Origin: Polynucleobacter sp. Tro8-14-1
Lineage (GTDB): Bacteria > Pseudomonadota > Gammaproteobacteria > Burkholderiales > Burkholderiaceae
Reading direction: 5' to 3'
Length of the DNA: 64,000 nt
NCBI RefSeq assembly: GCF_018881655.1
Contig: NZ_JACVPX010000009.1
Span: 67,002-131,001, forward strand
Within the stretch, counting starts at the first letter, position 1. Every line of letters starts with the position of its first letter. Below the pieces are notes generated by a model. The model did not search any database, was not told where the DNA came from, and saw only the letters and a program-made list of their open reading frames with translations. Shown here piece by piece: positions 1-64,000 of the stretch. The translations under genes and the position numbers were made by a program.

Positions 1-39
1 TAAGAAGAATTTATTTTGAATTTGAATTACTGAAGGCAA

Positions 40-2301
40 TCATAGGCCTCTATCAAATAGATCATCAATTTCATCAATGGAAATTTTGACCGGCCCCTCA
101 TACTCATGATCGCAATCATCATATGCGTTCATAAGATATTTCTCAAACTCATAGGGTATATCCACTGTTTCAATGATTTGATTGACATCCTCACCCGTGA
201 ATTCAAGACCTATATTACTTAACTCCCTCTCAACAATTTGAGCCAAAGAGTCCTCGGCCTCCTCATCACCACCATCCCGGGCATTAGAGAAGGCTTCATT
301 TAAATCAATAAACTCTGAAAAATTATCTGCAATTTGCTCTATGCTGCTTATTTTTACAAGTTCAAAAATTTTAGAATAATTAGGTTCAGAGTTTGGAATG
401 CTTGCCAAGAGTGACTGGACTGTCTTCATTTGCGTATACGAATAAATCGAATTCGCTGAACTCTCAATAAAACTAAGCGTTGCCATAGGTTCTATGATGC
501 CCCGCTTAAGACCCCACTCAACCACCTCAAATGAATGATCCGTGATTTCTGCGCCATTGTTTAGAATGTATAACAAGGTGCAGCTTATCTCATCGATGAT
601 CTTGCTATCTTCGCGCAAGCAATCTTTATATAAAGCGCATAGCGCTGATATATATTCAGAATCCACATTACCAAATTGGTCTTTTTCGAGATCTTTAATA
701 AGCTTCTCGCAAATATTATGTACATCATCTTGAGATAAATATTTATCAGCCCATAGACTACGGATCGTTATCACGGAACGCAATGTCAGCAAGCTCTGAA
801 AACAAAGTTGAAAGGTGTCAACATCTCCAGAATAACGTTTAAGAATGTAATCCCCAATAGATGGATTAAATAAGTCAATAAGCGACCTTCCATCCGACAA
901 AACTGTCCGATTAAAAAATGACCCCGTTAACAAACGTATGCTGGATTGAAACTCATGCCTACCTTTAAAGTTGCGACACCTGGGTAAAAGCAAAAATCTA
1001 TGATAGGCCTCAGAAAGAATTTTTTCCTCGATTGGCCCGCCGTTTAAGACCATTAGAAGTATTAATAGACGACCATAATCATCTTGCTGCGCATTAAATG
1101 GGTTTTCCCAAACTTGGGATGGATTTGATAGGGACTGAGAAATGAATTGCCAATAATTAGCAGCAGAATTTGATTCCAGCCTTGTGGCATCGGTAATATA
1201 GCTAATTAGACGAGGATTAAAATTTTTGTGCGCAATCACATCTCTGTATCTTTTATTAAGATATAGCTCTTCTACATATGAATCATCTAAATTTGAATAC
1301 CAGATATGGTTATATAAAATATGAGCTTTATCGATATCTTTAAGAGATTTTATGCGTAACTCATATTCATTTTTTTGTGTATTTCCGTGATCAAAGTTAT
1401 CGATCAAGAATTTTCCTTGATTTAATATGGTGCTTCTTGAAGTCAAAACAAATCTTTTATTTTTATTTGATGCAACACGTCTCATAAACATTGTTATTTG
1501 ATTCCCCTCATGACCCCCCAAGGCTTCTAGATAATTTCTACCTAAAAAATCGTCAAAATAAAATACTTGCTTGCTTTCAGAATCAAAGGCGGACTCTGCC
1601 TCGCGAATATCGTTGACTACCCTGAAGTAGGCAAACCCTTTGGCAACATAGTGAAGGCATAAATGGTCCGCGAGGGTAGTTTTTCCTACGCCGGGCTCAC
1701 CCGCAATAATCACCACCCCCAATCGATCTAAGATCTGCAACGCTGCCTCGTGGTTTGTAGTCACAACATAACGCGAGCTAGATGCAATAATTTCCTCAAG
1801 GGAATGTGCACTTCTTCCCAATATTGCATTGTTATAAATTTGCTCTAGGACTGCAGTACTATGCATCCAGAGCTTATAGTGTCGCTTCTCAATTTTAGGT
1901 CTAGCGCGAAGAAGATCATTAAGATCCTCCATGCCCAAGATGTCGCTTTCCGCCTGAATATACGGCGCCAGTAAATCTGAAATTTGTTTTTTATTGTGTC
2001 TCGATAGTGGGTGTGAGATTGCTAACAGATAACGTTTTGGCTTTAGCTTATCAAGCTTGATCTTTTCATCGCTACCAAGCTTTTTGATAAGCTGGGCTAA
2101 AGATGTGCCAAGCTGATGCTTGCATTGCAGAATTACCTCATCCCCATCTGAACTAAAATATCTCCCATCTACTCCGCCATCTTTACCAGGTTTAAATCTC
2201 TCAAAACGTTGGCCATGAGAGTCCCCAATCAAATCAGAGCAAAAAATCTCAAATTCTTTATCGTTAAGCGATCTAAAATCATAGTCGGACATAGGCACCA
2301 T
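40..2301 (-). CDS. Mrr-type nuclease / STAND-family NTPase (probable anti-phage defence protein)
   Basis: The 753-residue protein joins an N-terminal PD-(D/E)XK domain of the Mrr type (about residues 5-150; GKDGGVDGRYF with D45, then the variant Q59-C-K61) to a P-loop NTPase: Walker A GEPGVGKT at 201-208 and Walker B VFYFDD near 246-251. The helical C-terminal 400 residues have no motif I recognise. Known single-protein defence sensors of the STAND (Avs-like) class combine an effector nuclease, an NTPase and a target-sensing C-terminus, and the layout here fits that. It is on the same strand as the phage-type genes to its right, 145 bp after terL. A second in-frame ATG lies three codons inside (2292). 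Domain calls are secure; the defence role is inferred from architecture and from the restriction system nearby. Confidence 0.8.
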   Translation of the reverse strand: MVPMSDYDFRSLNDKEFEIFCSDLIGDSHGQRFERFKPGKDGGVDGRYFSSDGDEVILQCKHQLGTSLAQLIKKLGSDEKIKLDKLKPKRYLLAISHPLSRHNKKQISDLLAPYIQAESDILGMEDLNDLLRARPKIEKRHYKLWMHSTAVLEQIYNNAILGRSAHSLEEIIASSSRYVVTTNHEAALQILDRLGVVIIAGEPGVGKTTLADHLCLHYVAKGFAYFRVVNDIREAESAFDSESKQVFYFDDFLGRNYLEALGGHEGNQITMFMRRVASNKNKRFVLTSRSTILNQGKFLIDNFDHGNTQKNEYELRIKSLKDIDKAHILYNHIWYSNLDDSYVEELYLNKRYRDVIAHKNFNPRLISYITDATRLESNSAANYWQFISQSLSNPSQVWENPFNAQQDDYGRLLILLMVLNGGPIEEKILSEAYHRFLLLPRCRNFKGRHEFQSSIRLLTGSFFNRTVLSDGRSLIDLFNPSIGDYILKRYSGDVDTFQLCFQSLLTLRSVITIRSLWADKYLSQDDVHNICEKLIKDLEKDQFGNVDSEYISALCALYKDCLREDSKIIDEISCTLLYILNNGAEITDHSFEVVEWGLKRGIIEPMATLSFIESSANSIYSYTQMKTVQSLLASIPNSEPNYSKIFELVKISSIEQIADNFSEFIDLNEAFSNARDGGDEEAEDSLAQIVERELSNIGLEFTGEDVNQIIETVDIPYEFEKYLMNAYDDCDHEYEGPVKISIDEIDDLFDRGL

Positions 2302-2446
2302 CTCAAAATTAAGTGCGGGTTACCATAGGGGCCCGTTCGTATTTAAGTGTATTACAGTAGTACAACTGCGCTACACATGGCCTTGTCTGCTATTAGAGAA
2401 TGCCTTCCTAAAAATAAGCCCGGTCACCGCGCGCAATAAATATATA
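2302..2446. other. Intergenic gap between terL and the STAND gene
   Basis: These 145 bp separate the terL stop from the STAND gene start. Portal, capsid or protease genes normally follow terL in a tailed phage; none is present. The gap presumably holds the promoter of the STAND gene, but I see no convincing -35/-10 pair and no clear terminator. Confidence 0.5.
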
Positions 2447-4756
2447 TCAACCCCCTTCAGTCAATGACCGCCGCCTCATTAACCCATACCTAGTGGCATC
2501 CCAAGCATGGTCTTCGGCATCGGTATCCACATCTTCGGGGTTTAGTGAATCTGGCGGCAATTGGGGTATGGTTCTAAGCCAATGCTTGCAAGTGCTAAAT
2601 ACTTTGAGTCTTTCTTCAGCCAGAAGCCGGATGATTTCTTGGGCTCCGTTTACTCTGCTTCTGGGGGCGTTGTAGGCCTCGGTCCATTTAACGCCTTTGT
2701 CCCTGAAGATTTGTCCGATAGATCGCTCTGCTCCAATCTTAGAAAATATGGATGGGTCAGCCAGGTTCATGCGGTATTCATAACCAAGGCGTTGGTCGTG
2801 GATCTCAATCTTCTTAATTTTCTCCGCTACTACCGTTGCGTCTTCTCTCGTACCGGTATTTTCTTTATCTCCATATCCATAGAGTTCTCTCCATAGATAA
2901 TAGACTCCATCATTGGATAAGGCAAACCAATAGACGGCATAAGGTCTGGCATAACCCCAATCCATAGAGCGCCAGACCTTCCATGTCGGTGGAATTGCGA
3001 AGGGTTCTACAACGTGTTTAGAGGGCTGCCATACGCCTTCCAAGAAACTACCTACGTGGATATCCCAATCTCCTTCTAACCACGCTCTACGTCTGCTTGG
3101 ATCACTTAGCGACTCCAAGCTCACGAGGTAGTTGGGATCATTTCTGAGTAGGTGCGTGTTCTCGTAAATCGTTGAATGAATTCTGACTCTTGGGAGTGCG
3201 CCATCTGGTCTGATGATTTGACCTGCTGGAATACTTCCAATCTGAAATCTTTCTTTTACCGATGCATGTCCTACTCCAAATGGATTGCAAGTAGCCCTCA
3301 CCATCCTAGGGATTCCGGGTTGCGAAGATCGACAAGTACTGAGCATCGCCTCGTAAAATGAAAGGTTGCGCCAGTTAGTGAGTTCTTCAAATCCCAGCCA
3401 GCAATTTTTATTAATTAGGCCAGTTTCTGTAATGTAGTGATTACTTTCTTCAACTGTTATATCCATTATTAAAGAGGAGCCACATGATTCATACACCACC
3501 CAACCATCTTTTAGTCGACGATTCGTTTTTTGAATTTTCCCACTGTAAGGATGAGGGTAAGCCGTTACGTCATCGTAACGGCTACCTGTATGAGCGCTGT
3601 CCGAAACATCCGCAAGCAGACTTACATGGACGCGTTCTTCAGCACCGCCGTGAAATGGAGCGCCACCTGGGTCGATTTTTAAAAGGGCATGAAGTTGTTC
3701 ATCACTTAAATGGAAAGAAGGATGACAACCGAATTGAAAATCTTGAGCTGCTTGGATCTTCTCGGGAGCATATGCAAGCGCACTCGAAGCGCAGAGATCT
3801 AGCCGTGATTGAAAGGGTTCGAAAAGCTGCGCAAAATCCCAAAGCCCCGATTCATTCGCTTGGCATAAGCCCAGTTCTTGCTCGCGCCATCTGCCGTGAT
3901 AATGCGATCGAGTGGATTCCGGCGGATGAGACAAGACTTGATCCAACGGATGTGCAGCAAGCATTAAATGGTCGAAAAACGGCCGACGCTGCCAAAATTC
4001 TGGGAGTGTCTGTAGGAACTCTATATCGTAATTTTCCCGAGCTTTTAAGTAAGCGCAAGCCCCCTGGTTTTTTGGATAGCTATATAGAGGAGATTTGCAT
4101 CCTTGCCATGACCTTGAGCACTGATCAAATTGCGAAAAACTTCGGGACAACTCGGACGACCATGAATAAGGCTTTTGAACGTTGGTCAGCAACTGGTGAT
4201 CTACCGATTGAACTTGTGAGCCGATTAAACGCTGATGGTCGTCGTAAACGTAAGCTCTAACGCATTCTTTGACCTGCGGTTCAAACGTACGAGTAATGCG
4301 CCGCTCGCCATCTAAGGTGACAACCTTATCTCCAATGCGAAGCCTATCCATTGGAACGAATCCATTCGGCGTTAAGACTGGCGTCTCAAGGGCAACGCAA
4401 TACTCATGGCCGTGGTAATTCCAGTAGTCGTCTTCGTTAGCTCCATAACGAAAGTACAGCATTTCCCCTGTGGGCCACTTCCAGACGTAATCTGATTCAT
4501 TGAACTTGGCTCCAGGGAAGATTTGATAGAACCAACGCTTGCTCTTAGCTACTACGTCAGCTAGCTGCGGATAAGTTAGACGAAAGAGTGTTCCGCGCCA
4601 GTGATCCCCAAAGCCTCTTCCTACATGTTGGGCATAGCTCATGAGTAGGGTATCGGTCTTACCCCCTCCTCTGGTGCCTTCGAGCAATACCTCATACACG
4701 GGACATGTCAGAAACAAAGTCTGGCTGCCGGGCAATGGCGCCCAAATAGTTTTCAT
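2447..4756 (-). CDS. Phage terminase large subunit interrupted by an intein
   Basis: Terminase large subunit: an ATPase plus RNase H-fold nuclease that cuts and packages phage DNA into proheads. The ATPase half has a variant Walker A (GTRGGGKT, residues 27-34) and Walker B in LGFEE just after the intein (about 454-458). The nuclease half has the first acidic site in MDWGYA, a second in NLADPS and the C-terminal DHAWDATRYGL signature. The reading frame is 769 codons, but residues 120-451 are an intein; splicing gives 437 residues, a usual TerL size, with extein junction GHEY/CWLGF. The TerS-like gene is 17 bp upstream. No strong Shine-Dalgarno precedes the ATG. No portal gene follows, so the packaging module is an orphan. 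Family assignment is firm; whether it still works is unknown. Confidence 0.93.
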   Translation of the reverse strand: MKTIWAPLPGSQTLFLTCPVYEVLLEGTRGGGKTDTLLMSYAQHVGRGFGDHWRGTLFRLTYPQLADVVAKSKRWFYQIFPGAKFNESDYVWKWPTGEMLYFRYGANEDDYWNYHGHEYCVALETPVLTPNGFVPMDRLRIGDKVVTLDGERRITRTFEPQVKECVRAYVYDDHQRLIGSQVQSVDHQLLTNVQKPYSWSSELSRSFSQFDQCSRSWQGCKSPLYSYPKNQGACAYLKARENYDIEFLQTLPEFWQRRPFFDHLMLAAHPLDQVLSHPPESTRSHYHGRWREQELGLCQANESGLWDFAQLFEPFQSRLDLCASSALAYAPEKIQAAQDFQFGCHPSFHLSDEQLHALLKIDPGGAPFHGGAEERVHVSLLADVSDSAHTGSRYDDVTAYPHPYSGKIQKTNRRLKDGWVVYESCGSSLIMDITVEESNHYITETGLINKNCWLGFEELTNWRNLSFYEAMLSTCRSSQPGIPRMVRATCNPFGVGHASVKERFQIGSIPAGQIIRPDGALPRVRIHSTIYENTHLLRNDPNYLVSLESLSDPSRRRAWLEGDWDIHVGSFLEGVWQPSKHVVEPFAIPPTWKVWRSMDWGYARPYAVYWFALSNDGVYYLWRELYGYGDKENTGTREDATVVAEKIKKIEIHDQRLGYEYRMNLADPSIFSKIGAERSIGQIFRDKGVKWTEAYNAPRSRVNGAQEIIRLLAEERLKVFSTCKHWLRTIPQLPPDSLNPEDVDTDAEDHAWDATRYGLMRRRSLTEGG
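3473..3479 (+). promoter_or_regulatory. Ribosome binding site of the antisense HNH gene
   Basis: AGAGGAG ends 4 nt before the ATG at 3484, with the GAGG core 6 nt away. It shows that the HNH gene is translated separately and not as part of the intein precursor. The same bases encode part of the C-terminal splicing segment on the other strand. Confidence 0.8.
3484..4260 (+). CDS. HNH homing endonuclease encoded antisense inside the intein
   Basis: 258-residue HNH nuclease. The HNH core is at about residues 65-100: GHEVVHHLNGKKDDNRIENL with the His pair at 73-74, Asn in DDN and ENL, and trailing His residues in EHMQAH. Behind it are two helix-turn-helix-like segments (about 165-190, LNGRKTADAAKILGVSVGTL; and about 208-235, STDQIAKNFGTTRTTMNKAF), as expected for DNA target recognition by homing endonucleases. 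The gene lies wholly within the intein but on the other strand, so its transcript is antisense to terL. It has a good ribosome site (AGAGGAG). Its last 24 or so codons are antisense to the block-B region of the splicing domain. The opposite frame has no stop over the full length, as required if the intein must be translated. The coding call is strong; homing activity is inferred from context. Confidence 0.92.
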   Translation: MIHTPPNHLLVDDSFFEFSHCKDEGKPLRHRNGYLYERCPKHPQADLHGRVLQHRREMERHLGRFLKGHEVVHHLNGKKDDNRIENLELLGSSREHMQAHSKRRDLAVIERVRKAAQNPKAPIHSLGISPVLARAICRDNAIEWIPADETRLDPTDVQQALNGRKTADAAKILGVSVGTLYRNFPELLSKRKPPGFLDSYIEEICILAMTLSTDQIAKNFGTTRTTMNKAFERWSATGDLPIELVSRLNADGRRKRKL

Positions 4757-4773
4757 TGGTTTTGTTTAATTCA

Positions 4774-5226
4774 CTAGTGTTTTGCTTGGGCGACTTGCTC
4801 CCACTCATCTATGCTCATAGCGCTGGGCACCACCAAGACTCCACTCTGTAGAGGTGCGCCATCTTTACCGGTGTGCTCAATTGCTGAGAGACGTGGATGA
4901 ACATAGGGCGCAGCATGCCTGGCGATAGTAGCAGCCATGTTCAGGAGTTTGATTCGACTCTCGGTGATCATGATGTCATGATCATGACCTACACCTTCAT
5001 GAGCATGATCATCATGCTTAGTGCAGTTTTCTGCCTCCTTGTAAAGCGCCATCATGGTTCTCATCATGACCTCTAAAGGTGTAATGCCCTGCGCGGCGGC
5101 TACCTCTGCAATTTCACGAGTCCTCTTGGTGAGGCTTCCCTCTTTACGCCCTGCTCCTGGCCTAGCTCCTCCTTTATTTGCCGGCTTTGCTTTTGGCTTT
5201 GATTTCTTTTGATTGTTTTCAATCAT
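4774..5226 (-). CDS. Probable phage terminase small subunit
   Basis: A 150-residue basic protein with the N-terminal GGARPGAGRKEGS signature common in phage small-terminase and related DNA-binding proteins, followed by a helical segment (residues 35-65), a His/Asp-rich stretch (KHDDHAHEGVGHDHD, about 75-90) and a second helical part. It lies directly upstream of terL and overlaps the preceding small gene by 4 nt (ATGA), so it is in one transcription unit with it. TerS recognises the packaging site and recruits TerL; the position and signature support that role, but the protein is not a textbook HTH TerS. The His-rich stretch could bind metal. Two palindromes lie inside the gene. Confidence 0.65.
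   Translation of the reverse strand: MIENNQKKSKPKAKPANKGGARPGAGRKEGSLTKRTREIAEVAAAQGITPLEVMMRTMMALYKEAENCTKHDDHAHEGVGHDHDIMITESRIKLLNMAATIARHAAPYVHPRLSAIEHTGKDGAPLQSGVLVVPSAMSIDEWEQVAQAKH
4975..5017. repeat. Two palindromes inside the TerS-like gene
   Basis: GTCATGATCATGAC at 4975-4988 is a perfect 14-bp palindrome. GCATGAT-C-ATCATGC at 5003-5017 is a 7-bp inverted repeat around one central base. Their centres are about 28 bp apart. They encode the His/Asp-rich stretch, so codon bias for His and Asp could produce them. Packaging (pac/cos) sites often lie in terS, so they are a candidate site. Confidence 0.5.
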
Positions 5227-5465
5227 GATGATGCTTCTGGTCTTCTGATCATCTTCAAAAGATGAGGTTGCAATGCCACTGAATCACCAAAGGGCTCATC
5301 AAACTCGATGATGATTCTCTGGAACAGATCATGACGACTTTGAGCCCCGCGATGCTTTACAACTGTGCCTACGCGGCCACTTGGGGTTTTAACGATTGAT
5401 CCAATTGGGAAATCTTCCATATCGGGTCGATCAATGATTCCGGCTATACATGGGTTAGCTTGCAT
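5223..5465 (-). CDS. Small SH3/KOW-like phage protein
   Basis: About 80 residues starting MQANPCIAG. The central part (DFPIGSIVKTPSGRVGTVVK and a following basic-aromatic strand region) resembles small SH3-like beta-barrels found in phage replication modules. The start at 5465 was chosen because GGAG lies about 8 nt upstream and because the ATG overlaps the stop of the preceding gene by 11 nt. A longer open frame extends to 5600, but only within that gene. Its own stop overlaps the TerS-like start by 4 nt. I do not recognise a specific family. Confidence 0.6.
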   Translation of the reverse strand: MQANPCIAGIIDRPDMEDFPIGSIVKTPSGRVGTVVKHRGAQSRHDLFQRIIIEFDEPFGDSVALQPHLLKMIRRPEASS

Positions 5466-6357
5466 GGGAAAACTCCGTTGTAGCTGGGATCTCTTTTCTT
5501 TTTCGCAGTTCAGCAAAGATTCTGGTTTTGAAAGAGTCATAACTCTCCGAGCCTTGAGCTCGCATTCCAAGCTCTCGTCCTTTAAGGTCGATTCCCTCAT
5601 TCGATTTCCACCAGGTATCTTCAGAGGAATCTAGGGCATGTGCTTTCCTGCGCATTCCTTTCAGAATGGCTAGAACAAATCCAGCATTGATCGGGGTAGA
5701 GCTTGATGCCCTCCTTCGCATTTCCTTTGCCTGGGCAATAGCCACCTCAACATCTTCAACGGTTAGGCCTTGTTGAATCAACTGGGCAATACGCTCATCG
5801 TCTTCTCCAATATTTAAACCCTCCTTTTCAAAAAGAGTTTGAATTTGTTTTTTCCTTTCACCATCGCCTTGTAAAACTTTTTCGATTTCACCCCCATTGT
5901 TTTGTTTGTCTGGTGTATGGAGATTGGTGACTGGTGTTTGGTGTTTGGTGTCTGGTGAGCGTTGCGTTCGCAATGCGGTCGCAATGCGAACGCATGAATT
6001 GTGAAGTTCATTTTCTTGGCGCAAATCATCTGACTGAAACGCTTGCCAACGACCCTCAGCACTACGTCTAGCCTTGATTTGCTTATCTTTAAAGCGGGCT
6101 ATTTCATGATCACAGCGCTCTTGTCTCCAGCCATCGTCTGTGAGAGTAAAAAATTCATTCAGGACCGAAATAACTGAATTTTTTTCTTCTTTTGATCGTG
6201 CATTGATCAATCGTTGCACTAGCTTCACATCGATCGGCAATGGTTTTTCTGTGGCGTAATACTTTCTAATTAAACGGCTATAAGTAGCGTCTTCGATAAA
6301 GGTTAGATGTGCAGTAGCTTCTGCGTAATCTCCTATGTGATGCTCGTAATAATTCAT
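5455..6357 (-). CDS. DUF1376 (YdaU-like) phage replication-type protein
   Basis: A 300-residue protein whose first 100 residues (MNYYEHHIGDYAEATAHL, then a short basic-aromatic region ending in WRQERCDHEIARF) match the DUF1376/YdaU family found in the replication region of lambdoid and related prophages. The middle (110-180) is a Gln/Thr/Asn-rich linker, and the C-terminal 110 residues are charged and helical. Upstream is the divergent AlpA-type module; downstream are the SH3-like, TerS and TerL genes on the same strand. The linker DNA contains seven tandem 7-bp repeats and a 10-bp inverted repeat. The family call is good; the biochemical role of DUF1376 is not established. Confidence 0.8.
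   Translation of the reverse strand: MNYYEHHIGDYAEATAHLTFIEDATYSRLIRKYYATEKPLPIDVKLVQRLINARSKEEKNSVISVLNEFFTLTDDGWRQERCDHEIARFKDKQIKARRSAEGRWQAFQSDDLRQENELHNSCVRIATALRTQRSPDTKHQTPVTNLHTPDKQNNGGEIEKVLQGDGERKKQIQTLFEKEGLNIGEDDERIAQLIQQGLTVEDVEVAIAQAKEMRRRASSSTPINAGFVLAILKGMRRKAHALDSSEDTWWKSNEGIDLKGRELGMRAQGSESYDSFKTRIFAELRKRKEIPATTEFSHAS
5911..5959. repeat. Seven tandem 7-bp TGGTGNN repeats
   Basis: Heptamers TGGTGTA, TGGAGAT, TGGTGAC, TGGTGTT, TGGTGTT, TGGTGTC and TGGTGAG follow one another without spacing (exact TGGTG at 5911, 5925, 5932, 5939, 5946 and 5953). The period is not a multiple of three although it lies in a coding sequence, so selection on the protein alone would not produce it. 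It may be an iteron array or a simple-sequence expansion. Confidence 0.85.
5963..5994. repeat. 10-bp perfect inverted repeat next to the heptamer array
   Basis: TGCGTTCGCA at 5963-5972 and TGCGAACGCA at 5985-5994 are exact reverse complements with a 12-nt spacer that itself contains a further GCAATGCG direct repeat. It lies 3 bp beyond the heptamer array, on the side towards the start of the DUF1376 gene. Confidence 0.75.
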
Positions 6358-6785
6358 TTAATACTGTCTCCGTGTTGTTCTTTTCTTGCAAGAAATTATT
6401 AATGCAAGAGATGAATCTAACAATCGGAAAGCGTATCGTCAAACGCGTTTTTTCTGAATTTATTTTTAATTTATTTATTTAACAAATATCTGTAATCCTG
6501 TTTTGAAAAAGTCGTGGGAATTTATTTCTTGAGTCGAAGTCTTAATTGATCTACGCGTGTCCACTGCTCTCTTAGCTCTATCAGAATTTACTGACTGGGC
6601 TGTAGTGCTTTATTTAATTGGCTTTTGTTACTTCTATGAATAAATATTTTTTTGTAGTCAAAAATTAATTTGTGTTTATAAAGTGGGTATTGACTTTTGA
6701 TTGACCACCTAAATTTCATTGACTACATTGCAACTCAGTAGCACGCAGATTCACTTACAACAACACACAACAGGAGATGAATTTA
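6358..6785. promoter_or_regulatory. Divergent control region of the phage-like module
   Basis: This 428-bp AT-rich stretch lies between the leftward DUF1376-terL genes and the rightward 42-aa/AlpA genes. It holds a candidate rightward promoter, TTGACC at 6701-6706 and TACATT at 6724-6729 with 17-bp spacing, about 55 bp before the first ORF. ATTGAC occurs three times within 35 bp (about 6690-6723). No other gene is visible. Confidence 0.5.
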
Positions 6786-6914
6786 ATGGTGGCAATTCGG
6801 TTATATAGCTTGTATCGCTCTTATGGATACACAAAAATGAGTTCTGCAAAAATGGCTTTGCAGGTGTATCGAAAAAATATGAAACGCGCCCGGCATGGGG
6901 GTAGCTATGAATAA
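6786..6914 (+). CDS. 42-residue basic phage-type small protein
   Basis: A short ORF beginning MVAIRLYSLYRSYGYTKMSS, followed by a helical basic half ending HGGSYE. AGGAGA lies 8 nt before the ATG, a good ribosome site, and the stop overlaps the AlpA-like start by 8 nt (ATGAATAA), which suggests translational coupling. Small aromatic-basic proteins of this kind occur next to regulators in phages and islands, but I cannot name a family. Evidence is the ribosome site plus the overlap. Confidence 0.55.
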   Translation: MVAIRLYSLYRSYGYTKMSSAKMALQVYRKNMKRARHGGSYE

Positions 6915-7110
6915 TACGAATCCACAAATACCGCCAATAACTCTGATGAGAATTCCGCAAATACTAAAGGTGATGCCAGTTTCGAAATCTAAGTTCTGGC
7001 TGATGGTTCAGAAAGGTGAGTTTCCGAAGCCGACTAAGATAGGAAGATCATCGTTCTGGACGATTGAGCAGGTTCAAGCTTACTTGCGTGAAAGGACGGG
7101 CAATTCTTAG
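6907..7110 (+). CDS. AlpA-like MerR-fold regulator / excisionase
   Basis: A 67-residue protein (from MNNTNP) with the AlpA/MerR-type winged HTH pattern: an N-terminal LMRIPQILKVMPVSKSKFW helix-turn-helix, then GEFPKPTKIGRSSFWTIEQVQAYL, where the wing and the W/V-x-W motif are typical of AlpA proteins of P4-like satellites and prophages. These proteins activate integrase or excision genes. I chose the ATG at 6907 because GGGGG lies 7 nt upstream and because it overlaps the preceding stop; an ATG four codons earlier is also open. It supports the view of the neighbouring genes as a mobile-element module, although no integrase is in the window. Confidence 0.8.
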   Translation: MNNTNPQIPPITLMRIPQILKVMPVSKSKFWLMVQKGEFPKPTKIGRSSFWTIEQVQAYLRERTGNS

Positions 7111-7140
7111 GATTGGATGGCCCCTGAGGATTCTTGGGGG

Positions 7141-8874
7141 TTAAGCTAGCGCTTGTGAAACAAGGGTATCAGCGATTTTTCTCTGCAACTCACCAGCCTT
7201 GCTGTTTTGATCCTGTAGTGCAGAGCACATTTCAAGCAGTTCGTCTACTTTTGAAACTATTTCAAGTTGCTCCTCTATTGGGGGCATAGGCATCCAGGTT
7301 GCACGAATAATATCAATATTCAAATTTGGTTGCCCCTGTCCTTGCGCTGCTATATTTAAGAACCAATCTGATAGATGGGTTAAATATAAGTGTAGGTACT
7401 CATCAGATACGAATTTACTTAAATTAATAAACGCTGCTATACCGTCATTGAAGGTAGTTTCAAAATCACAGATTGCAGAGATCCCAAGCGTTGCCCCACT
7501 GTTTGTAAGCAATACTGTCCTCCCCTTTACCAGCCTTGTTTTGTGTAGCCCAGCCTCCTTGATCGAAGACGTCCACCCCTCTACCATTTTTCCAGAAGAT
7601 CGCGTTATATCCCCAACTTTCAGGAAAGGAATCGAGCCATTATAAAAACGGGGATCTCCCGCCGGCCTTGGAGAACCACCTCGAACTACCTCGGCAATTT
7701 CCCCTAATCGAACCCAGCACCACCCGCTAGAAATAGGCATTTTAAGAGACTCAAGGCCATCAAATTCAATAAACTGATCTTTTTCCTTTAATGTGCCCTT
7801 AGAAATTAGCAGAACCCGTTCGGAGCGCATCTCGTTATACAGACTTTTTGAATTACCATTATCAGAATCACTGCAAGTTAATCGACCGCTGATGCCTAGC
7901 TCCAAAATTACCTTCTTGAGGGCTCTAATTCCAAATTCAGCATTAAATAGTTGATTAAAACCTTTCTCAAGCAGATTATTCTTAGAGGATTTAATTAGAT
8001 CATGCAGAAATGATTTGACCAATACTTCATATGAGGCAGAAAGAGCCATAGACGACTTTTCAATTTGGTCACATAACTTCATGAGCTCATCCACCTTTTC
8101 CAATATTCTGACTTGTTCATTTTGGGGTGGAAGCGCAACAGGTGTTTCAATAATCTTTTCGCGAGATATATTTGGCTGAGCGCCACCTGTGCCTTGACTA
8201 ATAAAGTTAGATCTCATAGCTTTAAGCAGAAGCAAAAGATACTTATTCGAGATTCCTGGATAAGGGCTGCATGCGCAGACTGCCTGATTTGTAGTCCCAC
8301 TAACATCTAGTATCGACGCCTTACCAATAGTTGCGCCATACATAGCTAATAGAACGTCTCCGGCTCTATTCATCCGGAGGGAACATTCTTCCATTGCTAG
8401 CTTAGAAACAGTTTCTTCAGAAACGCTAATTAAATCATCAGATAACTCACCAGACTTAAACCAAGGGATTCCGCCTCCATAATAGGCAGAAATACTTCGT
8501 AGTGGGGTTGCTCCAGCACCCCAGTCACCTAGTTCGCCAAGCCTTATCCATTCCCACCCATTAGGCAAAAAGAATGTCCGTTCATTTTCGGCAACCTTGT
8601 CATAGGATTTCTGCTTTCGAACTAGCCCGTGAGATATTGATTCATTCACATATTGAGTAATTTGATTTAGTAACTCAGATGCGGGCTCATCAGCCGGGGA
8701 TTGTTCAAGCAACTTCCCTCTAATTGCTAATTGAAAAATTAGCGCCCTTAATTTACTGATCCCATAGATGCTGCTTGAAGCATCTGAAGACCGACCTCGT
8801 CCTGATTTTTTTTCTACATTTGCAGTGGTCCATACATTCATTTGCTTTATTAGCAATTGTTGAGTGGAGTTCAT
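7141..8874 (-). CDS. hsdS: Type I restriction-modification specificity subunit HsdS
   Basis: A 577-residue DNA-specificity subunit with the usual two target-recognition domains, each followed by a long conserved helix. TRD1 is at about 105-260 (NGWEWIRLGELGDWGAGATP through LPPQNEQVRILEKVDELMKL) and TRD2 at about 380-560 (SGWCWVRLGEIAEVVRGGSP through MPPIEEQLEIVSKVDELLEM). The N-terminal 90 residues are an extra helical part. Its start overlaps the hsdM stop (TAATG), so it is translationally coupled. HsdS sets the sequence recognised by both the methylase and the restriction complex; the target cannot be read from the sequence. No frameshift is seen. Confidence 0.93.
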   Translation of the reverse strand: MNSTQQLLIKQMNVWTTANVEKKSGRGRSSDASSSIYGISKLRALIFQLAIRGKLLEQSPADEPASELLNQITQYVNESISHGLVRKQKSYDKVAENERTFFLPNGWEWIRLGELGDWGAGATPLRSISAYYGGGIPWFKSGELSDDLISVSEETVSKLAMEECSLRMNRAGDVLLAMYGATIGKASILDVSGTTNQAVCACSPYPGISNKYLLLLLKAMRSNFISQGTGGAQPNISREKIIETPVALPPQNEQVRILEKVDELMKLCDQIEKSSMALSASYEVLVKSFLHDLIKSSKNNLLEKGFNQLFNAEFGIRALKKVILELGISGRLTCSDSDNGNSKSLYNEMRSERVLLISKGTLKEKDQFIEFDGLESLKMPISSGWCWVRLGEIAEVVRGGSPRPAGDPRFYNGSIPFLKVGDITRSSGKMVEGWTSSIKEAGLHKTRLVKGRTVLLTNSGATLGISAICDFETTFNDGIAAFINLSKFVSDEYLHLYLTHLSDWFLNIAAQGQGQPNLNIDIIRATWMPMPPIEEQLEIVSKVDELLEMCSALQDQNSKAGELQRKIADTLVSQALA

Positions 8875-10346
8875 TAGTTATTACCTCGTTGCAACGCCTC
8901 ACCAAGAATCAACTGAAGTTGAGCTCTTAAAATTGCAATATCTTCCTGTAAAAGATTATATTGAGCCAATAATGCTTCCGGATCTTGGGTTTCATGATGA
9001 CTAATGTGAGGATTTTTTATATCAAGGTTGTAATTTCTAGCCTTAATGTCAGCAATACTTAACTTCCAAGCATATTCGCTTTTTTTACGAGCCCCAAAAC
9101 CATTACTTTCATTACCCCACCATTCTTTTTCAGCCTCAAATTCTTCAATCTTCATTGGCTTGGTCTTGTTATAACTCTTCACGCCATCTGGGTAAGGGTG
9201 TTCATAGAACCAAATTTCCTCAGTTGGACCGGCCTTTGTAAAGAACAGAAGATTTGTATTGATTGTTGTATATGGGGAAAATACTCCCTTAGGTAATCGC
9301 ACAATAGTATGAAGATTGCAATCTTCCAAAAGTTTTTCTTTGATACGTGTTTTTATACCATCACCAAATAGAAGGCTATCGGGCAGGACTACAGCGGCGC
9401 GCCCACCTGGCTTAAGCATTTGCATAATAAGAATTAGAAAAAGGTCTGCAGTTTCCCTTGTTCTAAAGGCTGCCGGGAAGTTGGTTTCTATCCCATCCTC
9501 TTCCATGCCGCCAAAAGGTGGATTGGTTACAACCACATCCACTCGCTCTGATGGGCCCCAACTGATTAGTGGTCTTGCCAAGGTGTTGTCGTGGCGGATG
9601 TTGCTTGGAACATCAATACCATGAAGAATCATGTTAGTTGTACAGAGTAAGTGCGGCATTGGTTTTTTCTCAATGCCGAAGATGCTGCCTTGAAGTTGTG
9701 CTTCGTCTTCTAATGTTTTGACATCTTGTTTTCTGATATGTTCAATTGAGCATGATAAGAATCCACCCGTTCCGCAGGCTGGGTCCATTACCTTTTCACC
9801 AAGACGCGGATTAACCATCTGCACCATGAATTCAGTTACGGCTCTTGGGGTATAGAACTCGCCTGCATTACCTGCTGCTTGCAAATCCCTAAGGAGTTGC
9901 TCATACATGTCTCCAAAGAGATGACGCTCTTGGGCTTTGTTGAAATCAACGCCCTCTTGAATCTTATTGATTACCTGGCGAATCAACTGCCCGGACTTCA
10001 TATAGTTATAAGCATCCTCAAATACCGAGCGAATAACGTAAGCGCGCTGATCACCGCCTTTGGCCTCTAGGTTTTGAAGTGCTGGAAATAGATCGTTATC
10101 TAAGAACTGCTTTAGCTCATCGCCGGTCATGCCCTCAGCATTAGCCGCCCAATTTCTCCAGCGATACTTTTCAGGGAGCGGAGACTTGTATTTATCCTGA
10201 AGCAATTCCCACTCGCTCTCACGATCATCAAAGATCTTTAGGAAGAGCATCCACACTAATTGACTCAAACGCTGGGCATCACCATCAACACCTACGTCTT
10301 TGCGCATGATGTCTTGAATTGATTTAATAGTTGAACTAATACTCAT
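8874..10346 (-). CDS. hsdM: Type I restriction-modification methyltransferase HsdM
   Basis: A 490-residue N6-adenine methyltransferase. The HsdM N-terminal helical domain (about 1-130) is followed by GEFYTPRAV (162-170), the AdoMet motif DPACGTGGF (188-196) and the catalytic NPPF (275-278). The C-terminus is a predicted coiled coil (YNLLQEDIAILRAQLQLI) for HsdS contact. It is the middle gene of hsdR-hsdM-hsdS on the minus strand, 39 bp after hsdR and overlapping hsdS by one base. It protects host DNA and forms the M2S1 methylase. All key motifs are intact. Confidence 0.96.
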   Translation of the reverse strand: MSISSTIKSIQDIMRKDVGVDGDAQRLSQLVWMLFLKIFDDRESEWELLQDKYKSPLPEKYRWRNWAANAEGMTGDELKQFLDNDLFPALQNLEAKGGDQRAYVIRSVFEDAYNYMKSGQLIRQVINKIQEGVDFNKAQERHLFGDMYEQLLRDLQAAGNAGEFYTPRAVTEFMVQMVNPRLGEKVMDPACGTGGFLSCSIEHIRKQDVKTLEDEAQLQGSIFGIEKKPMPHLLCTTNMILHGIDVPSNIRHDNTLARPLISWGPSERVDVVVTNPPFGGMEEDGIETNFPAAFRTRETADLFLILIMQMLKPGGRAAVVLPDSLLFGDGIKTRIKEKLLEDCNLHTIVRLPKGVFSPYTTINTNLLFFTKAGPTEEIWFYEHPYPDGVKSYNKTKPMKIEEFEAEKEWWGNESNGFGARKKSEYAWKLSIADIKARNYNLDIKNPHISHHETQDPEALLAQYNLLQEDIAILRAQLQLILGEALQRGNN

Positions 10347-10385
10347 AAGTGGTAATGCCTATCTATTGGGGTGTTGCCATGAATT

Positions 10386-12728
10386 TTAGGCGTAGAGCTG
10401 GTTTTCTAGCTCATGCAATGCAGCTATATAGCCCGGCTTACCGCCAAAGGCTGATACAAGTTCGCTAGCTGTGCCCATTTTACTAAATGGGTCTAGGGTC
10501 AGAATTTTAATATCATCGATATTCTCGATACCGGTATCTGCGTATTTTTCAAGTAAGGCCTCGAGAACCTTACGAGCCTGTTCGCCATACTTGGTGAAGT
10601 AATTACGCTTTTTGACTTGATCTGCACGCTCCCTACGAGTGAGTGCAGGCTGATCAAACGCTACATGGCAAATTAAATCAAAAGCATCGCAGTCTTTATT
10701 AACTTCGATCGCCAATGCCTCTAGTAAAAGGCCATGCTCTTCCAGCTCCTTAATAACAGCAGCCTTACGCTCAGCGGAAGTCCATCTCTTTAGAAATTGA
10801 TCTAGCGTTGAGTAGTCTTTTCGTACTGCTTTACGGGTGTAGTCCTTTAAGGACTCTGTAATCAACTTACCTTCGGGTCCGTAATACTGAACCCGCTCGG
10901 CAATAACCTGAACCTCTACATCACCCACAATGTATTTAGCTCTCACACCCTCTGGTCCAGGAGGAAAGCCAGGGGGTTCCGGAGGAACGGGCGGCTCAAC
11001 TCCGGGAGGCGTTGGCGGCTCCACCGGAGGAACCGGGGGGTCATCAACCCCAGGCTCATAGATAACAATTGGCGGACCATCAAATGCCTCATCAGCAAAA
11101 AGCTCGGTAGCCTTTTTAAAGTCCATGATGGTGAACCAGTACTTGTCGTAATCTTCGTTAATGCGGGTACCACGCCCAATCATCTGCTTGAACTCAGTCA
11201 TGGACTTGATATGTTGATCAAGCACTACTAATTTACAGGTCTGAGCATCTACACCAGTAGTCATTAGCTTAGAGGTTGTAGCAATTACTGGGTAACGTTC
11301 TTCTGGGTTAATGAAGTTATCAAGCTCAGCCTTGCCCTCTTGCTCATCACCGGTAATACGCATGACGTACTTGCGATTTTCTTTGACTCGCTCTGGATTT
11401 AGATTAACCAAGGCTTGACGCATGCGCTCTGCGTGATCAATGTCATCACAAAATACGATAGTCTTAGCAAATGGATCAGTAGCCGTTAAGAACTCAGTGA
11501 TTTTCTTTGCAACTAGCTCTGTACGCTTTTCTAAGACCAGGGTTCGATCCATGTCGTTCTGGTTGTAGATGCGATCCTCGATTAATTGACCACGTTTATC
11601 TACTTGTCCAGCACTGGGTCTCCAGCCTTGGAGATCCCTATCTATATCAATCCGGATTACTTTATACGGAGCAAGGAAACCATCTTCAATACCCTGCTTT
11701 AGTGAGTAGCTGTAAACAGGGTCACCAAAATAAGTAATGCTTGATATTTCTTTGGTTTCTTTTGGTGTAGCTGTTAAGCCAATGTGTGTGGCAGAGGAAA
11801 AGTAATCCAAGATCTCACGCCAAGCTGAATCTTCAGAGGCGCTGCCGCGATGACACTCATCAATCACGATCAAATCAAAGAAGTCTGGTGAGAACTGCTT
11901 ATAAATATTCTTTTCTTCATCGTTACCAGTAACAGCCTGGTAAAGGGATAAGTAAATTTCGTAGCTCTTATCAATCTGACGCTTGCTGATCTTAGTCATT
12001 GCAGCGCCAAATGGCTTGAAGTCATTATTCTTGGTTTGATCCACAAGGATATTGCGATCAGCTAAAAATAAAATGCGCTTCTTGGTTCCAGACTTCCATA
12101 AGCGCCAGATGATCTGAAAAGCTGTGTATGTCTTCCCGGTACCCGTAGCCATTACCAGCAGAATACGATTGGCACCATTGGCTACAGCTTCGATTGTTCT
12201 ATTGACTGCATTGACTTGGTAATACCTTGGAGCGCGCCCAGTGCCATCGTCGTAATAAGGCATTTCTACGGTATTTTTTGCCTCAGGGGTATCAACACCC
12301 TTCCATCTGCAATAACGCGCCCATAGCTCTTCTGGCGACGGGAATGCGTCCAAAGAAAGCTCTTGCTCTACCTTATCCGCCTGGCCAGTTCGATCATGCA
12401 TTAAGAATGCATCGCCATTTGAGCTAAAGACAAAAGGAACATCCAGCGTTTCCGCGTAATCAAGTGCTTGCTGCATTCCCGCGCCAACACTGAGGTTGTT
12501 TTCTTTAGCCTCGATTACGGCGATGGGAATATTAGATTTGTAATACAGGACATAATCTGCGCGCTTTTGCTGTCCGCGGGTATGTAATTTGCCGCGAACA
12601 ATAATGCGGCCTTTAGTAAAACTTAATTCCTCGCGAATTTGGGTGTGCAAATCCCAACCTGCGCCAAGAATGGCTGGCGTAATGAATTTCGTACAAATAT
12701 CTCGTTCGCTAAGGGATTTCTTGCTCAT
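10386..12728 (-). CDS. hsdR: Type I restriction endonuclease motor subunit HsdR
   Basis: A 780-residue protein of the EcoEI/EcoAI type. It has an N-terminal nuclease domain with D58 and E73-A-K75 of the PD-(D/E)XK fold and Gln86, then a superfamily 2 translocase with Walker A ATGTGKT (194-200), DECH (290-293) and LTATP; the helicase C-half contains [12 protein letters not shown] proline-rich linker (about 557-594; repeats of [11 protein letters not shown]) precedes the EcoEI_R_C-type C-terminal domain. It is the first gene of the operon. With HsdM and HsdS it cleaves unmethylated DNA at a distance from the site. All catalytic residues I can check are present, so the system looks active. Confidence 0.95.
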
Positions 12729-12870
12729 TCAATAATGCCAAAAGTTATATATATCCCTTAATAATATAAGGAAATCAGTCATTTAATGGCATTTTTAGGG
12801 TTTGCATACCAGGCTCACTATCTGAGCCTTTATAGGCATACACTTAAACTGACGCAACAGGGGAAAGTTA

Positions 12871-13173
12871 ATGAAATATCAATTTTGTTTGGTCGCACTG
12901 CTCATTTCGGGGTTTGCCAATAGTCAGGCTATTTATGGCCCTAACGGTGAATACAAAGGCTATATACAAACCTCTCCCAATGGAGTGTCTAACTCTTACA
13001 GTGCTACTGGGGCATTCCAGGGATCAGCTCAAGCACAAGGTAATCAAACAAATTTCTATGGGCCTCAGGGTCAATATCAAGGAAATATCCAAGCGCCGAT
13101 TACTACCCCGCCAAACACAACAATTGGAACACCCCCACAGGTGAATCAAGTACCCAGCATTAAAGGCTGGTAG
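12871..13173 (+). CDS. Small secreted protein with YGPxGxYxG repeats
   Basis: 100 residues: a signal peptide (about 1-19, hydrophobic CLVALLISGFANSQA), then two repeats, IYGPNGEYKGYIQ and FYGPQGQYQGNIQ, separated by a Ser/Ala/Gln-rich stretch, and a Pro/Thr-rich tail. GGGGA lies about 7 nt upstream of the ATG. The repeats resemble short aromatic-glycine motifs of extracellular proteins, but I do not recognise a family. It is divergent from hsdR and convergent with the PIN gene. The 142 bp before it are AT-rich, with a short CCTTA/TAAGG inverted repeat. Confidence 0.75.
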   Translation: MKYQFCLVALLISGFANSQAIYGPNGEYKGYIQTSPNGVSNSYSATGAFQGSAQAQGNQTNFYGPQGQYQGNIQAPITTPPNTTIGTPPQVNQVPSIKGW

Positions 13174-13187
13174 TAAAAAAGTTATGC

Positions 13188-14171
13188 CTAAACGGCATCT
13201 TCGTTACGCGCCTTTAACACCTCAGCAATCATAGCCTCAAGAGGAACGGCATCAATTTGTATTGCGACGTTCTTTATTTGACCTAGTAATTTCTTGGCAA
13301 ATTCAAATACATCTTCATCACCTAAAATCCAATTGACTTGCTGATTCTCAATAAAAGCATTCACAAGCCTAAGCTGCTCATTTTCATTGAATTCATCATA
13401 TTTATTTAGCTTTGCAATAGCAGCATGAGTAGCGGAAAAATTATACGAAGACTCCAACTTCATGATTGCATCTTTCTTATCAATCTCATCTGAAAGTTTT
13501 ATATCCGGAAAGTATTCTTTAAGCAGCTCAGGCAACCCCTTGAACAATCTTATTTCTGATCGTTTGCTAGCCTCCCACTCTCTCTGAAGGAAGTCCTTTA
13601 AGACTCCCGGGGTAAGTACTGACTCAAAGTCACCATCCCCACTAACAATATTTAAATCCTCCAAATCAGGCACAGAAACTATCAACCATTCCCAATTTAT
13701 TGCATCACCCAGACTATCCTTTTTTCCCGGTGGATTTCCAATTTGTTGTCGGACTCTGGCTTTTACAAAAATTTCTTGATCTAAAGCTTCATCTTTAAAT
13801 TGATCGAATAGGACCTCAATAAGCTCATCAGCTTTCAATCTATTCTCAACTGCCTGCAAAGTTACATCTGCTTTAATATCCTTTACCAGCTGATTGAAGG
13901 TTTCCTGAAGGCTTCTCAACTCAGGAATCCGATCATGTGTTTTTGCCATATTCGGCAAAGATGAGGATGCCTTACTTTTTTCAAATAATTCAATCGACTC
14001 TTTTACAACCCTCTCGCGATTGCGATAAAACTCATCCTTAACTTGCCTGGGCAAATAAATTTTTATTTGAGCTGTCTGATGAAGTTTTATTATTTTTTTT
14101 AACTCATCCAAGTCGGGTCCAGATAAGTGATATAAATCCAGCAAAATATTCGTATCGATAAAGATATTCAT
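13188..14171 (-). CDS. PIN-domain (DUF4935-like) protein, probable nuclease
   Basis: A 327-residue protein with the PIN-fold pattern: MNIFIDTNILLDLY at the N-terminus (first Asp at residue 6), KDEFYRNR (about 45), KKDSLGDAINWEWL (about 150) and VSGDGDF (about 178), giving the acidic metal-binding set of PIN ribonucleases. The remaining C-terminal 120 residues are helical. No antitoxin-sized partner overlaps it; the small gene next to it is on the same strand, about 28 bp upstream. Single large PIN proteins of this kind occur in defence and mobile islands. Catalytic residues look intact. The function, RNA cleavage in stress or defence, is inferred from the fold only. Confidence 0.75.
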   Translation of the reverse strand: MNIFIDTNILLDLYHLSGPDLDELKKIIKLHQTAQIKIYLPRQVKDEFYRNRERVVKESIELFEKSKASSSLPNMAKTHDRIPELRSLQETFNQLVKDIKADVTLQAVENRLKADELIEVLFDQFKDEALDQEIFVKARVRQQIGNPPGKKDSLGDAINWEWLIVSVPDLEDLNIVSGDGDFESVLTPGVLKDFLQREWEASKRSEIRLFKGLPELLKEYFPDIKLSDEIDKKDAIMKLESSYNFSATHAAIAKLNKYDEFNENEQLRLVNAFIENQQVNWILGDEDVFEFAKKLLGQIKNVAIQIDAVPLEAMIAEVLKARNEDAV

Positions 14172-14198
14172 GCGTACCTTGGCTAGGAATGAGGGGGG

Positions 14199-14438
14199 TT
14201 AATCCCCAATATATGGCTCACGCGTCCAATGATCGCGCCCCTCCACTTTACCGGTGGAGATCTTGGTTTTACGGTGCGACTCTTCAGACCTTGCAGCCTC
14301 TTCAAAGGCTTTTTCCTGAGCCTCTGCTGCTGCTTTATTTTTTGCCAACTGAGAAGCGGGCACAACGTCTTTGCTCTCAATCATCTGCTTGAGAGTCTTC
14401 ATTCCCTTGATTTTTCCTGCGTACTCTAATTCGTTCAT
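14199..14438 (-). CDS. Small hypothetical protein, highly charged
   Basis: 79 residues: a helical Lys/Glu/Ala-rich protein (KNKAAAEAQEKAFEEAARS) ending GRDHWTREPYIGD. It is upstream of the PIN gene on the same strand, so the two might be co-transcribed. Two other open frames cover nearly the same bases; this one was preferred for its ordinary amino acid composition and conserved-looking C-terminus. The ribosome site is weak. No family recognised. Confidence 0.5.
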   Translation of the reverse strand: MNELEYAGKIKGMKTLKQMIESKDVVPASQLAKNKAAAEAQEKAFEEAARSEESHRKTKISTGKVEGRDHWTREPYIGD

Positions 14439-14489
14439 ATATTGATCTTAATCAACCCCGCAAGCTCTGACGAGTTCTAATATAGGACG

Positions 14490-14810
14490 GTGTCCAGCCA
14501 ATCCTATTTAATGTTCCTAGAAGCCTCTAACAAGCTTTGGGCTGGCATTACATCTAATCAACGCGAAGTGCTCTTGGCGGTCATTAAGAGAGACTCCAGC
14601 AACCCTTATCGAGTCCAGGACATTATTGGTATGCGCTCGATTGCATCACAAGCAACCTTACATAAAGCCCTGACCGAGTTAGTTGCCCAAGGCTATTTAG
14701 CATTTAAGCCCAGCCCATCTGATAACCGAGTCAAATTCGTCGTCTTGGCCAGAAAAGGTGGTGCCTTGGAGGCCCGATTAACAAAAATCCTTAGTCAAGC
14801 CTGCGAATAG
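14490..14810 (+). CDS. Winged-helix DNA-binding protein (MarR-like)
   Basis: About 106 residues from a GTG at 14490 (an ATG lies 7 codons in). The central part (SNQREVLLAVIKRD, then ATLHKALTELVAQGYLAFKPS and the wing SDNRVKFVVLARKG) is a winged helix-turn-helix of MarR/BlaI style without an extra domain. The ribosome site is poor for either start. It lies between the PIN-associated gene (divergent) and the tRNA-Ser boundary. It may control neighbouring genes; no target is visible. Confidence 0.65.
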   Translation: MSSQSYLMFLEASNKLWAGITSNQREVLLAVIKRDSSNPYRVQDIIGMRSIASQATLHKALTELVAQGYLAFKPSPSDNRVKFVVLARKGGALEARLTKILSQACE

Positions 14811-14888
14811 GCAATAAATCTCTCCGTTACACCTTGTTTTGACCGTCCAAATAGATTCGTCCAAAGCCATATTCAGACAATGTTTTGG

Positions 14889-14912
14889 TGGTGGGTAGAG
14901 TGGTGGGTAGAG
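14889..14912. repeat. Two tandem 12-bp repeats near tRNA-Ser
   Basis: TGGTGGGTAGAG occurs twice back to back (14889-14900 and 14901-14912), 50 bp beyond the 3' end of the tRNA-Ser gene. Short direct repeats close to an attachment site can be arm-type integrase binding sites, but no integrase gene is visible here. Confidence 0.6.
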
Positions 14913-14913
14913 A

Positions 14914-14950
14914 GCCCTCAAAAAGAAAGAGCCCCGTGGATAGGGGCTCT
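14914..14950 (-). terminator. Rho-independent terminator of tRNA-Ser
   Basis: On the minus strand AGAGCCCC, a 7-nt loop and GGGGCTCT (14928-14950) form an 8-bp stem, followed by TTTCTTTTT. It lies 12 bp beyond the tRNA 3' end. Confidence 0.75.
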
Positions 14951-14961
14951 CAGGGTGCTAC

Positions 14962-15052
14962 TGGCGGAAGAGGCGGGATTCGAACCCGCGGTAGGCTATT
15001 AACCTACGCACGCTTTCCAGGCGTGTGACTTAAACCGCTCATCCACCCTTCC
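14962..15052 (-). tRNA. tRNA-Ser (anticodon GGA)
   Basis: 91 nt including an encoded CCA. The acceptor stem GGAAGGG pairs with CTCTTCC (one G-U pair). The anticodon arm CACGCCTGGAAAGCGTG exposes GGA. It has the long variable arm of class II tRNAs and the T-loop GGTTCGAATCC. The 3' end points towards the accessory region at the left, so this gene is a plausible integration site for it. Confidence 0.95.
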
Positions 15053-15109
15053 GGAACCGATGATTATACGATTCCCGAAGGGGTTTGGTCTAAATCTTGA
15101 TTTAGCTTA

Positions 15110-17083
15110 TTACAGAGACTCTTTGAGCTGGTCCAAGATATGTGGATTTTCCAGGGTTGAGGTGTCTTGAGTTACTTCCTCGCCTTTAGCAATCACACGT
15201 AAGAGACGACGCATGATCTTGCCAGAACGGGTCTTAGGCAAGTTATCACCAAAACGAACATCCTTAGGCTTAGCGATCGGGCCGATCTCCTTACCTACCC
15301 AGTTACGTAGCTCAGTAGCAAGCTTCTTGGCTTCATCACCAGTTGGGCGTCCGCCCTTCAGAACAACAAATACGCAAATGGCTTCACCAGTCAGCTCGTC
15401 AGGACGACCTACAACTGCTGCCTCAGCAACTAAAGGATTAGCCACTAAGCAAGATTCAATTTCCATGGTTCCCATACGGTGACCAGAAACATTCAATACA
15501 TCATCGATACGACCAGTAATCGTGAAGTAGCCAGTCTCTTTGTTACGGATTGCACCGTCACCTGCCAGATACAAGGTACCGCCCAATTCTTCTGGGAAAT
15601 AGGATTTCACGAAACGATCTGCATCATTCCAAATCGTACGAATCATAGAAGGCCATGGACGCTTCACAACCAAGATACCGCCTTGACCGTTAGGAACATC
15701 TACACCAGCCTCATCCACAATCGCCGCCTGAATACCTGGCAATGGCAATGTGCATGAACCAGGAATCATTGGGGTTGCGCCTGGCAATGGTGAAATCATG
15801 TGACCACCAGTTTCTGTTTGCCAGAACGTATCTGCGATTGGGCACTTTGAATTACCAACATGCTCGTAGTACCACATCCATGCCTCTGGATTGATTGGCT
15901 CCCCTACAGAACCTAGAAGGCGCAGTGATGACAAATCGTAGCTCTTTGGATGCACTGCTTCATCATTGCTGGATGCCTTGATCAATGAACGAATTGCAGT
16001 TGGTGCTGTGTAGAAAATAGAGGCTTTATGTTTTTGGATCATGTCCCAAAAACGGCCAGCATTTGGATAGGTTGGCACACCCTCAAATACGATCTCAGTA
16101 GCGCCGACTGCGAGTGGGCCATAAGTAATATAAGAGTGACCCGTTACCCAACCAATGTCGGCAGTACACCAGAACACGTCATTAGGCTTAATGTCGAAAG
16201 TCCACTTCATTGTGAGAATGGCCCACAAAAGGTAGCCACCTGTTGAGTGCTGCACGCCCTTTGGCTTACCGGTTGAACCGGATGTATAAAGAATAAATAA
16301 TGGATGCTCAGCGCTTACCCACTCTGGCTCACAAGTTGTCGCTTCATTGGCTACGATCTCCTGCATCCAAACGTCACGCCCTGCTTGCATCGTGATATCA
16401 GTACCAGTACGCTTGCTCACGATGACATGCTTAACCTTAGGGCATTCGCCGGTGGAAAGCGCTTCGTCACAAATTGCTTTGAGTGGCAATGCTTTGCCAC
16501 CGCGGAACTGGCCATCAGCAGTAATCACTGCAACTGCGCCCACGTCCATAATGCGGTCACGCAATGCTTGGGCAGAGAAACCGCCAAACACTACAGAATG
16601 AATTGCGCCAATACGCGCACATGCCTGCATAGCAACAATGCCTTCAATCGTCATTGCCATGTAAATGATGACGCTGTCGCCAGACTTAACACCCATCTTG
16701 CGCAATGCGTTTGCCATTTTGCAAACACGCTCGAGCATCTCTTTGTAAGTTACTTTAGTAACTGTACCGTCATCTGCTTCAAAAATAATGGCCGTCTTAT
16801 CACCAAAGCCGGCTTCAACTTGGCGATCCAAACAGTTGTATGAAGCATTAGTGGTGCCATCTTCAAACCATTTGTAGAAAGGCGCCTTGGATTCATCTAA
16901 AACCTTGGTAAAAGGCTTTTTCCAATAGAGGTTCTCTTTTGCAAGACGACCCCAAAAACCGTCGTAATCTGAATTGGCTTCAGCACAGAGCTTGTTATAA
17001 GCCTCCATACCTGGAATTGCCGCACCCTTTACAAAGTCTGCAGGTGGGTTAAAAACGCGGTTTTCTTGCTTTAATGGTTCCAT
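15110..17083 (-). CDS. acs: Acetyl-coenzyme A synthetase
   Basis: A 657-residue AMP-forming acetate-CoA ligase, the normal length of Acs. It activates acetate through acetyl-AMP to acetyl-CoA in the cytoplasm. The adenylation core has the P-loop-like [15 protein letters not shown], the later motif YLAGDGA and the C-terminal swinging-domain lysine in [13 protein letters not shown], the usual acetylation site. It is divergent from fumarase with 187 bp between them. Acetate and fumarate use would fit growth on small organic acids in fresh water. No defect seen. Confidence 0.97.
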
Positions 17084-17270
17084 GCTTCACAGCCCTCTAT
17101 CTAATAATCAATAATCTAAAATCAACAACAAATGCGAGAAAATGTCGCAAAATGGCATATTTAGAGTCTCAAGACCTTAGAAGATAAGTGAAAACACTGG
17201 GGATTTGCTCTATGGCAAACCCTTAAAATAGGGCAAACCTTACTAATAATGTGGAAATAAGCAGATAACC

Positions 17271-18794
17271 ATGACCAATATCAAACAAAACGACCTGATT
17301 CAAAGCGTTGCGGACGCATTTCAATTCATCTCCTACTACCATCCCAAGGACTTTATTACCGCCATGGGCAAGGCTTATGAATTGGAACAAGGTCATGGTG
17401 CCAAAGATGCGATTGCTCAAATTTTGACCAACAGCCGTATGTGCGCCGAAGGTCATAGACCGATGTGCCAAGATACCGGCATTGCTGTGGTCTTTCTCAA
17501 AATCGGCATGAATGTTCAATGGCCTGATGCAACCATGAGCGTCACAGATATGGTGAATGAAGGCGTGCGTCGCGCATACCTTAACCCTGACAATATGTTG
17601 CGCGCTTCAGTGTTGGCAGATCCAGCAGGCAAACGAAGAAATACCGGTGATAACACCCCAGCCGTGATCCACTATGAAATCGTCCCGGGCGATGATGTTG
17701 AAGTGATTTGTGCGGCTAAAGGTGGTGGCTCAGAAAACAAAGCCAAGATGGTCATGCTCAACCCTTCTGATTCCATTGTGGATTGGGTTCTCAAGACCGT
17801 TCCTACAATGGGCGCAGGTTGGTGCCCTCCAGGCATCCTCGGCATTGGTATTGGCGGCACACCAGAAAAAGCCATGCTCATGGCTAAAGAAGCACTGATG
17901 GGTCCCGTAGATATTCAAGAACTCATTGAGCGTGGACCTAAAAATCGCGTTGATGAACTACGACTCGAACTCTATGAAAAAGTAAACAAACTCGGCATCG
18001 GCGCTCAAGGCCTAGGTGGTTTAGCCACTGTGCTCGATATCAAGATCTTGGATTACCCAACGCATGCTGCTTCATTGCCAGTAGCCATGATTCCGAATTG
18101 CGCGGCGACTCGTCACATTCATTTCCACTTACATGGCGATGGTCCTGCGAAACTCGAAGCCCCTTCACTCTCAGATTGGCCAGATGTAACTTGGACACCA
18201 GACGTTCAAAAATCCAAGCGTGTGAATTTAGACACCCTCACTGCTGAAGAAGTAGCTAGTTGGAAACTTGGTGAAACACTATTACTGAACGGCAAGATTT
18301 TGACTGGTCGTGATGCCGCTCATAAGCGCATTCAAGACATGCTCGCTAAAGGCGAAGAGTTGCCAGTGAGCTTTAAAAACCGCGTGATCTATTACGTTGG
18401 ACCAGTTGATCCAGTACGTGATGAGGCAGTTGGTCCAGCAGGCCCTACTACTGCAACTCGTATGGATAAATTTACTGAGATGATGCTTGCCAAAACTGGC
18501 TTGATCTCGATGATTGGTAAAGCTGAGCGAGGACCAGAGGCGATTGAAGCCATCAAGAAACATAAGTCAGCTTACTTAATGGCTGTTGGCGGCGCTGCGT
18601 ACTTGGTATCTAAAGCCATTCAAACTTCTAAAGTAGTTGGCTTTGCCGATTTAGGCATGGAAGCCATTTACGAGTTTGATGTCAAAGACATGCCAGTAAC
18701 TGTTGCAGTGAACTCAGAAGGCATCTCGATGCACAATGAAGGTCCCCGTGAATGGCAAGCGAAGATTGCCGGCATTCCAGTGAAGATTGCTTAA
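17271..18794 (+). CDS. fumA: Class I fumarate hydratase (iron-sulfur)
   Basis: A 507-residue single-chain class I fumarase, joining what are alpha and beta subunits in other bacteria. It interconverts fumarate and malate in the TCA cycle using a [4Fe-4S] cluster. Visible features are MCQDTGIAVVF with a cluster Cys, MGAGWCPPGILGIGIGG, IPNCAATRHIHFHLHG and the C-terminal domain TGRDAAHKRIQDML and AVGGAAYLVSKAI. The protein starts at the ATG shortly after a TA-rich region. The murI gene follows 39 bp downstream. The symbol fumA is used for the class I enzyme; the exact paralog (A or B) cannot be told. Confidence 0.94.
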   Translation: MTNIKQNDLIQSVADAFQFISYYHPKDFITAMGKAYELEQGHGAKDAIAQILTNSRMCAEGHRPMCQDTGIAVVFLKIGMNVQWPDATMSVTDMVNEGVRRAYLNPDNMLRASVLADPAGKRRNTGDNTPAVIHYEIVPGDDVEVICAAKGGGSENKAKMVMLNPSDSIVDWVLKTVPTMGAGWCPPGILGIGIGGTPEKAMLMAKEALMGPVDIQELIERGPKNRVDELRLELYEKVNKLGIGAQGLGGLATVLDIKILDYPTHAASLPVAMIPNCAATRHIHFHLHGDGPAKLEAPSLSDWPDVTWTPDVQKSKRVNLDTLTAEEVASWKLGETLLLNGKILTGRDAAHKRIQDMLAKGEELPVSFKNRVIYYVGPVDPVRDEAVGPAGPTTATRMDKFTEMMLAKTGLISMIGKAERGPEAIEAIKKHKSAYLMAVGGAAYLVSKAIQTSKVVGFADLGMEAIYEFDVKDMPVTVAVNSEGISMHNEGPREWQAKIAGIPVKIA

Positions 18795-18833
18795 CACCCT
18801 AACAACTTCATTACAGAGCAAGCATAGTCCACA

Positions 18834-19640
18834 TTGGCACTCATCGGGGTTTTCGATTCTGGCGTTGGAGGCTTATCCATATTGGATGAGGCTCTGCGTC
18901 AGCTGCCCCAGCATGACTATATTTATCTTGCTGATTCAGCCAACGCGCCTTACGGCGAAAAATCAAGCGAGTGGATTGCAAAGCGCAGCCTCGCTCTTTG
19001 CAACTATCTAGCTAGCAAAGGATGTGACGCCATCGTAGTTGCTTGCAACACTGCAACCGCTGAAGCGATTAAACAAATTCGGGAGTCAACCTCTGTTCTG
19101 ATCATTGGGGTTGAGCCAGGCATTAAGCCAGCAGCCATGCAATCGCAAAACAATATAGTCGGCATCCTTGCTACTGAGGCGACTCTCAAGAGCGATAAGT
19201 TCAATGCGTTAATAAATACCCTGCCAAATGATTGTCAGTTCATCAAACAAGCTGGCCCAGGATTGGTGCCGTTGATAGAGTCTGGTAAAGCGGATAGCGA
19301 AGAAACCTTAGAGTTGCTAGCAAAACATCTTGAGCCCATTCAAGATGCAGGCGCTGATACCTTGGTCTTAGGCTGCACGCACTACCCTTTTTTAAGAAAA
19401 GCCATTCGCAAGCTCCTCGGTGAATCAATTATAATAATTGATACTAGTGATGCCGTAGTAAGGCAACTGAAGAGACAGCTAGAGTCTCTCAATATAAAGA
19501 GCGATGGCAAAGAACATGGATCGATGTTGTTTATCAGCAGCAAAGATGAGGCTATTCTGATGTCGATGGCGCAAGATCTCATGTCTGCCGATCTAACTTT
19601 GCATTCTATAGAAGCAAATATCCTAGGTGAAGTGCGATGA
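18834..19640 (+). CDS. murI: Glutamate racemase
   Basis: A 268-residue enzyme making D-glutamate for peptidoglycan. It has the N-terminal GVFDSGVGGLSILDE and the two catalytic cysteines in VACNTATAE and LGCTHYPFL. The start is TTG at 18834, the only start that keeps the conserved N-terminus (MALIGVFDSG). The gene overlaps tonB by 4 nt (ATGA). Being in one run with tonB-exbB-exbD suggests an operon of envelope genes. Confidence 0.96.
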   Translation: MALIGVFDSGVGGLSILDEALRQLPQHDYIYLADSANAPYGEKSSEWIAKRSLALCNYLASKGCDAIVVACNTATAEAIKQIRESTSVLIIGVEPGIKPAAMQSQNNIVGILATEATLKSDKFNALINTLPNDCQFIKQAGPGLVPLIESGKADSEETLELLAKHLEPIQDAGADTLVLGCTHYPFLRKAIRKLLGESIIIIDTSDAVVRQLKRQLESLNIKSDGKEHGSMLFISSKDEAILMSMAQDLMSADLTLHSIEANILGEVR

Positions 19641-20323
19641 GCACTTTCCTGAAAAAATTAGATGGTTATATTCCGTTCAACAAAACTGAACGAATCATTA
19701 TTGGCATCGTGGTGCTCTTGCATGCACTCCCTGCTCTCGAGTTTTTGCACTTTAGTCAGCGCCCGCCGCAAATGGATGATGAGCGCGTCATGGCAAATTT
19801 AGTTAGTCCTGAAGCCTCTAAAACTCAACAACCACCTGCTGCCACTCCGCCTAAACCAAAAGAAGAGAAGAAAGCGGTTAAAGAAACGCCAAAGGATAAG
19901 CCCTCAGAAAAGCCTAGCCCCACACAGGCACAGCCGCCAACGCCTGCGAACCAAGTTCAAAGCAAATCCGATGCACCACAACAAAATGCTGCTGTAGCCC
20001 CTGCTACTAGTGGGGGTGCTAGCGGTACACCTATTCAGACTGACATTGGTAAACTGATTGTGGTTTATCAGCCTGATGCAGATGCTTACTATCCGTCATT
20101 CTCTAAACGCTCTGGGGAACAAGGTACAGTAGTAGTGCGTTTAATTATTGATGAGGGCGGCAACGTAGAGGATGTGGCATTACTGCAATCTAGCAACCTC
20201 CCCAGACTAGATCGCGCTGCAACTGACATCGGTAGACGTTATCGCTTTAAACCTTTTTTAGTAAATGGCTCACCCCAAAGAATTTCCACCAATCTTTTAA
20301 TCAAATTTAATCTCAAGAATTAA
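19637..20323 (+). CDS. tonB: TonB-family energy transducer
   Basis: 228 residues with one N-terminal membrane segment (about 20-38), a Pro/Lys-rich periplasmic spacer (about 60-120) and a C-terminal TonB fold (VVVRLIIDEGGNVEDVALLQSSN, then RFKPFLVNG). It carries proton-motive energy to outer-membrane receptors with the ExbB and ExbD encoded directly downstream. The start overlaps murI by 4 nt. No TonB-dependent receptor is in the window. Confidence 0.9.
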   Translation: MSTFLKKLDGYIPFNKTERIIIGIVVLLHALPALEFLHFSQRPPQMDDERVMANLVSPEASKTQQPPAATPPKPKEEKKAVKETPKDKPSEKPSPTQAQPPTPANQVQSKSDAPQQNAAVAPATSGGASGTPIQTDIGKLIVVYQPDADAYYPSFSKRSGEQGTVVVRLIIDEGGNVEDVALLQSSNLPRLDRAATDIGRRYRFKPFLVNGSPQRISTNLLIKFNLKN

Positions 20324-20328
20324 TCAAT

Positions 20329-21021
20329 ATGAATACACCATTTGGCATAGCAAATCTCTGGCTTGAAGGCGATGCGATTACTCGATTTGTGGCAATTGCC
20401 CTACTGACCTGCTCTATAGTGACTTGGGTCATTTTCCTAACTCGACTTTGGGATTTACGCAATCTACGTAAACTCAAACCTGAGCTTGAGCAATTCTGGC
20501 GCGCTACTTCGTTTGATCAAGGCCTACAAGCATTTAGCAACCATGCTATCAACCCTTACTACCAAATTGCGAAGTCAGCAACCAAAGCATCTGCGCACCA
20601 CCAAAGTCAATCCACCAATCACCGTGAATTACTGCAAACACTGAACTATTCAGAGTGGATGGCAAGGAGCCTTAAGAACAGCGTCGACAGCATTGCAGCT
20701 GGATTGCAGAAGGGTTTGACCTTCTTGGGATCTACTGGCGCTATCGCTCCATTTATTGGTTTGTTTGGTACCGTCTGGGGCATCTATCACGCCCTAATCT
20801 CCATTAGCACCTCAGGAAGCGCACAACTGGATCAAGTGGCTGGGCCGATTGGCGAAGCACTCATCATGACCGCACTTGGATTAGCGGTAGCGATCCCCGC
20901 AGTTCTTGCCTTTAACGCCATCAATCGCGCCAATAAATTATTTGTTGCCGACCTCAATCGTTTTGGCAATGATCTTTTGGCCTACTTCGTTACTGGTGCC
21001 CGCGTTAACTCCGGAGAATAG
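20329..21021 (+). CDS. exbB: ExbB/TolQ/MotA-family proton channel
   Basis: 230 residues with three membrane segments (about 18-37, 135-160 and 175-200) and the family pattern GLFGTVWGIYHAL and IGEALIMTALGLAVAIPAVLA. It forms the proton-conducting unit that drives TonB. It is 5 bp after tonB and 2 bp before exbD. TolQ is the main alternative, but the neighbouring tonB decides for ExbB. Confidence 0.92.
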   Translation: MNTPFGIANLWLEGDAITRFVAIALLTCSIVTWVIFLTRLWDLRNLRKLKPELEQFWRATSFDQGLQAFSNHAINPYYQIAKSATKASAHHQSQSTNHRELLQTLNYSEWMARSLKNSVDSIAAGLQKGLTFLGSTGAIAPFIGLFGTVWGIYHALISISTSGSAQLDQVAGPIGEALIMTALGLAVAIPAVLAFNAINRANKLFVADLNRFGNDLLAYFVTGARVNSGE

Positions 21022-21023
21022 TC

Positions 21024-21437
21024 ATGTCTTTTCATATCCAAGACGACCAAAACGACGACAACATCATGTCGGAAATCAACATGACGCCGATGGTGGACGT
21101 CATGTTGGTACTGTTGATTATTTTCATCATCACCCTGCCTGTGATTCAGCAAGCAGTAAAGGTTGAGCTTCCAAAGGCTAATAGCGTTCGCAATGAAGTA
21201 AAGCCTGAGTCAGTTCAGCTATCAATTGATGCCAATGGTCAAATCTTTTGGAACAGTACCCCCATTGATTTAAAGACCTTTGATGGCTATGCAGAAAAAG
21301 CGGCTCAGAAAGATCCTCAACCAGAGATCAATCTGCGAGCTGATAAATCCGTGAAGTATGAATATGTTGCGCAGGTTTTGGCTGCATCGCGCCGTGCTGG
21401 CTTAACCAAGCTCGGGTTTGTAACCGAGCCAAACTAA
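21024..21437 (+). CDS. exbD: ExbD/TolR-family biopolymer transport protein
   Basis: 137 residues: a cytoplasmic N-terminus with MSEINMTPMVDVMLVLLIIF, where the Asp in the single membrane helix is the proton-carrying residue, and a periplasmic domain ending RAGLTKLGFVTEP. It is the last gene of murI-tonB-exbB-exbD. It ends 3 bp from the stop of the convergent gene on the other strand. Confidence 0.93.
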   Translation: MSFHIQDDQNDDNIMSEINMTPMVDVMLVLLIIFIITLPVIQQAVKVELPKANSVRNEVKPESVQLSIDANGQIFWNSTPIDLKTFDGYAEKAAQKDPQPEINLRADKSVKYEYVAQVLAASRRAGLTKLGFVTEPN

Positions 21438-21440
21438 GTT

Positions 21441-21905
21441 TTATTTAGTTCTGTAGGGCGCTTTCGAGGGAAAACAAGTCTCTTCACTAGTGTGGGTGCC
21501 GTTTCCAATAGTTGCACCCAAGATACCACCCTGTATTTTCTCGACCTTCTTGAACTTACCGGTTACTGGGTCAAGCGTAATGTTGGTGATGACATTACCT
21601 GCAGGATAAGAAACCCCCATAATTTCTTCAGGCTGAAAATTCGCCTCGATCAATATCAAGATATTGGGGCGGGCCAAGGTGATACTCTTGACGTCTTGTG
21701 TTCCATACATATCTGACTGATCTAGGTCACGACCATCTAAAAAGATCTTGGCCTTTTGAGCGCCCGAGGAGAGCATCAATTTCATCTCATACTCTTCGGT
21801 GTAGCCCTTTTCCGAGCGCTTGCAATTAAATTCGAGAACATCAACGCCCCATGCAAGAGATGAAAAGATCAAGCTAGAGCAAATGAGAAGTTTAGGTAAA
21901 TTCAT
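21441..21905 (-). CDS. Hypothetical secreted protein
   Basis: 154 residues with a signal peptide (MNLPKLLICSSLIFSSLAWG, cleaved after about 20). Mature part: DVLEFNCKRSEKGYTEEYEM, later VKSITLARPNILILIEANF, and two cysteines (NCKR and EETCF) that could form a disulfide. No family recognised. It lies between exbD (convergent) and tRNA-Leu, on the same strand as the tRNA. The second half contains NVITNITLDPVTGKFKKVEK, a strand-rich region as in small periplasmic proteins. Confidence 0.7.
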   Translation of the reverse strand: MNLPKLLICSSLIFSSLAWGVDVLEFNCKRSEKGYTEEYEMKLMLSSGAQKAKIFLDGRDLDQSDMYGTQDVKSITLARPNILILIEANFQPEEIMGVSYPAGNVITNITLDPVTGKFKKVEKIQGGILGATIGNGTHTSEETCFPSKAPYRTK

Positions 21906-21925
21906 AAACGAGGTAGAAGTGTCTT

Positions 21926-22014
21926 TGGTGCCCGAGGCCGGAATCGAACCGGCACGACTTTTTTGAGTCGGCAGATTTTAAATCTGCTGTGTCTACCGAT
22001 TTCACCACTCGGGC
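21926..22014 (-). tRNA. tRNA-Leu (anticodon TAA)
   Basis: 89 nt with encoded CCA. Acceptor GCCCGAG pairs with CTCGGGC; the anticodon arm GCAGATTTAAAATCTGC exposes TAA; a long variable arm (GACTCAAAAAAGTC) marks it as class II. The T-loop is GGTTCGATTCC. It lies 135 bp before the penicillin-acylase gene, which is on the other strand. Confidence 0.95.
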
Positions 22015-22149
22015 TCGCATCAACAATAAAGCCGTGCTAAATAAATCAAGACAAGCGAAATTTTAGCACGCAAGCCACTAATAAGACCCTGGAGCCCCTT
22101 TTGCCCCGCAATCCAAGGGCGTGACGAATAAAGCATCTAAAATATCTCC

Positions 22150-24609
22150 ATGAATTTACCGGCTAAATCATCGGGGCTCGCCAAGCTTTTACGGGCTGGA
22201 CTGTGGCTTATAGGGCTATGTCTCATTACTGGCCTAGCAGTCACTCTTGCCTATTTATATTCTGCCCAATCCAATATCTCCGGGAAACGCACAATTAAAA
22301 GTCTGGGTGATTCTGTTGCCATCACCTTTGATGAGTCTGATGTTCCGCATATTAATGCAAAAAGCCAGGCAGACGCCTACTTTGCCTTAGGCTACCTACA
22401 TGCCAGTGAACGCTCCTGGCAAATGGAAATGAATCGACGCATTGCAAGTGGTCGACTTTCCGAAATCCTGGGTCATGACACTGTAAAAATTGATCGCTTT
22501 GTGCGCACCCTCGGTATCAAACGTGCAGCTGAGCGTCAATTTGATCGCTACCCTGTTTCTGCCAAACGTCTATTGCAAGCCTATGCCGATGGTGTCAATG
22601 CTGGCAATGCACAATTGGGTTGGGCTCTCCCGGTTGAATATTTCTTAACGGGTTCAAAACCAGGCCATTGGTCTCCGACGGATAGCGTTGCTTGGATGCT
22701 GATGATGGCTTATGACCTAGGTGGAAATTGGCAGAAAGAATTACAAAGGCTTGAGTTATCCCAATACCTCACAACAAAACAAGTTTGGGAGGTGATTGAG
22801 CCATATGAAAATGATGAGCCTGTCAGCAATATGGATTTTTCCAAGCTCTATAGAGATCTGCAGGTCTTTCATCCCGCTCCAGGTCCCATTGAGAGTAAGC
22901 CCAAGAACTTACCCGCAACCGAGTTGAGCCAGTTAGATCAAATGGGAGCAAGAGATGGTATTGGCTCCAATAATTGGGCTGTGGGCGGCAAGTTAAGCGC
23001 TTCTGGTAAGCCCTTATTGGCTAACGACCCTCATCTGGGACTTTCCGCACCGGCTATTTGGTACTTTGCCCATCTAGAGGCCCCTGGATTAAATGTGATC
23101 GGCGGCACTCTCCCCGGAATACCTGCAGTGGTTTTGGGTAGAACGGATAAATTTGCATGGAGCTTTACCAATACCGGAGCCGATGTTCAAGATTTATATA
23201 TTGAGCAAATTGACTCAAAGAATCCAGGCATGTATCGAGGTCCTGATGGACCACTCCCATTTAAAGTGCATCAAGAGATTATTGATATCAAAGGATCCCC
23301 ATCACTGACTTTCTTGGTAAAAGAAACACGACATGGGCCTGTTATCTCTGATTCCTATGCAAAGGCCAAACGTACGATTGACACGGATCGCTTTGCTCTT
23401 GCCTTACGCTGGACAGCACTTGATCTTGAAAACCAATCAGTCATCGGATTATTGGATATGAATCATGCGGCTGATCTTGATCAATTTAAACAAGCCCTAC
23501 GGAAAAATTACGCCCCGATGCAAAACGTCGTGATGGCGGATGCCGAAGGCAATATTGCTTATCAGGCAGCTGGGGTCGCCCCCAAAAGGATCTTGCACCA
23601 GGGCCTCTATGGCGTAGCCCCAGCACCAGGCTGGGAGCGTCAGTATGACTGGAACGACTATGTGCCTTTTGAGCAGCTCCCCTCTATCAATAATCCCGAA
23701 CAGGGCTGGATAGCAACCGCTAATCAAAAAATTATTGCAGTCAATGATCCCAATCCTTTAACGGGCGACTGGGAATTGTCAACACGTTATGACCGAATTG
23801 TTGATCTCATCAAATCCAAAAGCATTCATTCGACTGACGATATGAAGGCTATGCAAGGCGATACCCTATCGCTTGGGGCGACACCATTATTAGAACTATT
23901 TAAGGCCAGCCAAAGCTCTCATCCCTTAAGTGCGCAAGCAATGGAAATTGGTAAAAGCTTTGATGGCAATATGAAAGTAGATAGCGTAGGCGCACTTATC
24001 TTTAACGCTTGGGCAGACCAATTGACCCGCAATCTCTTCTCTAGATTAAGTTATCTGTTTACTGAAAATTATGGAGCACGCAACTACCGCGCCCCACTAA
24101 TACGCCAAGTAAAAAATCCCAATAGCCCCTGGTGTGATGATCCTAAAACCGAGAAGATTGAATCTTGTCAGGAGTCATCCAATAAGGCGCTTGATAAAGC
24201 CTTAGATTACTTAAGTAAAAAGTATGGTGACGATCCCAAGACTTGGGTCTGGGGTAAGGCCCATATCGCCATCTCTGAACATCGTCCACTGAGTAAGGTG
24301 CCGCTACTAGGAAGCTTGTTTAATATCCAAACCCCCTTCCCTGGGGATGGCTTTTCCGTCAATATGGGACGACTTGAGCTGATTCAGACGGAGAATCCCT
24401 ATCAGACATTGCAAGCGTCAAGCTTACGGACAATTTATGATTTATCGGATCTTGAGAAATCACTTTTTGTATATCAGACAGGTCAATCAGGATGGGTACA
24501 AAGCAAGCTGTATCGCAATATGAACTCATTGTGGGCAAACAATGAGTACCTTCCCCTGCAGATGAGGCCAGAAAAGACTGGTCGCCAGCTAGAATTAATA
24601 AATGAATAA
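22150..24609 (+). CDS. Penicillin-acylase family N-terminal nucleophile amidohydrolase
   Basis: An 819-residue periplasmic-type hydrolase. An N-terminal membrane or signal segment (about 13-33) is followed by an alpha chain, the autocleavage site GIGSNNWAVGG whose Ser becomes the beta-chain N-terminus (about residue 279), and conserved LANDPHLGLSAP and GTLPGIPAVVLGRTDKFAWSFTN. Such enzymes cleave amide bonds of acyl-amines: penicillins, acyl-homoserine lactones or other acylated amines. Substrate preference cannot be told; quorum-quenching AHL acylases belong to the same fold. The following gene, 89 bp away, is unrelated. Confidence 0.88.
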   Translation: MNLPAKSSGLAKLLRAGLWLIGLCLITGLAVTLAYLYSAQSNISGKRTIKSLGDSVAITFDESDVPHINAKSQADAYFALGYLHASERSWQMEMNRRIASGRLSEILGHDTVKIDRFVRTLGIKRAAERQFDRYPVSAKRLLQAYADGVNAGNAQLGWALPVEYFLTGSKPGHWSPTDSVAWMLMMAYDLGGNWQKELQRLELSQYLTTKQVWEVIEPYENDEPVSNMDFSKLYRDLQVFHPAPGPIESKPKNLPATELSQLDQMGARDGIGSNNWAVGGKLSASGKPLLANDPHLGLSAPAIWYFAHLEAPGLNVIGGTLPGIPAVVLGRTDKFAWSFTNTGADVQDLYIEQIDSKNPGMYRGPDGPLPFKVHQEIIDIKGSPSLTFLVKETRHGPVISDSYAKAKRTIDTDRFALALRWTALDLENQSVIGLLDMNHAADLDQFKQALRKNYAPMQNVVMADAEGNIAYQAAGVAPKRILHQGLYGVAPAPGWERQYDWNDYVPFEQLPSINNPEQGWIATANQKIIAVNDPNPLTGDWELSTRYDRIVDLIKSKSIHSTDDMKAMQGDTLSLGATPLLELFKASQSSHPLSAQAMEIGKSFDGNMKVDSVGALIFNAWADQLTRNLFSRLSYLFTENYGARNYRAPLIRQVKNPNSPWCDDPKTEKIESCQESSNKALDKALDYLSKKYGDDPKTWVWGKAHIAISEHRPLSKVPLLGSLFNIQTPFPGDGFSVNMGRLELIQTENPYQTLQASSLRTIYDLSDLEKSLFVYQTGQSGWVQSKLYRNMNSLWANNEYLPLQMRPEKTGRQLELINE

Positions 24610-24698
24610 GCATTTCGATAAATGCTAAAAATCTCACGGCTGCCATTTATGGCAGGTAAAATGTGTTCATTATGACCAGAAATTTTAAAGGGCCTTTC

Positions 24699-25103
24699 AT
24701 GAAAAAATTATCTTCTCTGCTTGTTCTAGGCGCCACCATAATTTGCTCTCCCAACGCATTTGCAGAATGGCAAGAGATCGGCAAACCTGATGCCTTTACT
24801 CTTTACGTAGACGCGGCTACGATTCAAAAGCAAGGCGATAAAGTACAAATTATGTCTTTATTGGATTTCAAAAAGCCGGGACAAAATCCAAAAACTAAAG
24901 AGACTGCAAGCTCCCTTATTGGCCTTAATGAATTTGATTGCAGTGCTGTGAAATATCGCCCCATCGAATTTAAAGTCTTTTCCGGGAACATGGGCAAAGG
25001 CAAAGTGGTGGAAGAACAAAAAACTCCAGATAGCTCTTTTGAAACCATTGAGAATGGATCTTGGCCAGCCGGAGTCTTTAACGTTGCTTGCCGGACAAAG
25101 TAA
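24699..25103 (+). CDS. Surface-adhesin-E-like secreted protein
   Basis: About 134 residues from MKKLSS. The signal peptide (about 1-22) ends in AFAEWQEIG. The mature part (DAFTLYVDAATIQKQGDKV, IGLNEFDCSAVKYRPIEFK, VACRTK) has two cysteines and matches the surface-adhesin protein E pattern of small exported proteins. An open frame extends 12 codons further upstream, but MKKLSS begins a normal signal peptide and is preferred. The next gene overlaps its end. Confidence 0.7.
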   Translation: MKKLSSLLVLGATIICSPNAFAEWQEIGKPDAFTLYVDAATIQKQGDKVQIMSLLDFKKPGQNPKTKETASSLIGLNEFDCSAVKYRPIEFKVFSGNMGKGKVVEEQKTPDSSFETIENGSWPAGVFNVACRTK

Positions 25104-25464
25104 AACAGGTTTATTAACGCTGAAGGCGATTGTCTTAGCAGTCTTAGGTATATCGGTTTTTTTTATTAGCGGATGCGCTGCGCCTTTAGCCGCTTTAAGT
25201 AGCTCCAGTACGGCAGCTGCCAGCGCTGTTGGAACTGCCGCCGTAGCCAATCCTGGAACAGCAGTTAGCCTTGCCTCTACAGCAGCAACAGGCAAATCCC
25301 CCTTAGAGCACGCCGCATCTGCCGCCACCAAAAAAGAATGTAGCTTCTTTAATGTGATTGACTCAAAGCCCATCTGCATTGAGGTTGTACTGCCTTCGAT
25401 TACCGACAATAGCGAGCTCTTATTGGGGCCTGCGGATTCGATTCAAAAATCCGCCCAGCAATAA
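25084..25464 (+). CDS. Probable small lipoprotein
   Basis: About 126 residues with a hydrophobic segment ending in a lipobox, VFFISGC, then an Ala/Ser/Thr-rich region and a C-terminal part with two Cys (KKECSFFNVIDSKPICIEVVLP). The start is unsure: TTG at 25084 with GGAG 9 nt upstream gives a normal-length signal peptide and overlaps the preceding gene by 20 nt; TTG at 25039 or ATG at 25054 would add 10 to 15 residues. No family recognised. The preceding gene is also exported, so the two may be an envelope pair. Confidence 0.6.
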   Translation: MLAGQSKTGLLTLKAIVLAVLGISVFFISGCAAPLAALSSSSTAAASAVGTAAVANPGTAVSLASTAATGKSPLEHAASAATKKECSFFNVIDSKPICIEVVLPSITDNSELLLGPADSIQKSAQQ

Positions 25465-25539
25465 CTGAATCACCTAATCCCTAACAGCGGGATAACAGAC
25501 TAAAATTACCACTTATAAGCAATTCACTAGCGATTTATT

Positions 25540-26394
25540 ATGACCACCGAAAACTATTACCTTACTCTTACCTGCCCGAATAAACCCGGCATTGTTGCTG
25601 CGGTCTCCACTTATATATTTGAACTAGGTGGCGACATTGAAGAAGCTCAACAGTTTGATGACAAAGCGTCAAAGCGCTTTTTTATGCGCGTAAGCTTTAG
25701 CTGTCCTGCGAATGTAGAGTCACTTAGAGCGGGCTTTGTGGAAATTGCAAAGCGTTTTGAACTTACTTGGGATTTGCGTGCAGTAAAGGATCTTAAGCGC
25801 GTATTAATCATGGCCTCCAAGTTAGACCATTGCCTGGTAGACCTCCTCTATCGCTGGCGCATTGGTGAATTGCCAATGATTATCTGCGGCATCGTCTCCA
25901 ACCATCCTCGTGACGTCTATGCCAGCATTGATTTTGCGGACATCCCTTTCTACCACTTACCAGTCACGCCTGAAACCAAGCCAGCGCAAGAGGCGAGACT
26001 TCTTGAAATTGTTGCAGAGTCTAAGGTAGACATGGTGATTTTGGCGCGCTACATGCAAATCTTGTCGGATGATTTATCAACCAAGCTATCTGGCCGCTGC
26101 ATTAACGTGCACCACTCATTCTTACCTAGCTTTAAGGGTGCCAAACCTTACCATCAAGCACATGCGCGCGGCATCAAACTGATTGGTGCTACCGCCCATT
26201 TTGTGACCAGCGATCTGGATGAGGGTCCGATCATTGAACAAGACGTGACCCGCGTTACCCATGGCGATACACCAGATGATTTAGTACGTAAGGGTCGAGA
26301 TTTAGAGCGCGCAGTTCTCTCAAGGGCTTTACGCTACTACCTACACGATCGCGTCCTCATTAATGGAGCTACTTCAGTAGTCTTTTCTGATTAA
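25540..26394 (+). CDS. purU: Formyltetrahydrofolate deformylase
   Basis: 284 residues with an N-terminal ACT-type domain (YLTLTCPNKPGIVAAVSTYI) and a C-terminal formyltransferase-fold domain holding INVHHSFLPSFKGAKPY, IGATAHFVTSDLDEGPIIEQ. It hydrolyses 10-formyl-THF to THF plus formate, balancing one-carbon pools and supplying formate for PurT. ACT-domain location and length are normal. It is convergent with soxA, 17 bp apart. Confidence 0.95.
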   Translation: MTTENYYLTLTCPNKPGIVAAVSTYIFELGGDIEEAQQFDDKASKRFFMRVSFSCPANVESLRAGFVEIAKRFELTWDLRAVKDLKRVLIMASKLDHCLVDLLYRWRIGELPMIICGIVSNHPRDVYASIDFADIPFYHLPVTPETKPAQEARLLEIVAESKVDMVILARYMQILSDDLSTKLSGRCINVHHSFLPSFKGAKPYHQAHARGIKLIGATAHFVTSDLDEGPIIEQDVTRVTHGDTPDDLVRKGRDLERAVLSRALRYYLHDRVLINGATSVVFSD

Positions 26395-26411
26395 CTGAGG
26401 AAAAACCTTTG

Positions 26412-27194
26412 CTAAGGCCTCACCCCTGGAGATTCTAGGGGAAGGCCTCTGGCTCGCCACATCAGAAATAGCTCTAACTGCGCCATCTCTGGCGAACCAT
26501 ACTCAAATTGTTGCGCCCTAACTCCGCTCATGCAGTTGCGCAAACGTCTTTGCAAAGAGCCCAGGGTTTGCCACTCTAAGCGATATATGGGATAAGCGTT
26601 GGGGTGTCCTTGCGGTATTGAGCTTCCGCCAAGCTTTAGACCCGCCCTATCCTCGTGACATTGCGCACAAGATAAATTGAGCTGTCCCATGCGCTCATTG
26701 AATGACCGCCTACCCTTTTTTAAGAAAGGTGCGTTAACAGAGTTTTCATTAACTACAATTGGCATGCCCTTGGACTGAAATGCAATAAAGGCAGTTAAGG
26801 CTAAGAGATCTTTGCTCTCGTAGACTAAGGCGGGGGCTGATTGAGTGCCGACTCTACACTGGTTGATTTGACCTTCCAGTGTCTGGAGTTTGCCTTTTAT
26901 CACTTTCGGATATTGTGTCGCTACACCCCGCATGGATTTTTTTGCATCGCCATGGCAGGTGCTACAAGAATTATTTTGCGGACCAAGCTTCTGTTGCCAT
27001 AAACTTTCACCATCACCAACCCAGAACATTGCCGGATTGAGTGAAGGATCATCCTGCATTGCCTTGTTCTCGGCAGACATTAATTCATAACTCGATTGTT
27101 GTGATGGCGGGATTGCTTTAGCCACACCCATGCATATGAAGCCAACAAGCGTGAGATAAAGACTGCTCAGAAAAAGAGATGTCTTTTTTTTCAC
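26412..27194 (-). CDS. soxA: SoxA, di-heme cytochrome c of thiosulfate oxidation
   Basis: 260 residues with a signal peptide (about 1-26) and two CxxCH heme sites, CSTCH (about 78-82) and CAQCH (about 176-180). The active-site cysteine is in RLRNCMSGVRAQQFEYGS. With SoxX it forms the SoxAX cytochrome that couples thiosulfate to the SoxY swinging arm in the periplasm. It is the last gene of the minus-strand unit iorA-iorB-soxX-soxY-soxZ-soxA and its start overlaps the soxZ stop by 4 nt. The Sox genes soxB and soxCD are not nearby. Confidence 0.93.
   Translation of the reverse strand: MKKKTSLFLSSLYLTLVGFICMGVAKAIPPSQQSSYELMSAENKAMQDDPSLNPAMFWVGDGESLWQQKLGPQNNSCSTCHGDAKKSMRGVATQYPKVIKGKLQTLEGQINQCRVGTQSAPALVYESKDLLALTAFIAFQSKGMPIVVNENSVNAPFLKKGRRSFNERMGQLNLSCAQCHEDRAGLKLGGSSIPQGHPNAYPIYRLEWQTLGSLQRRLRNCMSGVRAQQFEYGSPEMAQLELFLMWRARGLPLESPGVRP
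26415..26448 (-). terminator. Possible terminator hairpin over the soxA 3' end
   Basis: AGGCCT-CA-CCCCT-(9 nt)-AGGGG-A-AGGCCT folds into a strong interrupted stem within the last codons of soxA. On the minus strand a GTTTTT run follows after about 12 nt, between soxA and purU. The distance to the T run is long for a classical terminator. Confidence 0.35.
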
Positions 27195-27520
27195 GAAACA
27201 GTAATGTGAGACTGGTTTACCGCCTCGTACCCATCATCCCCAACCCACCTGAATTCAAGGGTTCCTGACTCAACGGCGATAGTGGTAAAGATGATTAAGG
27301 GATTAGCCCCAATTCCTGAATAGAAATCCGCTTTAAACACTTCCACAGTGTTGTAGGTGCAGGTAAAGGTACGAATGATGTCGCGAGGAATGGGCTTACC
27401 ACCCTCGGTATATCGAAAACCTGACTCCATATCATGCTGCGCAATTGCGCGAATCTCAATAATGGAATCTTTTTTGGCCGTCGTCGGCATCGTGATGGAT
27501 GTACGGGAAGTTTTACTCAT
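27191..27520 (-). CDS. soxZ: SoxZ, sulfur-carrier complex subunit
   Basis: About 109 residues from MSKTSRTSITMPTTA, an immunoglobulin-like protein with PRDIIRTFTCTYNTVEVFKADFYSGIGANPLIIF, typical of SoxZ. It pairs with SoxY to hold the cysteine on which sulfur is carried. The ATG at 27520 overlaps the soxY stop by 4 nt and is preceded by GGAGGTGG; a longer open frame begins at 27574 but only inside soxY. The overlap with soxA at the other end is also 4 nt. Confidence 0.92.
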   Translation of the reverse strand: MSKTSRTSITMPTTAKKDSIIEIRAIAQHDMESGFRYTEGGKPIPRDIIRTFTCTYNTVEVFKADFYSGIGANPLIIFTTIAVESGTLEFRWVGDDGYEAVNQSHITVS

Positions 27521-27990
27521 ACCACCTCCGTACATGCAGAAAGGGTTACTAAGGTTTCGGCGGAACCCTGCCAAAAACTACCATTACTCATTTGCGCAAT
27601 AGCCCATACCTTCTGACTATCAGCCAAACGGACGCGCGTCGTAATATTGGCAGTTCCTGAGCGAGGGGTAAGGTACACGGTAAAGATATTCGGCAAAGGA
27701 TTGCCTTCGGCAATCACATGGATGGTCTTAACGTAATCATTGGCGGTCATGGAGCTATCAACACTCACCTTCAAAACCACTAGATTACCGTTCTCCACAA
27801 GTGGAGGAATAGTTAAGGTTACCTTACCCTCCTGAATGGTGGCTCCACCAACAATCTTTTTAATAGCCTCATCAGCCTCTTGTTTTTTAGCAAAGGCTGT
27901 TAAAGGATTTGCTAGTAAGCCTAGGGCTATCAGCCCAAGACCTTGAGCTTGCTTAAGCCATTGCCGTCGATACTGACTAATATTTTTCAT
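27517..27990 (-). CDS. soxY: SoxY, sulfur-carrier protein with unusual C-terminus
   Basis: 157 residues with a TAT-like N-terminus (MKNISQYRRQWLKQAQGLGL) and a SoxY fold (VTLTIPPLVENGNLVVLKVSVDSS, KTIHVIAEGNPLPNIFTVYL). In most SoxY the chain ends GGCGG, whose Cys carries the sulfur substrate. Here the last residues are VTLSACTEVV: the Cys is present four residues before the end, but the glycines are not. The bases of the tail double as the soxZ ribosome site (GGAGGTGG). The gene is 11 bp after soxX. The family call is firm; the tail is worth checking against other betaproteobacteria. Confidence 0.88.
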   Translation of the reverse strand: MKNISQYRRQWLKQAQGLGLIALGLLANPLTAFAKKQEADEAIKKIVGGATIQEGKVTLTIPPLVENGNLVVLKVSVDSSMTANDYVKTIHVIAEGNPLPNIFTVYLTPRSGTANITTRVRLADSQKVWAIAQMSNGSFWQGSAETLVTLSACTEVV

Positions 27991-28001
27991 CTAGAGTTCA
28001 G

Positions 28002-28448
28002 TTAGTTTTGATTATTCAAAGTCATTAAAAAAGCGACCACATCTTCGATCTCTTGGCCATTCAGTATGGTTTGACCAACAAATTTAGGGGCTACACGATT
28101 GAGATGCCCTGTTTGATAATAGGCCGGCATGATTGTTTGGGGGTTGAAGTGTGCTGCATTCACAATACGCGCTCTTAATTGAGGCGCACTTAACCTTGCT
28201 ACGCTCGCCTTCAATTCAGGAGCTAAGTTCCCTTGAAAGCGCTCTTCTGGAAAGGGACCGCTATGACACAACAAGCACAAACCCGTTTGACGACTTGCCA
28301 CGATTGCCCTGCCACGTAGTGGATTGCCCGCCTCAGAAGAAAGGGATTCGAAAATCGAATCCCCCGTAATCACTTGAGCGTGCACAGCATTGAGATTGAG
28401 AATGACTAGCAATGAAAATGCTAGTGCAATCCTCTTTCTCATCGACAC
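28002..28448 (-). CDS. soxX: SoxX, mono-heme cytochrome c
   Basis: 148 residues with a signal peptide (about 1-25), one heme site CLLCH (about 55) and the axial-methionine region NPQTIMPAYYQTGHL near 105. C-terminal NGQEIEDVVAFLMTLN matches the SoxX end. Partner of SoxA in the SoxAX complex. It lies between the molybdenum hydroxylase large subunit (21 bp) and soxY (11 bp), so all are probably co-transcribed. Confidence 0.92.
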   Translation of the reverse strand: MSMRKRIALAFSLLVILNLNAVHAQVITGDSIFESLSSEAGNPLRGRAIVASRQTGLCLLCHSGPFPEERFQGNLAPELKASVARLSAPQLRARIVNAAHFNPQTIMPAYYQTGHLNRVAPKFVGQTILNGQEIEDVVAFLMTLNNQN

Positions 28449-28469
28449 AATTTCACTATGAACTAACTC

Positions 28470-30686
28470 TTAGACCAACTTAATGCCGCTGTTTTTCAAG
28501 GGCACTGTGCGCAAGCGTTTGCCTGTTGCCCGGTAGAATGCATTAAGTACTGCTGGTGCAGCTACCGCAATAGTTGGTTCACCAACACCGCCCCACTCTT
28601 TGCCGCCACCTTGAATGATGATGGTTTCCACTTTTGGCATTTGAGATAGGCGAATCGAGTTAAAGGTGTCAAAGTTCTTCTGTACAACTGCGCCTTTTTC
28701 GATCGTGATCTCTTCTTCGAACAAAGCAGATAAGCCATAAACAAATGAGCCGGCAACTTGACGCTCGATTTGCGCTGGATTCACTGCATAACCTGGATCA
28801 GTTGCCGCTACGATACGATGAATTTTCACATCAGTACCATTGATCACTGAGAGTTCGCAAGCGGCAGCGACATAGCTTCCATAAGAATGCATCTGTGCGA
28901 CGCCACGAAATACTCCAGGCGCAGCTGGCTTAGTCCAGCCAATGCCATCAGCCACCGCATTGAGAACTGCAATCGCACGCGGATAATCCTGCATGTGCTG
29001 ACGACGGAACTCTATGGCATCAACACCGGTGGCTTCCGCCAACTCATCCATAAACGTTTCTAAGAAAATAGCATTTTGATTCACATTCACGCCACGCCAA
29101 AAACCTGGCGGGACATGAGTGTTACGCATAGCGTGATCAATATTTAAATTTGGGAATGTATAAGTAATGCCATGCTCACCGGTCTCATCTACACCTTGAA
29201 AGGCTGCAGGATCCTTACCTTTATTCGAGGCTACCACTGCTGGGCGAACTGCGGCCAAGATGGATTGGCCTGATAAACGCATATTTAAACCGGTAACGTT
29301 TTTCTTATCATCGATGGACGCAGACATCTTACACATCATCACTGGGTGATAGTGATCATGTGTCATATCTTCTTCTCGAGTCCAAATCAACTTGATAGGT
29401 GTTCCCGGCATTTGCTTTGCAATATTTACCGCTTGAGTTGTGAAGTCCTGAAAGGCACCACGACGGCCAAAGCCTCCACCAAGGTTGACTTTATAGACAT
29501 TACATTTTTCAGCGGGCAACCCAGCAGCCGCTATCAGTGCTGCTAATGATGCCTCACCATCTTGGGTTGGAACCCATGCCTCACACATCTCTGGAGTCCA
29601 CTTCGCTGTAGCAGTTTGTGGCTCTAAGGTTGCGTGACTCAAAAATGGATAGAAATAAGTCGCCTCCATTGTTTTAGACGCACTAGCAAAGGCAGCTTTC
29701 ACATCACCGTTAGCGCTTCCGACAAAAGCATCATTTGCTGTCAAACCTTCTTCTAGGTTTTTCTTAATAGATGCGCTCGAAACGGCAGCATTTGCTCCCT
29801 CATCCCAAGTAATATTTACCTGCTCAAGACCAGTTTTAGCATGCCAAAACGTATCAGCAATAACGGCAACAGCATTATCGCCGACTTGAACCACTTTCTT
29901 AACGCCCTTCACATTCATGGCTTTTGCAGAATCGTAGGCCTTAACCTTGCCACCAAATACTGGGCACTGTTTGATAGTTGCGACCAACATATCAGGCATC
30001 TTCAAATCAATTGCGTAAACCTGACGGCCCGTAACCTTATCAGCAACACCATCAATACGATTGACTGGCTTACCAATGAGCTTCCACTCTTTTGGATCCT
30101 TTAATGGAATCTCTTTAGGAACTTCCAACTGGGATGCGGCAACAGAAACTTTTCCAAAAGTCGTTTTCTTACCGGATGGTGTGTGTGTAATAACGCTGTT
30201 CATGGCAACACACTCAGAGGCTGGTACATTCCATTGAGTAGCGGCAGCCCGAATAAGCATCATGCGGGCGGCGGCACCCCCTTTACGAACATACTGCTCA
30301 GAGGTACGAATACCACGACTTCCGCCAGTAGAATAACTGCCCCAAGCCGCCTTACGCACCAAGCTTTCAGCAGGAGATGGATATTCATAACTTACTTTTT
30401 TCCAGTCGCATTGAAGTTCTTCAGCAACCATCTGCGCCAAACCGGTAATGGTTCCTTGGCCCATTTCTGAGCGAACGATCCGGACAACAACATCATCGTT
30501 TGGCTTAACTACAACCCAGATACCGATTTCTGGGGTTGATAACGGGGCCATAGCGGTTGTACCGGTGCCCATTGCAGCATTTGCAGTAGATATAAAAGAA
30601 AAATCAAAGCCAATGGCCAAGCCAGCCGCAACAGCGCTAGAGCCAATAACAAAATGACGACGGGAAATATTTGTATTTGTAGTCAT
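28470..30686 (-). CDS. Molybdopterin-binding subunit of a xanthine-dehydrogenase-family hydroxylase (IorB-like)
   Basis: About 738 residues from MTTNTNISRRHFVIGSS, a twin-arginine signal (RRHF) that implies export with its cofactor. The body has the large-subunit features GMGQGTITGLAQMVAEEL, YFYPFLSHATLEPQTATA and VYKVNLGGGFGRRGAFQDF for molybdopterin binding, and a C-terminal GGVGEPTIAVAAPAV. It forms an IorA/IorB-type oxidoreductase with the 2Fe-2S subunit 10 bp upstream. Start choice: GGGGAAAGAC precedes the ATG; an open frame extends to 30788 into iorA. The substrate (isoquinoline, aldehyde or other heterocycle) cannot be told from sequence. Confidence 0.88.
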   Translation of the reverse strand: MTTNTNISRRHFVIGSSAVAAGLAIGFDFSFISTANAAMGTGTTAMAPLSTPEIGIWVVVKPNDDVVVRIVRSEMGQGTITGLAQMVAEELQCDWKKVSYEYPSPAESLVRKAAWGSYSTGGSRGIRTSEQYVRKGGAAARMMLIRAAATQWNVPASECVAMNSVITHTPSGKKTTFGKVSVAASQLEVPKEIPLKDPKEWKLIGKPVNRIDGVADKVTGRQVYAIDLKMPDMLVATIKQCPVFGGKVKAYDSAKAMNVKGVKKVVQVGDNAVAVIADTFWHAKTGLEQVNITWDEGANAAVSSASIKKNLEEGLTANDAFVGSANGDVKAAFASASKTMEATYFYPFLSHATLEPQTATAKWTPEMCEAWVPTQDGEASLAALIAAAGLPAEKCNVYKVNLGGGFGRRGAFQDFTTQAVNIAKQMPGTPIKLIWTREEDMTHDHYHPVMMCKMSASIDDKKNVTGLNMRLSGQSILAAVRPAVVASNKGKDPAAFQGVDETGEHGITYTFPNLNIDHAMRNTHVPPGFWRGVNVNQNAIFLETFMDELAEATGVDAIEFRRQHMQDYPRAIAVLNAVADGIGWTKPAAPGVFRGVAQMHSYGSYVAAACELSVINGTDVKIHRIVAATDPGYAVNPAQIERQVAGSFVYGLSALFEEEITIEKGAVVQKNFDTFNSIRLSQMPKVETIIIQGGGKEWGGVGEPTIAVAAPAVLNAFYRATGKRLRTVPLKNSGIKLV

Positions 30687-30696
30687 GTCTTTCCCC

Positions 30697-31146
30697 TTAA
30701 GCCTTGCTAGCCGCATGAATTGCTGCGCGTACTTGCTGGAATGTGCCACAGCGGCAGATATTAGTAATGGACTCGTCGATTTGTGCATCGGTAGGTTTTG
30801 GATTGTTTCTTAACAAAGCGGTGGTTGCCATCACCATGCCAGACTGACAATAACCACACTGAGGCACTTGATTGTCAACCCACGCTTTTTGAACCTTGGA
30901 TAGCTGACCACTCTTCTCTAGACTTTCAATAGTCTCGATTTTTTTACCTTCAGCAGCACCTACTGGAATAGAGCAGCTACGAATGGCCTGGCCTTCAAAT
31001 AACACGGTGCAAGCACCACATTGACCTACTCCACATCCATACTTAGTGCCGGTTAATCCTACTTGTTCGCGGATCACCCAAAGCAATGGGGTTTCTGGAT
31101 CTACGTCCACCTTGTATTTTTTGCCATTGACATTCAATTCAGCCAT
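30697..31146 (-). CDS. 2Fe-2S subunit of the molybdenum hydroxylase (IorA-like)
   Basis: 149 residues with both iron-sulfur clusters of the xanthine-dehydrogenase small subunit: plant-type YGCGVGQCGACTVLF (about 37-51) and C-terminal CGYCQSGMVM with NICRCGTF. It passes electrons from the molybdenum centre, probably to a cytochrome; the Sox cytochromes encoded in the same unit are candidates. It is the first gene of the unit, with AGGAGAG before the ATG. Confidence 0.92.
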   Translation of the reverse strand: MAELNVNGKKYKVDVDPETPLLWVIREQVGLTGTKYGCGVGQCGACTVLFEGQAIRSCSIPVGAAEGKKIETIESLEKSGQLSKVQKAWVDNQVPQCGYCQSGMVMATTALLRNNPKPTDAQIDESITNICRCGTFQQVRAAIHAASKA

Positions 31147-31268
31147 GAGTGCTCTCCTATAAACTCTTTTTATGGTTCCAGAGGTAACTTCATTACCCCT
31201 TCTTATCGTGTGCTTATCTTAACTAAGAATTAATATATTGCAATGCAACATTTATTGGGGGCGAAGAA
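31147..31268. promoter_or_regulatory. Leader of the iorA-iorB-sox unit
   Basis: 122 bp between the M20 peptidase stop and iorA, both minus strand. It probably holds the promoter of the ior-sox unit, since a run of genes with short gaps starts here. No clear operator or hairpin is seen. Confidence 0.35.
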
Positions 31269-32414
31269 CTAGTGAGCCTGCCAATCAAGAATTAATTCAG
31301 AAAATAACTGAGTCGCGTCTGTAATTTTGTCGACGTAGCAAGATTCGTCAGTTTGATGGGCCATTTCTGGCTGGCCTGGCCCTAGGATTACCGTAGGTGG
31401 ATTGCCGATAGCGGGCTTTAATGCTGAGGCATCGGTAAAGTAAGACACCGTCTTTTCAATTGGACGAACCCCATTAATCTTTTCACAAAAATCAAATACG
31501 CTTGCCATCCAGGGGTCTGTAGCGGGCGTGAACACCCCTTCAATATCAATAATGGTGTCCAGGCGAACCGTAGGGCCCAGCGCTTTACATAGGCAGCCAT
31601 AAATATGTTGATGGCTTTGCCCTGCAACCGTACGAATATCCAGCGTCATTTCCGCTGCATCAGGAACCGAATTGATATTGATGCCCGATTTAGCGGTCCC
31701 TACATTGAGGGTGCCCTGACCCATCAACTCATGTACAGGAGTATCAAAGGAAAATTGCTCTAGGGTCAAAGCAGCCTTAGCCAACTTATAAAACGCGTTG
31801 TCGCCACGCTCAGGCATCGAGCCATGAGCGGTAACGCCATCAGTAGAGGCTTTCAACCAGTAGGCCCCCTTGTGACCTAGCAAAGGTTCATTGGCGGTAG
31901 GTTCAGCCACAATAAAGCATCCAGCAGGGCCCAGAAAATCCAATATTTCCTGGTTAGCTGCCAAATGAAAGGCACCTTCGCAACCCGTCTCTTCTCCTGC
32001 GGTAATGATCATGCTCACACCGCCTCCCTGCTTTGCCGAGTCAGCCATTTTCATAGCCGCAACAACAAAAGCAGCTACGCCACTCTTCATATCACTAGAG
32101 CCACGCCCATATAGCTTGCCATCTTCAATAATGCCGGCAAAGGGATCATATTTCCAAGTACGAGCACCCAAAGGGACAACGTCTACATGCCCAGTAAAAC
32201 AAATACTTGGTTTTTGATCGGAGCAGGCGCCGATTTTGGCAACCAAACTCATTCGATGTGGAGCAAATTCAATCTTGCGACATTCATAACCAACGGACTC
32301 TAAGAGTTTGGCTAGATATTCACAAACCTGATCTTCATTGCCTGGGGGATTAATAGTATTGAAGCGAATCAGCTCTTGAGTTAATTCAACTGGATCGGGA
32401 ATGCTATTAGTCAT
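31269..32414 (-). CDS. M20-family deacylase (acetylornithine deacetylase / succinyl-diaminopimelate desuccinylase-like)
   Basis: 381 residues with the zinc-hydrolase motifs GHVDVVPLGARTWKYDPF, GRGSSDMKSGVAAFVVAA and TAGEETGCEGAF, and a dimerisation lid. It hydrolyses N-acyl amino acids. It follows livF by only 6 bp, so it is in the transporter operon and probably acts on an imported acyl-amino-acid rather than in arginine synthesis; ArgE is the nearest named relative. This functional reading is inferred from position. Confidence 0.8.
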   Translation of the reverse strand: MTNSIPDPVELTQELIRFNTINPPGNEDQVCEYLAKLLESVGYECRKIEFAPHRMSLVAKIGACSDQKPSICFTGHVDVVPLGARTWKYDPFAGIIEDGKLYGRGSSDMKSGVAAFVVAAMKMADSAKQGGGVSMIITAGEETGCEGAFHLAANQEILDFLGPAGCFIVAEPTANEPLLGHKGAYWLKASTDGVTAHGSMPERGDNAFYKLAKAALTLEQFSFDTPVHELMGQGTLNVGTAKSGININSVPDAAEMTLDIRTVAGQSHQHIYGCLCKALGPTVRLDTIIDIEGVFTPATDPWMASVFDFCEKINGVRPIEKTVSYFTDASALKPAIGNPPTVILGPGQPEMAHQTDESCYVDKITDATQLFSELILDWQAH

Positions 32415-32420
32415 CTTGAG

Positions 32421-33128
32421 TTATCCAAAATAAGCCGCTTGAACTTCGGCGTTCTCAGCCAATTCAGCAGCACTTCCCTTAGCCACCACTTGACCCTTGG
32501 TAATGACATACCCACGATGGGCGATTGCCAAGGTTTGACGAACATTCTGCTCAACCAATAAAACTGTGGTCCCCATTTGATTGATTTCTTTAATGATCTT
32601 AAAGTTTTCTTTTACAAACAGCGGTGATAAGCCCAGCGAAGGCTCATCGAATATCAGCAACTCAGGCGAACTCATTAAGCTGCGACTAATAGCAAGCATG
32701 GCCTGCTCACCACCCGACATGGTGCCTGCTAGCTGATTGGAACGCTCTGCAAGACGCGGAAACAAATGCTTAACATGCTCACGACGCTCTTCAATGACCT
32801 TTTTGTCGGTCACCAAATAAGCTCCGGCGGATAGATTTTCATCCACCGTCATACGTGGAAACACACGACGCCCCTCAGGAACGCATGCAATCCCCGCCTC
32901 AATAATGCGATGTGTTGGTAAATGGGCAATATCCACGCCATTAAAAATAATTTTTCCACGATTGGCTGGAGTCAAGCCCAGGATGGAGCGAATTAAAGTG
33001 GATTTACCAGCACCATTAGCGCCGAGTATGCAGGTGATTTCACCCTTCTCGACTTTGATGGATACATCTTCAAGTACATCAATCCGATCGTACGCGGTAT
33101 AGATGTGTTCAATTTCTAATAAGGCCAT
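32421..33128 (-). CDS. livF: Branched-chain-type amino acid ABC transporter ATPase LivF
   Basis: 235 residues with Walker A GANGAGKST, signature MSGGEQAM, Walker B LLIFDEPSLGLSP and the LivF ending. Short-form ATPase of the HAAT family. Two base pairs after livG. Forms the import complex with LivG, LivM, LivH and the binding protein encoded upstream. Confidence 0.92.
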   Translation of the reverse strand: MALLEIEHIYTAYDRIDVLEDVSIKVEKGEITCILGANGAGKSTLIRSILGLTPANRGKIIFNGVDIAHLPTHRIIEAGIACVPEGRRVFPRMTVDENLSAGAYLVTDKKVIEERREHVKHLFPRLAERSNQLAGTMSGGEQAMLAISRSLMSSPELLIFDEPSLGLSPLFVKENFKIIKEINQMGTTVLLVEQNVRQTLAIAHRGYVITKGQVVAKGSAAELAENAEVQAAYFG

Positions 33129-33130
33129 GA

Positions 33131-33925
33131 TTATTCTTGCCCCAAATAAGCGACTTGCACTTCGCGGTTATTCACAATCTCATCGTAAGTGCCCTCAGCA
33201 ATCTTCTTGCCATAGTTCAAAACAATGCAACGCTCAGTCATCCGCTGAATTAAACCCATTTCATGCTCAATCAAAATAATGGTGAATGGCTTAATCTTGC
33301 TGCGTACCTGCAAAATATCATCCATTACTTCAGCGGTCTCATCGTGAGTCATGCCAGCTGAAGGCTCATCTAAAAGCAGTAAATCAGGTTGACTGATCAA
33401 GGCTCTGCAGATTTCAATACGGCGGCGATCAATCATGGGGAGGCTAGCAACTGGCTCAAATATTTTGTCTGCTAACTTAGGGTTAAATGTGAGAAGCAAC
33501 TGTCTCACCTGCTCAACCAAGCCTTCGTATTCTTGTTTGAACTTCTCTCGTTGAAACAAATTGAAGAAAAGCCCGGTATTTAATCGACGGTTATCACCAA
33601 TGGCGATGTTGTCAAAGACAGTCAGCGGTAAGGATAAGCGTGAGCGCTGAAACGTACGAGTAATCGCATGCAAATACACTTGCTGAGCAGTGGCATCCGT
33701 CAAATCATCACCGCGGAATGAAACACTACCTGAACTTGCCCGATACAGGCCAGTAATCACATTAAAGAATGTAGTCTTGCCTGAGCCATTGGGGCCCAAC
33801 AATCCCAATACCTCACCCTCGTTCACATGAAGATCTAATGAATCTAATGCTGTCACACCACCAAAACGCATGGTGAGTTTTTCTGCGACCAGAATCTGCT
33901 TCTTGGATGATGGTAATGAGCTCAT
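33131..33925 (-). CDS. livG: Branched-chain-type amino acid ABC transporter ATPase LivG
   Basis: 264 residues with Walker A GPNGSGKTT, Walker B LLLLDEPSAGMTHDE and the LivG insertion after the A loop. The signature motif is degenerate: the usual LSGGQ region here reads ASLPMIDRRRIEICRAL, lacking a clear SGG. It overlaps livM by 4 nt. The other ATPase, LivF, has a full signature. This asymmetry may matter for which site hydrolyses ATP. Confidence 0.9.
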   Translation of the reverse strand: MSSLPSSKKQILVAEKLTMRFGGVTALDSLDLHVNEGEVLGLLGPNGSGKTTFFNVITGLYRASSGSVSFRGDDLTDATAQQVYLHAITRTFQRSRLSLPLTVFDNIAIGDNRRLNTGLFFNLFQREKFKQEYEGLVEQVRQLLLTFNPKLADKIFEPVASLPMIDRRRIEICRALISQPDLLLLDEPSAGMTHDETAEVMDDILQVRSKIKPFTIILIEHEMGLIQRMTERCIVLNYGKKIAEGTYDEIVNNREVQVAYLGQE

Positions 33926-35064
33926 TTTTGACCTCCCGCTTTGTTACCCGGGAAATACTCACGAATCCGCCTTGGCAGTAAACCATCGGGACGGAATAGC
34001 AAGATCAAGATCACCACGATGGCATATAGCAAGAAGCGGTATTCCTGAATAAACTGAAGCTTCTCAGGAAGAATCACCACAATGGCTGCCGCAGGAATGA
34101 TTCCCCATGGATTACCAATGCCGCCCAAAATCACAATCGATACCAAAATCAAAGAGTCGGCAAAGGTAAAGTTATTGGGGGCAACATAGGCAGTCATCAT
34201 TCCATAGAGCGCTCCCGCCATACCAGCAATGAAGTTACCCAATGTAAATGCCACCACCTTCCAGTGCGCAATATTCACACCAAAAGTAGAAGCTGCAATT
34301 TCATCAGTACGGACCATATCCATACTTAAGCCTATCCATGAGCGCTCTAAGTTCCGGGTAATTCTGAAGCTAGCGATTAATAAGATTAATGCGATCAGTA
34401 GATAAGGGATGTAAAAAGACAGCTCAAAACCAGCAATGTCCAAGCCATCAGATAAATTCCAGCCAAAAATAGTGAGCGGAGGGATCTTCAATCCCTGTGG
34501 GCCGCCCAGAGTGTCATTCACTTCCAAGAAATTTCGGAATAGGATGCCAAATGCAATAGTCACTAATGCTGCATAGTGCCCGCGAGTTCTCAATACAGGA
34601 TAAATCAAGATAGAACCAATTAAGGCAGAGATGCTAGCAGCGATAAATAGAACCAGCAAATGCGGGATCGCTGTGTGCGTCGCCAATATTGCAGCGGTAT
34701 AACTGCCGATACCAAAGAAAGCGGCGCCTGCAAAGTTCACGATGCCGACATAACCAAATTGAATGTTTAAGCCAAGGCAAACAATGGAATAGATCAGCAC
34801 TGTAGCGAGCATCAACAGCGCAAAGTGAGAATTGTGGAACACCAGCATGGTTATAAGCACGCCTGCAATCGAGGCATAAGCAGGAAACTGCGGATGCTCT
34901 CTTACGGCAAGCGCAAGCTTATCCATCAACCCTAATTTTTTACCAACCAAACTAGTTGCAAATGCAAGGATTACGAGAGCGCCAACTTCTAACTGGTTTT
35001 CAGAGCCCAACAATAAAATGCAATAGACCAGGCAGGCAATGAAGGCAGATATTAATAACTTCAC
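33922..35064 (-). CDS. livM: Branched-chain-type amino acid ABC transporter permease LivM
   Basis: 380 residues with about ten membrane segments and the LivM pattern GLNIQFGYVGIVNFAGAAFF, and the EAA-like region GNFIAGMAGALYGMMTAYV before a last loop GGIGNPWGIIPAAAIV. Overlaps livG by 4 nt and follows livH by 2 bp. It is the second permease of the pair. Confidence 0.93.
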   Translation of the reverse strand: MKLLISAFIACLVYCILLLGSENQLEVGALVILAFATSLVGKKLGLMDKLALAVREHPQFPAYASIAGVLITMLVFHNSHFALLMLATVLIYSIVCLGLNIQFGYVGIVNFAGAAFFGIGSYTAAILATHTAIPHLLVLFIAASISALIGSILIYPVLRTRGHYAALVTIAFGILFRNFLEVNDTLGGPQGLKIPPLTIFGWNLSDGLDIAGFELSFYIPYLLIALILLIASFRITRNLERSWIGLSMDMVRTDEIAASTFGVNIAHWKVVAFTLGNFIAGMAGALYGMMTAYVAPNNFTFADSLILVSIVILGGIGNPWGIIPAAAIVVILPEKLQFIQEYRFLLYAIVVILILLFRPDGLLPRRIREYFPGNKAGGQK

Positions 35065-35066
35065 AC

Positions 35067-35999
35067 TTAAACTCGCTCGCTGGATTTTTCAGAAATCAAG
35101 CCTGTAGGCTTTAATCCCATGATGATGATAATTACTGCAAATGCAAAGACATCCTTATAGGCGCTAGGAACGCTCGGCATGATGGCGGGTAACAAAACAG
35201 CGCCAATCGTTTGGAGTCCTGCAAATAAAAACCCTCCCACAATTGCTCCATAGAAATTTCCCAAGCCGCCAACTACCGCAGCCGAGAAGCCAATCACACC
35301 TAGCAATAAACCCATGCTGAAATTGACTTCGTTGTAATACAGGCCGTTCATTAAGCCAGCTAATGCAGCCAAGGCTGAACCCAACATGAATGTGATCAAG
35401 ACAATTCGATGGAAGTTAATGCCCATAATGCGTGCTGTTTCGCTATCTTGTGCAACCGCACGAATAGCTAAGCCAATCTTGCTCTTGGTGATCAGGCGTT
35501 GAACGGCAATAATGATTAAGACGCCGGTGATAAGCAAGATAAGACTGTCGGAGCGCAACGTAAATTCACCGAGAGCAATGCCGTCTACAGGCAGTAACTT
35601 TGGAAAAGGTTTTGGATTCGATCCATTTGGATAAAACAAACGGACTAATTCACGCAGCGCTAGGCCCAACATCAAAGTTACCAATAAGGTGTTGATTGGG
35701 GGCGCTTTCTGCAAAGGCAGAATGAGGTAGCGCGCAATGACTGCGCCAAGAAAGGCTGCAACAGCCAGACTCACTACTATTAACACTAGAAGCTGTAGCC
35801 AAGGAGAAGTAAAGGTCTCGGCTATACCGATATAAGCGGTGAGGCCAGCAAAGGCCCCCACCATGAGGATGTCACCATGAGAAAACTTAATGACATCTAA
35901 AACACCGAAGTAGAGGGTAAATCCAACTGCCACGATTGCATAAATTACACCCAACATCAAACCATTGAGCAAGTACTGCAAAAAAATATCAAATGACAT
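35067..35999 (-). CDS. livH: Branched-chain-type amino acid ABC transporter permease LivH
   Basis: 310 residues with about eight membrane segments: MLGVIYAIVAVGFTLYFGVL near the N-terminus, and GLMNGLYYNEVNFSMGLLLG with VVGGLGNFYGAIVGGF near the C-terminus. It is the first permease of the operon, 31 bp after the binding-protein gene. Length and topology are normal for LivH. Confidence 0.93.
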   Translation of the reverse strand: MSFDIFLQYLLNGLMLGVIYAIVAVGFTLYFGVLDVIKFSHGDILMVGAFAGLTAYIGIAETFTSPWLQLLVLIVVSLAVAAFLGAVIARYLILPLQKAPPINTLLVTLMLGLALRELVRLFYPNGSNPKPFPKLLPVDGIALGEFTLRSDSLILLITGVLIIIAVQRLITKSKIGLAIRAVAQDSETARIMGINFHRIVLITFMLGSALAALAGLMNGLYYNEVNFSMGLLLGVIGFSAAVVGGLGNFYGAIVGGFLFAGLQTIGAVLLPAIMPSVPSAYKDVFAFAVIIIIMGLKPTGLISEKSSERV

Positions 36000-36030
36000 G
36001 CAAAATTACCCTCTTCTACTACGATTTCAA

Positions 36031-37182
36031 TTACTGACCTAACTTACGCTGCTTCTTAGCATAGAGACTATCTTCCCAGAGAACCCATTTGCCATCTTGC
36101 GCAACATACTTAGAGATCAAAGGAACAATGTTTTGACGATGATCATCAAAACTGACTTTGCCAATAATCGTTTCTACGTTTTGGGTATTGTTTAAAACTT
36201 CCATTACCTTCTTACGATTAGGGCCTGCCTTTTCAATTGCAGCCATGATCAAATTAGTAGCGGTATAGGCAAAAGGACCGTAGGCTTCAGGCGCATCCGG
36301 ATACTTTTGTTGTGAATACTTGGCAATGAACTCAAGTCCACCTGGGAGTTTTTCCCATGGCGCGCCTTCGATGAAAGACAAAGAGCCTTCAGATAATTTA
36401 CCCAGGCCCTCGATGTAAGCATCAGACTTAATTCCAGAGGTTCCTTCAAATACGGCCTTGATACCCAAGCGATCCATTTGTGTGCGGATACGAATACCAA
36501 TTGGTGTGAGACCGCCAAAGTAAACCACTTCAGGATTCAACTGCTTGATTTTGGTTAATTCAGCCGTGAAATCTTGTTGATCGGCAGTGACACCAAAGGT
36601 GCCCAAGATCTGACCGCCATTTTTAGTGAGGAACTGAGAGAAATACTTATTGTGACCTTTGCCGTAATCGGTAGTGTCATGAATGATGACCCACTTCTTG
36701 TAGCCTAAGCCAGTTAAGAATTTTGCTGCCACTTCATTTTGATTAATCATCGTACCGTTTACGCGATGAATCTCTTTATAGTCATTACCATAAGTGATTT
36801 CAGGTAGAACAGCACCCCACACCATCACTGGTAATCCAAACTTATGATAAACATCGACAGTGCTCATTGCGACTGCTGAACAGTAATGGGTTACACCTGC
36901 GATGATAGAGCTATCTGACGCAATTTTCGTAGCCACTTGAACACCTACGTTTGGCTTGCACTCATCATCTGCAATAACCAATTCATACTTATATTTAGCA
37001 TTCGGGTCTTGGTTTTTGAGGCGAACTGCTAGATCAGCAGAATTACGACCGCCAATCCCATTTGCAGAAACACCTCCGGTCAACGGCCCAATGTAGGCAA
37101 TCTTGACCGTATCTTTAGCCGATACAGAAAAAGAAAGGCTGGAACACAAAGCAAGAAGCAAGCCAGATACCAGTGACTTCAT
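36031..37182 (-). CDS. Periplasmic binding protein of the amino acid ABC transporter
   Basis: 383 residues: signal peptide (about 1-22), then the Leu/Ile/Val-type binding fold (IAYIGPLTGGVSANGIGGRN, VIIHDTTDYGKGHNKYF, EAYGPFAYTATNLIMAAIE). It opens the operon of five transport genes plus an M20 deacylase. The ligand is probably an amino acid or acyl-amide; LivK itself is not proven. The promoter should be in the 217 bp shared with lrgA. Confidence 0.88.
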   Translation of the reverse strand: MKSLVSGLLLALCSSLSFSVSAKDTVKIAYIGPLTGGVSANGIGGRNSADLAVRLKNQDPNAKYKYELVIADDECKPNVGVQVATKIASDSSIIAGVTHYCSAVAMSTVDVYHKFGLPVMVWGAVLPEITYGNDYKEIHRVNGTMINQNEVAAKFLTGLGYKKWVIIHDTTDYGKGHNKYFSQFLTKNGGQILGTFGVTADQQDFTAELTKIKQLNPEVVYFGGLTPIGIRIRTQMDRLGIKAVFEGTSGIKSDAYIEGLGKLSEGSLSFIEGAPWEKLPGGLEFIAKYSQQKYPDAPEAYGPFAYTATNLIMAAIEKAGPNRKKVMEVLNNTQNVETIIGKVSFDDHRQNIVPLISKYVAQDGKWVLWEDSLYAKKQRKLGQ

Positions 37183-37239
37183 GTTGAATCTCCTGTTTAT
37201 TAATATGAACTGCTATTTTCAGACCAGTGTAGCAAGGTT

Positions 37240-37249
37240 TTGTATACAA
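37240..37249. promoter_or_regulatory. Candidate GntR-type operator
   Basis: TTGTATACAA is a perfect 10-bp palindrome 58 bp before the binding-protein gene start, in the divergent region shared with lrgA. The form resembles operators of GntR (FCD) regulators. No regulator gene is adjacent. Confidence 0.4.
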
Positions 37250-37399
37250 GATATTGGCTGGAATCCTCAGGACATCCCTGAATAGTTCAAATCTAACTTA
37301 GATAGCCATGGGGCAGCTTCAGAAAACCCCTTCTTTGGTGCCTCAGGCACTGAGATGGTTATCTGGGCACTCTATTCACGCAGGCGGTAAGATAGATAC

Positions 37400-37747
37400 A
37401 TGATTTTTGGTCTTGTACAAATCCTTCTCTTTCAAAGCTTGGGTGAACTTGTTTCTAAGTTCCTTTTGCCGACGCTCCCTGGCCCGGTCATTGGATTAGT
37501 TCTCTTGGTGCTGTGGCTTGTTTTGCGCAAAGGAATTAATGCCGACTTAGCTATGGTGGGTGATGGCTTTAGTCAGTACCTTGGACTTCTCTTTGTTCCA
37601 GCTGCCGTTGGCGTGGTGCTTTTCTTGCCACAGCTCAAGGCAAATGCATGGGCCATTATTAGCGCCCTCATTGGTAGCGTCATCCTCACTATTGCCTCTA
37701 GCGCGTTAGTCGCCCGTTTATTGAGCAAGAAAGAGCCTCATGAGTGA
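37400..37747 (+). CDS. lrgA: CidA/LrgA-family membrane protein
   Basis: 115 residues with four hydrophobic segments, typical holin-like CidA/LrgA: LVSKFLLPTLPGPVIGLVLL and GLLFVPAAVGVVLF. It works with LrgB in membrane homeostasis or export of small acids. It overlaps lrgB by 8 nt, so they are coupled. Confidence 0.9.
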   Translation: MIFGLVQILLFQSLGELVSKFLLPTLPGPVIGLVLLVLWLVLRKGINADLAMVGDGFSQYLGLLFVPAAVGVVLFLPQLKANAWAIISALIGSVILTIASSALVARLLSKKEPHE

Positions 37748-38468
37748 AAAGCACTCCATCGTCGAGATTTGGGTTTACTTATCAGGTAGCCCGCTTTTTG
37801 CCTTGTTCATTACGCTAGCGGCTTATCAAATTGGACTCAGTATTTATAAGGCTAGTCATCAGAATCCATTGGCCAATCCAGTAGCAATTGCAATTTTGAT
37901 TGTGGCAAGCACAATTCAATTTATTGAAATGCCCTACTCAACCTATTTTGAGGGTGCGCAGTTTATTCACTTTCTATTAGGTTCCGCGACAGTATCTTTA
38001 GCTATCCCCATCTACAGAGGATTGAGCAGCCTTAAAGGGAGATCACTCCCCTTGATTGCTTCGCTATGTACTGGCGGATTAGTGTCGATCATTAGTGCGG
38101 TAGGCATTGCTACCGTGCTTGGCGCAGACTCCAGTATCACTGGTGCTATGTATCCCAAATCAGTCACTGCACCAATTGCTATGGGTATCGCAGAGCGTAT
38201 TGGTGTGTCGCCCACCCTGACAGCTATCTTTGCAGTGAGCACCGGAATACTAGGCGCTATTTTGGCGCCCTTTGTCCTGAATGCATTGGGTATGAAGGCT
38301 TGGTGGCAAAGAGGTTTTGCGATTGGTATTGGCGCTCATGGTATCGGCACTTCACGTGCATTTAGCATTCATCCTGAAGCAGGAACGTATGCAAGCCTAG
38401 CAATGGGCATGAATGGCGTGGTGAGCGCTATTGCTATCCCAGTGATTTATCACCTATTTAATAAGTGA
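37740..38468 (+). CDS. lrgB: LrgB-family membrane protein
   Basis: 242 residues with about seven membrane segments and the family signature SVTAPIAMGIAERIG and GIGAHGIGTSRAF. It is overlapped at its start by lrgA. Proposed roles include antiholin action and pyruvate/glycolate export; the choice cannot be made here. It is convergent with the aminotransferase. Confidence 0.93.
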   Translation: MSEKHSIVEIWVYLSGSPLFALFITLAAYQIGLSIYKASHQNPLANPVAIAILIVASTIQFIEMPYSTYFEGAQFIHFLLGSATVSLAIPIYRGLSSLKGRSLPLIASLCTGGLVSIISAVGIATVLGADSSITGAMYPKSVTAPIAMGIAERIGVSPTLTAIFAVSTGILGAILAPFVLNALGMKAWWQRGFAIGIGAHGIGTSRAFSIHPEAGTYASLAMGMNGVVSAIAIPVIYHLFNK

Positions 38469-38491
38469 TAGGTCTCTGTTTTTTAATCCAC

Positions 38492-39841
38492 TTATTTAAT
38501 CTGCATCGCTACGTCAATAGCATCACTTAAAACGCTACACATAAACTCGATCTCTTCAGGCTTAGAGATAAATGGAGGCCCAACGGCAATAGCGTCACCC
38601 GCTACTCTCACTAAAGTGCCTCTTTCGATACAGGCCTCAAGCACCTTCATGGAACGAAGACCAGGCTTTCCTGGCACAGGGTCAAGCTCAACAGCGCCAG
38701 ATAAACCAAAGTTACGGATATCCAAAATGCCTGACTTGCCCTTTAATGCATGCAATCCATTCTCAAGAACTGGCTCAAGCGCTTTAGCCCGATTGACTAA
38801 ATCATCAGACTCAAAGATATCGAGTACTGCGTGGCCAGCAGCTGCTGGAATTGGATGACCCGAATAGGTGTAGCCATGGAAAAATTCAATCGCTTGCTCT
38901 TGACCACCATTCGCAATAATGTTGTCGTAAATATCGCCACGCACAATCACCCCGCCCATGGGAATAACACCATTGGTAATTCCTTTAGCAAACGTAATCA
39001 TGTCGGGTGTCACACCAAAACGATCGGCACCGAAATTTGCGCCTAAGCGCCCAAAGCCAGTAATCACCTCATCAAAGATCAGCAAAATACCGTGCTTAGT
39101 ACAGATTTCACGAATCTTTTGTAAATAGCCATCCGGTGGAACTATTACTCCGGTTGATCCCTGTACAGGCTCCATGATGACAGCGGCAATCGTATTGGCA
39201 TCATGAAGAGCCACAATCTTTTCTAACTCTTCTGCCAAATGGGCGCCCCACTTAGGCTGCCCTTTTGAGAAAGCCATCTGCGAAAGATTTAACGTGTGTG
39301 GCAAATGATCTACGCCGGGCATCATCATGCTGGCAAACATTTTGCGATTGGCGACCATGCCGCCTACGGATATACCGGCAATACCAACACCGTGATAAGC
39401 GCGATCTCGACCAATCAGTCGAATACGGGATGCATTACCCATTACTCGGTGATAACCAATAGCGATCTTCAATGCAGTATCAACCGCCTCAGAACCAGAG
39501 TTAGTGAAAAATACTTTGTCCAATCCCTCTGGTGCCATCTTCGCAATTCGACTAGCCAAGCTAAAAGTGGTTTCGCTGGCCATCTGAAACGCAGGGCAAT
39601 AATCCATCGTTTCAAACTGCTTTTGAATAGCTGCACCAATACGTGGATCAGCATGCCCCAATGGAGAGCACCACAGCCCAGATAAGCCATCAAATAGCTT
39701 ACGACCCTGATCATCAAAGTAGTAAGCTCCCTTAGCTGACTGCATGATCTTCGGATGGTGCTGAAAGTAGCGGTTAGGTGTAAATGGCAGCCAATAAGCT
39801 GACATATCAATTCCGCTGCTTGTTTTATTCATTGTTGTCAT
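38492..39841 (-). CDS. Class III (omega) aminotransferase
   Basis: 449 residues of PLP fold type I. The lysine that binds PLP is in ITFAKGITNGVIPMGG, the ring-contact Asp in LLIFDEVITGFGRLG, and the N-terminal WLPFTPNRYFQHHPK fits beta-alanine:pyruvate aminotransferases. It transfers an amino group from an omega-amino acid or polyamine to pyruvate. It is divergent from the Bug protein, 80 bp apart. The exact amine is not known. Confidence 0.88.
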   Translation of the reverse strand: MTTMNKTSSGIDMSAYWLPFTPNRYFQHHPKIMQSAKGAYYFDDQGRKLFDGLSGLWCSPLGHADPRIGAAIQKQFETMDYCPAFQMASETTFSLASRIAKMAPEGLDKVFFTNSGSEAVDTALKIAIGYHRVMGNASRIRLIGRDRAYHGVGIAGISVGGMVANRKMFASMMMPGVDHLPHTLNLSQMAFSKGQPKWGAHLAEELEKIVALHDANTIAAVIMEPVQGSTGVIVPPDGYLQKIREICTKHGILLIFDEVITGFGRLGANFGADRFGVTPDMITFAKGITNGVIPMGGVIVRGDIYDNIIANGGQEQAIEFFHGYTYSGHPIPAAAGHAVLDIFESDDLVNRAKALEPVLENGLHALKGKSGILDIRNFGLSGAVELDPVPGKPGLRSMKVLEACIERGTLVRVAGDAIAVGPPFISKPEEIEFMCSVLSDAIDVAMQIK

Positions 39842-39921
39842 GCGTTTCTCTATTTGATCTTTTTAAAACTAGATTCTGAATTTCAAATACTATATTACTC
39901 ATCTCACTCTCGGATCATTAA

Positions 39922-40902
39922 ATGCGCTATTTCAAATCCCTCATCCTTGGCTCCTTAGGACTGTTGACTTTCAGTAACTTGGCGCTTGCCGCCTCCGATA
40001 CAGATTGGCCTAAAAAACCGATTGTTGCGATTGTGTCCTTTCCTGCAGGCGGATCTACTGATATCTTTGCGCGCAGCGTGACGGCCCCACTGGCGGAAGC
40101 ATTGGGTCAATCCATCGTTGTCGAAAACAAACCAGGCGCCGGTGGAATGATTGGCTTACAAGCCGCTGCTAAAGCCGCTCCGGATGGCTACACCATCAAC
40201 ATTAGTGCGCTGACAAATCAATCGATTTCTTCAGCCCTATTTAAAAATCCGCCGGCTGATTTGCAGAAAGATTTTGTTCCGGTGGCATTAATTGGAACAA
40301 TTCCTCATTTAATTGTGGTGAACCCAAGCGTTCCAGCAAAGAATCTCCCGGAGCTTATTGCATTTATCAAATCTAAAAAGGGTGACTTTAATTACGCATC
40401 TCAAGGTAATGGCAGTCTCTCCCACTTAGAGTCCACTTTGTTTATGCAACGTATCGGCGCAACAGGAACCCATATCCCCTATAAGGGCAGCAGTTTTGCT
40501 TTGCCAGATTTGATTGCGGGCAACACCCTGATGATGTTTGATAGTGTGACTGCCTCATTGCCCCATATCCAGAGTGGTAAGCTACGCCCGATTGCGATCG
40601 CCGCAGCAGAACGCTCCCCTTTATTGCCCAATGTTCCCACTCTCGGACAAGATGGTATGAAGCAGTTTGATGTGGAAAACTTCTATGCGGTATATGTTCC
40701 CAAAGGAACTTCTCCAGTAATCATTGCAAAATTAGAAAAAGAAATTCGTAAAATTCTCACGAATCCTGATTTCAAAGCGCGTATGGCAGCCCAAGGTATT
40801 CATCCTCAGTTTGCAAACTCCGAAAAATTGTCTGAAATCACCGCAAGTGAAGCCAGCAAATGGGATAAGGCTGTAAAGTCAGCGAATGTTAAAGTAGATT
40901 AA
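39922..40902 (+). CDS. Bug-family (TctC-like) periplasmic binding protein
   Basis: 326 residues: signal peptide (about 1-24), then the Bug signature WPKKPIVAIVSFPAGGSTD, VVENKPGAGGMIGLQAAAKA and DGYT. The family is greatly expanded in Burkholderiales and binds carboxylates or amino acids. No TctA/TctB membrane genes are next to it. The gamma-glutamyltransferase gene starts 22 bp after it, so the protein may deliver or sense a gamma-glutamyl compound; that is inferred from position. Confidence 0.9.
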   Translation: MRYFKSLILGSLGLLTFSNLALAASDTDWPKKPIVAIVSFPAGGSTDIFARSVTAPLAEALGQSIVVENKPGAGGMIGLQAAAKAAPDGYTINISALTNQSISSALFKNPPADLQKDFVPVALIGTIPHLIVVNPSVPAKNLPELIAFIKSKKGDFNYASQGNGSLSHLESTLFMQRIGATGTHIPYKGSSFALPDLIAGNTLMMFDSVTASLPHIQSGKLRPIAIAAAERSPLLPNVPTLGQDGMKQFDVENFYAVYVPKGTSPVIIAKLEKEIRKILTNPDFKARMAAQGIHPQFANSEKLSEITASEASKWDKAVKSANVKVD

Positions 40903-40924
40903 GTCGTTAAATAGATAAGCTCTT

Positions 40925-42511
40925 ATGTTGATATCCCCTCCTTTTGGAAGTCGTGCCCCTGTTCTAGCTAAAAACACTGTTGCGAGCTCTCAACCACTTG
41001 CCACTCAAGCAGGCATCGAGGCTCTGCAGAGTGGTGGCAACGCAGTGGATGCAGCACTTGCAACTGCAATCACACTGACTGTAGTTGAGCCTACGATGAA
41101 TGGGATAGGCGGAGATGGTTTTGCAATCCTCTGGGATGGTAAGAAGATCCATGGCTTAAATGCCTCTGGCCGAGCCCCTGCTGCTTGGAAGCCAGAGTAT
41201 TTTGCTGGTAAATCTGCGATGGATCTCATTGGCTGGAATACAGTCACCGTCCCCGGCATGGTTGCTGGCTGGATTGAACTCTCCAGAAAGTTTGGCAAGC
41301 TTCCGTTTGCGCAATTGTTTAAACGTGCGATTGACTATGCGGAAAATGGTTTTCCGGTTTCACCTGTTATCGCTCGTCAATGGCGTGAGGCTATTCCGAT
41401 TCTAAAAAACCAACCGGGATTTACAGAATCCTTCTTAGTTGATGGCAAAGCACCTCAAGCCGGACAAATCTGGAAATACCCCGCACAAGCCAAAACCTTA
41501 AAAGAAATTGCCGCTACAGAAGGCGATTCTTTTTATAAGGGTCCGCTTGCACAAAGTATGGTGGACTTTGCAGGGGCTACTGGCGGTTGCTTCACTATGC
41601 AAGACTTCGCCGATAACCAGCCAGAATGGGTTGAGCCTTTAGCCTTCGATTATGGTGATTACACTCTCCATGAAATTCCGCCAAACGGATCTGGTATCGC
41701 CGCTCAAATTGCCTTAGGTATTCTGCAAGCAGCCAATGTGAAGCAATACCCTGCTAACTCAGCGCAACGCATTCATTTGCAAATTGAAGCCATGCGGATG
41801 GCGTTTGCTGATGTTTATGCCTACGTTTCTGATGCACGCTCCATGCAAATGCCAGTGAGCTCCCTATTAGATCGGAATTACTTAGCTAGTCGCGCAGCCA
41901 TGATTGATCACAATAATGCTGGTAGCTATGAGCCTGGAGATCCTCATTCTGGTGGCACTGTTTACCTATGCGCCGCCGATGAATCCGGCATGATGATTTC
42001 GTATATTCAATCTAACTTCAAAGGTTTTGGTTCTGGGGTGGTAGCCCCGGGCGGTATTGCTTTTCATAATCGTGGCATGAGCTTCAGATTAGAAGATGGA
42101 CACCCTAACCAAGTTGCGCCAGGCAAGCGCCCTTTCCACACTATTCTTCCCGCCTTCCTCACCAAGAATGGCAAACCTACTATGGCATTTGGCGTAATGG
42201 GTGGCAATATGCAGCCGCAGGGTCATATTCAATTCGTGATGCGCTTTGTGGATGAATACCTCAATCCACAAGCCTGTTCTGATGCGCCTCGCTGGCGTAT
42301 TGATGATGTAGGCAAGCTCACTGTGGAAGCGGCAATGCCCCAGAGCGTGGTTGATGGATTGAAAGCGCTAGGACATGAGGTTGCTGTACAACCAGCAAAC
42401 AGCTTGGACTTTGGTAGCGCACAAGCAATTGCCAAGCTCTCAGAAGATGCCGACTCTGCTTTTATTGCTGGCAGTGATCACCGTAGAGATGGATTGGCAG
42501 CTGGCTTCTAA
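40925..42511 (+). CDS. ggt: Gamma-glutamyltransferase
   Basis: 528 residues of the Ntn-hydrolase GGT family. VASSQPLATQAGIEALQSGG at the start, the autoprocessing/nucleophile threonine in DPHSGGTVYLCAADESG (about residue 345) and the C-terminal GGNMQPQGHIQF. There is no obvious signal peptide, unlike many periplasmic GGTs; it may be cytoplasmic, as in GGT-like enzymes of this type. It transfers or hydrolyses gamma-glutamyl groups, e.g. of glutathione. It forms a pair with the Bug gene. Confidence 0.9.
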   Translation: MLISPPFGSRAPVLAKNTVASSQPLATQAGIEALQSGGNAVDAALATAITLTVVEPTMNGIGGDGFAILWDGKKIHGLNASGRAPAAWKPEYFAGKSAMDLIGWNTVTVPGMVAGWIELSRKFGKLPFAQLFKRAIDYAENGFPVSPVIARQWREAIPILKNQPGFTESFLVDGKAPQAGQIWKYPAQAKTLKEIAATEGDSFYKGPLAQSMVDFAGATGGCFTMQDFADNQPEWVEPLAFDYGDYTLHEIPPNGSGIAAQIALGILQAANVKQYPANSAQRIHLQIEAMRMAFADVYAYVSDARSMQMPVSSLLDRNYLASRAAMIDHNNAGSYEPGDPHSGGTVYLCAADESGMMISYIQSNFKGFGSGVVAPGGIAFHNRGMSFRLEDGHPNQVAPGKRPFHTILPAFLTKNGKPTMAFGVMGGNMQPQGHIQFVMRFVDEYLNPQACSDAPRWRIDDVGKLTVEAAMPQSVVDGLKALGHEVAVQPANSLDFGSAQAIAKLSEDADSAFIAGSDHRRDGLAAGF

Positions 42512-42518
42512 TAAAGAA

Positions 42519-42857
42519 CTAAATAGCAAAAGCCTCTTGTAGCACGCCAAGACTGGCAGATAGGGTTTTTGGATTGCTCTTGCCCACTTTCTTGACTAAG
42601 CGCGCTTTATCAACAGCTCTGATTTGATCTAAAAGAATCAGCCCCCTCTTACCATCATGCGTAATAGATACCCGAAAGCCCGCAGGTCTACCCTTGCTAG
42701 TCATGGGCGCAACAATGATGGTGCGCAAATGGTCATTTAACTCTTGAGGTGATACCACAATACAAGGACGTGTTTTTTTAATTTCACTTCCGATCGTAGG
42801 ATCTAAATTGATAAGCCAAATTTCTCCACGAGAAACATTGCTCTTTACCAAACCCAA
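42519..42857 (-). CDS. MazF/PemK-family mRNA-cleaving toxin
   Basis: 112 residues with the MazF fold: RGEIWLINLDPTIGSEIKKTRPCIVVSP, then the Thr/Ser strand TIIVAPMTSKGRPAGFRV and the last helix. It overlaps the antitoxin gene by 13 nt, as usual for translationally coupled toxin-antitoxin pairs. It cuts RNA when the antitoxin is lost. The catalytic Arg (TRP) and Thr (TSK) are present. Confidence 0.92.
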   Translation of the reverse strand: MGLVKSNVSRGEIWLINLDPTIGSEIKKTRPCIVVSPQELNDHLRTIIVAPMTSKGRPAGFRVSITHDGKRGLILLDQIRAVDKARLVKKVGKSNPKTLSASLGVLQEAFAI

Positions 42858-43135
42858 TCTCCATCTTCTTCGTTTGCAAAATCTCCAAGCACCAACTTAT
42901 CCTCGCCAACCTTAGCAAGGCTTTGGGCATCTTGAGCCCAATGCTCTCTCACAGTATTTTTAGGTTTACTTAAAACAATTTTTTCTCCGTCGACTGACAT
43001 TTCAACAATCTCCTTTATTCCAGATTGTTCAAGAATAATCTTCGGGATAACCACGCCTTTAGAGTTGCCAATAGCTCGAATAGCTACCTGCAGTGGTGCT
43101 GTAGTTTCAGCAATGGATTTATGGTTCTTATTCAT
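42845..43135 (-). CDS. AbrB/MazE-type antitoxin
   Basis: 96 residues. The SpoVT-AbrB swapped-hairpin domain is about 18-65 (AIRAIGNSKGVVIPKIILEQ, VEMSVDGEKIVLSKP), and the acidic C-terminus (DFANEEDGDWVW) is the toxin-binding tail. It binds and neutralises the MazF-type toxin and represses the operon. A perfect palindrome sits directly in front of its start. Confidence 0.9.
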   Translation of the reverse strand: MNKNHKSIAETTAPLQVAIRAIGNSKGVVIPKIILEQSGIKEIVEMSVDGEKIVLSKPKNTVREHWAQDAQSLAKVGEDKLVLGDFANEEDGDWVW

Positions 43136-43136
43136 A

Positions 43137-43155
43137 GTAATAACAATGTTATTAC
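43137..43155. promoter_or_regulatory. Operator palindrome of the toxin-antitoxin pair
   Basis: GTAATAAC-AAT-GTTATTAC is a perfect 8-bp inverted repeat with a 3-nt spacer, 1 bp upstream of the antitoxin ATG. It replaces any Shine-Dalgarno sequence. Autorepression by the MazEF complex through such a site is the known mode. Confidence 0.75.
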
Positions 43156-43190
43156 ATTACCTGGCAGACGTCAAATAAGGGAATATACCC

Positions 43191-44519
43191 CTACTTGGAG
43201 GGTAAGCAATTTAGATAGAAGCGCTTGATCTCCTGATCGCAACTGACATCTCTGGGCTCAATCGGCCTCTGTAGAGAAATGCCTTCAATCGTTTTACAAC
43301 GGCTTAGGGCAACATAAACTTGTCCTGAGGCAAATGCACCTGACGATAGGTCAACCTTAACTTTATCGAGGGTTTTGCCCTGGCTCTTATGAATCGTTAC
43401 AGCCCAAGCCAGCATGAGCGGTATCTGAACATAAGTGCCGATGATGCTGGGGGATATCTTTCCAGACATCATATCGTGATCGTAACGATAAGACTCCCAT
43501 TGATGACCTGTTACTTCCACTGTATTTGCATAAGGCCCGTTTTGCACCATCACCTTCACCTTATCTGGCAGTAACTCACGCACTACGCCGATCGTTCCAT
43601 TGACCCAGCGCTTAGGGAATCCAGGATCCGTTGCGGTGAACATGACTTTAGCGCCTACCTTAAGGACTAAATTGTTGGGTGAAGGTAAATTGCGTTCGTC
43701 GATATTAAATTTACCCGTTGACTGACCTGCGTAGACCTTACCCTCAACGGTAATTGCGCGCAAGCCAGCACCATTGATTTGATCTGCTCGTGCATTTGTA
43801 GTGGTCAGAGTAATGGTCTGCTCATCTATCTCAGCATCTTTGCGATAGCACTGTGCATTTAGAGTATCAAGAGCCTCATCAATGTCATGATTAATTCGAA
43901 TGCGATTTAATAAGCCTGCGAAGTGCTCATCCTTTTGACGGAAGATCTTGGAGAGCTCTACCATCGTGACGTCTTTGCGATGCAAGGCCATAGCGCAAAA
44001 GAAATAAGGTCCTTCGTAACCACGCTCTGCTAGGACTTGCATATCCGCACTAGAAACTACTGGTGGCAGCTGGAATAAATCGCCTACAAACATCACCTGA
44101 ATGCCACCAAAGGGCTTGCCTTTTTGCGGACCGTTCTCACGAAGAAATAAATCCATTGCGTCCACGACATCAGCACGCACCATCGAGATCTCATCAATGA
44201 TGAGCAAGCGAATATCTTTATAAAGGCGCTTATCGCGCAGCGGCTTGATATCTTCTTCTGGAAAAATGAGTCGTGGAGGCAACCTAAAGAAGGAATGAAT
44301 GGTCACTCCTTTAACCTGGAGCGCGGCAACCCCTGTTGGAGCGACTACTACGACGTTACCCGGTATGGTTTCTCGTAAGTAGCCGATGAGGGTTGTTTTA
44401 CCAGTGCCCGCTTTACCGCTAACGAAGATATAAGGATCGTGACGCTCAATGGCCTCAATTACCGCTTGGTAATCGGGGGTAATTTCAATTTCGGAAGAAT
44501 CTACTGCGGAATTAGTCAT
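43191..44519 (-). CDS. PIF1/RecD-like superfamily 1 DNA helicase
   Basis: 442 residues. Walker A VSGKAGTGKTTLIGYL (about 33-48), Walker B LLIIDEISMV, motif GDLFQLPPV, and the C-terminal SF1 motif VTIHKSQGKTLDKVKVDL, as in Pif1 and Dda-type helicases with a UvrD/RecD C-domain. It unwinds DNA 5'-3' in the known relatives. Stand-alone; not clearly linked to its neighbours. Confidence 0.88.
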   Translation of the reverse strand: MTNSAVDSSEIEITPDYQAVIEAIERHDPYIFVSGKAGTGKTTLIGYLRETIPGNVVVVAPTGVAALQVKGVTIHSFFRLPPRLIFPEEDIKPLRDKRLYKDIRLLIIDEISMVRADVVDAMDLFLRENGPQKGKPFGGIQVMFVGDLFQLPPVVSSADMQVLAERGYEGPYFFCAMALHRKDVTMVELSKIFRQKDEHFAGLLNRIRINHDIDEALDTLNAQCYRKDAEIDEQTITLTTTNARADQINGAGLRAITVEGKVYAGQSTGKFNIDERNLPSPNNLVLKVGAKVMFTATDPGFPKRWVNGTIGVVRELLPDKVKVMVQNGPYANTVEVTGHQWESYRYDHDMMSGKISPSIIGTYVQIPLMLAWAVTIHKSQGKTLDKVKVDLSSGAFASGQVYVALSRCKTIEGISLQRPIEPRDVSCDQEIKRFYLNCLPSK

Positions 44520-44571
44520 TCCCTATTGTTTCATGCAATGAAATAGTGCCAGACAAAATACAGGTCAAGAC

Positions 44572-46125
44572 TCAACTAATATCCTTGAAAACTGATTTAA
44601 GCACCTTCTCGCTGAATACCTGAATGGTATTTCTACCGCTAGATTTAGCCTCATACATCGCCATATCGGCATTGTTCATTAAATCAGACTCATTGGATCC
44701 ATGATCGGGATATAAAGCCACTCCAATGCTTGCGCTTGTACTTACAGGAATACCATCAGCCGTCATCGGCATTATGAGAGAGGATCGAATTTTTTCAGCA
44801 ACCATCAAAGCATTCTTCTCATCACCAACACCCGGCAAGAGCACAATAAATTCATCCCCACCCAGACGAGCCACAGTATCGGAGTCTCGTAAACAGGCTC
44901 GTATTCTTTCGGCAACCTGCATCAAGACTGCATCTCCTACGAGATGGCCGGAGACATCATTAATCGTTTTAAGATTATCTAAATCAATAAAAAGAAGCGC
45001 CAATTTAGTTTGGTTGCGCTTGCAATTGGCCAGGGAATAAGAAAGGCGGTCAGAGAATAAGGTTCTATTCGGCAGTCTGGTGAGGACATCGTGATGCGCA
45101 CGATATTGGTTCTCAGCATTACGCCAATAAGTCCTCAGTAGAAAATAGGTTCCAATAAATAAAATGATGATGCTCAAAATGGTAGCAATTAAGCCACCCA
45201 TTGCATTTTTATACCAGTTGGCTAAATACAAAGTCTCGGGGACTACGGCTCCGACAATGAATGGATATCCAGTAACTTTTCTATAGGAAATCATGCGCTC
45301 GACCGGAGACGTATTTTGCCGAGTAAAGCCGGTCTTGGATGTAAAGATCACACCATTACCGTCTGCTGCAGCGCCTAAAGATTGATCAATCAAGCTATTG
45401 GTATTGACACGACCTATCAGATTTTCAACTAGTGGCCAACGAGTTAATAAGGTCTTGTCCTGGCGATAAAGAGTTATCGCTGCACCATCACCCAAGTTGG
45501 AGCCTAACCTCTCATACAAAGAGGAAAAGACCTCAACAGAGACACCTACCAAAATGATGCCCAGAAACTCATCGTGCGCACCATTGACGCGCCTTGCTAA
45601 ATAAAAAACCCATTTACCGTTCCCTTTATTCTGGACGGGAGTGCTATAAAAGGTCTCGAGATCATTGTGATTTTTCAAATAGACAAAATAATCACGATCT
45701 GCCAGATTAATTTCAGGTGCAGGATAGGAGCGAGAAAAATTAAGCACTTTACCGTTATTAGCCACAAAAGTAGTGACATCTAAAATGGAATTAGATTTTG
45801 CCTTTTCCTCCAGCAGCTCAAACTGATTTTTATTTGATGTGAACTTACGATAGCTTTTTTCATCTTCAATTTTTGCCGCATAAACCAAATCATCAATACT
45901 ATTTAGAACCGTATTTGCTGCAAAAATAATCTGTGAAGTGTGCTCGGCCAATATTAATGTCAAGGTGGCAAGTTGATCTGCACGATCATCTGTTGTGTTA
46001 CGGCGAAGTAAATATCCGGAAATTAGCGCATTGATGACGAAGATGATCGCCAAAATAATGGAAGCGCCCAAAATAAGGCGAGAATTACGTCTAACATTAG
46101 AGCTAGGCTCGAAACTAATCGTCAT
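44572..46125 (-). CDS. Membrane-bound diguanylate cyclase (Cache-GGDEF)
   Basis: 517 residues: one membrane segment (about 20-40), a periplasmic Cache-type sensor (about 45-290, with NGKVLNFSRSYPAPEINLAD), a second membrane segment (about 300-325), then a GGDEF domain. The active-site GGDEF is intact (ARLGGDEFIVLLPG) and an I-site RxxD (RDSD) lies five residues before it, so product inhibition is expected. It makes cyclic di-GMP. It overlaps the HD-GYP gene by 4 nt, so synthesis and breakdown are coupled. Confidence 0.92.
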   Translation of the reverse strand: MTISFEPSSNVRRNSRLILGASIILAIIFVINALISGYLLRRNTTDDRADQLATLTLILAEHTSQIIFAANTVLNSIDDLVYAAKIEDEKSYRKFTSNKNQFELLEEKAKSNSILDVTTFVANNGKVLNFSRSYPAPEINLADRDYFVYLKNHNDLETFYSTPVQNKGNGKWVFYLARRVNGAHDEFLGIILVGVSVEVFSSLYERLGSNLGDGAAITLYRQDKTLLTRWPLVENLIGRVNTNSLIDQSLGAAADGNGVIFTSKTGFTRQNTSPVERMISYRKVTGYPFIVGAVVPETLYLANWYKNAMGGLIATILSIIILFIGTYFLLRTYWRNAENQYRAHHDVLTRLPNRTLFSDRLSYSLANCKRNQTKLALLFIDLDNLKTINDVSGHLVGDAVLMQVAERIRACLRDSDTVARLGGDEFIVLLPGVGDEKNALMVAEKIRSSLIMPMTADGIPVSTSASIGVALYPDHGSNESDLMNNADMAMYEAKSSGRNTIQVFSEKVLKSVFKDIS

Positions 46126-47432
46126 TTCGAGTCTCTATATAACTCAGAGATCCTCAAGAAATTATCTTTTTCCTGAATGAACGCTTCGACAATGTGCGGA
46201 TCAAAGCGAATTCCTTTTAGACGACTAATCTCTAAACAAGCCTCTTCATGGGACCACTTCTTTTTATAAACCCGTTCATTAACCAAAGCATCATAGGTAT
46301 CAGCCAAAGACATCAGCCTGGCTGGCAAGGGAATCTCATCACCCTTTAGCCCCAACGGATAGCCTGAGCCATCCCAATTCTCATGATGGCAACCAGCAAT
46401 CTTAATTGCAGCATCCAAGACATGAGTGTTCTTAGCATCTTTGAGCTTGGCAGCACTGAGAACATCTTTACCCAAATTGGCATGGGTTTTCATGGTCTGC
46501 CACTCATCATCGGTCAGCGACCCCGGCTTTTTTAAGATTTCATCGGGGATTCCGACTTTACCAATATCGTGCAATGGTGCAGCCTTCACGAAGTTCTCTA
46601 TTGCTTTTAGAGTTAACTCGTCTGCATAGACCCCGCTTGACCTCAATCTTTCAGCTAAAGCACGTACATAGTTTTTAGTACGCAGAATATGATTTCCGGT
46701 TTCGTTATCCCTCACCATGGATAGCGCATTTAGGCTATTGAGCATCCCATCCTCAATGGCATGCGAGCTCCTGCGGTATTCATGCCAGAGCTTCTCGAGG
46801 TAATAGTTAGTAATTAATATACAAATCGTGACAATCGACAATATTGCAGCTATACGCATAGCAAAAGCCAGGCCGCCTTCTTGATACAAGGTTCCAGGGT
46901 GAGCTATCTCTTCAAGCGCCAAAAGCGATCGAATGATGCGGGTACCGAGCTGGAAAAACTCAACCCCAAGCAATAATTTAATTTGATAAGCGTTGTCTTT
47001 TTTTAATAGCTGACTTAAAGATACGATCTGCCAAATGCAAAAGATACTGAGTGCAACATTCATTAAATGAATGCGGTCTTGCGTTTCTCCAAAAAAGTCC
47101 AGATAGACGTACATTAAGAAGGCACTTACAAATAGGGCGAGAGTAACCAGCCTAGTTGAATTCCTTAGTGCGCCGTTCCAAACGCTAAACAATAAAGAAA
47201 TGTTGGCGACGCCTGCAATGAGGAAGATATTGGCCAAGGCCAACACCATCTTGCCACCCCATGGGGCAGTTGCATAACCCAACATGGAGGCCGCTAAAAA
47301 GCTCAGGCCTATTGGCCAATAAATCACCCTAAATTGAGCGCGGTCGTCATCCCGATTTGCTAAGAAACGGCCCATCAGACCGACTAGGACGATGAATATG
47401 GCAAAGTAAAATGTTTGGTTTGCTAACTGCAT
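46122..47432 (-). CDS. Membrane HD-GYP phosphodiesterase
   Basis: 436 residues: about seven membrane segments (residues 1-220), then an HD-GYP domain with HDIGKVGIPDEILKKPG, HHENWDGSGYPLGLKGDEI and RLMSLADTYDALVNERVYKK. The HD and GYP motifs are intact, so c-di-GMP breakdown is expected. It is immediately upstream of the GGDEF gene on the same strand and divergent from bcsZ. The signal sensed by the membrane part is unknown. Confidence 0.92.
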   Translation of the reverse strand: MQLANQTFYFAIFIVLVGLMGRFLANRDDDRAQFRVIYWPIGLSFLAASMLGYATAPWGGKMVLALANIFLIAGVANISLLFSVWNGALRNSTRLVTLALFVSAFLMYVYLDFFGETQDRIHLMNVALSIFCIWQIVSLSQLLKKDNAYQIKLLLGVEFFQLGTRIIRSLLALEEIAHPGTLYQEGGLAFAMRIAAILSIVTICILITNYYLEKLWHEYRRSSHAIEDGMLNSLNALSMVRDNETGNHILRTKNYVRALAERLRSSGVYADELTLKAIENFVKAAPLHDIGKVGIPDEILKKPGSLTDDEWQTMKTHANLGKDVLSAAKLKDAKNTHVLDAAIKIAGCHHENWDGSGYPLGLKGDEIPLPARLMSLADTYDALVNERVYKKKWSHEEACLEISRLKGIRFDPHIVEAFIQEKDNFLRISELYRDSK

Positions 47433-47550
47433 GAAATATCTAAATAAAATAGGCCAATTAAATGCCGGTAATACATAATGTACCCTATTAGCAAGTATTA
47501 CAAATCATAATCAATTGCCAGCCTAAAGTTCACCTAAATTCAATCGCTCA

Positions 47551-48564
47551 ATGACTTGGCGCACCCTTCTCCGGTTTTGGCTTTTGAGCATTACTCTTGT
47601 ACTGCACTCCTTAGCACATGCAGTCGGTAGCGAAGACTGGGCTCAATTCAAATCTGCATTTATTGAAAATGGCCGAGTGATCGATGTCGGCCTGAATGGT
47701 ATTAGCCATACCGAGGGTCAAGGGATGGCATTGCTACTTGCAGTACAAAATAATGACCCGGCTGCCTTTGCGCAAATTTGGACTTGGACCCAACGCAATC
47801 TTCAAGTGCGTGATGATAAATTGTTTGCTTGGAGTTGGTCTCCTAAGACGGGCATTAATGATATGAACAATGCCAGCGATGGTGACTTGTTTATTGCCTG
47901 GGCTTTATCGCGTGCATATCGCAAATGGAATGAACCTAGTTATCTGTTTGCAGCCATCCAAGTCAGTCAATCTATTAGAGCAAAGCTTTTACGTAAAACT
48001 AACAAAGGAATTGTTTTACTTCCTGGGGCAAAAGGCTTTGAAAAGCCAGAGGGCCTGAAACTCAATCTCTCCTACTGGGTCTTCCCTGCTATTGCCGATC
48101 TTGCTTTGCTTGACCCGGCACCGGAATGGGAAGAATTAAGGGCAACCGGTTTACAGCTCATTCAAGAAGCCCGCTTTGGTAAATGGCAACTGCCGCCTGA
48201 TTGGTTGCAATTGGAGGGTGAGAGCATCAACCCTGTGGATGGCGATCAATTTGGATACAACGCTGTCCGCATACCTCTATATCTGATCTGGGGTCAGCAA
48301 GCCACTCCCACCACGATTAAGCCCTTTCAAAACTTCTGGAGCTCTTTTGCTGGGAAACCGCTCTTACCAGCTTGGGTAAACGTGAATACCGGTGAAATGG
48401 CAACGTACAATGCATCTGCAGGCTTTTATAGCATTGCAGCTATAACGCTTGCTTATCCGAATGTAGATTCAACCCTATTACCCAGCTTTAATCCATCCCA
48501 AGGCTATTACTCCTCTATGCTTTCTTTATTTACCAACATGGCTTTAGAGGATCTCAAAAAGTAA
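47551..48564 (+). CDS. bcsZ: Endo-1,4-beta-glucanase BcsZ (GH8)
   Basis: 337 residues: signal peptide (about 1-25) and the GH8 fold with the catalytic acid in GISHTEGQGMALLLAV, the substrate region NNASDGDLFIAWAL, and YNAVRIPLYLIWG. It trims nascent cellulose in the periplasm and is needed for normal polymer in known systems. It is 1 bp before bcsG and divergent from the HD-GYP gene. Confidence 0.93.
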   Translation: MTWRTLLRFWLLSITLVLHSLAHAVGSEDWAQFKSAFIENGRVIDVGLNGISHTEGQGMALLLAVQNNDPAAFAQIWTWTQRNLQVRDDKLFAWSWSPKTGINDMNNASDGDLFIAWALSRAYRKWNEPSYLFAAIQVSQSIRAKLLRKTNKGIVLLPGAKGFEKPEGLKLNLSYWVFPAIADLALLDPAPEWEELRATGLQLIQEARFGKWQLPPDWLQLEGESINPVDGDQFGYNAVRIPLYLIWGQQATPTTIKPFQNFWSSFAGKPLLPAWVNVNTGEMATYNASAGFYSIAAITLAYPNVDSTLLPSFNPSQGYYSSMLSLFTNMALEDLKK

Positions 48565-48565
48565 T

Positions 48566-50110
48566 ATGGGAATTTGGAATTTCTATTTCATTATCAAAAT
48601 AATACTGTTCTATACAGGTTATGTTCATTTCCATTTTTTTGTTAATGCCGCTTTTGCACTATTTCTAATTTTTTCCCATGCTAATCCGACTTTGCTTCGA
48701 ATTCGTAAATGGGTAGCGCTACCTATTGGTATTGTTATTCTGTATTTTGATAGTCCGCTGCCACCTCTGCGCAATATCATTCCTAAAATTAGCCAGTTAC
48801 TCGATTTTAGTTATCAGTATTACCTTGAACTTTTAACCCGAATTTTTGATTGGCGAGTAATTGCCATCTTGCTGGGGCTCTATATTGTTTACTTCCTTCT
48901 TTCTAAGAAGATCAGAATGACCACCATTGCGTCATTAGCAATCATGAGCACCCTGCTTCCATTGGGGGCGACTATGCCTTCCTTAGCCTACGATGCTGAT
49001 GGTCAAGTCATTGGCCTGCCCAGCGATACAGCGCTCACTGAATCGCTTGATGGCTTCTTTATTGAAGAAGCATCTCGCACCGCCTTCAACCGCTCACAAA
49101 AGGCCAGTGGTGCTCCGTTTGATGTCCTAGTCATAAATGTCTGCTCCCTGGCTTGGGACGACCTTAAATACATCAAAGAAGATAACAATCCGCTGTTCCA
49201 GCGCTTCCACTATTTGTTTACCAACTTTAATTCGGCTTCTTCTTATAGCGGGCCATCGATTATTCGCCTATTGCGTGGAAGTCGTGGACAACAGGACCAA
49301 CGCGATTTATACAAGCCTGCCGTTGAAGATTCCCTGTTATTTAACAATCTCAATAAAACAGGCTTCCAAGTTCAGTTGGCCTTGAATCATGATGGTAAAT
49401 ACGGCGACCTCCTGAAGGAAATCCGCAACGAGGGGGGCATGTCTGCTCCGCTGTTCGACAACACGCAAGCTACCCCTTATTTAAGAGGTTTTGATGGCTC
49501 GCAGATTTATGATGACTACTCCGTGCTATCCAATTGGTGGGACGCCCGCATGAAGTCCCCTAATGAACGGGTCGCCCTTTTCTACAATACGATCTCGTTG
49601 CATGATGGTAATCGTGCGCTGGATGGTGGCAAGCTAGAAAACAGCGTCGAAACCTACTCTCGCAGAGCGAGTAAATTATTGAGTGATATTGATCGCTTTT
49701 ATGCCAAGGTCAATAGCTCTGGCCGACAAGTGGTAATTGTGTTCATCCCTGAGCATGGTGCAGCAATTCGCAGAAATAAAAATGAGATCGTGGGTATGCG
49801 TGAAATCCCAAGCCCTAACGTGACCAATGTTCCTGTGGGAATCATGTTTACTGGTAAAGCGGATAGCCCGGTCAAGACAAATATCATCGAACAGCCGACT
49901 AGCTACCTGGCAGCTTCCGACTTAATCTCCAAGTTTGTGGGCAAAGCACCTTTTGGTGCCAATAGTCCAAGCGCAGAGATCTATCTAAAGAATCTACCGA
50001 GTACACGCTTTGTGGCTGAGAATGAAGATTCAGTGATTATGAAGTTTGGAGCCTCGTACTACTTCCGCTCCAACGATATCAACTGGAATTTATTCGAAAC
50101 CAATAACTAA
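48566..50110 (+). CDS. bcsG: Cellulose phosphoethanolamine transferase BcsG-like
   Basis: 514 residues: N-terminal membrane segments (to about 135), then the alkaline-phosphatase-fold catalytic domain. The zinc and nucleophile residues known from E. coli BcsG have counterparts: Cys in LVINVCSLAWDDL, Ser in SASSYSGPSIIRLLRG, Glu-His in VFIPEHGAA. It would decorate cellulose with phosphoethanolamine. Position after bcsZ supports this. It ends 4 nt inside the convergent TPR gene. The E. coli partner BcsF is not evident. Confidence 0.88.
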   Translation: MGIWNFYFIIKIILFYTGYVHFHFFVNAAFALFLIFSHANPTLLRIRKWVALPIGIVILYFDSPLPPLRNIIPKISQLLDFSYQYYLELLTRIFDWRVIAILLGLYIVYFLLSKKIRMTTIASLAIMSTLLPLGATMPSLAYDADGQVIGLPSDTALTESLDGFFIEEASRTAFNRSQKASGAPFDVLVINVCSLAWDDLKYIKEDNNPLFQRFHYLFTNFNSASSYSGPSIIRLLRGSRGQQDQRDLYKPAVEDSLLFNNLNKTGFQVQLALNHDGKYGDLLKEIRNEGGMSAPLFDNTQATPYLRGFDGSQIYDDYSVLSNWWDARMKSPNERVALFYNTISLHDGNRALDGGKLENSVETYSRRASKLLSDIDRFYAKVNSSGRQVVIVFIPEHGAAIRRNKNEIVGMREIPSPNVTNVPVGIMFTGKADSPVKTNIIEQPTSYLAASDLISKFVGKAPFGANSPSAEIYLKNLPSTRFVAENEDSVIMKFGASYYFRSNDINWNLFETNN

Positions 50111-50493
50111 GGCTTCGGCTTAGCTGTAGACTCCGGCCATAGCGCAGGAATATCTATCACTTTATCAGTGCTGACTGAATTACCAAGTGCATCTAAATAA
50201 ACAACCTCTCCATTGATCTCAATTGGATTCTTTTCTTGAGCAATCTTTCGAACTACTTCTAAGTTAGCCTTAATGTCAGGGCTATGTGGATTTAAGCGAT
50301 ATGCCCTCTCCAGCAGGATGACTGCAGTAGAGATATCTTGCTCCTTCAACGCATACAGTGCACGTTCATTGAGTTCTCCGGGAAGATAGGGATCAAACAC
50401 AGGGGGACCACTCAAGGGCTGAGCGCTCAGCATTGAGGATGCGACCATACCTATCACCAGAAACAAGATAGAGGATGAGATAGATTTGTTCAT
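50107..50493 (-). CDS. Small exported TPR-like protein of the bcs locus
   Basis: 128 residues with a signal peptide (about 1-25) and one TPR-like pair (ELNERALYALKEQDISTAVI, LLERAYRLNPHSPDIKANLE), then a short strand-rich tail. It is 13 bp after bcsC, the large TPR protein, on the same strand. It probably assists the periplasmic scaffold. No named family is recognised. Confidence 0.7.
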   Translation of the reverse strand: MNKSISSSILFLVIGMVASSMLSAQPLSGPPVFDPYLPGELNERALYALKEQDISTAVILLERAYRLNPHSPDIKANLEVVRKIAQEKNPIEINGEVVYLDALGNSVSTDKVIDIPALWPESTAKPKP

Positions 50494-50506
50494 TATCTAA
50501 AATTCA

Positions 50507-53500
50507 TTAAAAGCGGGACGTCGGGATTACCGGCTGCGTTTGCAAAGGTACAGGGTTTGGCGCAGTACCATCAAGCGCAATCCGGACGTACAGCACAAAA
50601 CTATTTGGAGCATAGTAAGGCGAACGCTCTAACTTTAAGCGATTACCAACAAAGACTGATGGGGTGACTTGATATTCCCAAGCTGCCAAAAATGAATATG
50701 CTGAACCAGGGCCCGCACTTGAAGAATAGTAAGGATTACCAGCGGCAGCTTGATAAGCCGCATTAGTAGGATAATACGGCGCTGCATCTGTTCGTGACCA
50801 ATTGCTCGAGACGGATCCACCAACAATATAAGAGAAGCGCGTGAAACGCTGCGAATAATTTAATGGGAGGGTGACGGAGCGATAGCTTTGCGGGCTATAG
50901 TAACCGCCCTGTCCATAAGTAAACTCGCCAGCATTTTGTTTAAAGCCCCACAACATACCTGTCAGACCACTAGCGAGTTGACGATCGGTCTCATTAATGA
51001 TTCTCCAATTAAGACCAGCCATAAATTGATTATCACTATTGCTCTGAACGTTAGTACCAGTAAGGCTACGTGCTCTGTAGTATGTCCAACCACCTAAAGT
51101 ACCACCCTGATCTAGGCTCAAGCCAACCGTTCCACCAGTCGCAACCATACCGCCCCAGACGGAACCAGTCACGGGATCACGAGTACCCGCATAAGAAAGC
51201 AAAGTACTGGTCATGGGACGGCGCGCCAATTCCAATGAGATTCCAACAGGGCCCGCATCCAGCTTCTGCTTTACTCCACCAATCCAGTTTTGGGTGAGAA
51301 AGCCTAATGGGGTTGTACCAATATCTGCCTTAAAGTTTTGCTTCTCATAGCCAATATTGAGAGCGGTGCCTGATGCAGATTGATTTGAGTAACCAGTTGG
51401 ACATTTTCCGGGGCCAGTTCCACCACCGCAAACGGTAGCCATAGTGCCAAAAGTACTTACTTGATACGAGTTACCAGCATCAATGGTGCCGGCATTAATG
51501 TTGACCTGGTCTGCGCGGAAGGTCATTCTCTCATCTGCGCGCATTGGCATCTTCCACTCAAGTGGAATCTCCGTTGCACGGTAATAAGACTGTCCTGGGG
51601 TGCCATTGAGAGATAAATAGTCGACAGCTGAATCAAGCCAATTAGTGCGCATGTCAATCATGTCGGCTATCTGTTTATATTGGTATGAGCTTCCTGATGC
51701 GACAGCTGAAGGCTCCAGGATTGGTGGTTCAATCTGGTATACAGAAACCCCCGAAACGCTAGCGACTGGCTTGAGTGTGGAAATACTATTGTAGCTAGAG
51801 AGCGGCACTGGGGATTGGATAAGCGCCCGTTGCTCAATATCGATCGCCTTATCCAGATACCCTTCTCTTCTTTGGATCTGACTATCCAAATACATCATCT
51901 TGTAATTATTGGGCTTTGCAGAAATCAGCGGTTGAAGCTTTTCTTTAGCAACCTGAATATCGCCAGACCGAATGAATTGACCAATCGCCCTAAGCTCTGC
52001 TGCCTCTTGAAGATCAGCATAATCCTGCTTTTGACCAGGACTTAACTTTTGACTTGAGACCAGAGCCATCTCCTTTTGGAATGCCTCCGGCTGATCGTTA
52101 TTTAGAAGAAAGTTTGCATAACGCAAATGCCATTCAACTGAAAGATTTGGAGTGCTCTGCTCAATTTTCTGAAAAAGAGCGTTGGCTTGCTCCACTTTTC
52201 CGATTTTGCCCCACATCAACGCAACCAAGGAAGAAAGGTCGGGGTCATTGGATACCTCATCCTCAAGTACGCTTAGCTGGGCGATAGCCTTGTCATGACT
52301 TCCCTGGGCATTGAGTCTATTTATCTGAGTTAGTCGTAAATCAACCCAAACACCTCTTTGGAAGCGCGTAATTTTAGGAGTACGTTCAGATGCTGGAATA
52401 CGCTCCAAGATTTTGAGTGCTGGTTGATTTTGATCTAGGCCAGATAAGTACAAAGCATAGGCATACAAACATTCAATACTATTAGGGTGCGTTTTTAAAA
52501 AGGCATCAAATATTGCAATGCCCTCATTAGGGCGGTGCAGCTTTGCATATAAGCGCGCCAAATCTAAGCGCAGCCAAATCTCATCCTTGTCTAACGCTAT
52601 TGCCTGCTTCAAAAGAACAATGGCTTTTTGGATGTCGCCCGCTTCGAGCGCTTGGCGAATATCAAAATCGAGTCGTATCTGAGTCAATTTCAGCTTATCG
52701 CTTGGTGATACCTGGGCTTTGGCAAGCTGCTGCAATACCGGACCTAGCTCATCATCACGCTGTAAGCGATTGAGAACATTGGCATACGTTAAGCGAAGAG
52801 ATATTGCATCAGAAGAGGGTTTAGCCAGCGCACTGCGCATCAGGCTTAAAGCTTCCTCAGTTTTATCTGCACTTAATAAGAATAGGACATTCGCATTAGT
52901 CATCTCGGGATCATTGGGGGCAAGTCGCAAGCCCTCTTTCATTACAACCAAACCTTTATCGACCGAGCCCAGACCCTCATAAACTCCAGCCAGCTGAAAG
53001 CGCAACCAAGGATTGAGTGGATCAAGCTTTAGCGCGCTCTGAAGATAGGGGATAGCGGCCTCACCCTGCCCTTTATTTATTAAATCATCTGCCTGTGAAC
53101 TCAAAATCTTGATACGCAAATAATCATATCCCTTACCAGCAGGGCTATTTGCAGGCGCCTGCGCATTAATTAATGCCAGAGCATCATCTCGCCTACCAGT
53201 ATTAATTAATAGCTGAACTAATCCCCGTAATGCAATCCCGTTATCAGATTTAATGGCTAAGGCTTCTCGGAATTGCTTTTCAGCTTCTTTGTTATTTCCA
53301 CGCTCAGCTTCAATAGTGCCCAATACAGCAATCCCTTCTGCACCCTGCGGCTCCAGCTGAATAGCGGCGCGGATTTTCTCCATCGCCAAGGAGTAATTCT
53401 TCTTATCCCGGGCATCTTCAGCCTGATGAATTTGACCCCAGTACTGACTGGTGGATATCAGACTCTTCCACTTGCCGCTGTTTTCAGGATTGAGTGCTAA

Positions 53501-54334
53501 GGCTTTCTGATAGTAAGCAACAGCTTCTTCATAGTTACCCTGCCGCATCCGAATTAAGCCCATACCACCCAATGCCAAATAATCCTTTGGCCTAGCCTTC
53601 AGGGTATCCATGAGTGGCGCTTCTGCACCTACAATATCTCCCTTATCCAGTAGGTCTAAACCAACCTGACGACGTCTAAGTAAAGGATCGCTTGCAATGC
53701 GTTTACGCTCTTCAAGCGCATCCTTCTCCATAATCCAACGACCGGTTATTTCTTGATTATGGGGATCTAACTTTAGATACTGCTCATAAAGGGGGATAAG
53801 TTCTGGGCCAATCTGTTGGGCATTGAGCACCTCTCTCCAAACTTGAAGCACTCTCTGCTTATCTACCTTACGAACTTTGTATGTTGCAGCCAAATTTTGA
53901 AACGCAAGATCACGGGTTTCAGGCTTTGAGCCTAATAAAGCGTCTAAAGCTAAGGTGTATTGCAAGTTTTTAGAATCAGATTTAACTAAGCCCTCCAATC
54001 CTGAGCGCGCCTCATTCCACCCCCCAGGCAAGCTGGCAATAATTTTGTAATAGCCAACCGCCAAATCGCCCGCAGGGGGTCCGTTTGGGAACTTCTCTTT
54101 TAGAAATGCATTTGCCTCAGCTGACTTGCCACTCTTTTGCAGAATCGTAGCTTGGGTTAATACCCTTCTGGCTTCTGAAATCTCCTGCCTACTAAGGGCG
54201 CTATCCGAAGCGTAGATGGACTCCGCTATCCCAACTGAAGAGAGCAATGCAAAACCTAGACAGAGATGAAGGGCTTTTATTTTCAAAGAGCCATTAACCC
54301 AAAGGTTTAGAGGAAGTGACACTCTTGCGTTCAT
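50507..54334 (-). CDS. bcsC: Cellulose export scaffold and porin BcsC
   Basis: 1275 residues: signal peptide (about 17-42), a long TPR solenoid (about 55-880), and the C-terminal BcsC beta-barrel (about 900-1275; starts with TNWLDSAVDYLSLNGTPG and ends YAPNSFVLYVRIALDG). It links the inner-membrane synthase to the outer membrane and forms the exit channel. The ATG at 54334 lies inside the bcsA end by 41 nt and has GGAGAG about 7 nt upstream, so it is retained. It is 12 bp from the TPR gene. Confidence 0.93.
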   Translation of the reverse strand: MNARVSLPLNLWVNGSLKIKALHLCLGFALLSSVGIAESIYASDSALSRQEISEARRVLTQATILQKSGKSAEANAFLKEKFPNGPPAGDLAVGYYKIIASLPGGWNEARSGLEGLVKSDSKNLQYTLALDALLGSKPETRDLAFQNLAATYKVRKVDKQRVLQVWREVLNAQQIGPELIPLYEQYLKLDPHNQEITGRWIMEKDALEERKRIASDPLLRRRQVGLDLLDKGDIVGAEAPLMDTLKARPKDYLALGGMGLIRMRQGNYEEAVAYYQKALALNPENSGKWKSLISTSQYWGQIHQAEDARDKKNYSLAMEKIRAAIQLEPQGAEGIAVLGTIEAERGNNKEAEKQFREALAIKSDNGIALRGLVQLLINTGRRDDALALINAQAPANSPAGKGYDYLRIKILSSQADDLINKGQGEAAIPYLQSALKLDPLNPWLRFQLAGVYEGLGSVDKGLVVMKEGLRLAPNDPEMTNANVLFLLSADKTEEALSLMRSALAKPSSDAISLRLTYANVLNRLQRDDELGPVLQQLAKAQVSPSDKLKLTQIRLDFDIRQALEAGDIQKAIVLLKQAIALDKDEIWLRLDLARLYAKLHRPNEGIAIFDAFLKTHPNSIECLYAYALYLSGLDQNQPALKILERIPASERTPKITRFQRGVWVDLRLTQINRLNAQGSHDKAIAQLSVLEDEVSNDPDLSSLVALMWGKIGKVEQANALFQKIEQSTPNLSVEWHLRYANFLLNNDQPEAFQKEMALVSSQKLSPGQKQDYADLQEAAELRAIGQFIRSGDIQVAKEKLQPLISAKPNNYKMMYLDSQIQRREGYLDKAIDIEQRALIQSPVPLSSYNSISTLKPVASVSGVSVYQIEPPILEPSAVASGSSYQYKQIADMIDMRTNWLDSAVDYLSLNGTPGQSYYRATEIPLEWKMPMRADERMTFRADQVNINAGTIDAGNSYQVSTFGTMATVCGGGTGPGKCPTGYSNQSASGTALNIGYEKQNFKADIGTTPLGFLTQNWIGGVKQKLDAGPVGISLELARRPMTSTLLSYAGTRDPVTGSVWGGMVATGGTVGLSLDQGGTLGGWTYYRARSLTGTNVQSNSDNQFMAGLNWRIINETDRQLASGLTGMLWGFKQNAGEFTYGQGGYYSPQSYRSVTLPLNYSQRFTRFSYIVGGSVSSNWSRTDAAPYYPTNAAYQAAAGNPYYSSSAGPGSAYSFLAAWEYQVTPSVFVGNRLKLERSPYYAPNSFVLYVRIALDGTAPNPVPLQTQPVIPTSRF

Positions 54335-57023
54335 CAGATAGCTCTCCGGTGAAAAAGAGATAAGACAAAATTCTTCTTAAGTTCTGAACCGCCAATGAAA
54401 ATACCATTTTCGATCCTTGGCCATAAACAAAGCTCACGATCTTGAAGAAATTACTGTTATCCACAATAAATTCAGCGCCCAGGATAACTTCATCGCCTTG
54501 TTTAATCACTCGGCGAATCATGCAATCCATGCGTTGCTGGGCTTTTATTACGCCAGATACAGAAACCTCTATTAATTCGTTATCGTCAATTAAGAACGGT
54601 AGATTCACCTTGATACCGATACCTGTAAGGGATATATCAAAGGCCCATCCCTCTAACGTGGCATCCAACTTAGGGAAATACACGGTCATCTTTTCCCCAG
54701 CCTGTAAACGAGGGAAGGTTCTTGCTTGCTCATGATCGACCAAACCAATGGTGTAGACCACAAATAAATAGAATAGATAAATAATCCAATTGGTTAAGCC
54801 AGTGACCGCGTAAAACCAAACATAGGGATTAAATAGCATCACGATAAAAGTACCTAGACTTTTTGTGATGTATGCAAAATAGCCCGCAGAGTTTTCGCGT
54901 ACGGCCTTAAACCCTAACTTCGTTAACAAATACAGCTGAAGTTTTGCATGCTTGAGTTCCGCACTAGCATCCCATATATACTGCCAACGACCACTATCAC
55001 CATATACGAAAGCAATAGCGCCAGGACTTCCAATTTGCTCTTCTACAAACTGTGTGCCACAAAAATAATGGTCGGCCTCTTTTTGCATACGAACTACTTT
55101 TGCCCTAAATGTATAGTGATTTCCATAACTATCATTCACGGCCAATTGAATAGATTCGCTAACTTTCAGGTCAGTATTGAATGGAAGAACGAACCCAATG
55201 CCGCTTACCGAAACATCCTCTAAATTTGCTTCGATAACAGCTAGGCCATCACCACGAAGCACCGTAACTGTACCGCCGCCACCAATTCGGTAATAGGCTC
55301 TGACTTGACGTTTTTCCCAAAAGGCACCTAGAGACATTAAGCCCAACCAAATATTGATACAACACCATATTGCAGTAATGACAATGTTGTCATGCCAAAT
55401 AGGCTCGTAATGCCAGCGAAGAGCAGCAATAAGAATAGAAACAGCGTTGATGGTTACCAGGATAAATAACGGGAAGGCGTCCCAGCTGAGCTGCTCTTTT
55501 TCTAAAGTAAGACCCTTTGGTGTTACCAGAAACTTTTGCTTCCAAGGATTTAGGAGAACTGGCATAAGCTCTCGAATCATCCTAAAACCTTTTACAGTTT
55601 CATAAATTTCCGAGAAGAAGAGTTGACGCGAACCAGCAAAGAAGTATGAGATCACCACCAAAATACTCAGCGCATAAGGAACGGTGAAATCTACCATCTC
55701 GTGCCAATTGGCTGAATACACATTCAGCCCTAGGATTAAAAATGCTGATGGCGCCAAGAAAAAAATATAGCGAGCAAATCCAAAAAGCCAAGAGTATGAC
55801 GAAGAAAAATAAGCCAGGCGTTGGGGCAGACTCAGCCCACGCATAAACAAGGGGTTGTAATGCATCAAGATCTGGAGCATCCCCTTGGCCCAACGAGAAT
55901 GCTGGGTTAGATAGTCAGATGGAGTTTCTGGGGAAAGACCGCAGACCATGGGCTTATTGATATAACTGCTGTTATAGCCATGCGCATGGAGAATCAGTGA
56001 AGTCTCACAATCTTCCGTAATTGTCTTAATCGCAATACCGCCTACTTCCATGAGGTACTGACGACGCAGAACTGCTGCGGAGCCACAGAAAAAGGCCGAG
56101 TTCCAAAAATTCATCGCGGGTTGAATCTTGCGATAAAACATCTCACTCTCATCCGGGCGATTAGAAACGCCAGTAATCACATTATTGACTGGAGTTTCAT
56201 TGATGAAGAAATGCGGGGTTTGCACCAAGAACATTTTGGGATCGCTTATAAACTGCCCCACTGTGTTGTGCAATATATCTTTGGTCGGTATTTGATCGCA
56301 ATCCAAAATTAAAATGAGATCGCCTTTGCTATGCTGCAAAGCATGATTGATATTGCCGGCCTTAGCTTTTTGATTGGTATCGCGGGTGATGTATTGCACA
56401 CCCAACTCTTTAGCAAGTCTTCTTAAGTTGTAATGGCGTCTCCAGGCTTGATGGCCCGTTTCCTTGCTGCGACGCTTGGCATGGGTCCCGCCGTCGTCCA
56501 GGATATAAATATTGAGCTTTTCTTCAGGGTATTGAATCTGAGTCGCTGCAGTCACCGTCATGCGAACGATGGTTTCAGACTCATCGTAAGTAGGAATAAA
56601 GATATCTACAGAGGGATAAGAAGACTCGTCTTGAGATAAGGGAACGATTTCACTAGACATTGGCGAGAAGTTCACAAACATGTCTAGTAGAAATAAGGTG
56701 AAGCCATATAGCTCCGCCAGGAACAATAGAGCGGTCCCGATAAAATCAAAGAAACCGGTATAAATTAAGGTGTCAAAAATACGCCATGCCATATAACGGC
56801 AACTAACAAAGAGCGCTAAAACAATGAATAAAGAACGCCAAGGTTGATTGCGGAAATACTTCACCTTCGACATTAAGAAGATGATGAAGAAAGAGCCCCA
56901 ACCTAAATAGAGTTGGCCACCAAAATTAAGCAATTCCTCGGCGAAGTAAATCATGACGCCAATACCCAAGGCAAACATGCATAAGCTTGCAGTGATTCTA
57001 AAATGACGATCGCGCATAAACAT
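54294..57023 (-). CDS. bcsA: Cellulose synthase catalytic subunit BcsA with two PilZ motif pairs
   Basis: About 909 residues from the ATG at 57023 (its A is the last base of the upstream stop: TAATG; GGTGG lies 10 nt before it). Family 2 glycosyltransferase motifs: FIPTYDES, YILDDGG, LDCDQIPT (DxD), TEDCETS and QHSRWAKG, with membrane segments on both sides. A first PilZ domain has RAYYR and DVSVSG (about codons at 55301 and 55217). After two more membrane segments there is a second RxxxR (RTFPR, 54722) with DISLTG (54638). Known BcsA has one PilZ. It overlaps bcsC by 41 nt. No bcsB is in the window. Confidence 0.93.
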   Translation of the reverse strand: MFMRDRHFRITASLCMFALGIGVMIYFAEELLNFGGQLYLGWGSFFIIFLMSKVKYFRNQPWRSLFIVLALFVSCRYMAWRIFDTLIYTGFFDFIGTALLFLAELYGFTLFLLDMFVNFSPMSSEIVPLSQDESSYPSVDIFIPTYDESETIVRMTVTAATQIQYPEEKLNIYILDDGGTHAKRRSKETGHQAWRRHYNLRRLAKELGVQYITRDTNQKAKAGNINHALQHSKGDLILILDCDQIPTKDILHNTVGQFISDPKMFLVQTPHFFINETPVNNVITGVSNRPDESEMFYRKIQPAMNFWNSAFFCGSAAVLRRQYLMEVGGIAIKTITEDCETSLILHAHGYNSSYINKPMVCGLSPETPSDYLTQHSRWAKGMLQILMHYNPLFMRGLSLPQRLAYFSSSYSWLFGFARYIFFLAPSAFLILGLNVYSANWHEMVDFTVPYALSILVVISYFFAGSRQLFFSEIYETVKGFRMIRELMPVLLNPWKQKFLVTPKGLTLEKEQLSWDAFPLFILVTINAVSILIAALRWHYEPIWHDNIVITAIWCCINIWLGLMSLGAFWEKRQVRAYYRIGGGGTVTVLRGDGLAVIEANLEDVSVSGIGFVLPFNTDLKVSESIQLAVNDSYGNHYTFRAKVVRMQKEADHYFCGTQFVEEQIGSPGAIAFVYGDSGRWQYIWDASAELKHAKLQLYLLTKLGFKAVRENSAGYFAYITKSLGTFIVMLFNPYVWFYAVTGLTNWIIYLFYLFVVYTIGLVDHEQARTFPRLQAGEKMTVYFPKLDATLEGWAFDISLTGIGIKVNLPFLIDDNELIEVSVSGVIKAQQRMDCMIRRVIKQGDEVILGAEFIVDNSNFFKIVSFVYGQGSKMVFSLAVQNLRRILSYLFFTGELSDERKSVTSSKPLG

Positions 57024-57715
57024 TAGCGATTCACCACCGCAATAAACCAGACCCAAAGTGCTTCCCAGCCTACAGTCAGCAAAAGCACTCCAAAGAAGAG
57101 TAGCAAAACTCCGGCAGCCAATTTCAGACCAAAGGAGCGAATTGGCTGAAGCTCCAAATCGATGCTATTAGGATCTTTATGGAGCCTTCCTGGATCAACC
57201 TCTGTTGGATTCCAAAAGACTTCATAGGCATTGAGGGCTCTATCTTCACCAGTTCTCAGTAGCTGTCGTGTAAAGCGACATAGAAGTGAGCCTGGGTTTT
57301 TTAAGGAATCATGCGCGCCCTCGGATAGATAAAGCTCTCCAGGGCCAGCAGCCTCTGCCATGAACGAGGCTAGCTGGATCGAGCGCTCCTCCTCCCTGAA
57401 TCCAGTGAATGGGTTAATCAGAGCAACAATCCCAATCGAGGCCAAACATATAGGGTCTGAATGATTTTTTGCATTCAACGCATCTGCCTCTATTTGAATG
57501 GCCATAGCTGCTTGAGCTGCGAAACTGATTTGCTCAAATGCATAAATGATTTTTCCGCGAGACTCTTCAAATGGTGCACCGCGAAAATCTTTACAAATTC
57601 TTGCAATCAAAAGAAGCAAGTTCTCGCGAATAGCTTGAAGAGATGATTCGTCCGGTGACTCCACATCACCCCTAGGAATGATATGTATATGAAAGGCACT
57701 TAAAAAGTTACTCAT
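57023..57715 (-). CDS. Membrane-anchored degenerate cyclase-like protein upstream of bcsA
   Basis: 230 residues. The N-terminal about 185 residues resemble a class III nucleotide cyclase domain (GKIIYAFEQISFAAQAAMAI, LASIGIVAL, then AEAAGPGELYLSEGAHDSL and LNAYEVFW), but the usual metal-binding Asp pair and the GDG loop are not seen, so it is probably inactive and sensory. One C-terminal membrane helix follows (about 205-228). The stop overlaps the bcsA start, giving coupling. It may replace a missing Bcs accessory protein or sense a nucleotide; this is speculative. Confidence 0.55.
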   Translation of the reverse strand: MSNFLSAFHIHIIPRGDVESPDESSLQAIRENLLLLIARICKDFRGAPFEESRGKIIYAFEQISFAAQAAMAIQIEADALNAKNHSDPICLASIGIVALINPFTGFREEERSIQLASFMAEAAGPGELYLSEGAHDSLKNPGSLLCRFTRQLLRTGEDRALNAYEVFWNPTEVDPGRLHKDPNSIDLELQPIRSFGLKLAAGVLLLFFGVLLLTVGWEALWVWFIAVVNR

Positions 57716-58068
57716 CAGAAGAATGGTGATAAGTAGCGAATAAAGATGAGAACAATAGCCAGCACGATAATCATCACTGCTGCCGCACCAAGATCTTTGA
57801 TCTTTTTAATCTCAGGATGCTCTTCCAAGGTAATGAGATCGCAGATCTTTTCAATAGCTGTATTAAGAGCTTCAACCGCTAGTAAAACCAGGGATAGAAC
57901 AGCTATTAATACGGTATATACATTTGGGCGATAACAAAAAAATCCGATGGCAATCACCACAAGAATTAACTCTCTACGGGCCGCTTTTTGAAGAATGAGC
58001 TCTTTGGCACCATCAATTGCATTGATAGTTGCATGAATAATATTTCGCTTTTTTTGCATTACTATCAA
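57715..58068 (-). CDS. dgkA: Diacylglycerol kinase DgkA
   Basis: 117 residues with three membrane helices and the DgkA signature VEALNTAIEKICDLITLEEH and IKDLGAAAVMI. It phosphorylates diacylglycerol, which is released when phosphoethanolamine is transferred from lipid by enzymes such as BcsG; the shared locus fits that recycling role. The upstream cyclase-like gene starts at its stop (1-nt overlap). Confidence 0.93.
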   Translation of the reverse strand: MIVMQKKRNIIHATINAIDGAKELILQKAARRELILVVIAIGFFCYRPNVYTVLIAVLSLVLLAVEALNTAIEKICDLITLEEHPEIKKIKDLGAAAVMIIVLAIVLIFIRYLSPFF

Positions 58069-58099
58069 TTTTATTAGGAATATAAGCTATTTTATTAGC

Positions 58100-58933
58100 C
58101 TATTGAGTCCAAATCTCCGTTCGATTCCGGCCTTTAGACTTGGCCATGTACATGGCCTGGTCGGCCTTGGCATAAAAAGTCCTTAAAACCAGACTGGACT
58201 TGGTCTCTCCATCCATTTTGGGGCTGAAACTAGCAGCGCCGATACTGATTGATATGAAGATCTCTTTGCCACCCACAAGAGCTGAAGGGGTGGAGAGCAC
58301 CCTTTTACGCAAGCGCTCAGCGACCTCAAAAGCACTCCCAATATCATCCCCTGGCAAAACAACGAAGAATTCCTCGCCCCCTACACGCCCGAAGATATCA
58401 ATAACACGGAGCTCTTTTTGGCAGTGCTTCACAAGATTTGTCAGAACGATATCGCCTAGCGGATGGCCATACTCATCATTGATATTTTTAAAGTGGTCAA
58501 TATCCAGCATTAGGAAAGCTACCGGCTCCCCATTACGCAAAGATCTTTCAATCTCCAATTCTGCTTGATGGAAAGTTTCCAATCGACTTAACGCTTGAGT
58601 TAATGAATCTGTCTTTGAAATGTGATCAAGTAGAAAATTCTTTTCCTCTAACTCTAAAATAATTTTTTGGATTTGCATCAGACCCAAAAAAAGCAGTACT
58701 GAAATAGAAAAGGCTAAAGCTGCGTCCAAGAGGTTGTAGTAGCCATCTAGATAAAAATGCAGAAGAGGAGTAATTCGCCTTCCTATCATCAAACCAAAAC
58801 CGAGCGCTAAGGCGCCGCTAGCCAGACGATACGCTTTTGATTTAAAAAATATCTTGAGCGCAAATATCGTTGCAAAAACTTGCGCAAGTAAAGTCAAATA
58901 ATATGCGCCGAGTGCGATCCATTTAATCATCAT
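58100..58933 (-). CDS. Membrane diguanylate cyclase (GGDEF)
   Basis: 277 residues: N-terminal membrane segments (about three, to residue 90), a short linker, and a GGDEF domain with active-site GGEEF (GRVGGEEFFVVLPG) and an I-site RxxD (RVID) five residues before it. Expected to make cyclic di-GMP with product inhibition. It is 2 bp after the HD-GYP gene below. It lies 31 bp before dgkA on the same strand, so it may be in one run with the bcs genes. Confidence 0.92.
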   Translation of the reverse strand: MMIKWIALGAYYLTLLAQVFATIFALKIFFKSKAYRLASGALALGFGLMIGRRITPLLHFYLDGYYNLLDAALAFSISVLLFLGLMQIQKIILELEEKNFLLDHISKTDSLTQALSRLETFHQAELEIERSLRNGEPVAFLMLDIDHFKNINDEYGHPLGDIVLTNLVKHCQKELRVIDIFGRVGGEEFFVVLPGDDIGSAFEVAERLRKRVLSTPSALVGGKEIFISISIGAASFSPKMDGETKSSLVLRTFYAKADQAMYMAKSKGRNRTEIWTQ

Positions 58934-58935
58934 CG

Positions 58936-60165
58936 TTAATGCGTATCTAATATCTTTTGCAGCTCATTTTCATTTTCAAGCAACTTAAATGCAGCTTCGA
59001 CAACTTTCGCATCTAACTTGGTGCCTGCCTCAGCTTGAATTTCATCCATTGCCGAATTTAATCCCTTAGCGGGGCGATAGGGCCTATGGGTTGCCATTGC
59101 CTCGATCGTATCGGCTACGGCCAACACCCGTCCCTCCTGGCTGATCTGCTTGTCTTTCAAGCCCATTGGATAACCACTGCCATCTAAACGCTCATGATGT
59201 TGACGAACCATATCTGCGATTGGCCAGGGAAATGGAATATCTTTCAGAATTTGATAGCCAGCCTCTACGTGCCCTTGCACCATTTGCATTTCCAGGTCAG
59301 TCAATCGTGAGGGCTTGGTCAAAATTTCTGATGGTACTGCCATCTTGCCAATGTCATGCACCATTGCTGCCATATAGATAGCCTGAATACGCTCATTGTC
59401 CCAACCTAATTGACGGCCAATAGCCATCGCAATACTGGCTACCCTCTTTTGATGACCGGCAGTATAGGGGTCGCGCCACTCCATAGTCTTGGACATAGCC
59501 TCAATAGTTGCGCGTAATGCAGTTGCAAGGCGCTCTTGCGTTACTTCTTTTTCATGAATTTGGTCATCTAACTTATGTTGACGTTCAATAGAGCGCAGTC
59601 CAAATCCAATCTCTTTAGCAAGACTTTCAAATAACTGAACTTCAGAAGCTCCAAATGTATTCGGAACTTTCGAATACACCATCAGTACACCAAAGGGCAT
59701 CCCAGTAATACCATCAGGAATTGGACAACCGATTGCCGAACGAATGCCAAACTCTTTGGCACGCTCGCGCCAAGCAACAAATCCAGGATCTATTTCATCA
59801 TCGATAACTACGCTCGTTTTATTACTCCGAATGCAACTACCTGCAGGTCCGCGTCCAGTTACTTCAGCGCTGGACCAGCTCACCACAATATCTTTAATGT
59901 AGCCAGAGGCAGCCCCAGCAACCCCAACTACTTTGACGGTCTTAAAGGCGTCACCCTCAGCTTGTCCCACCCAAGCAAGAATGTATGGACCTTGTGCAGC
60001 AATCGCCTGACAAACTTCTTGAATCAATAACTCAGTAGAGTTTGCACGTGCCAGTGCAGCAGCCGCTTCTGAAAGTGCGGATAAAGCCCAGCCTCGCTTT
60101 TCTAACTCGTCACGAATGGCTAAATCAGAAGATAAGTTATGCTGATTTATAGGCTTTGTTTTCAT
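58936..60165 (-). CDS. GAF-HD-GYP phosphodiesterase
   Basis: 409 residues: a cytoplasmic GAF-type sensor (about 30-195; WVGQAEGDAFKTVKVVGVAG, IGCPIPDGITGMPFGVLMV), a short coiled link, and an HD-GYP domain with MVHDIGKMAVPSEILTKPS, HHERLDGSGYPMGLKDKQI and VLAVADTIEAMATHRPYRPA. Expected to break down cyclic di-GMP in response to a ligand or redox signal. It is first of the minus-strand run that passes through GGDEF, dgkA and the bcs genes. Confidence 0.92.
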   Translation of the reverse strand: MKTKPINQHNLSSDLAIRDELEKRGWALSALSEAAAALARANSTELLIQEVCQAIAAQGPYILAWVGQAEGDAFKTVKVVGVAGAASGYIKDIVVSWSSAEVTGRGPAGSCIRSNKTSVVIDDEIDPGFVAWRERAKEFGIRSAIGCPIPDGITGMPFGVLMVYSKVPNTFGASEVQLFESLAKEIGFGLRSIERQHKLDDQIHEKEVTQERLATALRATIEAMSKTMEWRDPYTAGHQKRVASIAMAIGRQLGWDNERIQAIYMAAMVHDIGKMAVPSEILTKPSRLTDLEMQMVQGHVEAGYQILKDIPFPWPIADMVRQHHERLDGSGYPMGLKDKQISQEGRVLAVADTIEAMATHRPYRPAKGLNSAMDEIQAEAGTKLDAKVVEAAFKLLENENELQKILDTH

Positions 60166-60268
60166 CTTTTTATTATGGCTCTAAATCGCCCTAAAAGGCT
60201 TGCAATTGCCAATAAATAGGCAGAGTATGAAAACGTAAACTACTAACAAGGGAATATGAAAGAAGATA
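60166..60268. promoter_or_regulatory. Divergent gap between HD-GYP and the Ala-rich gene
   Basis: 103 bp with the starts of both genes at its ends. Promoters of both should lie here. No palindrome or repeat is evident. Confidence 0.35.
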
Positions 60269-60748
60269 TTGACAAAAATCTATGCAAAGCTGATCGGCTT
60301 GGAATCCGAGGTGAGCAACCTACGTCAGGGATACATCACCGTTAATGCTCGCTATGCTGATGCGATAGTTACCCTCAAGGCTTTGACCTCGAGCGCACTT
60401 GAAGCCGCTAAGAGAGCCGCTATATCCGCTGAAAAAGCCTCCCTCTCCGCCAAGAATTGCGCAACCGCGGCCAAGCTAGCCGCATCAGAAGCAGTAGTAG
60501 ATGCCGCAGAGGCGGCTGCTGATGCCGCTGCTGCCTCCGCCGAAGCTGCCATTGAGGCTGCCGCTGCCGCCTCCGCTGCTGCCGCAGCTGCTGCTGCCGC
60601 TGTTGCTCATCAAGCCGAGGAGTCCTCAATCTTTGCCTCAGCTGAAGCTGCTGAAGCCACTAAGCGCGCAGCCATGGCCGCCGCCGAAGCTGTAAAAATG
60701 TCTAACCTTGCCGCTGAATCGGCTAGATCGGCCAGAAGTAAGAGATAA
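60269..60748 (+). CDS. Alanine-rich helical protein, unknown function
   Basis: 159 residues: a normal N-terminal 50 (LIGLESEVSNLRQGYITVNA) and then about 100 residues of Ala-rich helix with regular Lys/Glu/Ser (SAEKASLSAKNCATAAKLAA, then AAASAAAAAAAAAVAHQAEE). This looks like a phasin- or coiled-coil-like structural helix. The start is TTG at 60269 with AGAAG close by. An ATG at 60255 is in another frame and ends after 30 codons, so a frameshift at the start is possible. A terminator follows 30 bp downstream. Confidence 0.65.
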   Translation: MTKIYAKLIGLESEVSNLRQGYITVNARYADAIVTLKALTSSALEAAKRAAISAEKASLSAKNCATAAKLAASEAVVDAAEAAADAAAASAEAAIEAAAAASAAAAAAAAAVAHQAEESSIFASAEAAEATKRAAMAAAEAVKMSNLAAESARSARSKR

Positions 60749-60777
60749 GAGCAAAAGAGATATGGGTGGCGAAAAGT

Positions 60778-60805
60778 AAAAAAGCTCCCATTGAGGAGCT
60801 TTTTT
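60778..60805. terminator. Bidirectional terminator
   Basis: AAAAAAGCTCC-CATTGA-GGAGCTTTTTT forms an 11-bp stem with A and T runs on both sides, so it can end transcription in both directions: the Ala-rich gene from the left and the tRNA-His remnant from the right. Confidence 0.9.
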
Positions 60806-60817
60806 ACTTTAATACTG

Positions 60818-60868
60818 TGGGGCGAACGACGGGGCTCGAACCCGCGACAACCAGAATCACAATCTGGG
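60818..60868 (-). pseudogene. 3' half of a tRNA-His gene
   Basis: Minus strand from C26 to the CCA end. It has the anticodon arm CCAGA-TTGTGAT-TCTGG (anticodon GTG), a T arm (GCGGG with TTCGAGC and CCCGT), the 3' acceptor strand CGTTCGC, the discriminator C and CCA. The matching 5' acceptor GCGAACG and a D arm are absent upstream: the 26 bases that should hold them do not pair. Only the 3' part is therefore present, as expected for an attachment-site copy left by an element integrated at a tRNA-His gene. Confidence 0.75.
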
Positions 60869-61319
60869 TATGCAAGTCATATTCTATATGGCTCTGCGGG
60901 CTTTTTTGGGAATTAATTTGAAGATTAGGCCCCTTATAGAGCAAGGGTCCTACGTCGGCCGTTCCCAAAAAATAAGTAACTAACAATCACTTCTATTCTG
61001 CAATAAGGCGGCTGGTTTACAACTGTCACTAGGGCCTGTTTGACCTTATTACTCGGAAGGCAGCTATAAGGTGTAGAGCGGTCGCTCGCCCTTACTTAAC
61101 CGCCACTTGCAGAGTCCGACTCAAGGGGGACTTAAGCGTTAACCACCAACAAGCAATCATCTTTATTCCCAACCATCTGGATTAGCATGGACTGAAAAAA
61201 ATGATTTGAATTTTGTTATCGATTTAATCGATTAATAAGTTCATATTAATTTATTAGACAGATCAATTGCTAAGGAACAAGATAAGTCCATCGCAACACA
61301 AAACACAAGGGAGTTAAAG
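60869..61319. other. Gene-free stretch between the tRNA-His remnant and katG leader ORFs
   Basis: About 450 bp with no supported gene. It contains several short self-complementary segments (for example CCCTT/AAGGG near 60930-60950, read on either strand) and an AT-rich end (61190-61260). It may be the end of the element that used the tRNA site. A promoter for the small ORFs and katG could lie in 61190-61310; no clear motif found. Confidence 0.4.
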
Positions 61320-61436
61320 ATGACAATTCAAAATCGATTGGCTGGGATAGCAGAAGGCTTGTATTTCCTTAAATATCAATACGAAAGGGATTTGGTAAGA
61401 AATTCGAAGCTTGGACCCATCACAGGAGATAAATGA
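61320..61436 (+). CDS. 38-residue small protein upstream of katG
   Basis: A short ORF MTIQNRLAGIAEGLYFLKYQ followed by a charged tail ending GPITGDK. It is preceded by GGGAG 7 nt before the ATG, a good ribosome site. It ends by overlapping a 12-codon ORF (ATGA). No family recognised. It is the first reading frame in the transcript leading to katG, 133 bp before it. Confidence 0.45.
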   Translation: MTIQNRLAGIAEGLYFLKYQYERDLVRNSKLGPITGDK

Positions 61437-61471
61437 TGAATATTCTTATTATATTCATGGCTGGTGAATAG
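61433..61471 (+). other. 12-codon leader ORF
   Basis: ATG ATG... encodes MMNILIIFMAGE and overlaps the previous stop by 4 nt, with AGGAG just upstream. It could be a hydrophobic leader peptide, or chance. It is listed because both tiny ORFs carry ribosome sites in the katG leader. Confidence 0.25.
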
Positions 61472-61569
61472 ATAAGTCAGCCCAATACATACGAACAGTT
61501 GCTTTATCAGTTAGTCTGAACTAGTCAAGGTTGAAAAACCACAAATGATTTACCTACAAGGAGATCTAA

Positions 61570-63720
<2,151 letters not shown>

Positions 63721-63745
63721 TTTATACGGCAATAACTTTGCATTA

Positions 63746-63780
63746 ATAAGGGAGGCTTTGCCTCCCTTATTTTTGTTTTA
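63746..63780 (+). terminator. Terminator of katG
   Basis: ATAAGGGAGGC-TTT-GCCTCCCTTAT is an 11-bp perfect stem with a 3-nt loop, followed by TTTTGTTTT. It starts 26 bp after the katG stop. Confidence 0.9.
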
Positions 63781-64000
63781 AAAAGATCCAAATTGCTTAA
63801 GAGTTAGTACTCTGTCCGAATTTGACCGATCTGGGACTTTGGGCTCTATTCAGACAATCAGTCACTTCTCGACCGAGGCTGTGTAAAAACCCAAAATACT
63901 TCCATTGATTTAGATTTAAAGCGTGTACACGGGTTTTGGCCTTAAATCAAACGCTTCTGGTTGAGCCAACAATTCTGTTTTGGTAATTTGTGATTTTTTA
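63781..64000. other. Gene-free right end
   Basis: No coding sequence is supported. It contains TTTGACCG at 63821-63828 and TATTCAGACAAT at 63847-63858, two blocks that also occur in the same order beside tRNA-Ser (14838-14845 and 14870-14881). TGTCCGAAT (63813-63821) and ATTCAGACA could pair as an imperfect hairpin. Confidence 0.4.

Follow-up and report, generated by a model that had tools for sequence, protein, structure and literature searches.

A prophage terminase gene in the 64,000-nucleotide stretch of DNA analysed here (the window) most probably carries an intein overprinted by an antisense HNH endonuclease gene, whose product is predicted to cut intein-free alleles so that repair copies the composite in. 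The gene, terL, is interrupted after codon 119 by 332 codons that start with Cys, end NHYITETGLINKN and are followed by C. The features are as follows.

2447..4756, minus strand: terL precursor, an open ORF of 769 codons comprising a 437-aa terminase large subunit plus the intein (PHROG terminase large subunit, 8e-30)
3404..4399, minus strand: predicted intein, 332 residues, Cys1 to Asn332 (Cys120 to Asn451 of the terL ORF)
4181..4399, minus strand: N-terminal splicing (Hint) part, intein residues 1-73
3572..4180, minus strand: intein middle, residues 74-276, open on the strand opposite the HNH gene (mostly disordered by prediction; substitution pattern)
3404..3571, minus strand: C-terminal splicing (Hint) part, residues 277-332, ending NHYITETGLINKN (pLDDT and intein alignment)
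3401..3403, minus strand: +1 Cys codon (TGC), Cys452 of the terL ORF
3484..4260, plus strand: antisense HNH endonuclease gene, 258 codons plus stop (HNH_3 E 9e-10, above gathering score)
3640..3765, plus strand: HNH_3 domain (Pfam), HNH residues 53-94
3955..4029, plus strand: first helix-turn-helix (HTH_23), HNH residues 158-182
4114..4251, plus strand: second helix-turn-helix-like part, residues 211-256 (HTH_29 E 9e-5, below gathering score)
3473..3479, plus strand: Shine-Dalgarno-like AGAGGAG before the HNH ATG, not conserved in the family

The terL insert has a Hint fold with both Hint halves present, as in class 1 cis-splicing inteins. Across 39 aligned inteins C1, T6 and H68 are invariant and N332 is kept in at least 90%, and the +1 residue is C, S or T in every aligned row except that of L308, which reads Gln because its intein end was mis-set. 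In the predicted structure the C-terminal Hint block (residues 281-330) reaches a pLDDT of 70-92, and the middle falls below 50 at residues 74-140 and 151-276. The insert is therefore likely an intein, and the extent given by the sequence-only reading, Cys120 to Asn451 with Cys452 at +1, is confirmed (3404-4399). Because the curated HMM scores fall below their cut-offs (Hint_2 20.4 vs. 28.4; TIGR01443 12.9 vs. 15.6), we file it as a predicted intein. These weak Pfam and TIGRFAM scores would also suit an intron-like or tolerated insertion, and the available text of PMC11855218 describes the ShiLan insertion as tolerated; we consider such an origin very unlikely here.

The intact 258-codon HNH gene noted earlier on the strand opposite the intein is likewise present (3484-4260 plus, 258 aa). 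HNH_3 scores 38.5 bits against a gathering score of 24.8 and is found in 38 of 38 aligned members, the window's included, while Pfam finds no nuclease domain in the intein frame; the nuclease is on the opposite strand only. A Foldseek search with the whole HNH model gave no match at E <= 0.001. VIA-align returned a partial structural match to the HNH homing endonuclease I-HmuI (PDB 1u3e), which does not reach the helix-turn-helix parts seen in the window's HNH protein. A sequence search of solved structures gave weak unrelated matches only with the HNH protein alone, and I-HmuI at E 0.03 with the alignment. I-HmuI is encoded in a group I intron.

The gene had also been credited with its own Shine-Dalgarno sequence; AGAGGAG is indeed present at 3473-3479, but it is not conserved, an SD-like 4-mer occurring in 7 of 20 lineages. 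No promoter-like site was found upstream of the HNH gene. We infer plus-strand expression, and expression of the HNH gene is the weakest link of the mechanism proposed below.

On the terL strand, the three frames across the HNH gene contain 12, 0 and 10 stops, and the stop-free frame is that of terL, so the intein frame is open over the entire HNH gene, as had been observed. The accompanying estimate of about 12 stops by chance was too high: shuffling the window gene's own codons among synonymous places gives 7.6, and terL codon use gives 8.4. Selection for openness, proposed on that basis, is nevertheless supported, since 0 of 400 draws of either null were stop-free. With the HNH proteins of 20 lineages held fixed, the terL frame has 0 stops vs. 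161.6 (own codons) or 168.4 (terL codon use) expected. An antisense run of at least 258 codons in the same frame was found in none of 21 other long window ORFs and none of 173 long ORFs of intein-free loci; two of the 173 have such a run in another frame. A stop in the terL frame becomes unavoidable wherever Phe precedes Met, Ile, Thr, Asn or Lys. Such dipeptides account for none of the 333 Phe residues of 48 composite HNH proteins; among protein matches they account for 3 of 159 in the closest 27 (all in P0024) and 97 of 379 in 85 weaker ones. P0009-P0023 and P0025-P0027, which lack the dipeptides, are predicted to be composites. Both reading frames are kept open by selection.

The two genes are in a register in which first codon positions pair with first, and the third positions of either gene pair with the second positions of its partner; a silent change in one gene thus usually alters the other. 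The ends of the HNH gene lie opposite the Hint parts.

4181..4260, both strands: dual-coding overlap of the HNH gene end with the N-terminal Hint part; substitutions are scarce at every codon position in three groups
3484..3571, both strands: overlap of the HNH gene start with the C-terminal Hint part; the intein frame is the conserved one in the window's group

Where the Hint N-end is clear of the overlap, substitutions are most frequent at intein third positions (0.36-0.43 per site; second positions 0-0.09). In the intein middle the fastest are HNH third positions, which are intein second positions (0.25-0.27; other positions 0.05-0.10), and this third-position bias in the HNH frame is seen in three groups. 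Every codon position is slow (0.03-0.14) where the Hint N-part overlaps the HNH end. In the C-side overlap the intein frame dominates in the Polynucleobacter group, in which the HNH-frame identity of 0.52 over this short stretch tells against dual constraint there. The HNH frame and both splicing halves are conserved as protein. To judge from these patterns, the HNH gene is under purifying selection, both its ends overprint the splicing domain, and in the intein middle the HNH frame is the selected one, the intein frame being kept open and otherwise drifting.

Two alternatives bear on this reading of the frames. Were the intein-frame middle a domain with a function of its own, selected at the protein level, and the HNH gene secondary, the unbroken frame in 50 of 50 contigs would be explained, but not the fast intein second positions or the low pLDDT of the middle; we reject this as exceedingly unlikely. 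The antisense ORF could instead be a chance open frame or dying relic, with HNH unselected and the intein frame open by luck, as the unconserved Shine-Dalgarno and the failure to find a promoter-like site might suggest. The absence of stops against about 162 expected, the third-position bias in three groups, the intact HNH frame in 50 contigs and the lack of such a run in this frame in other long ORFs (0/21 and 0/173) all oppose it, and we reject it too, as having next to no probability.

The overprinted intein belongs to a family. An intein-based scan of viral contigs gave 55 loci, 52 of which were examined (L302, L303 and L306, with only 40-52 intein residues each, were left out). An antisense HNH ORF, in some cases cut at contig ends, was present in 51 of the 52; the single exception, L309, is a 148-residue mini-intein without HNH, not a broken one. 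Intact inteins with a broken HNH frame, which the sequence-only reading had named as counter-evidence, were looked for and none was found among the 52, in a scan that favours HNH-bearing loci since its query was HNH-bearing inteins. The intein and HNH frames are whole in 50 distinct contigs, including the Polynucleobacter-type loci (window, L004, L005, L103 and L104), L198 and L396. Of these, 48 were tabulated, giving 43 after merging inteins >99% identical and 20 lineages below 85% HNH identity. L298 and L304, cut at contig ends, were excluded from the composite table; L198 and L396 stand outside it and outside the stop-null, substitution, empty-site and residue-invariance analyses.

PHROG identifies the host ORF as a terminase large subunit in each of the 23 cases tested (the 20 lineages, L278, L198 and L396). 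Inspected by eye, the insertion falls at one of two neighbouring places immediately ahead of the Walker B segment. The HNH ATG is 56-92 nt from the intein 3′ end and the HNH stop 43-199 nt from the 5′ end (the value of 56 comes from L308 and is uncertain, the intein of that locus having been drawn a few residues too short), which puts both termini of the gene inside the splicing-domain sequence. Among 233 HNH-domain-only loci, some on the same contigs, one was a composite (L198), and none combined HNH with this Hint profile on one strand; 10 loci besides the 233 were known composites. L396 was found neither via the HNH query nor via the intein-motif scan; it was reached from a terminase-intein precursor with an unlike middle (P0161), and the HNH ORF is present.

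Among the protein matches listed, the names given by the sources are all 'hypothetical protein'. None of four HNH or intein queries was matched over 80% of its length in 50,697 phage records, which may be why the composite was overlooked, and a plasmid search with one query gave no place covering 80% of it. Beyond its own genome the element had no match among 399 genomes of the order (E <= 1e-15) or 398 of the phylum (E <= 1e-20); in the genus, 3 of 186 genomes matched, its own included. Pseudomonas phage BRkr carries a partial HNH relative, free-standing between tRNA and hypothetical genes.

The earlier proposal that an HNH gene had invaded a mini-intein in reverse, giving a composite element, is supported with amendments. 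The antisense layout and the composite mobile element held against relatives, nulls and controls, but the family is diverse and widespread rather than the product of a single event. We infer that, at its founding, an HNH gene entered a mini-intein in reverse orientation. The recurrent back-to-back layout points to a putative unrecognised class of mobile element.

Several relatives vary the arrangement. L186 (2862-6485) and L198 (2778-6359) encode TerL proteins with two inteins and thus both layouts in one protein: the first, at the Walker A motif, has a sense-strand endonuclease-like domain (LAGLIDADG by eye), and the second, at Walker B, has the antisense HNH. P0160 and P0162, seen as protein only, are terminase inteins with similar Hint ends and an unlike Arg/Ser/Gly-rich middle without a Pfam match; behind such a middle there may be a different antisense gene. 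Two DNA scans for P0160-P0162 yielded relatives only. P0163, also protein only, is a 614-aa terminase with an apparent mini-intein in the same region that leaves no room for an HNH gene; it and L309 are the only HNH-less members noticed.

Comparison with intein-free relatives bears on mobility. From the best 80 of 264 relatives, two of them composites, 78 were intein-free (best-segment identity 77-96%); other relative lists comprised the best 80 of 147, of 482 and of 227. The empty site had been expected to read GHEY/CWLGFEEL, the stroke marking the insertion point. It was located in 70 of the 78 (the search pattern did not locate it in eight) and reads GHEY/PWLGFEEL in 68, with Gln in one and Gly in one, while five near composites have Cys (TGC) at +1. 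The presumably splice-competent +1 Cys is thus absent from the located empty alleles.

Neither HNH nor Hint profiles matched any of the 78 intein-free loci (median locus 6.7 kb). This bears on whether the HNH protein serves the terminase as a cofactor in packaging instead of acting in homing. Terminase-linked HNH proteins in HK97-like phages are packaging cofactors, and here the HNH gene is located in terL in 23 of 23 host ORFs tested. Packaging seems not to need this HNH, given its absence from the intein-free close relatives, and the element appears to move between diverged terL genes; we reject the cofactor role as highly improbable.

The contrast between element and host would fit the homing interpretation: most pairs compared differ less in the element than in the terL gene around it. 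Among the window, L004 and L104, HNH third positions differ by 5-8% vs. 28-33% for terL third positions, and terL sequence adjoining the intein is shared.

3287..3403, minus strand: probable co-conversion tract, 117 nt of terL downstream of the intein, 97-100% identical among the window, L104 and L004

Over the same 117 nt, intein-free pairs have a mean identity of 0.852, and the identity excess was matched by 0, 1 and 2 of 1415 intein-free pairs of similar divergence (from 64 intein-free alleles with full flanks, 1415 of 2016 pairs falling inside the chosen divergence range). In the 345-residue group, HNH third-position change is below that of terL in 151 of 153 pairs, with eight listed extremes at 0.04-0.07 vs. 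0.46-0.57 (19 of 23 members used; 153 of 171 pairs kept, the rest being short of flank). The first 60 nt downstream are only 0.77-0.92 identical in this group.

Two loci tell against mobility: the element of L103 has diverged as far as the gene around it, and L005 has a weak gap (0.22-0.23 vs. 0.30-0.37) without clear co-conversion. A terL tree (FastTree, read without support values) places the window, L104 and L004 together, L005 among intein-free alleles and L103 apart; the nearest terL to L103 by identity is intein-free. Overall, the element/host contrast, the probable co-conversion in three alleles and the +1 change would fit spread into empty alleles.

The neighbourhood fits a prophage: an integrase is encoded 11-12 kb to the left of the window, and a match to portal falls below the Pfam cut-off. 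Between terL and portal lies a 753-aa protein with Mrr-like and nSTAND3 domains (window 40-2301, minus strand), which matches the PADLOC candidate defence family PDC-S73 at 1e-279, placing a defence-type gene in the prophage head operon. The phage genes also have S, M and R genes of Type I restriction-modification as neighbours, and an OLD-like nuclease is near the integrase (the stretches concerned are window 7141-12728 and L003 9545-11197, both minus strand). The same genome holds a second, broken terL relic (L002 638-1650; contig 21, about 4658-5670) in which the C-terminal part of this intein survives along with 30-odd codons from the HNH start; it is 86% identical to the window over 900 nt and ends near a tRNA-Ser-like sequence (type by eye).

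In the mechanism we propose, the precursor translated from terL would fold through its two Hint halves, with a disordered linker of about 203 residues between them, and the intein would splice out to leave a terminase of 437 residues. A plus-strand transcript, produced at another time than that of the late operon, would make the I-HmuI-like HNH protein with its helix-turn-helix parts, which would cut or nick the empty site near the Walker B segment; gene conversion would then import the intein together with the nuclease gene and the +1 Cys codon, plus roughly 100 nt of the sequence that follows. In-frame stops in the antisense strand of the nuclease gene would be removed by selection because TerL must be read through that strand. 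A stop in the terL frame would kill the host gene and damage in the HNH frame would stop spread, which would hold the DNA open on both strands. The layout makes the transcripts complementary over about 780 nt, and the antisense transcript might base-pair with terL mRNA and restrain terminase in the lysogen, nuclease activity being secondary. Conserved HNH codons and invariant residues in the 38 aligned members are not needed for an RNA role, so this is very unlikely as the main function, although it may still exist as a side effect.

Several known systems resemble this element in part. Fractured genes, reportedly described by Dassa et al. in 2009, are said to combine split inteins with a free-standing endonuclease between the Hint halves; they share with the composite a nuclease gene separate from the Hint domain and between its halves, but their intein is split into two genes, whereas here one continuous frame runs over an opposite-strand nuclease gene. 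Canonical endonuclease-bearing inteins (PI-SceI; mycobacteriophage TerL inteins, PMC5050341) share the Hint domain, insertion in the TerL ATPase domain (TerL1-e at Walker B, in the available text) and a nuclease between Hint halves. Their nuclease, as presented there, is an in-frame domain of the spliced-out protein, in contrast to the separate antisense gene and mostly disordered in-frame middle predicted here. A canonical homing intein was rejected as a classification, the endonuclease not being an in-frame domain of the intein.

The nearest precedents, as far as the source texts available to us extend, are two: I-DsqI, whose gene lies antisense in a group I intron, and the HNH of ShiLan, which is out of frame. 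I-DsqI (PMC9548176, in part) is a homing endonuclease gene on the strand opposite a splicing element, but that element is an RNA-level ribozyme in nuclear rDNA, the enzyme is of the His-Cys type and the host strand need not stay open, whereas here both strands code for protein. A group I intron was rejected for the terL insert: no group I ribozyme was found, and Rfam at gathering scores gives only two tRNAs in the window. In the accessible sections of PMC11855218, the ShiLan HNH is overprinted in a phage methylase insertion that is open in the host frame, and Pro occupies, in uninvaded alleles, the place taken by Thr or Ser in invaded ones, a likeness to the Pro of the empty terL alleles. Judged from the start and stop positions given there, however, the ShiLan HNH is on the host gene's strand, and those sections report no splicing domain in these actinobacteriophage methylases, unlike the composite with its Hint halves and opposite-strand HNH; a ShiLan-type out-of-frame insertion was rejected on these two grounds. 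An antisense endonuclease gene in an intein was not found in the literature searched, which includes the available text of PMC11855218, PMC9548176, PMC5050341, PMC3322345, PMC3229294 and PMC6801210.

On balance, we favour the view that these elements form a distinct, old class of intein in the terminases of many phage lineages, in which the endonuclease would be freed as an antisense gene, open to expression independently of the late terminase operon, such as in a lysogen, with its mRNA antisense to that of the terminase and both strands held open. An intein must be translated through, and an embedded endonuclease is hence expected in the shared frame; this family shows another stable solution. 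It offers testable questions on homing enzymes timed apart from their host gene, on the evolution of opposite-strand proteins whose third positions face second positions and on how inteins gain endonucleases, as well as a search rule: where an intein has a disordered middle, the other strand should be read.
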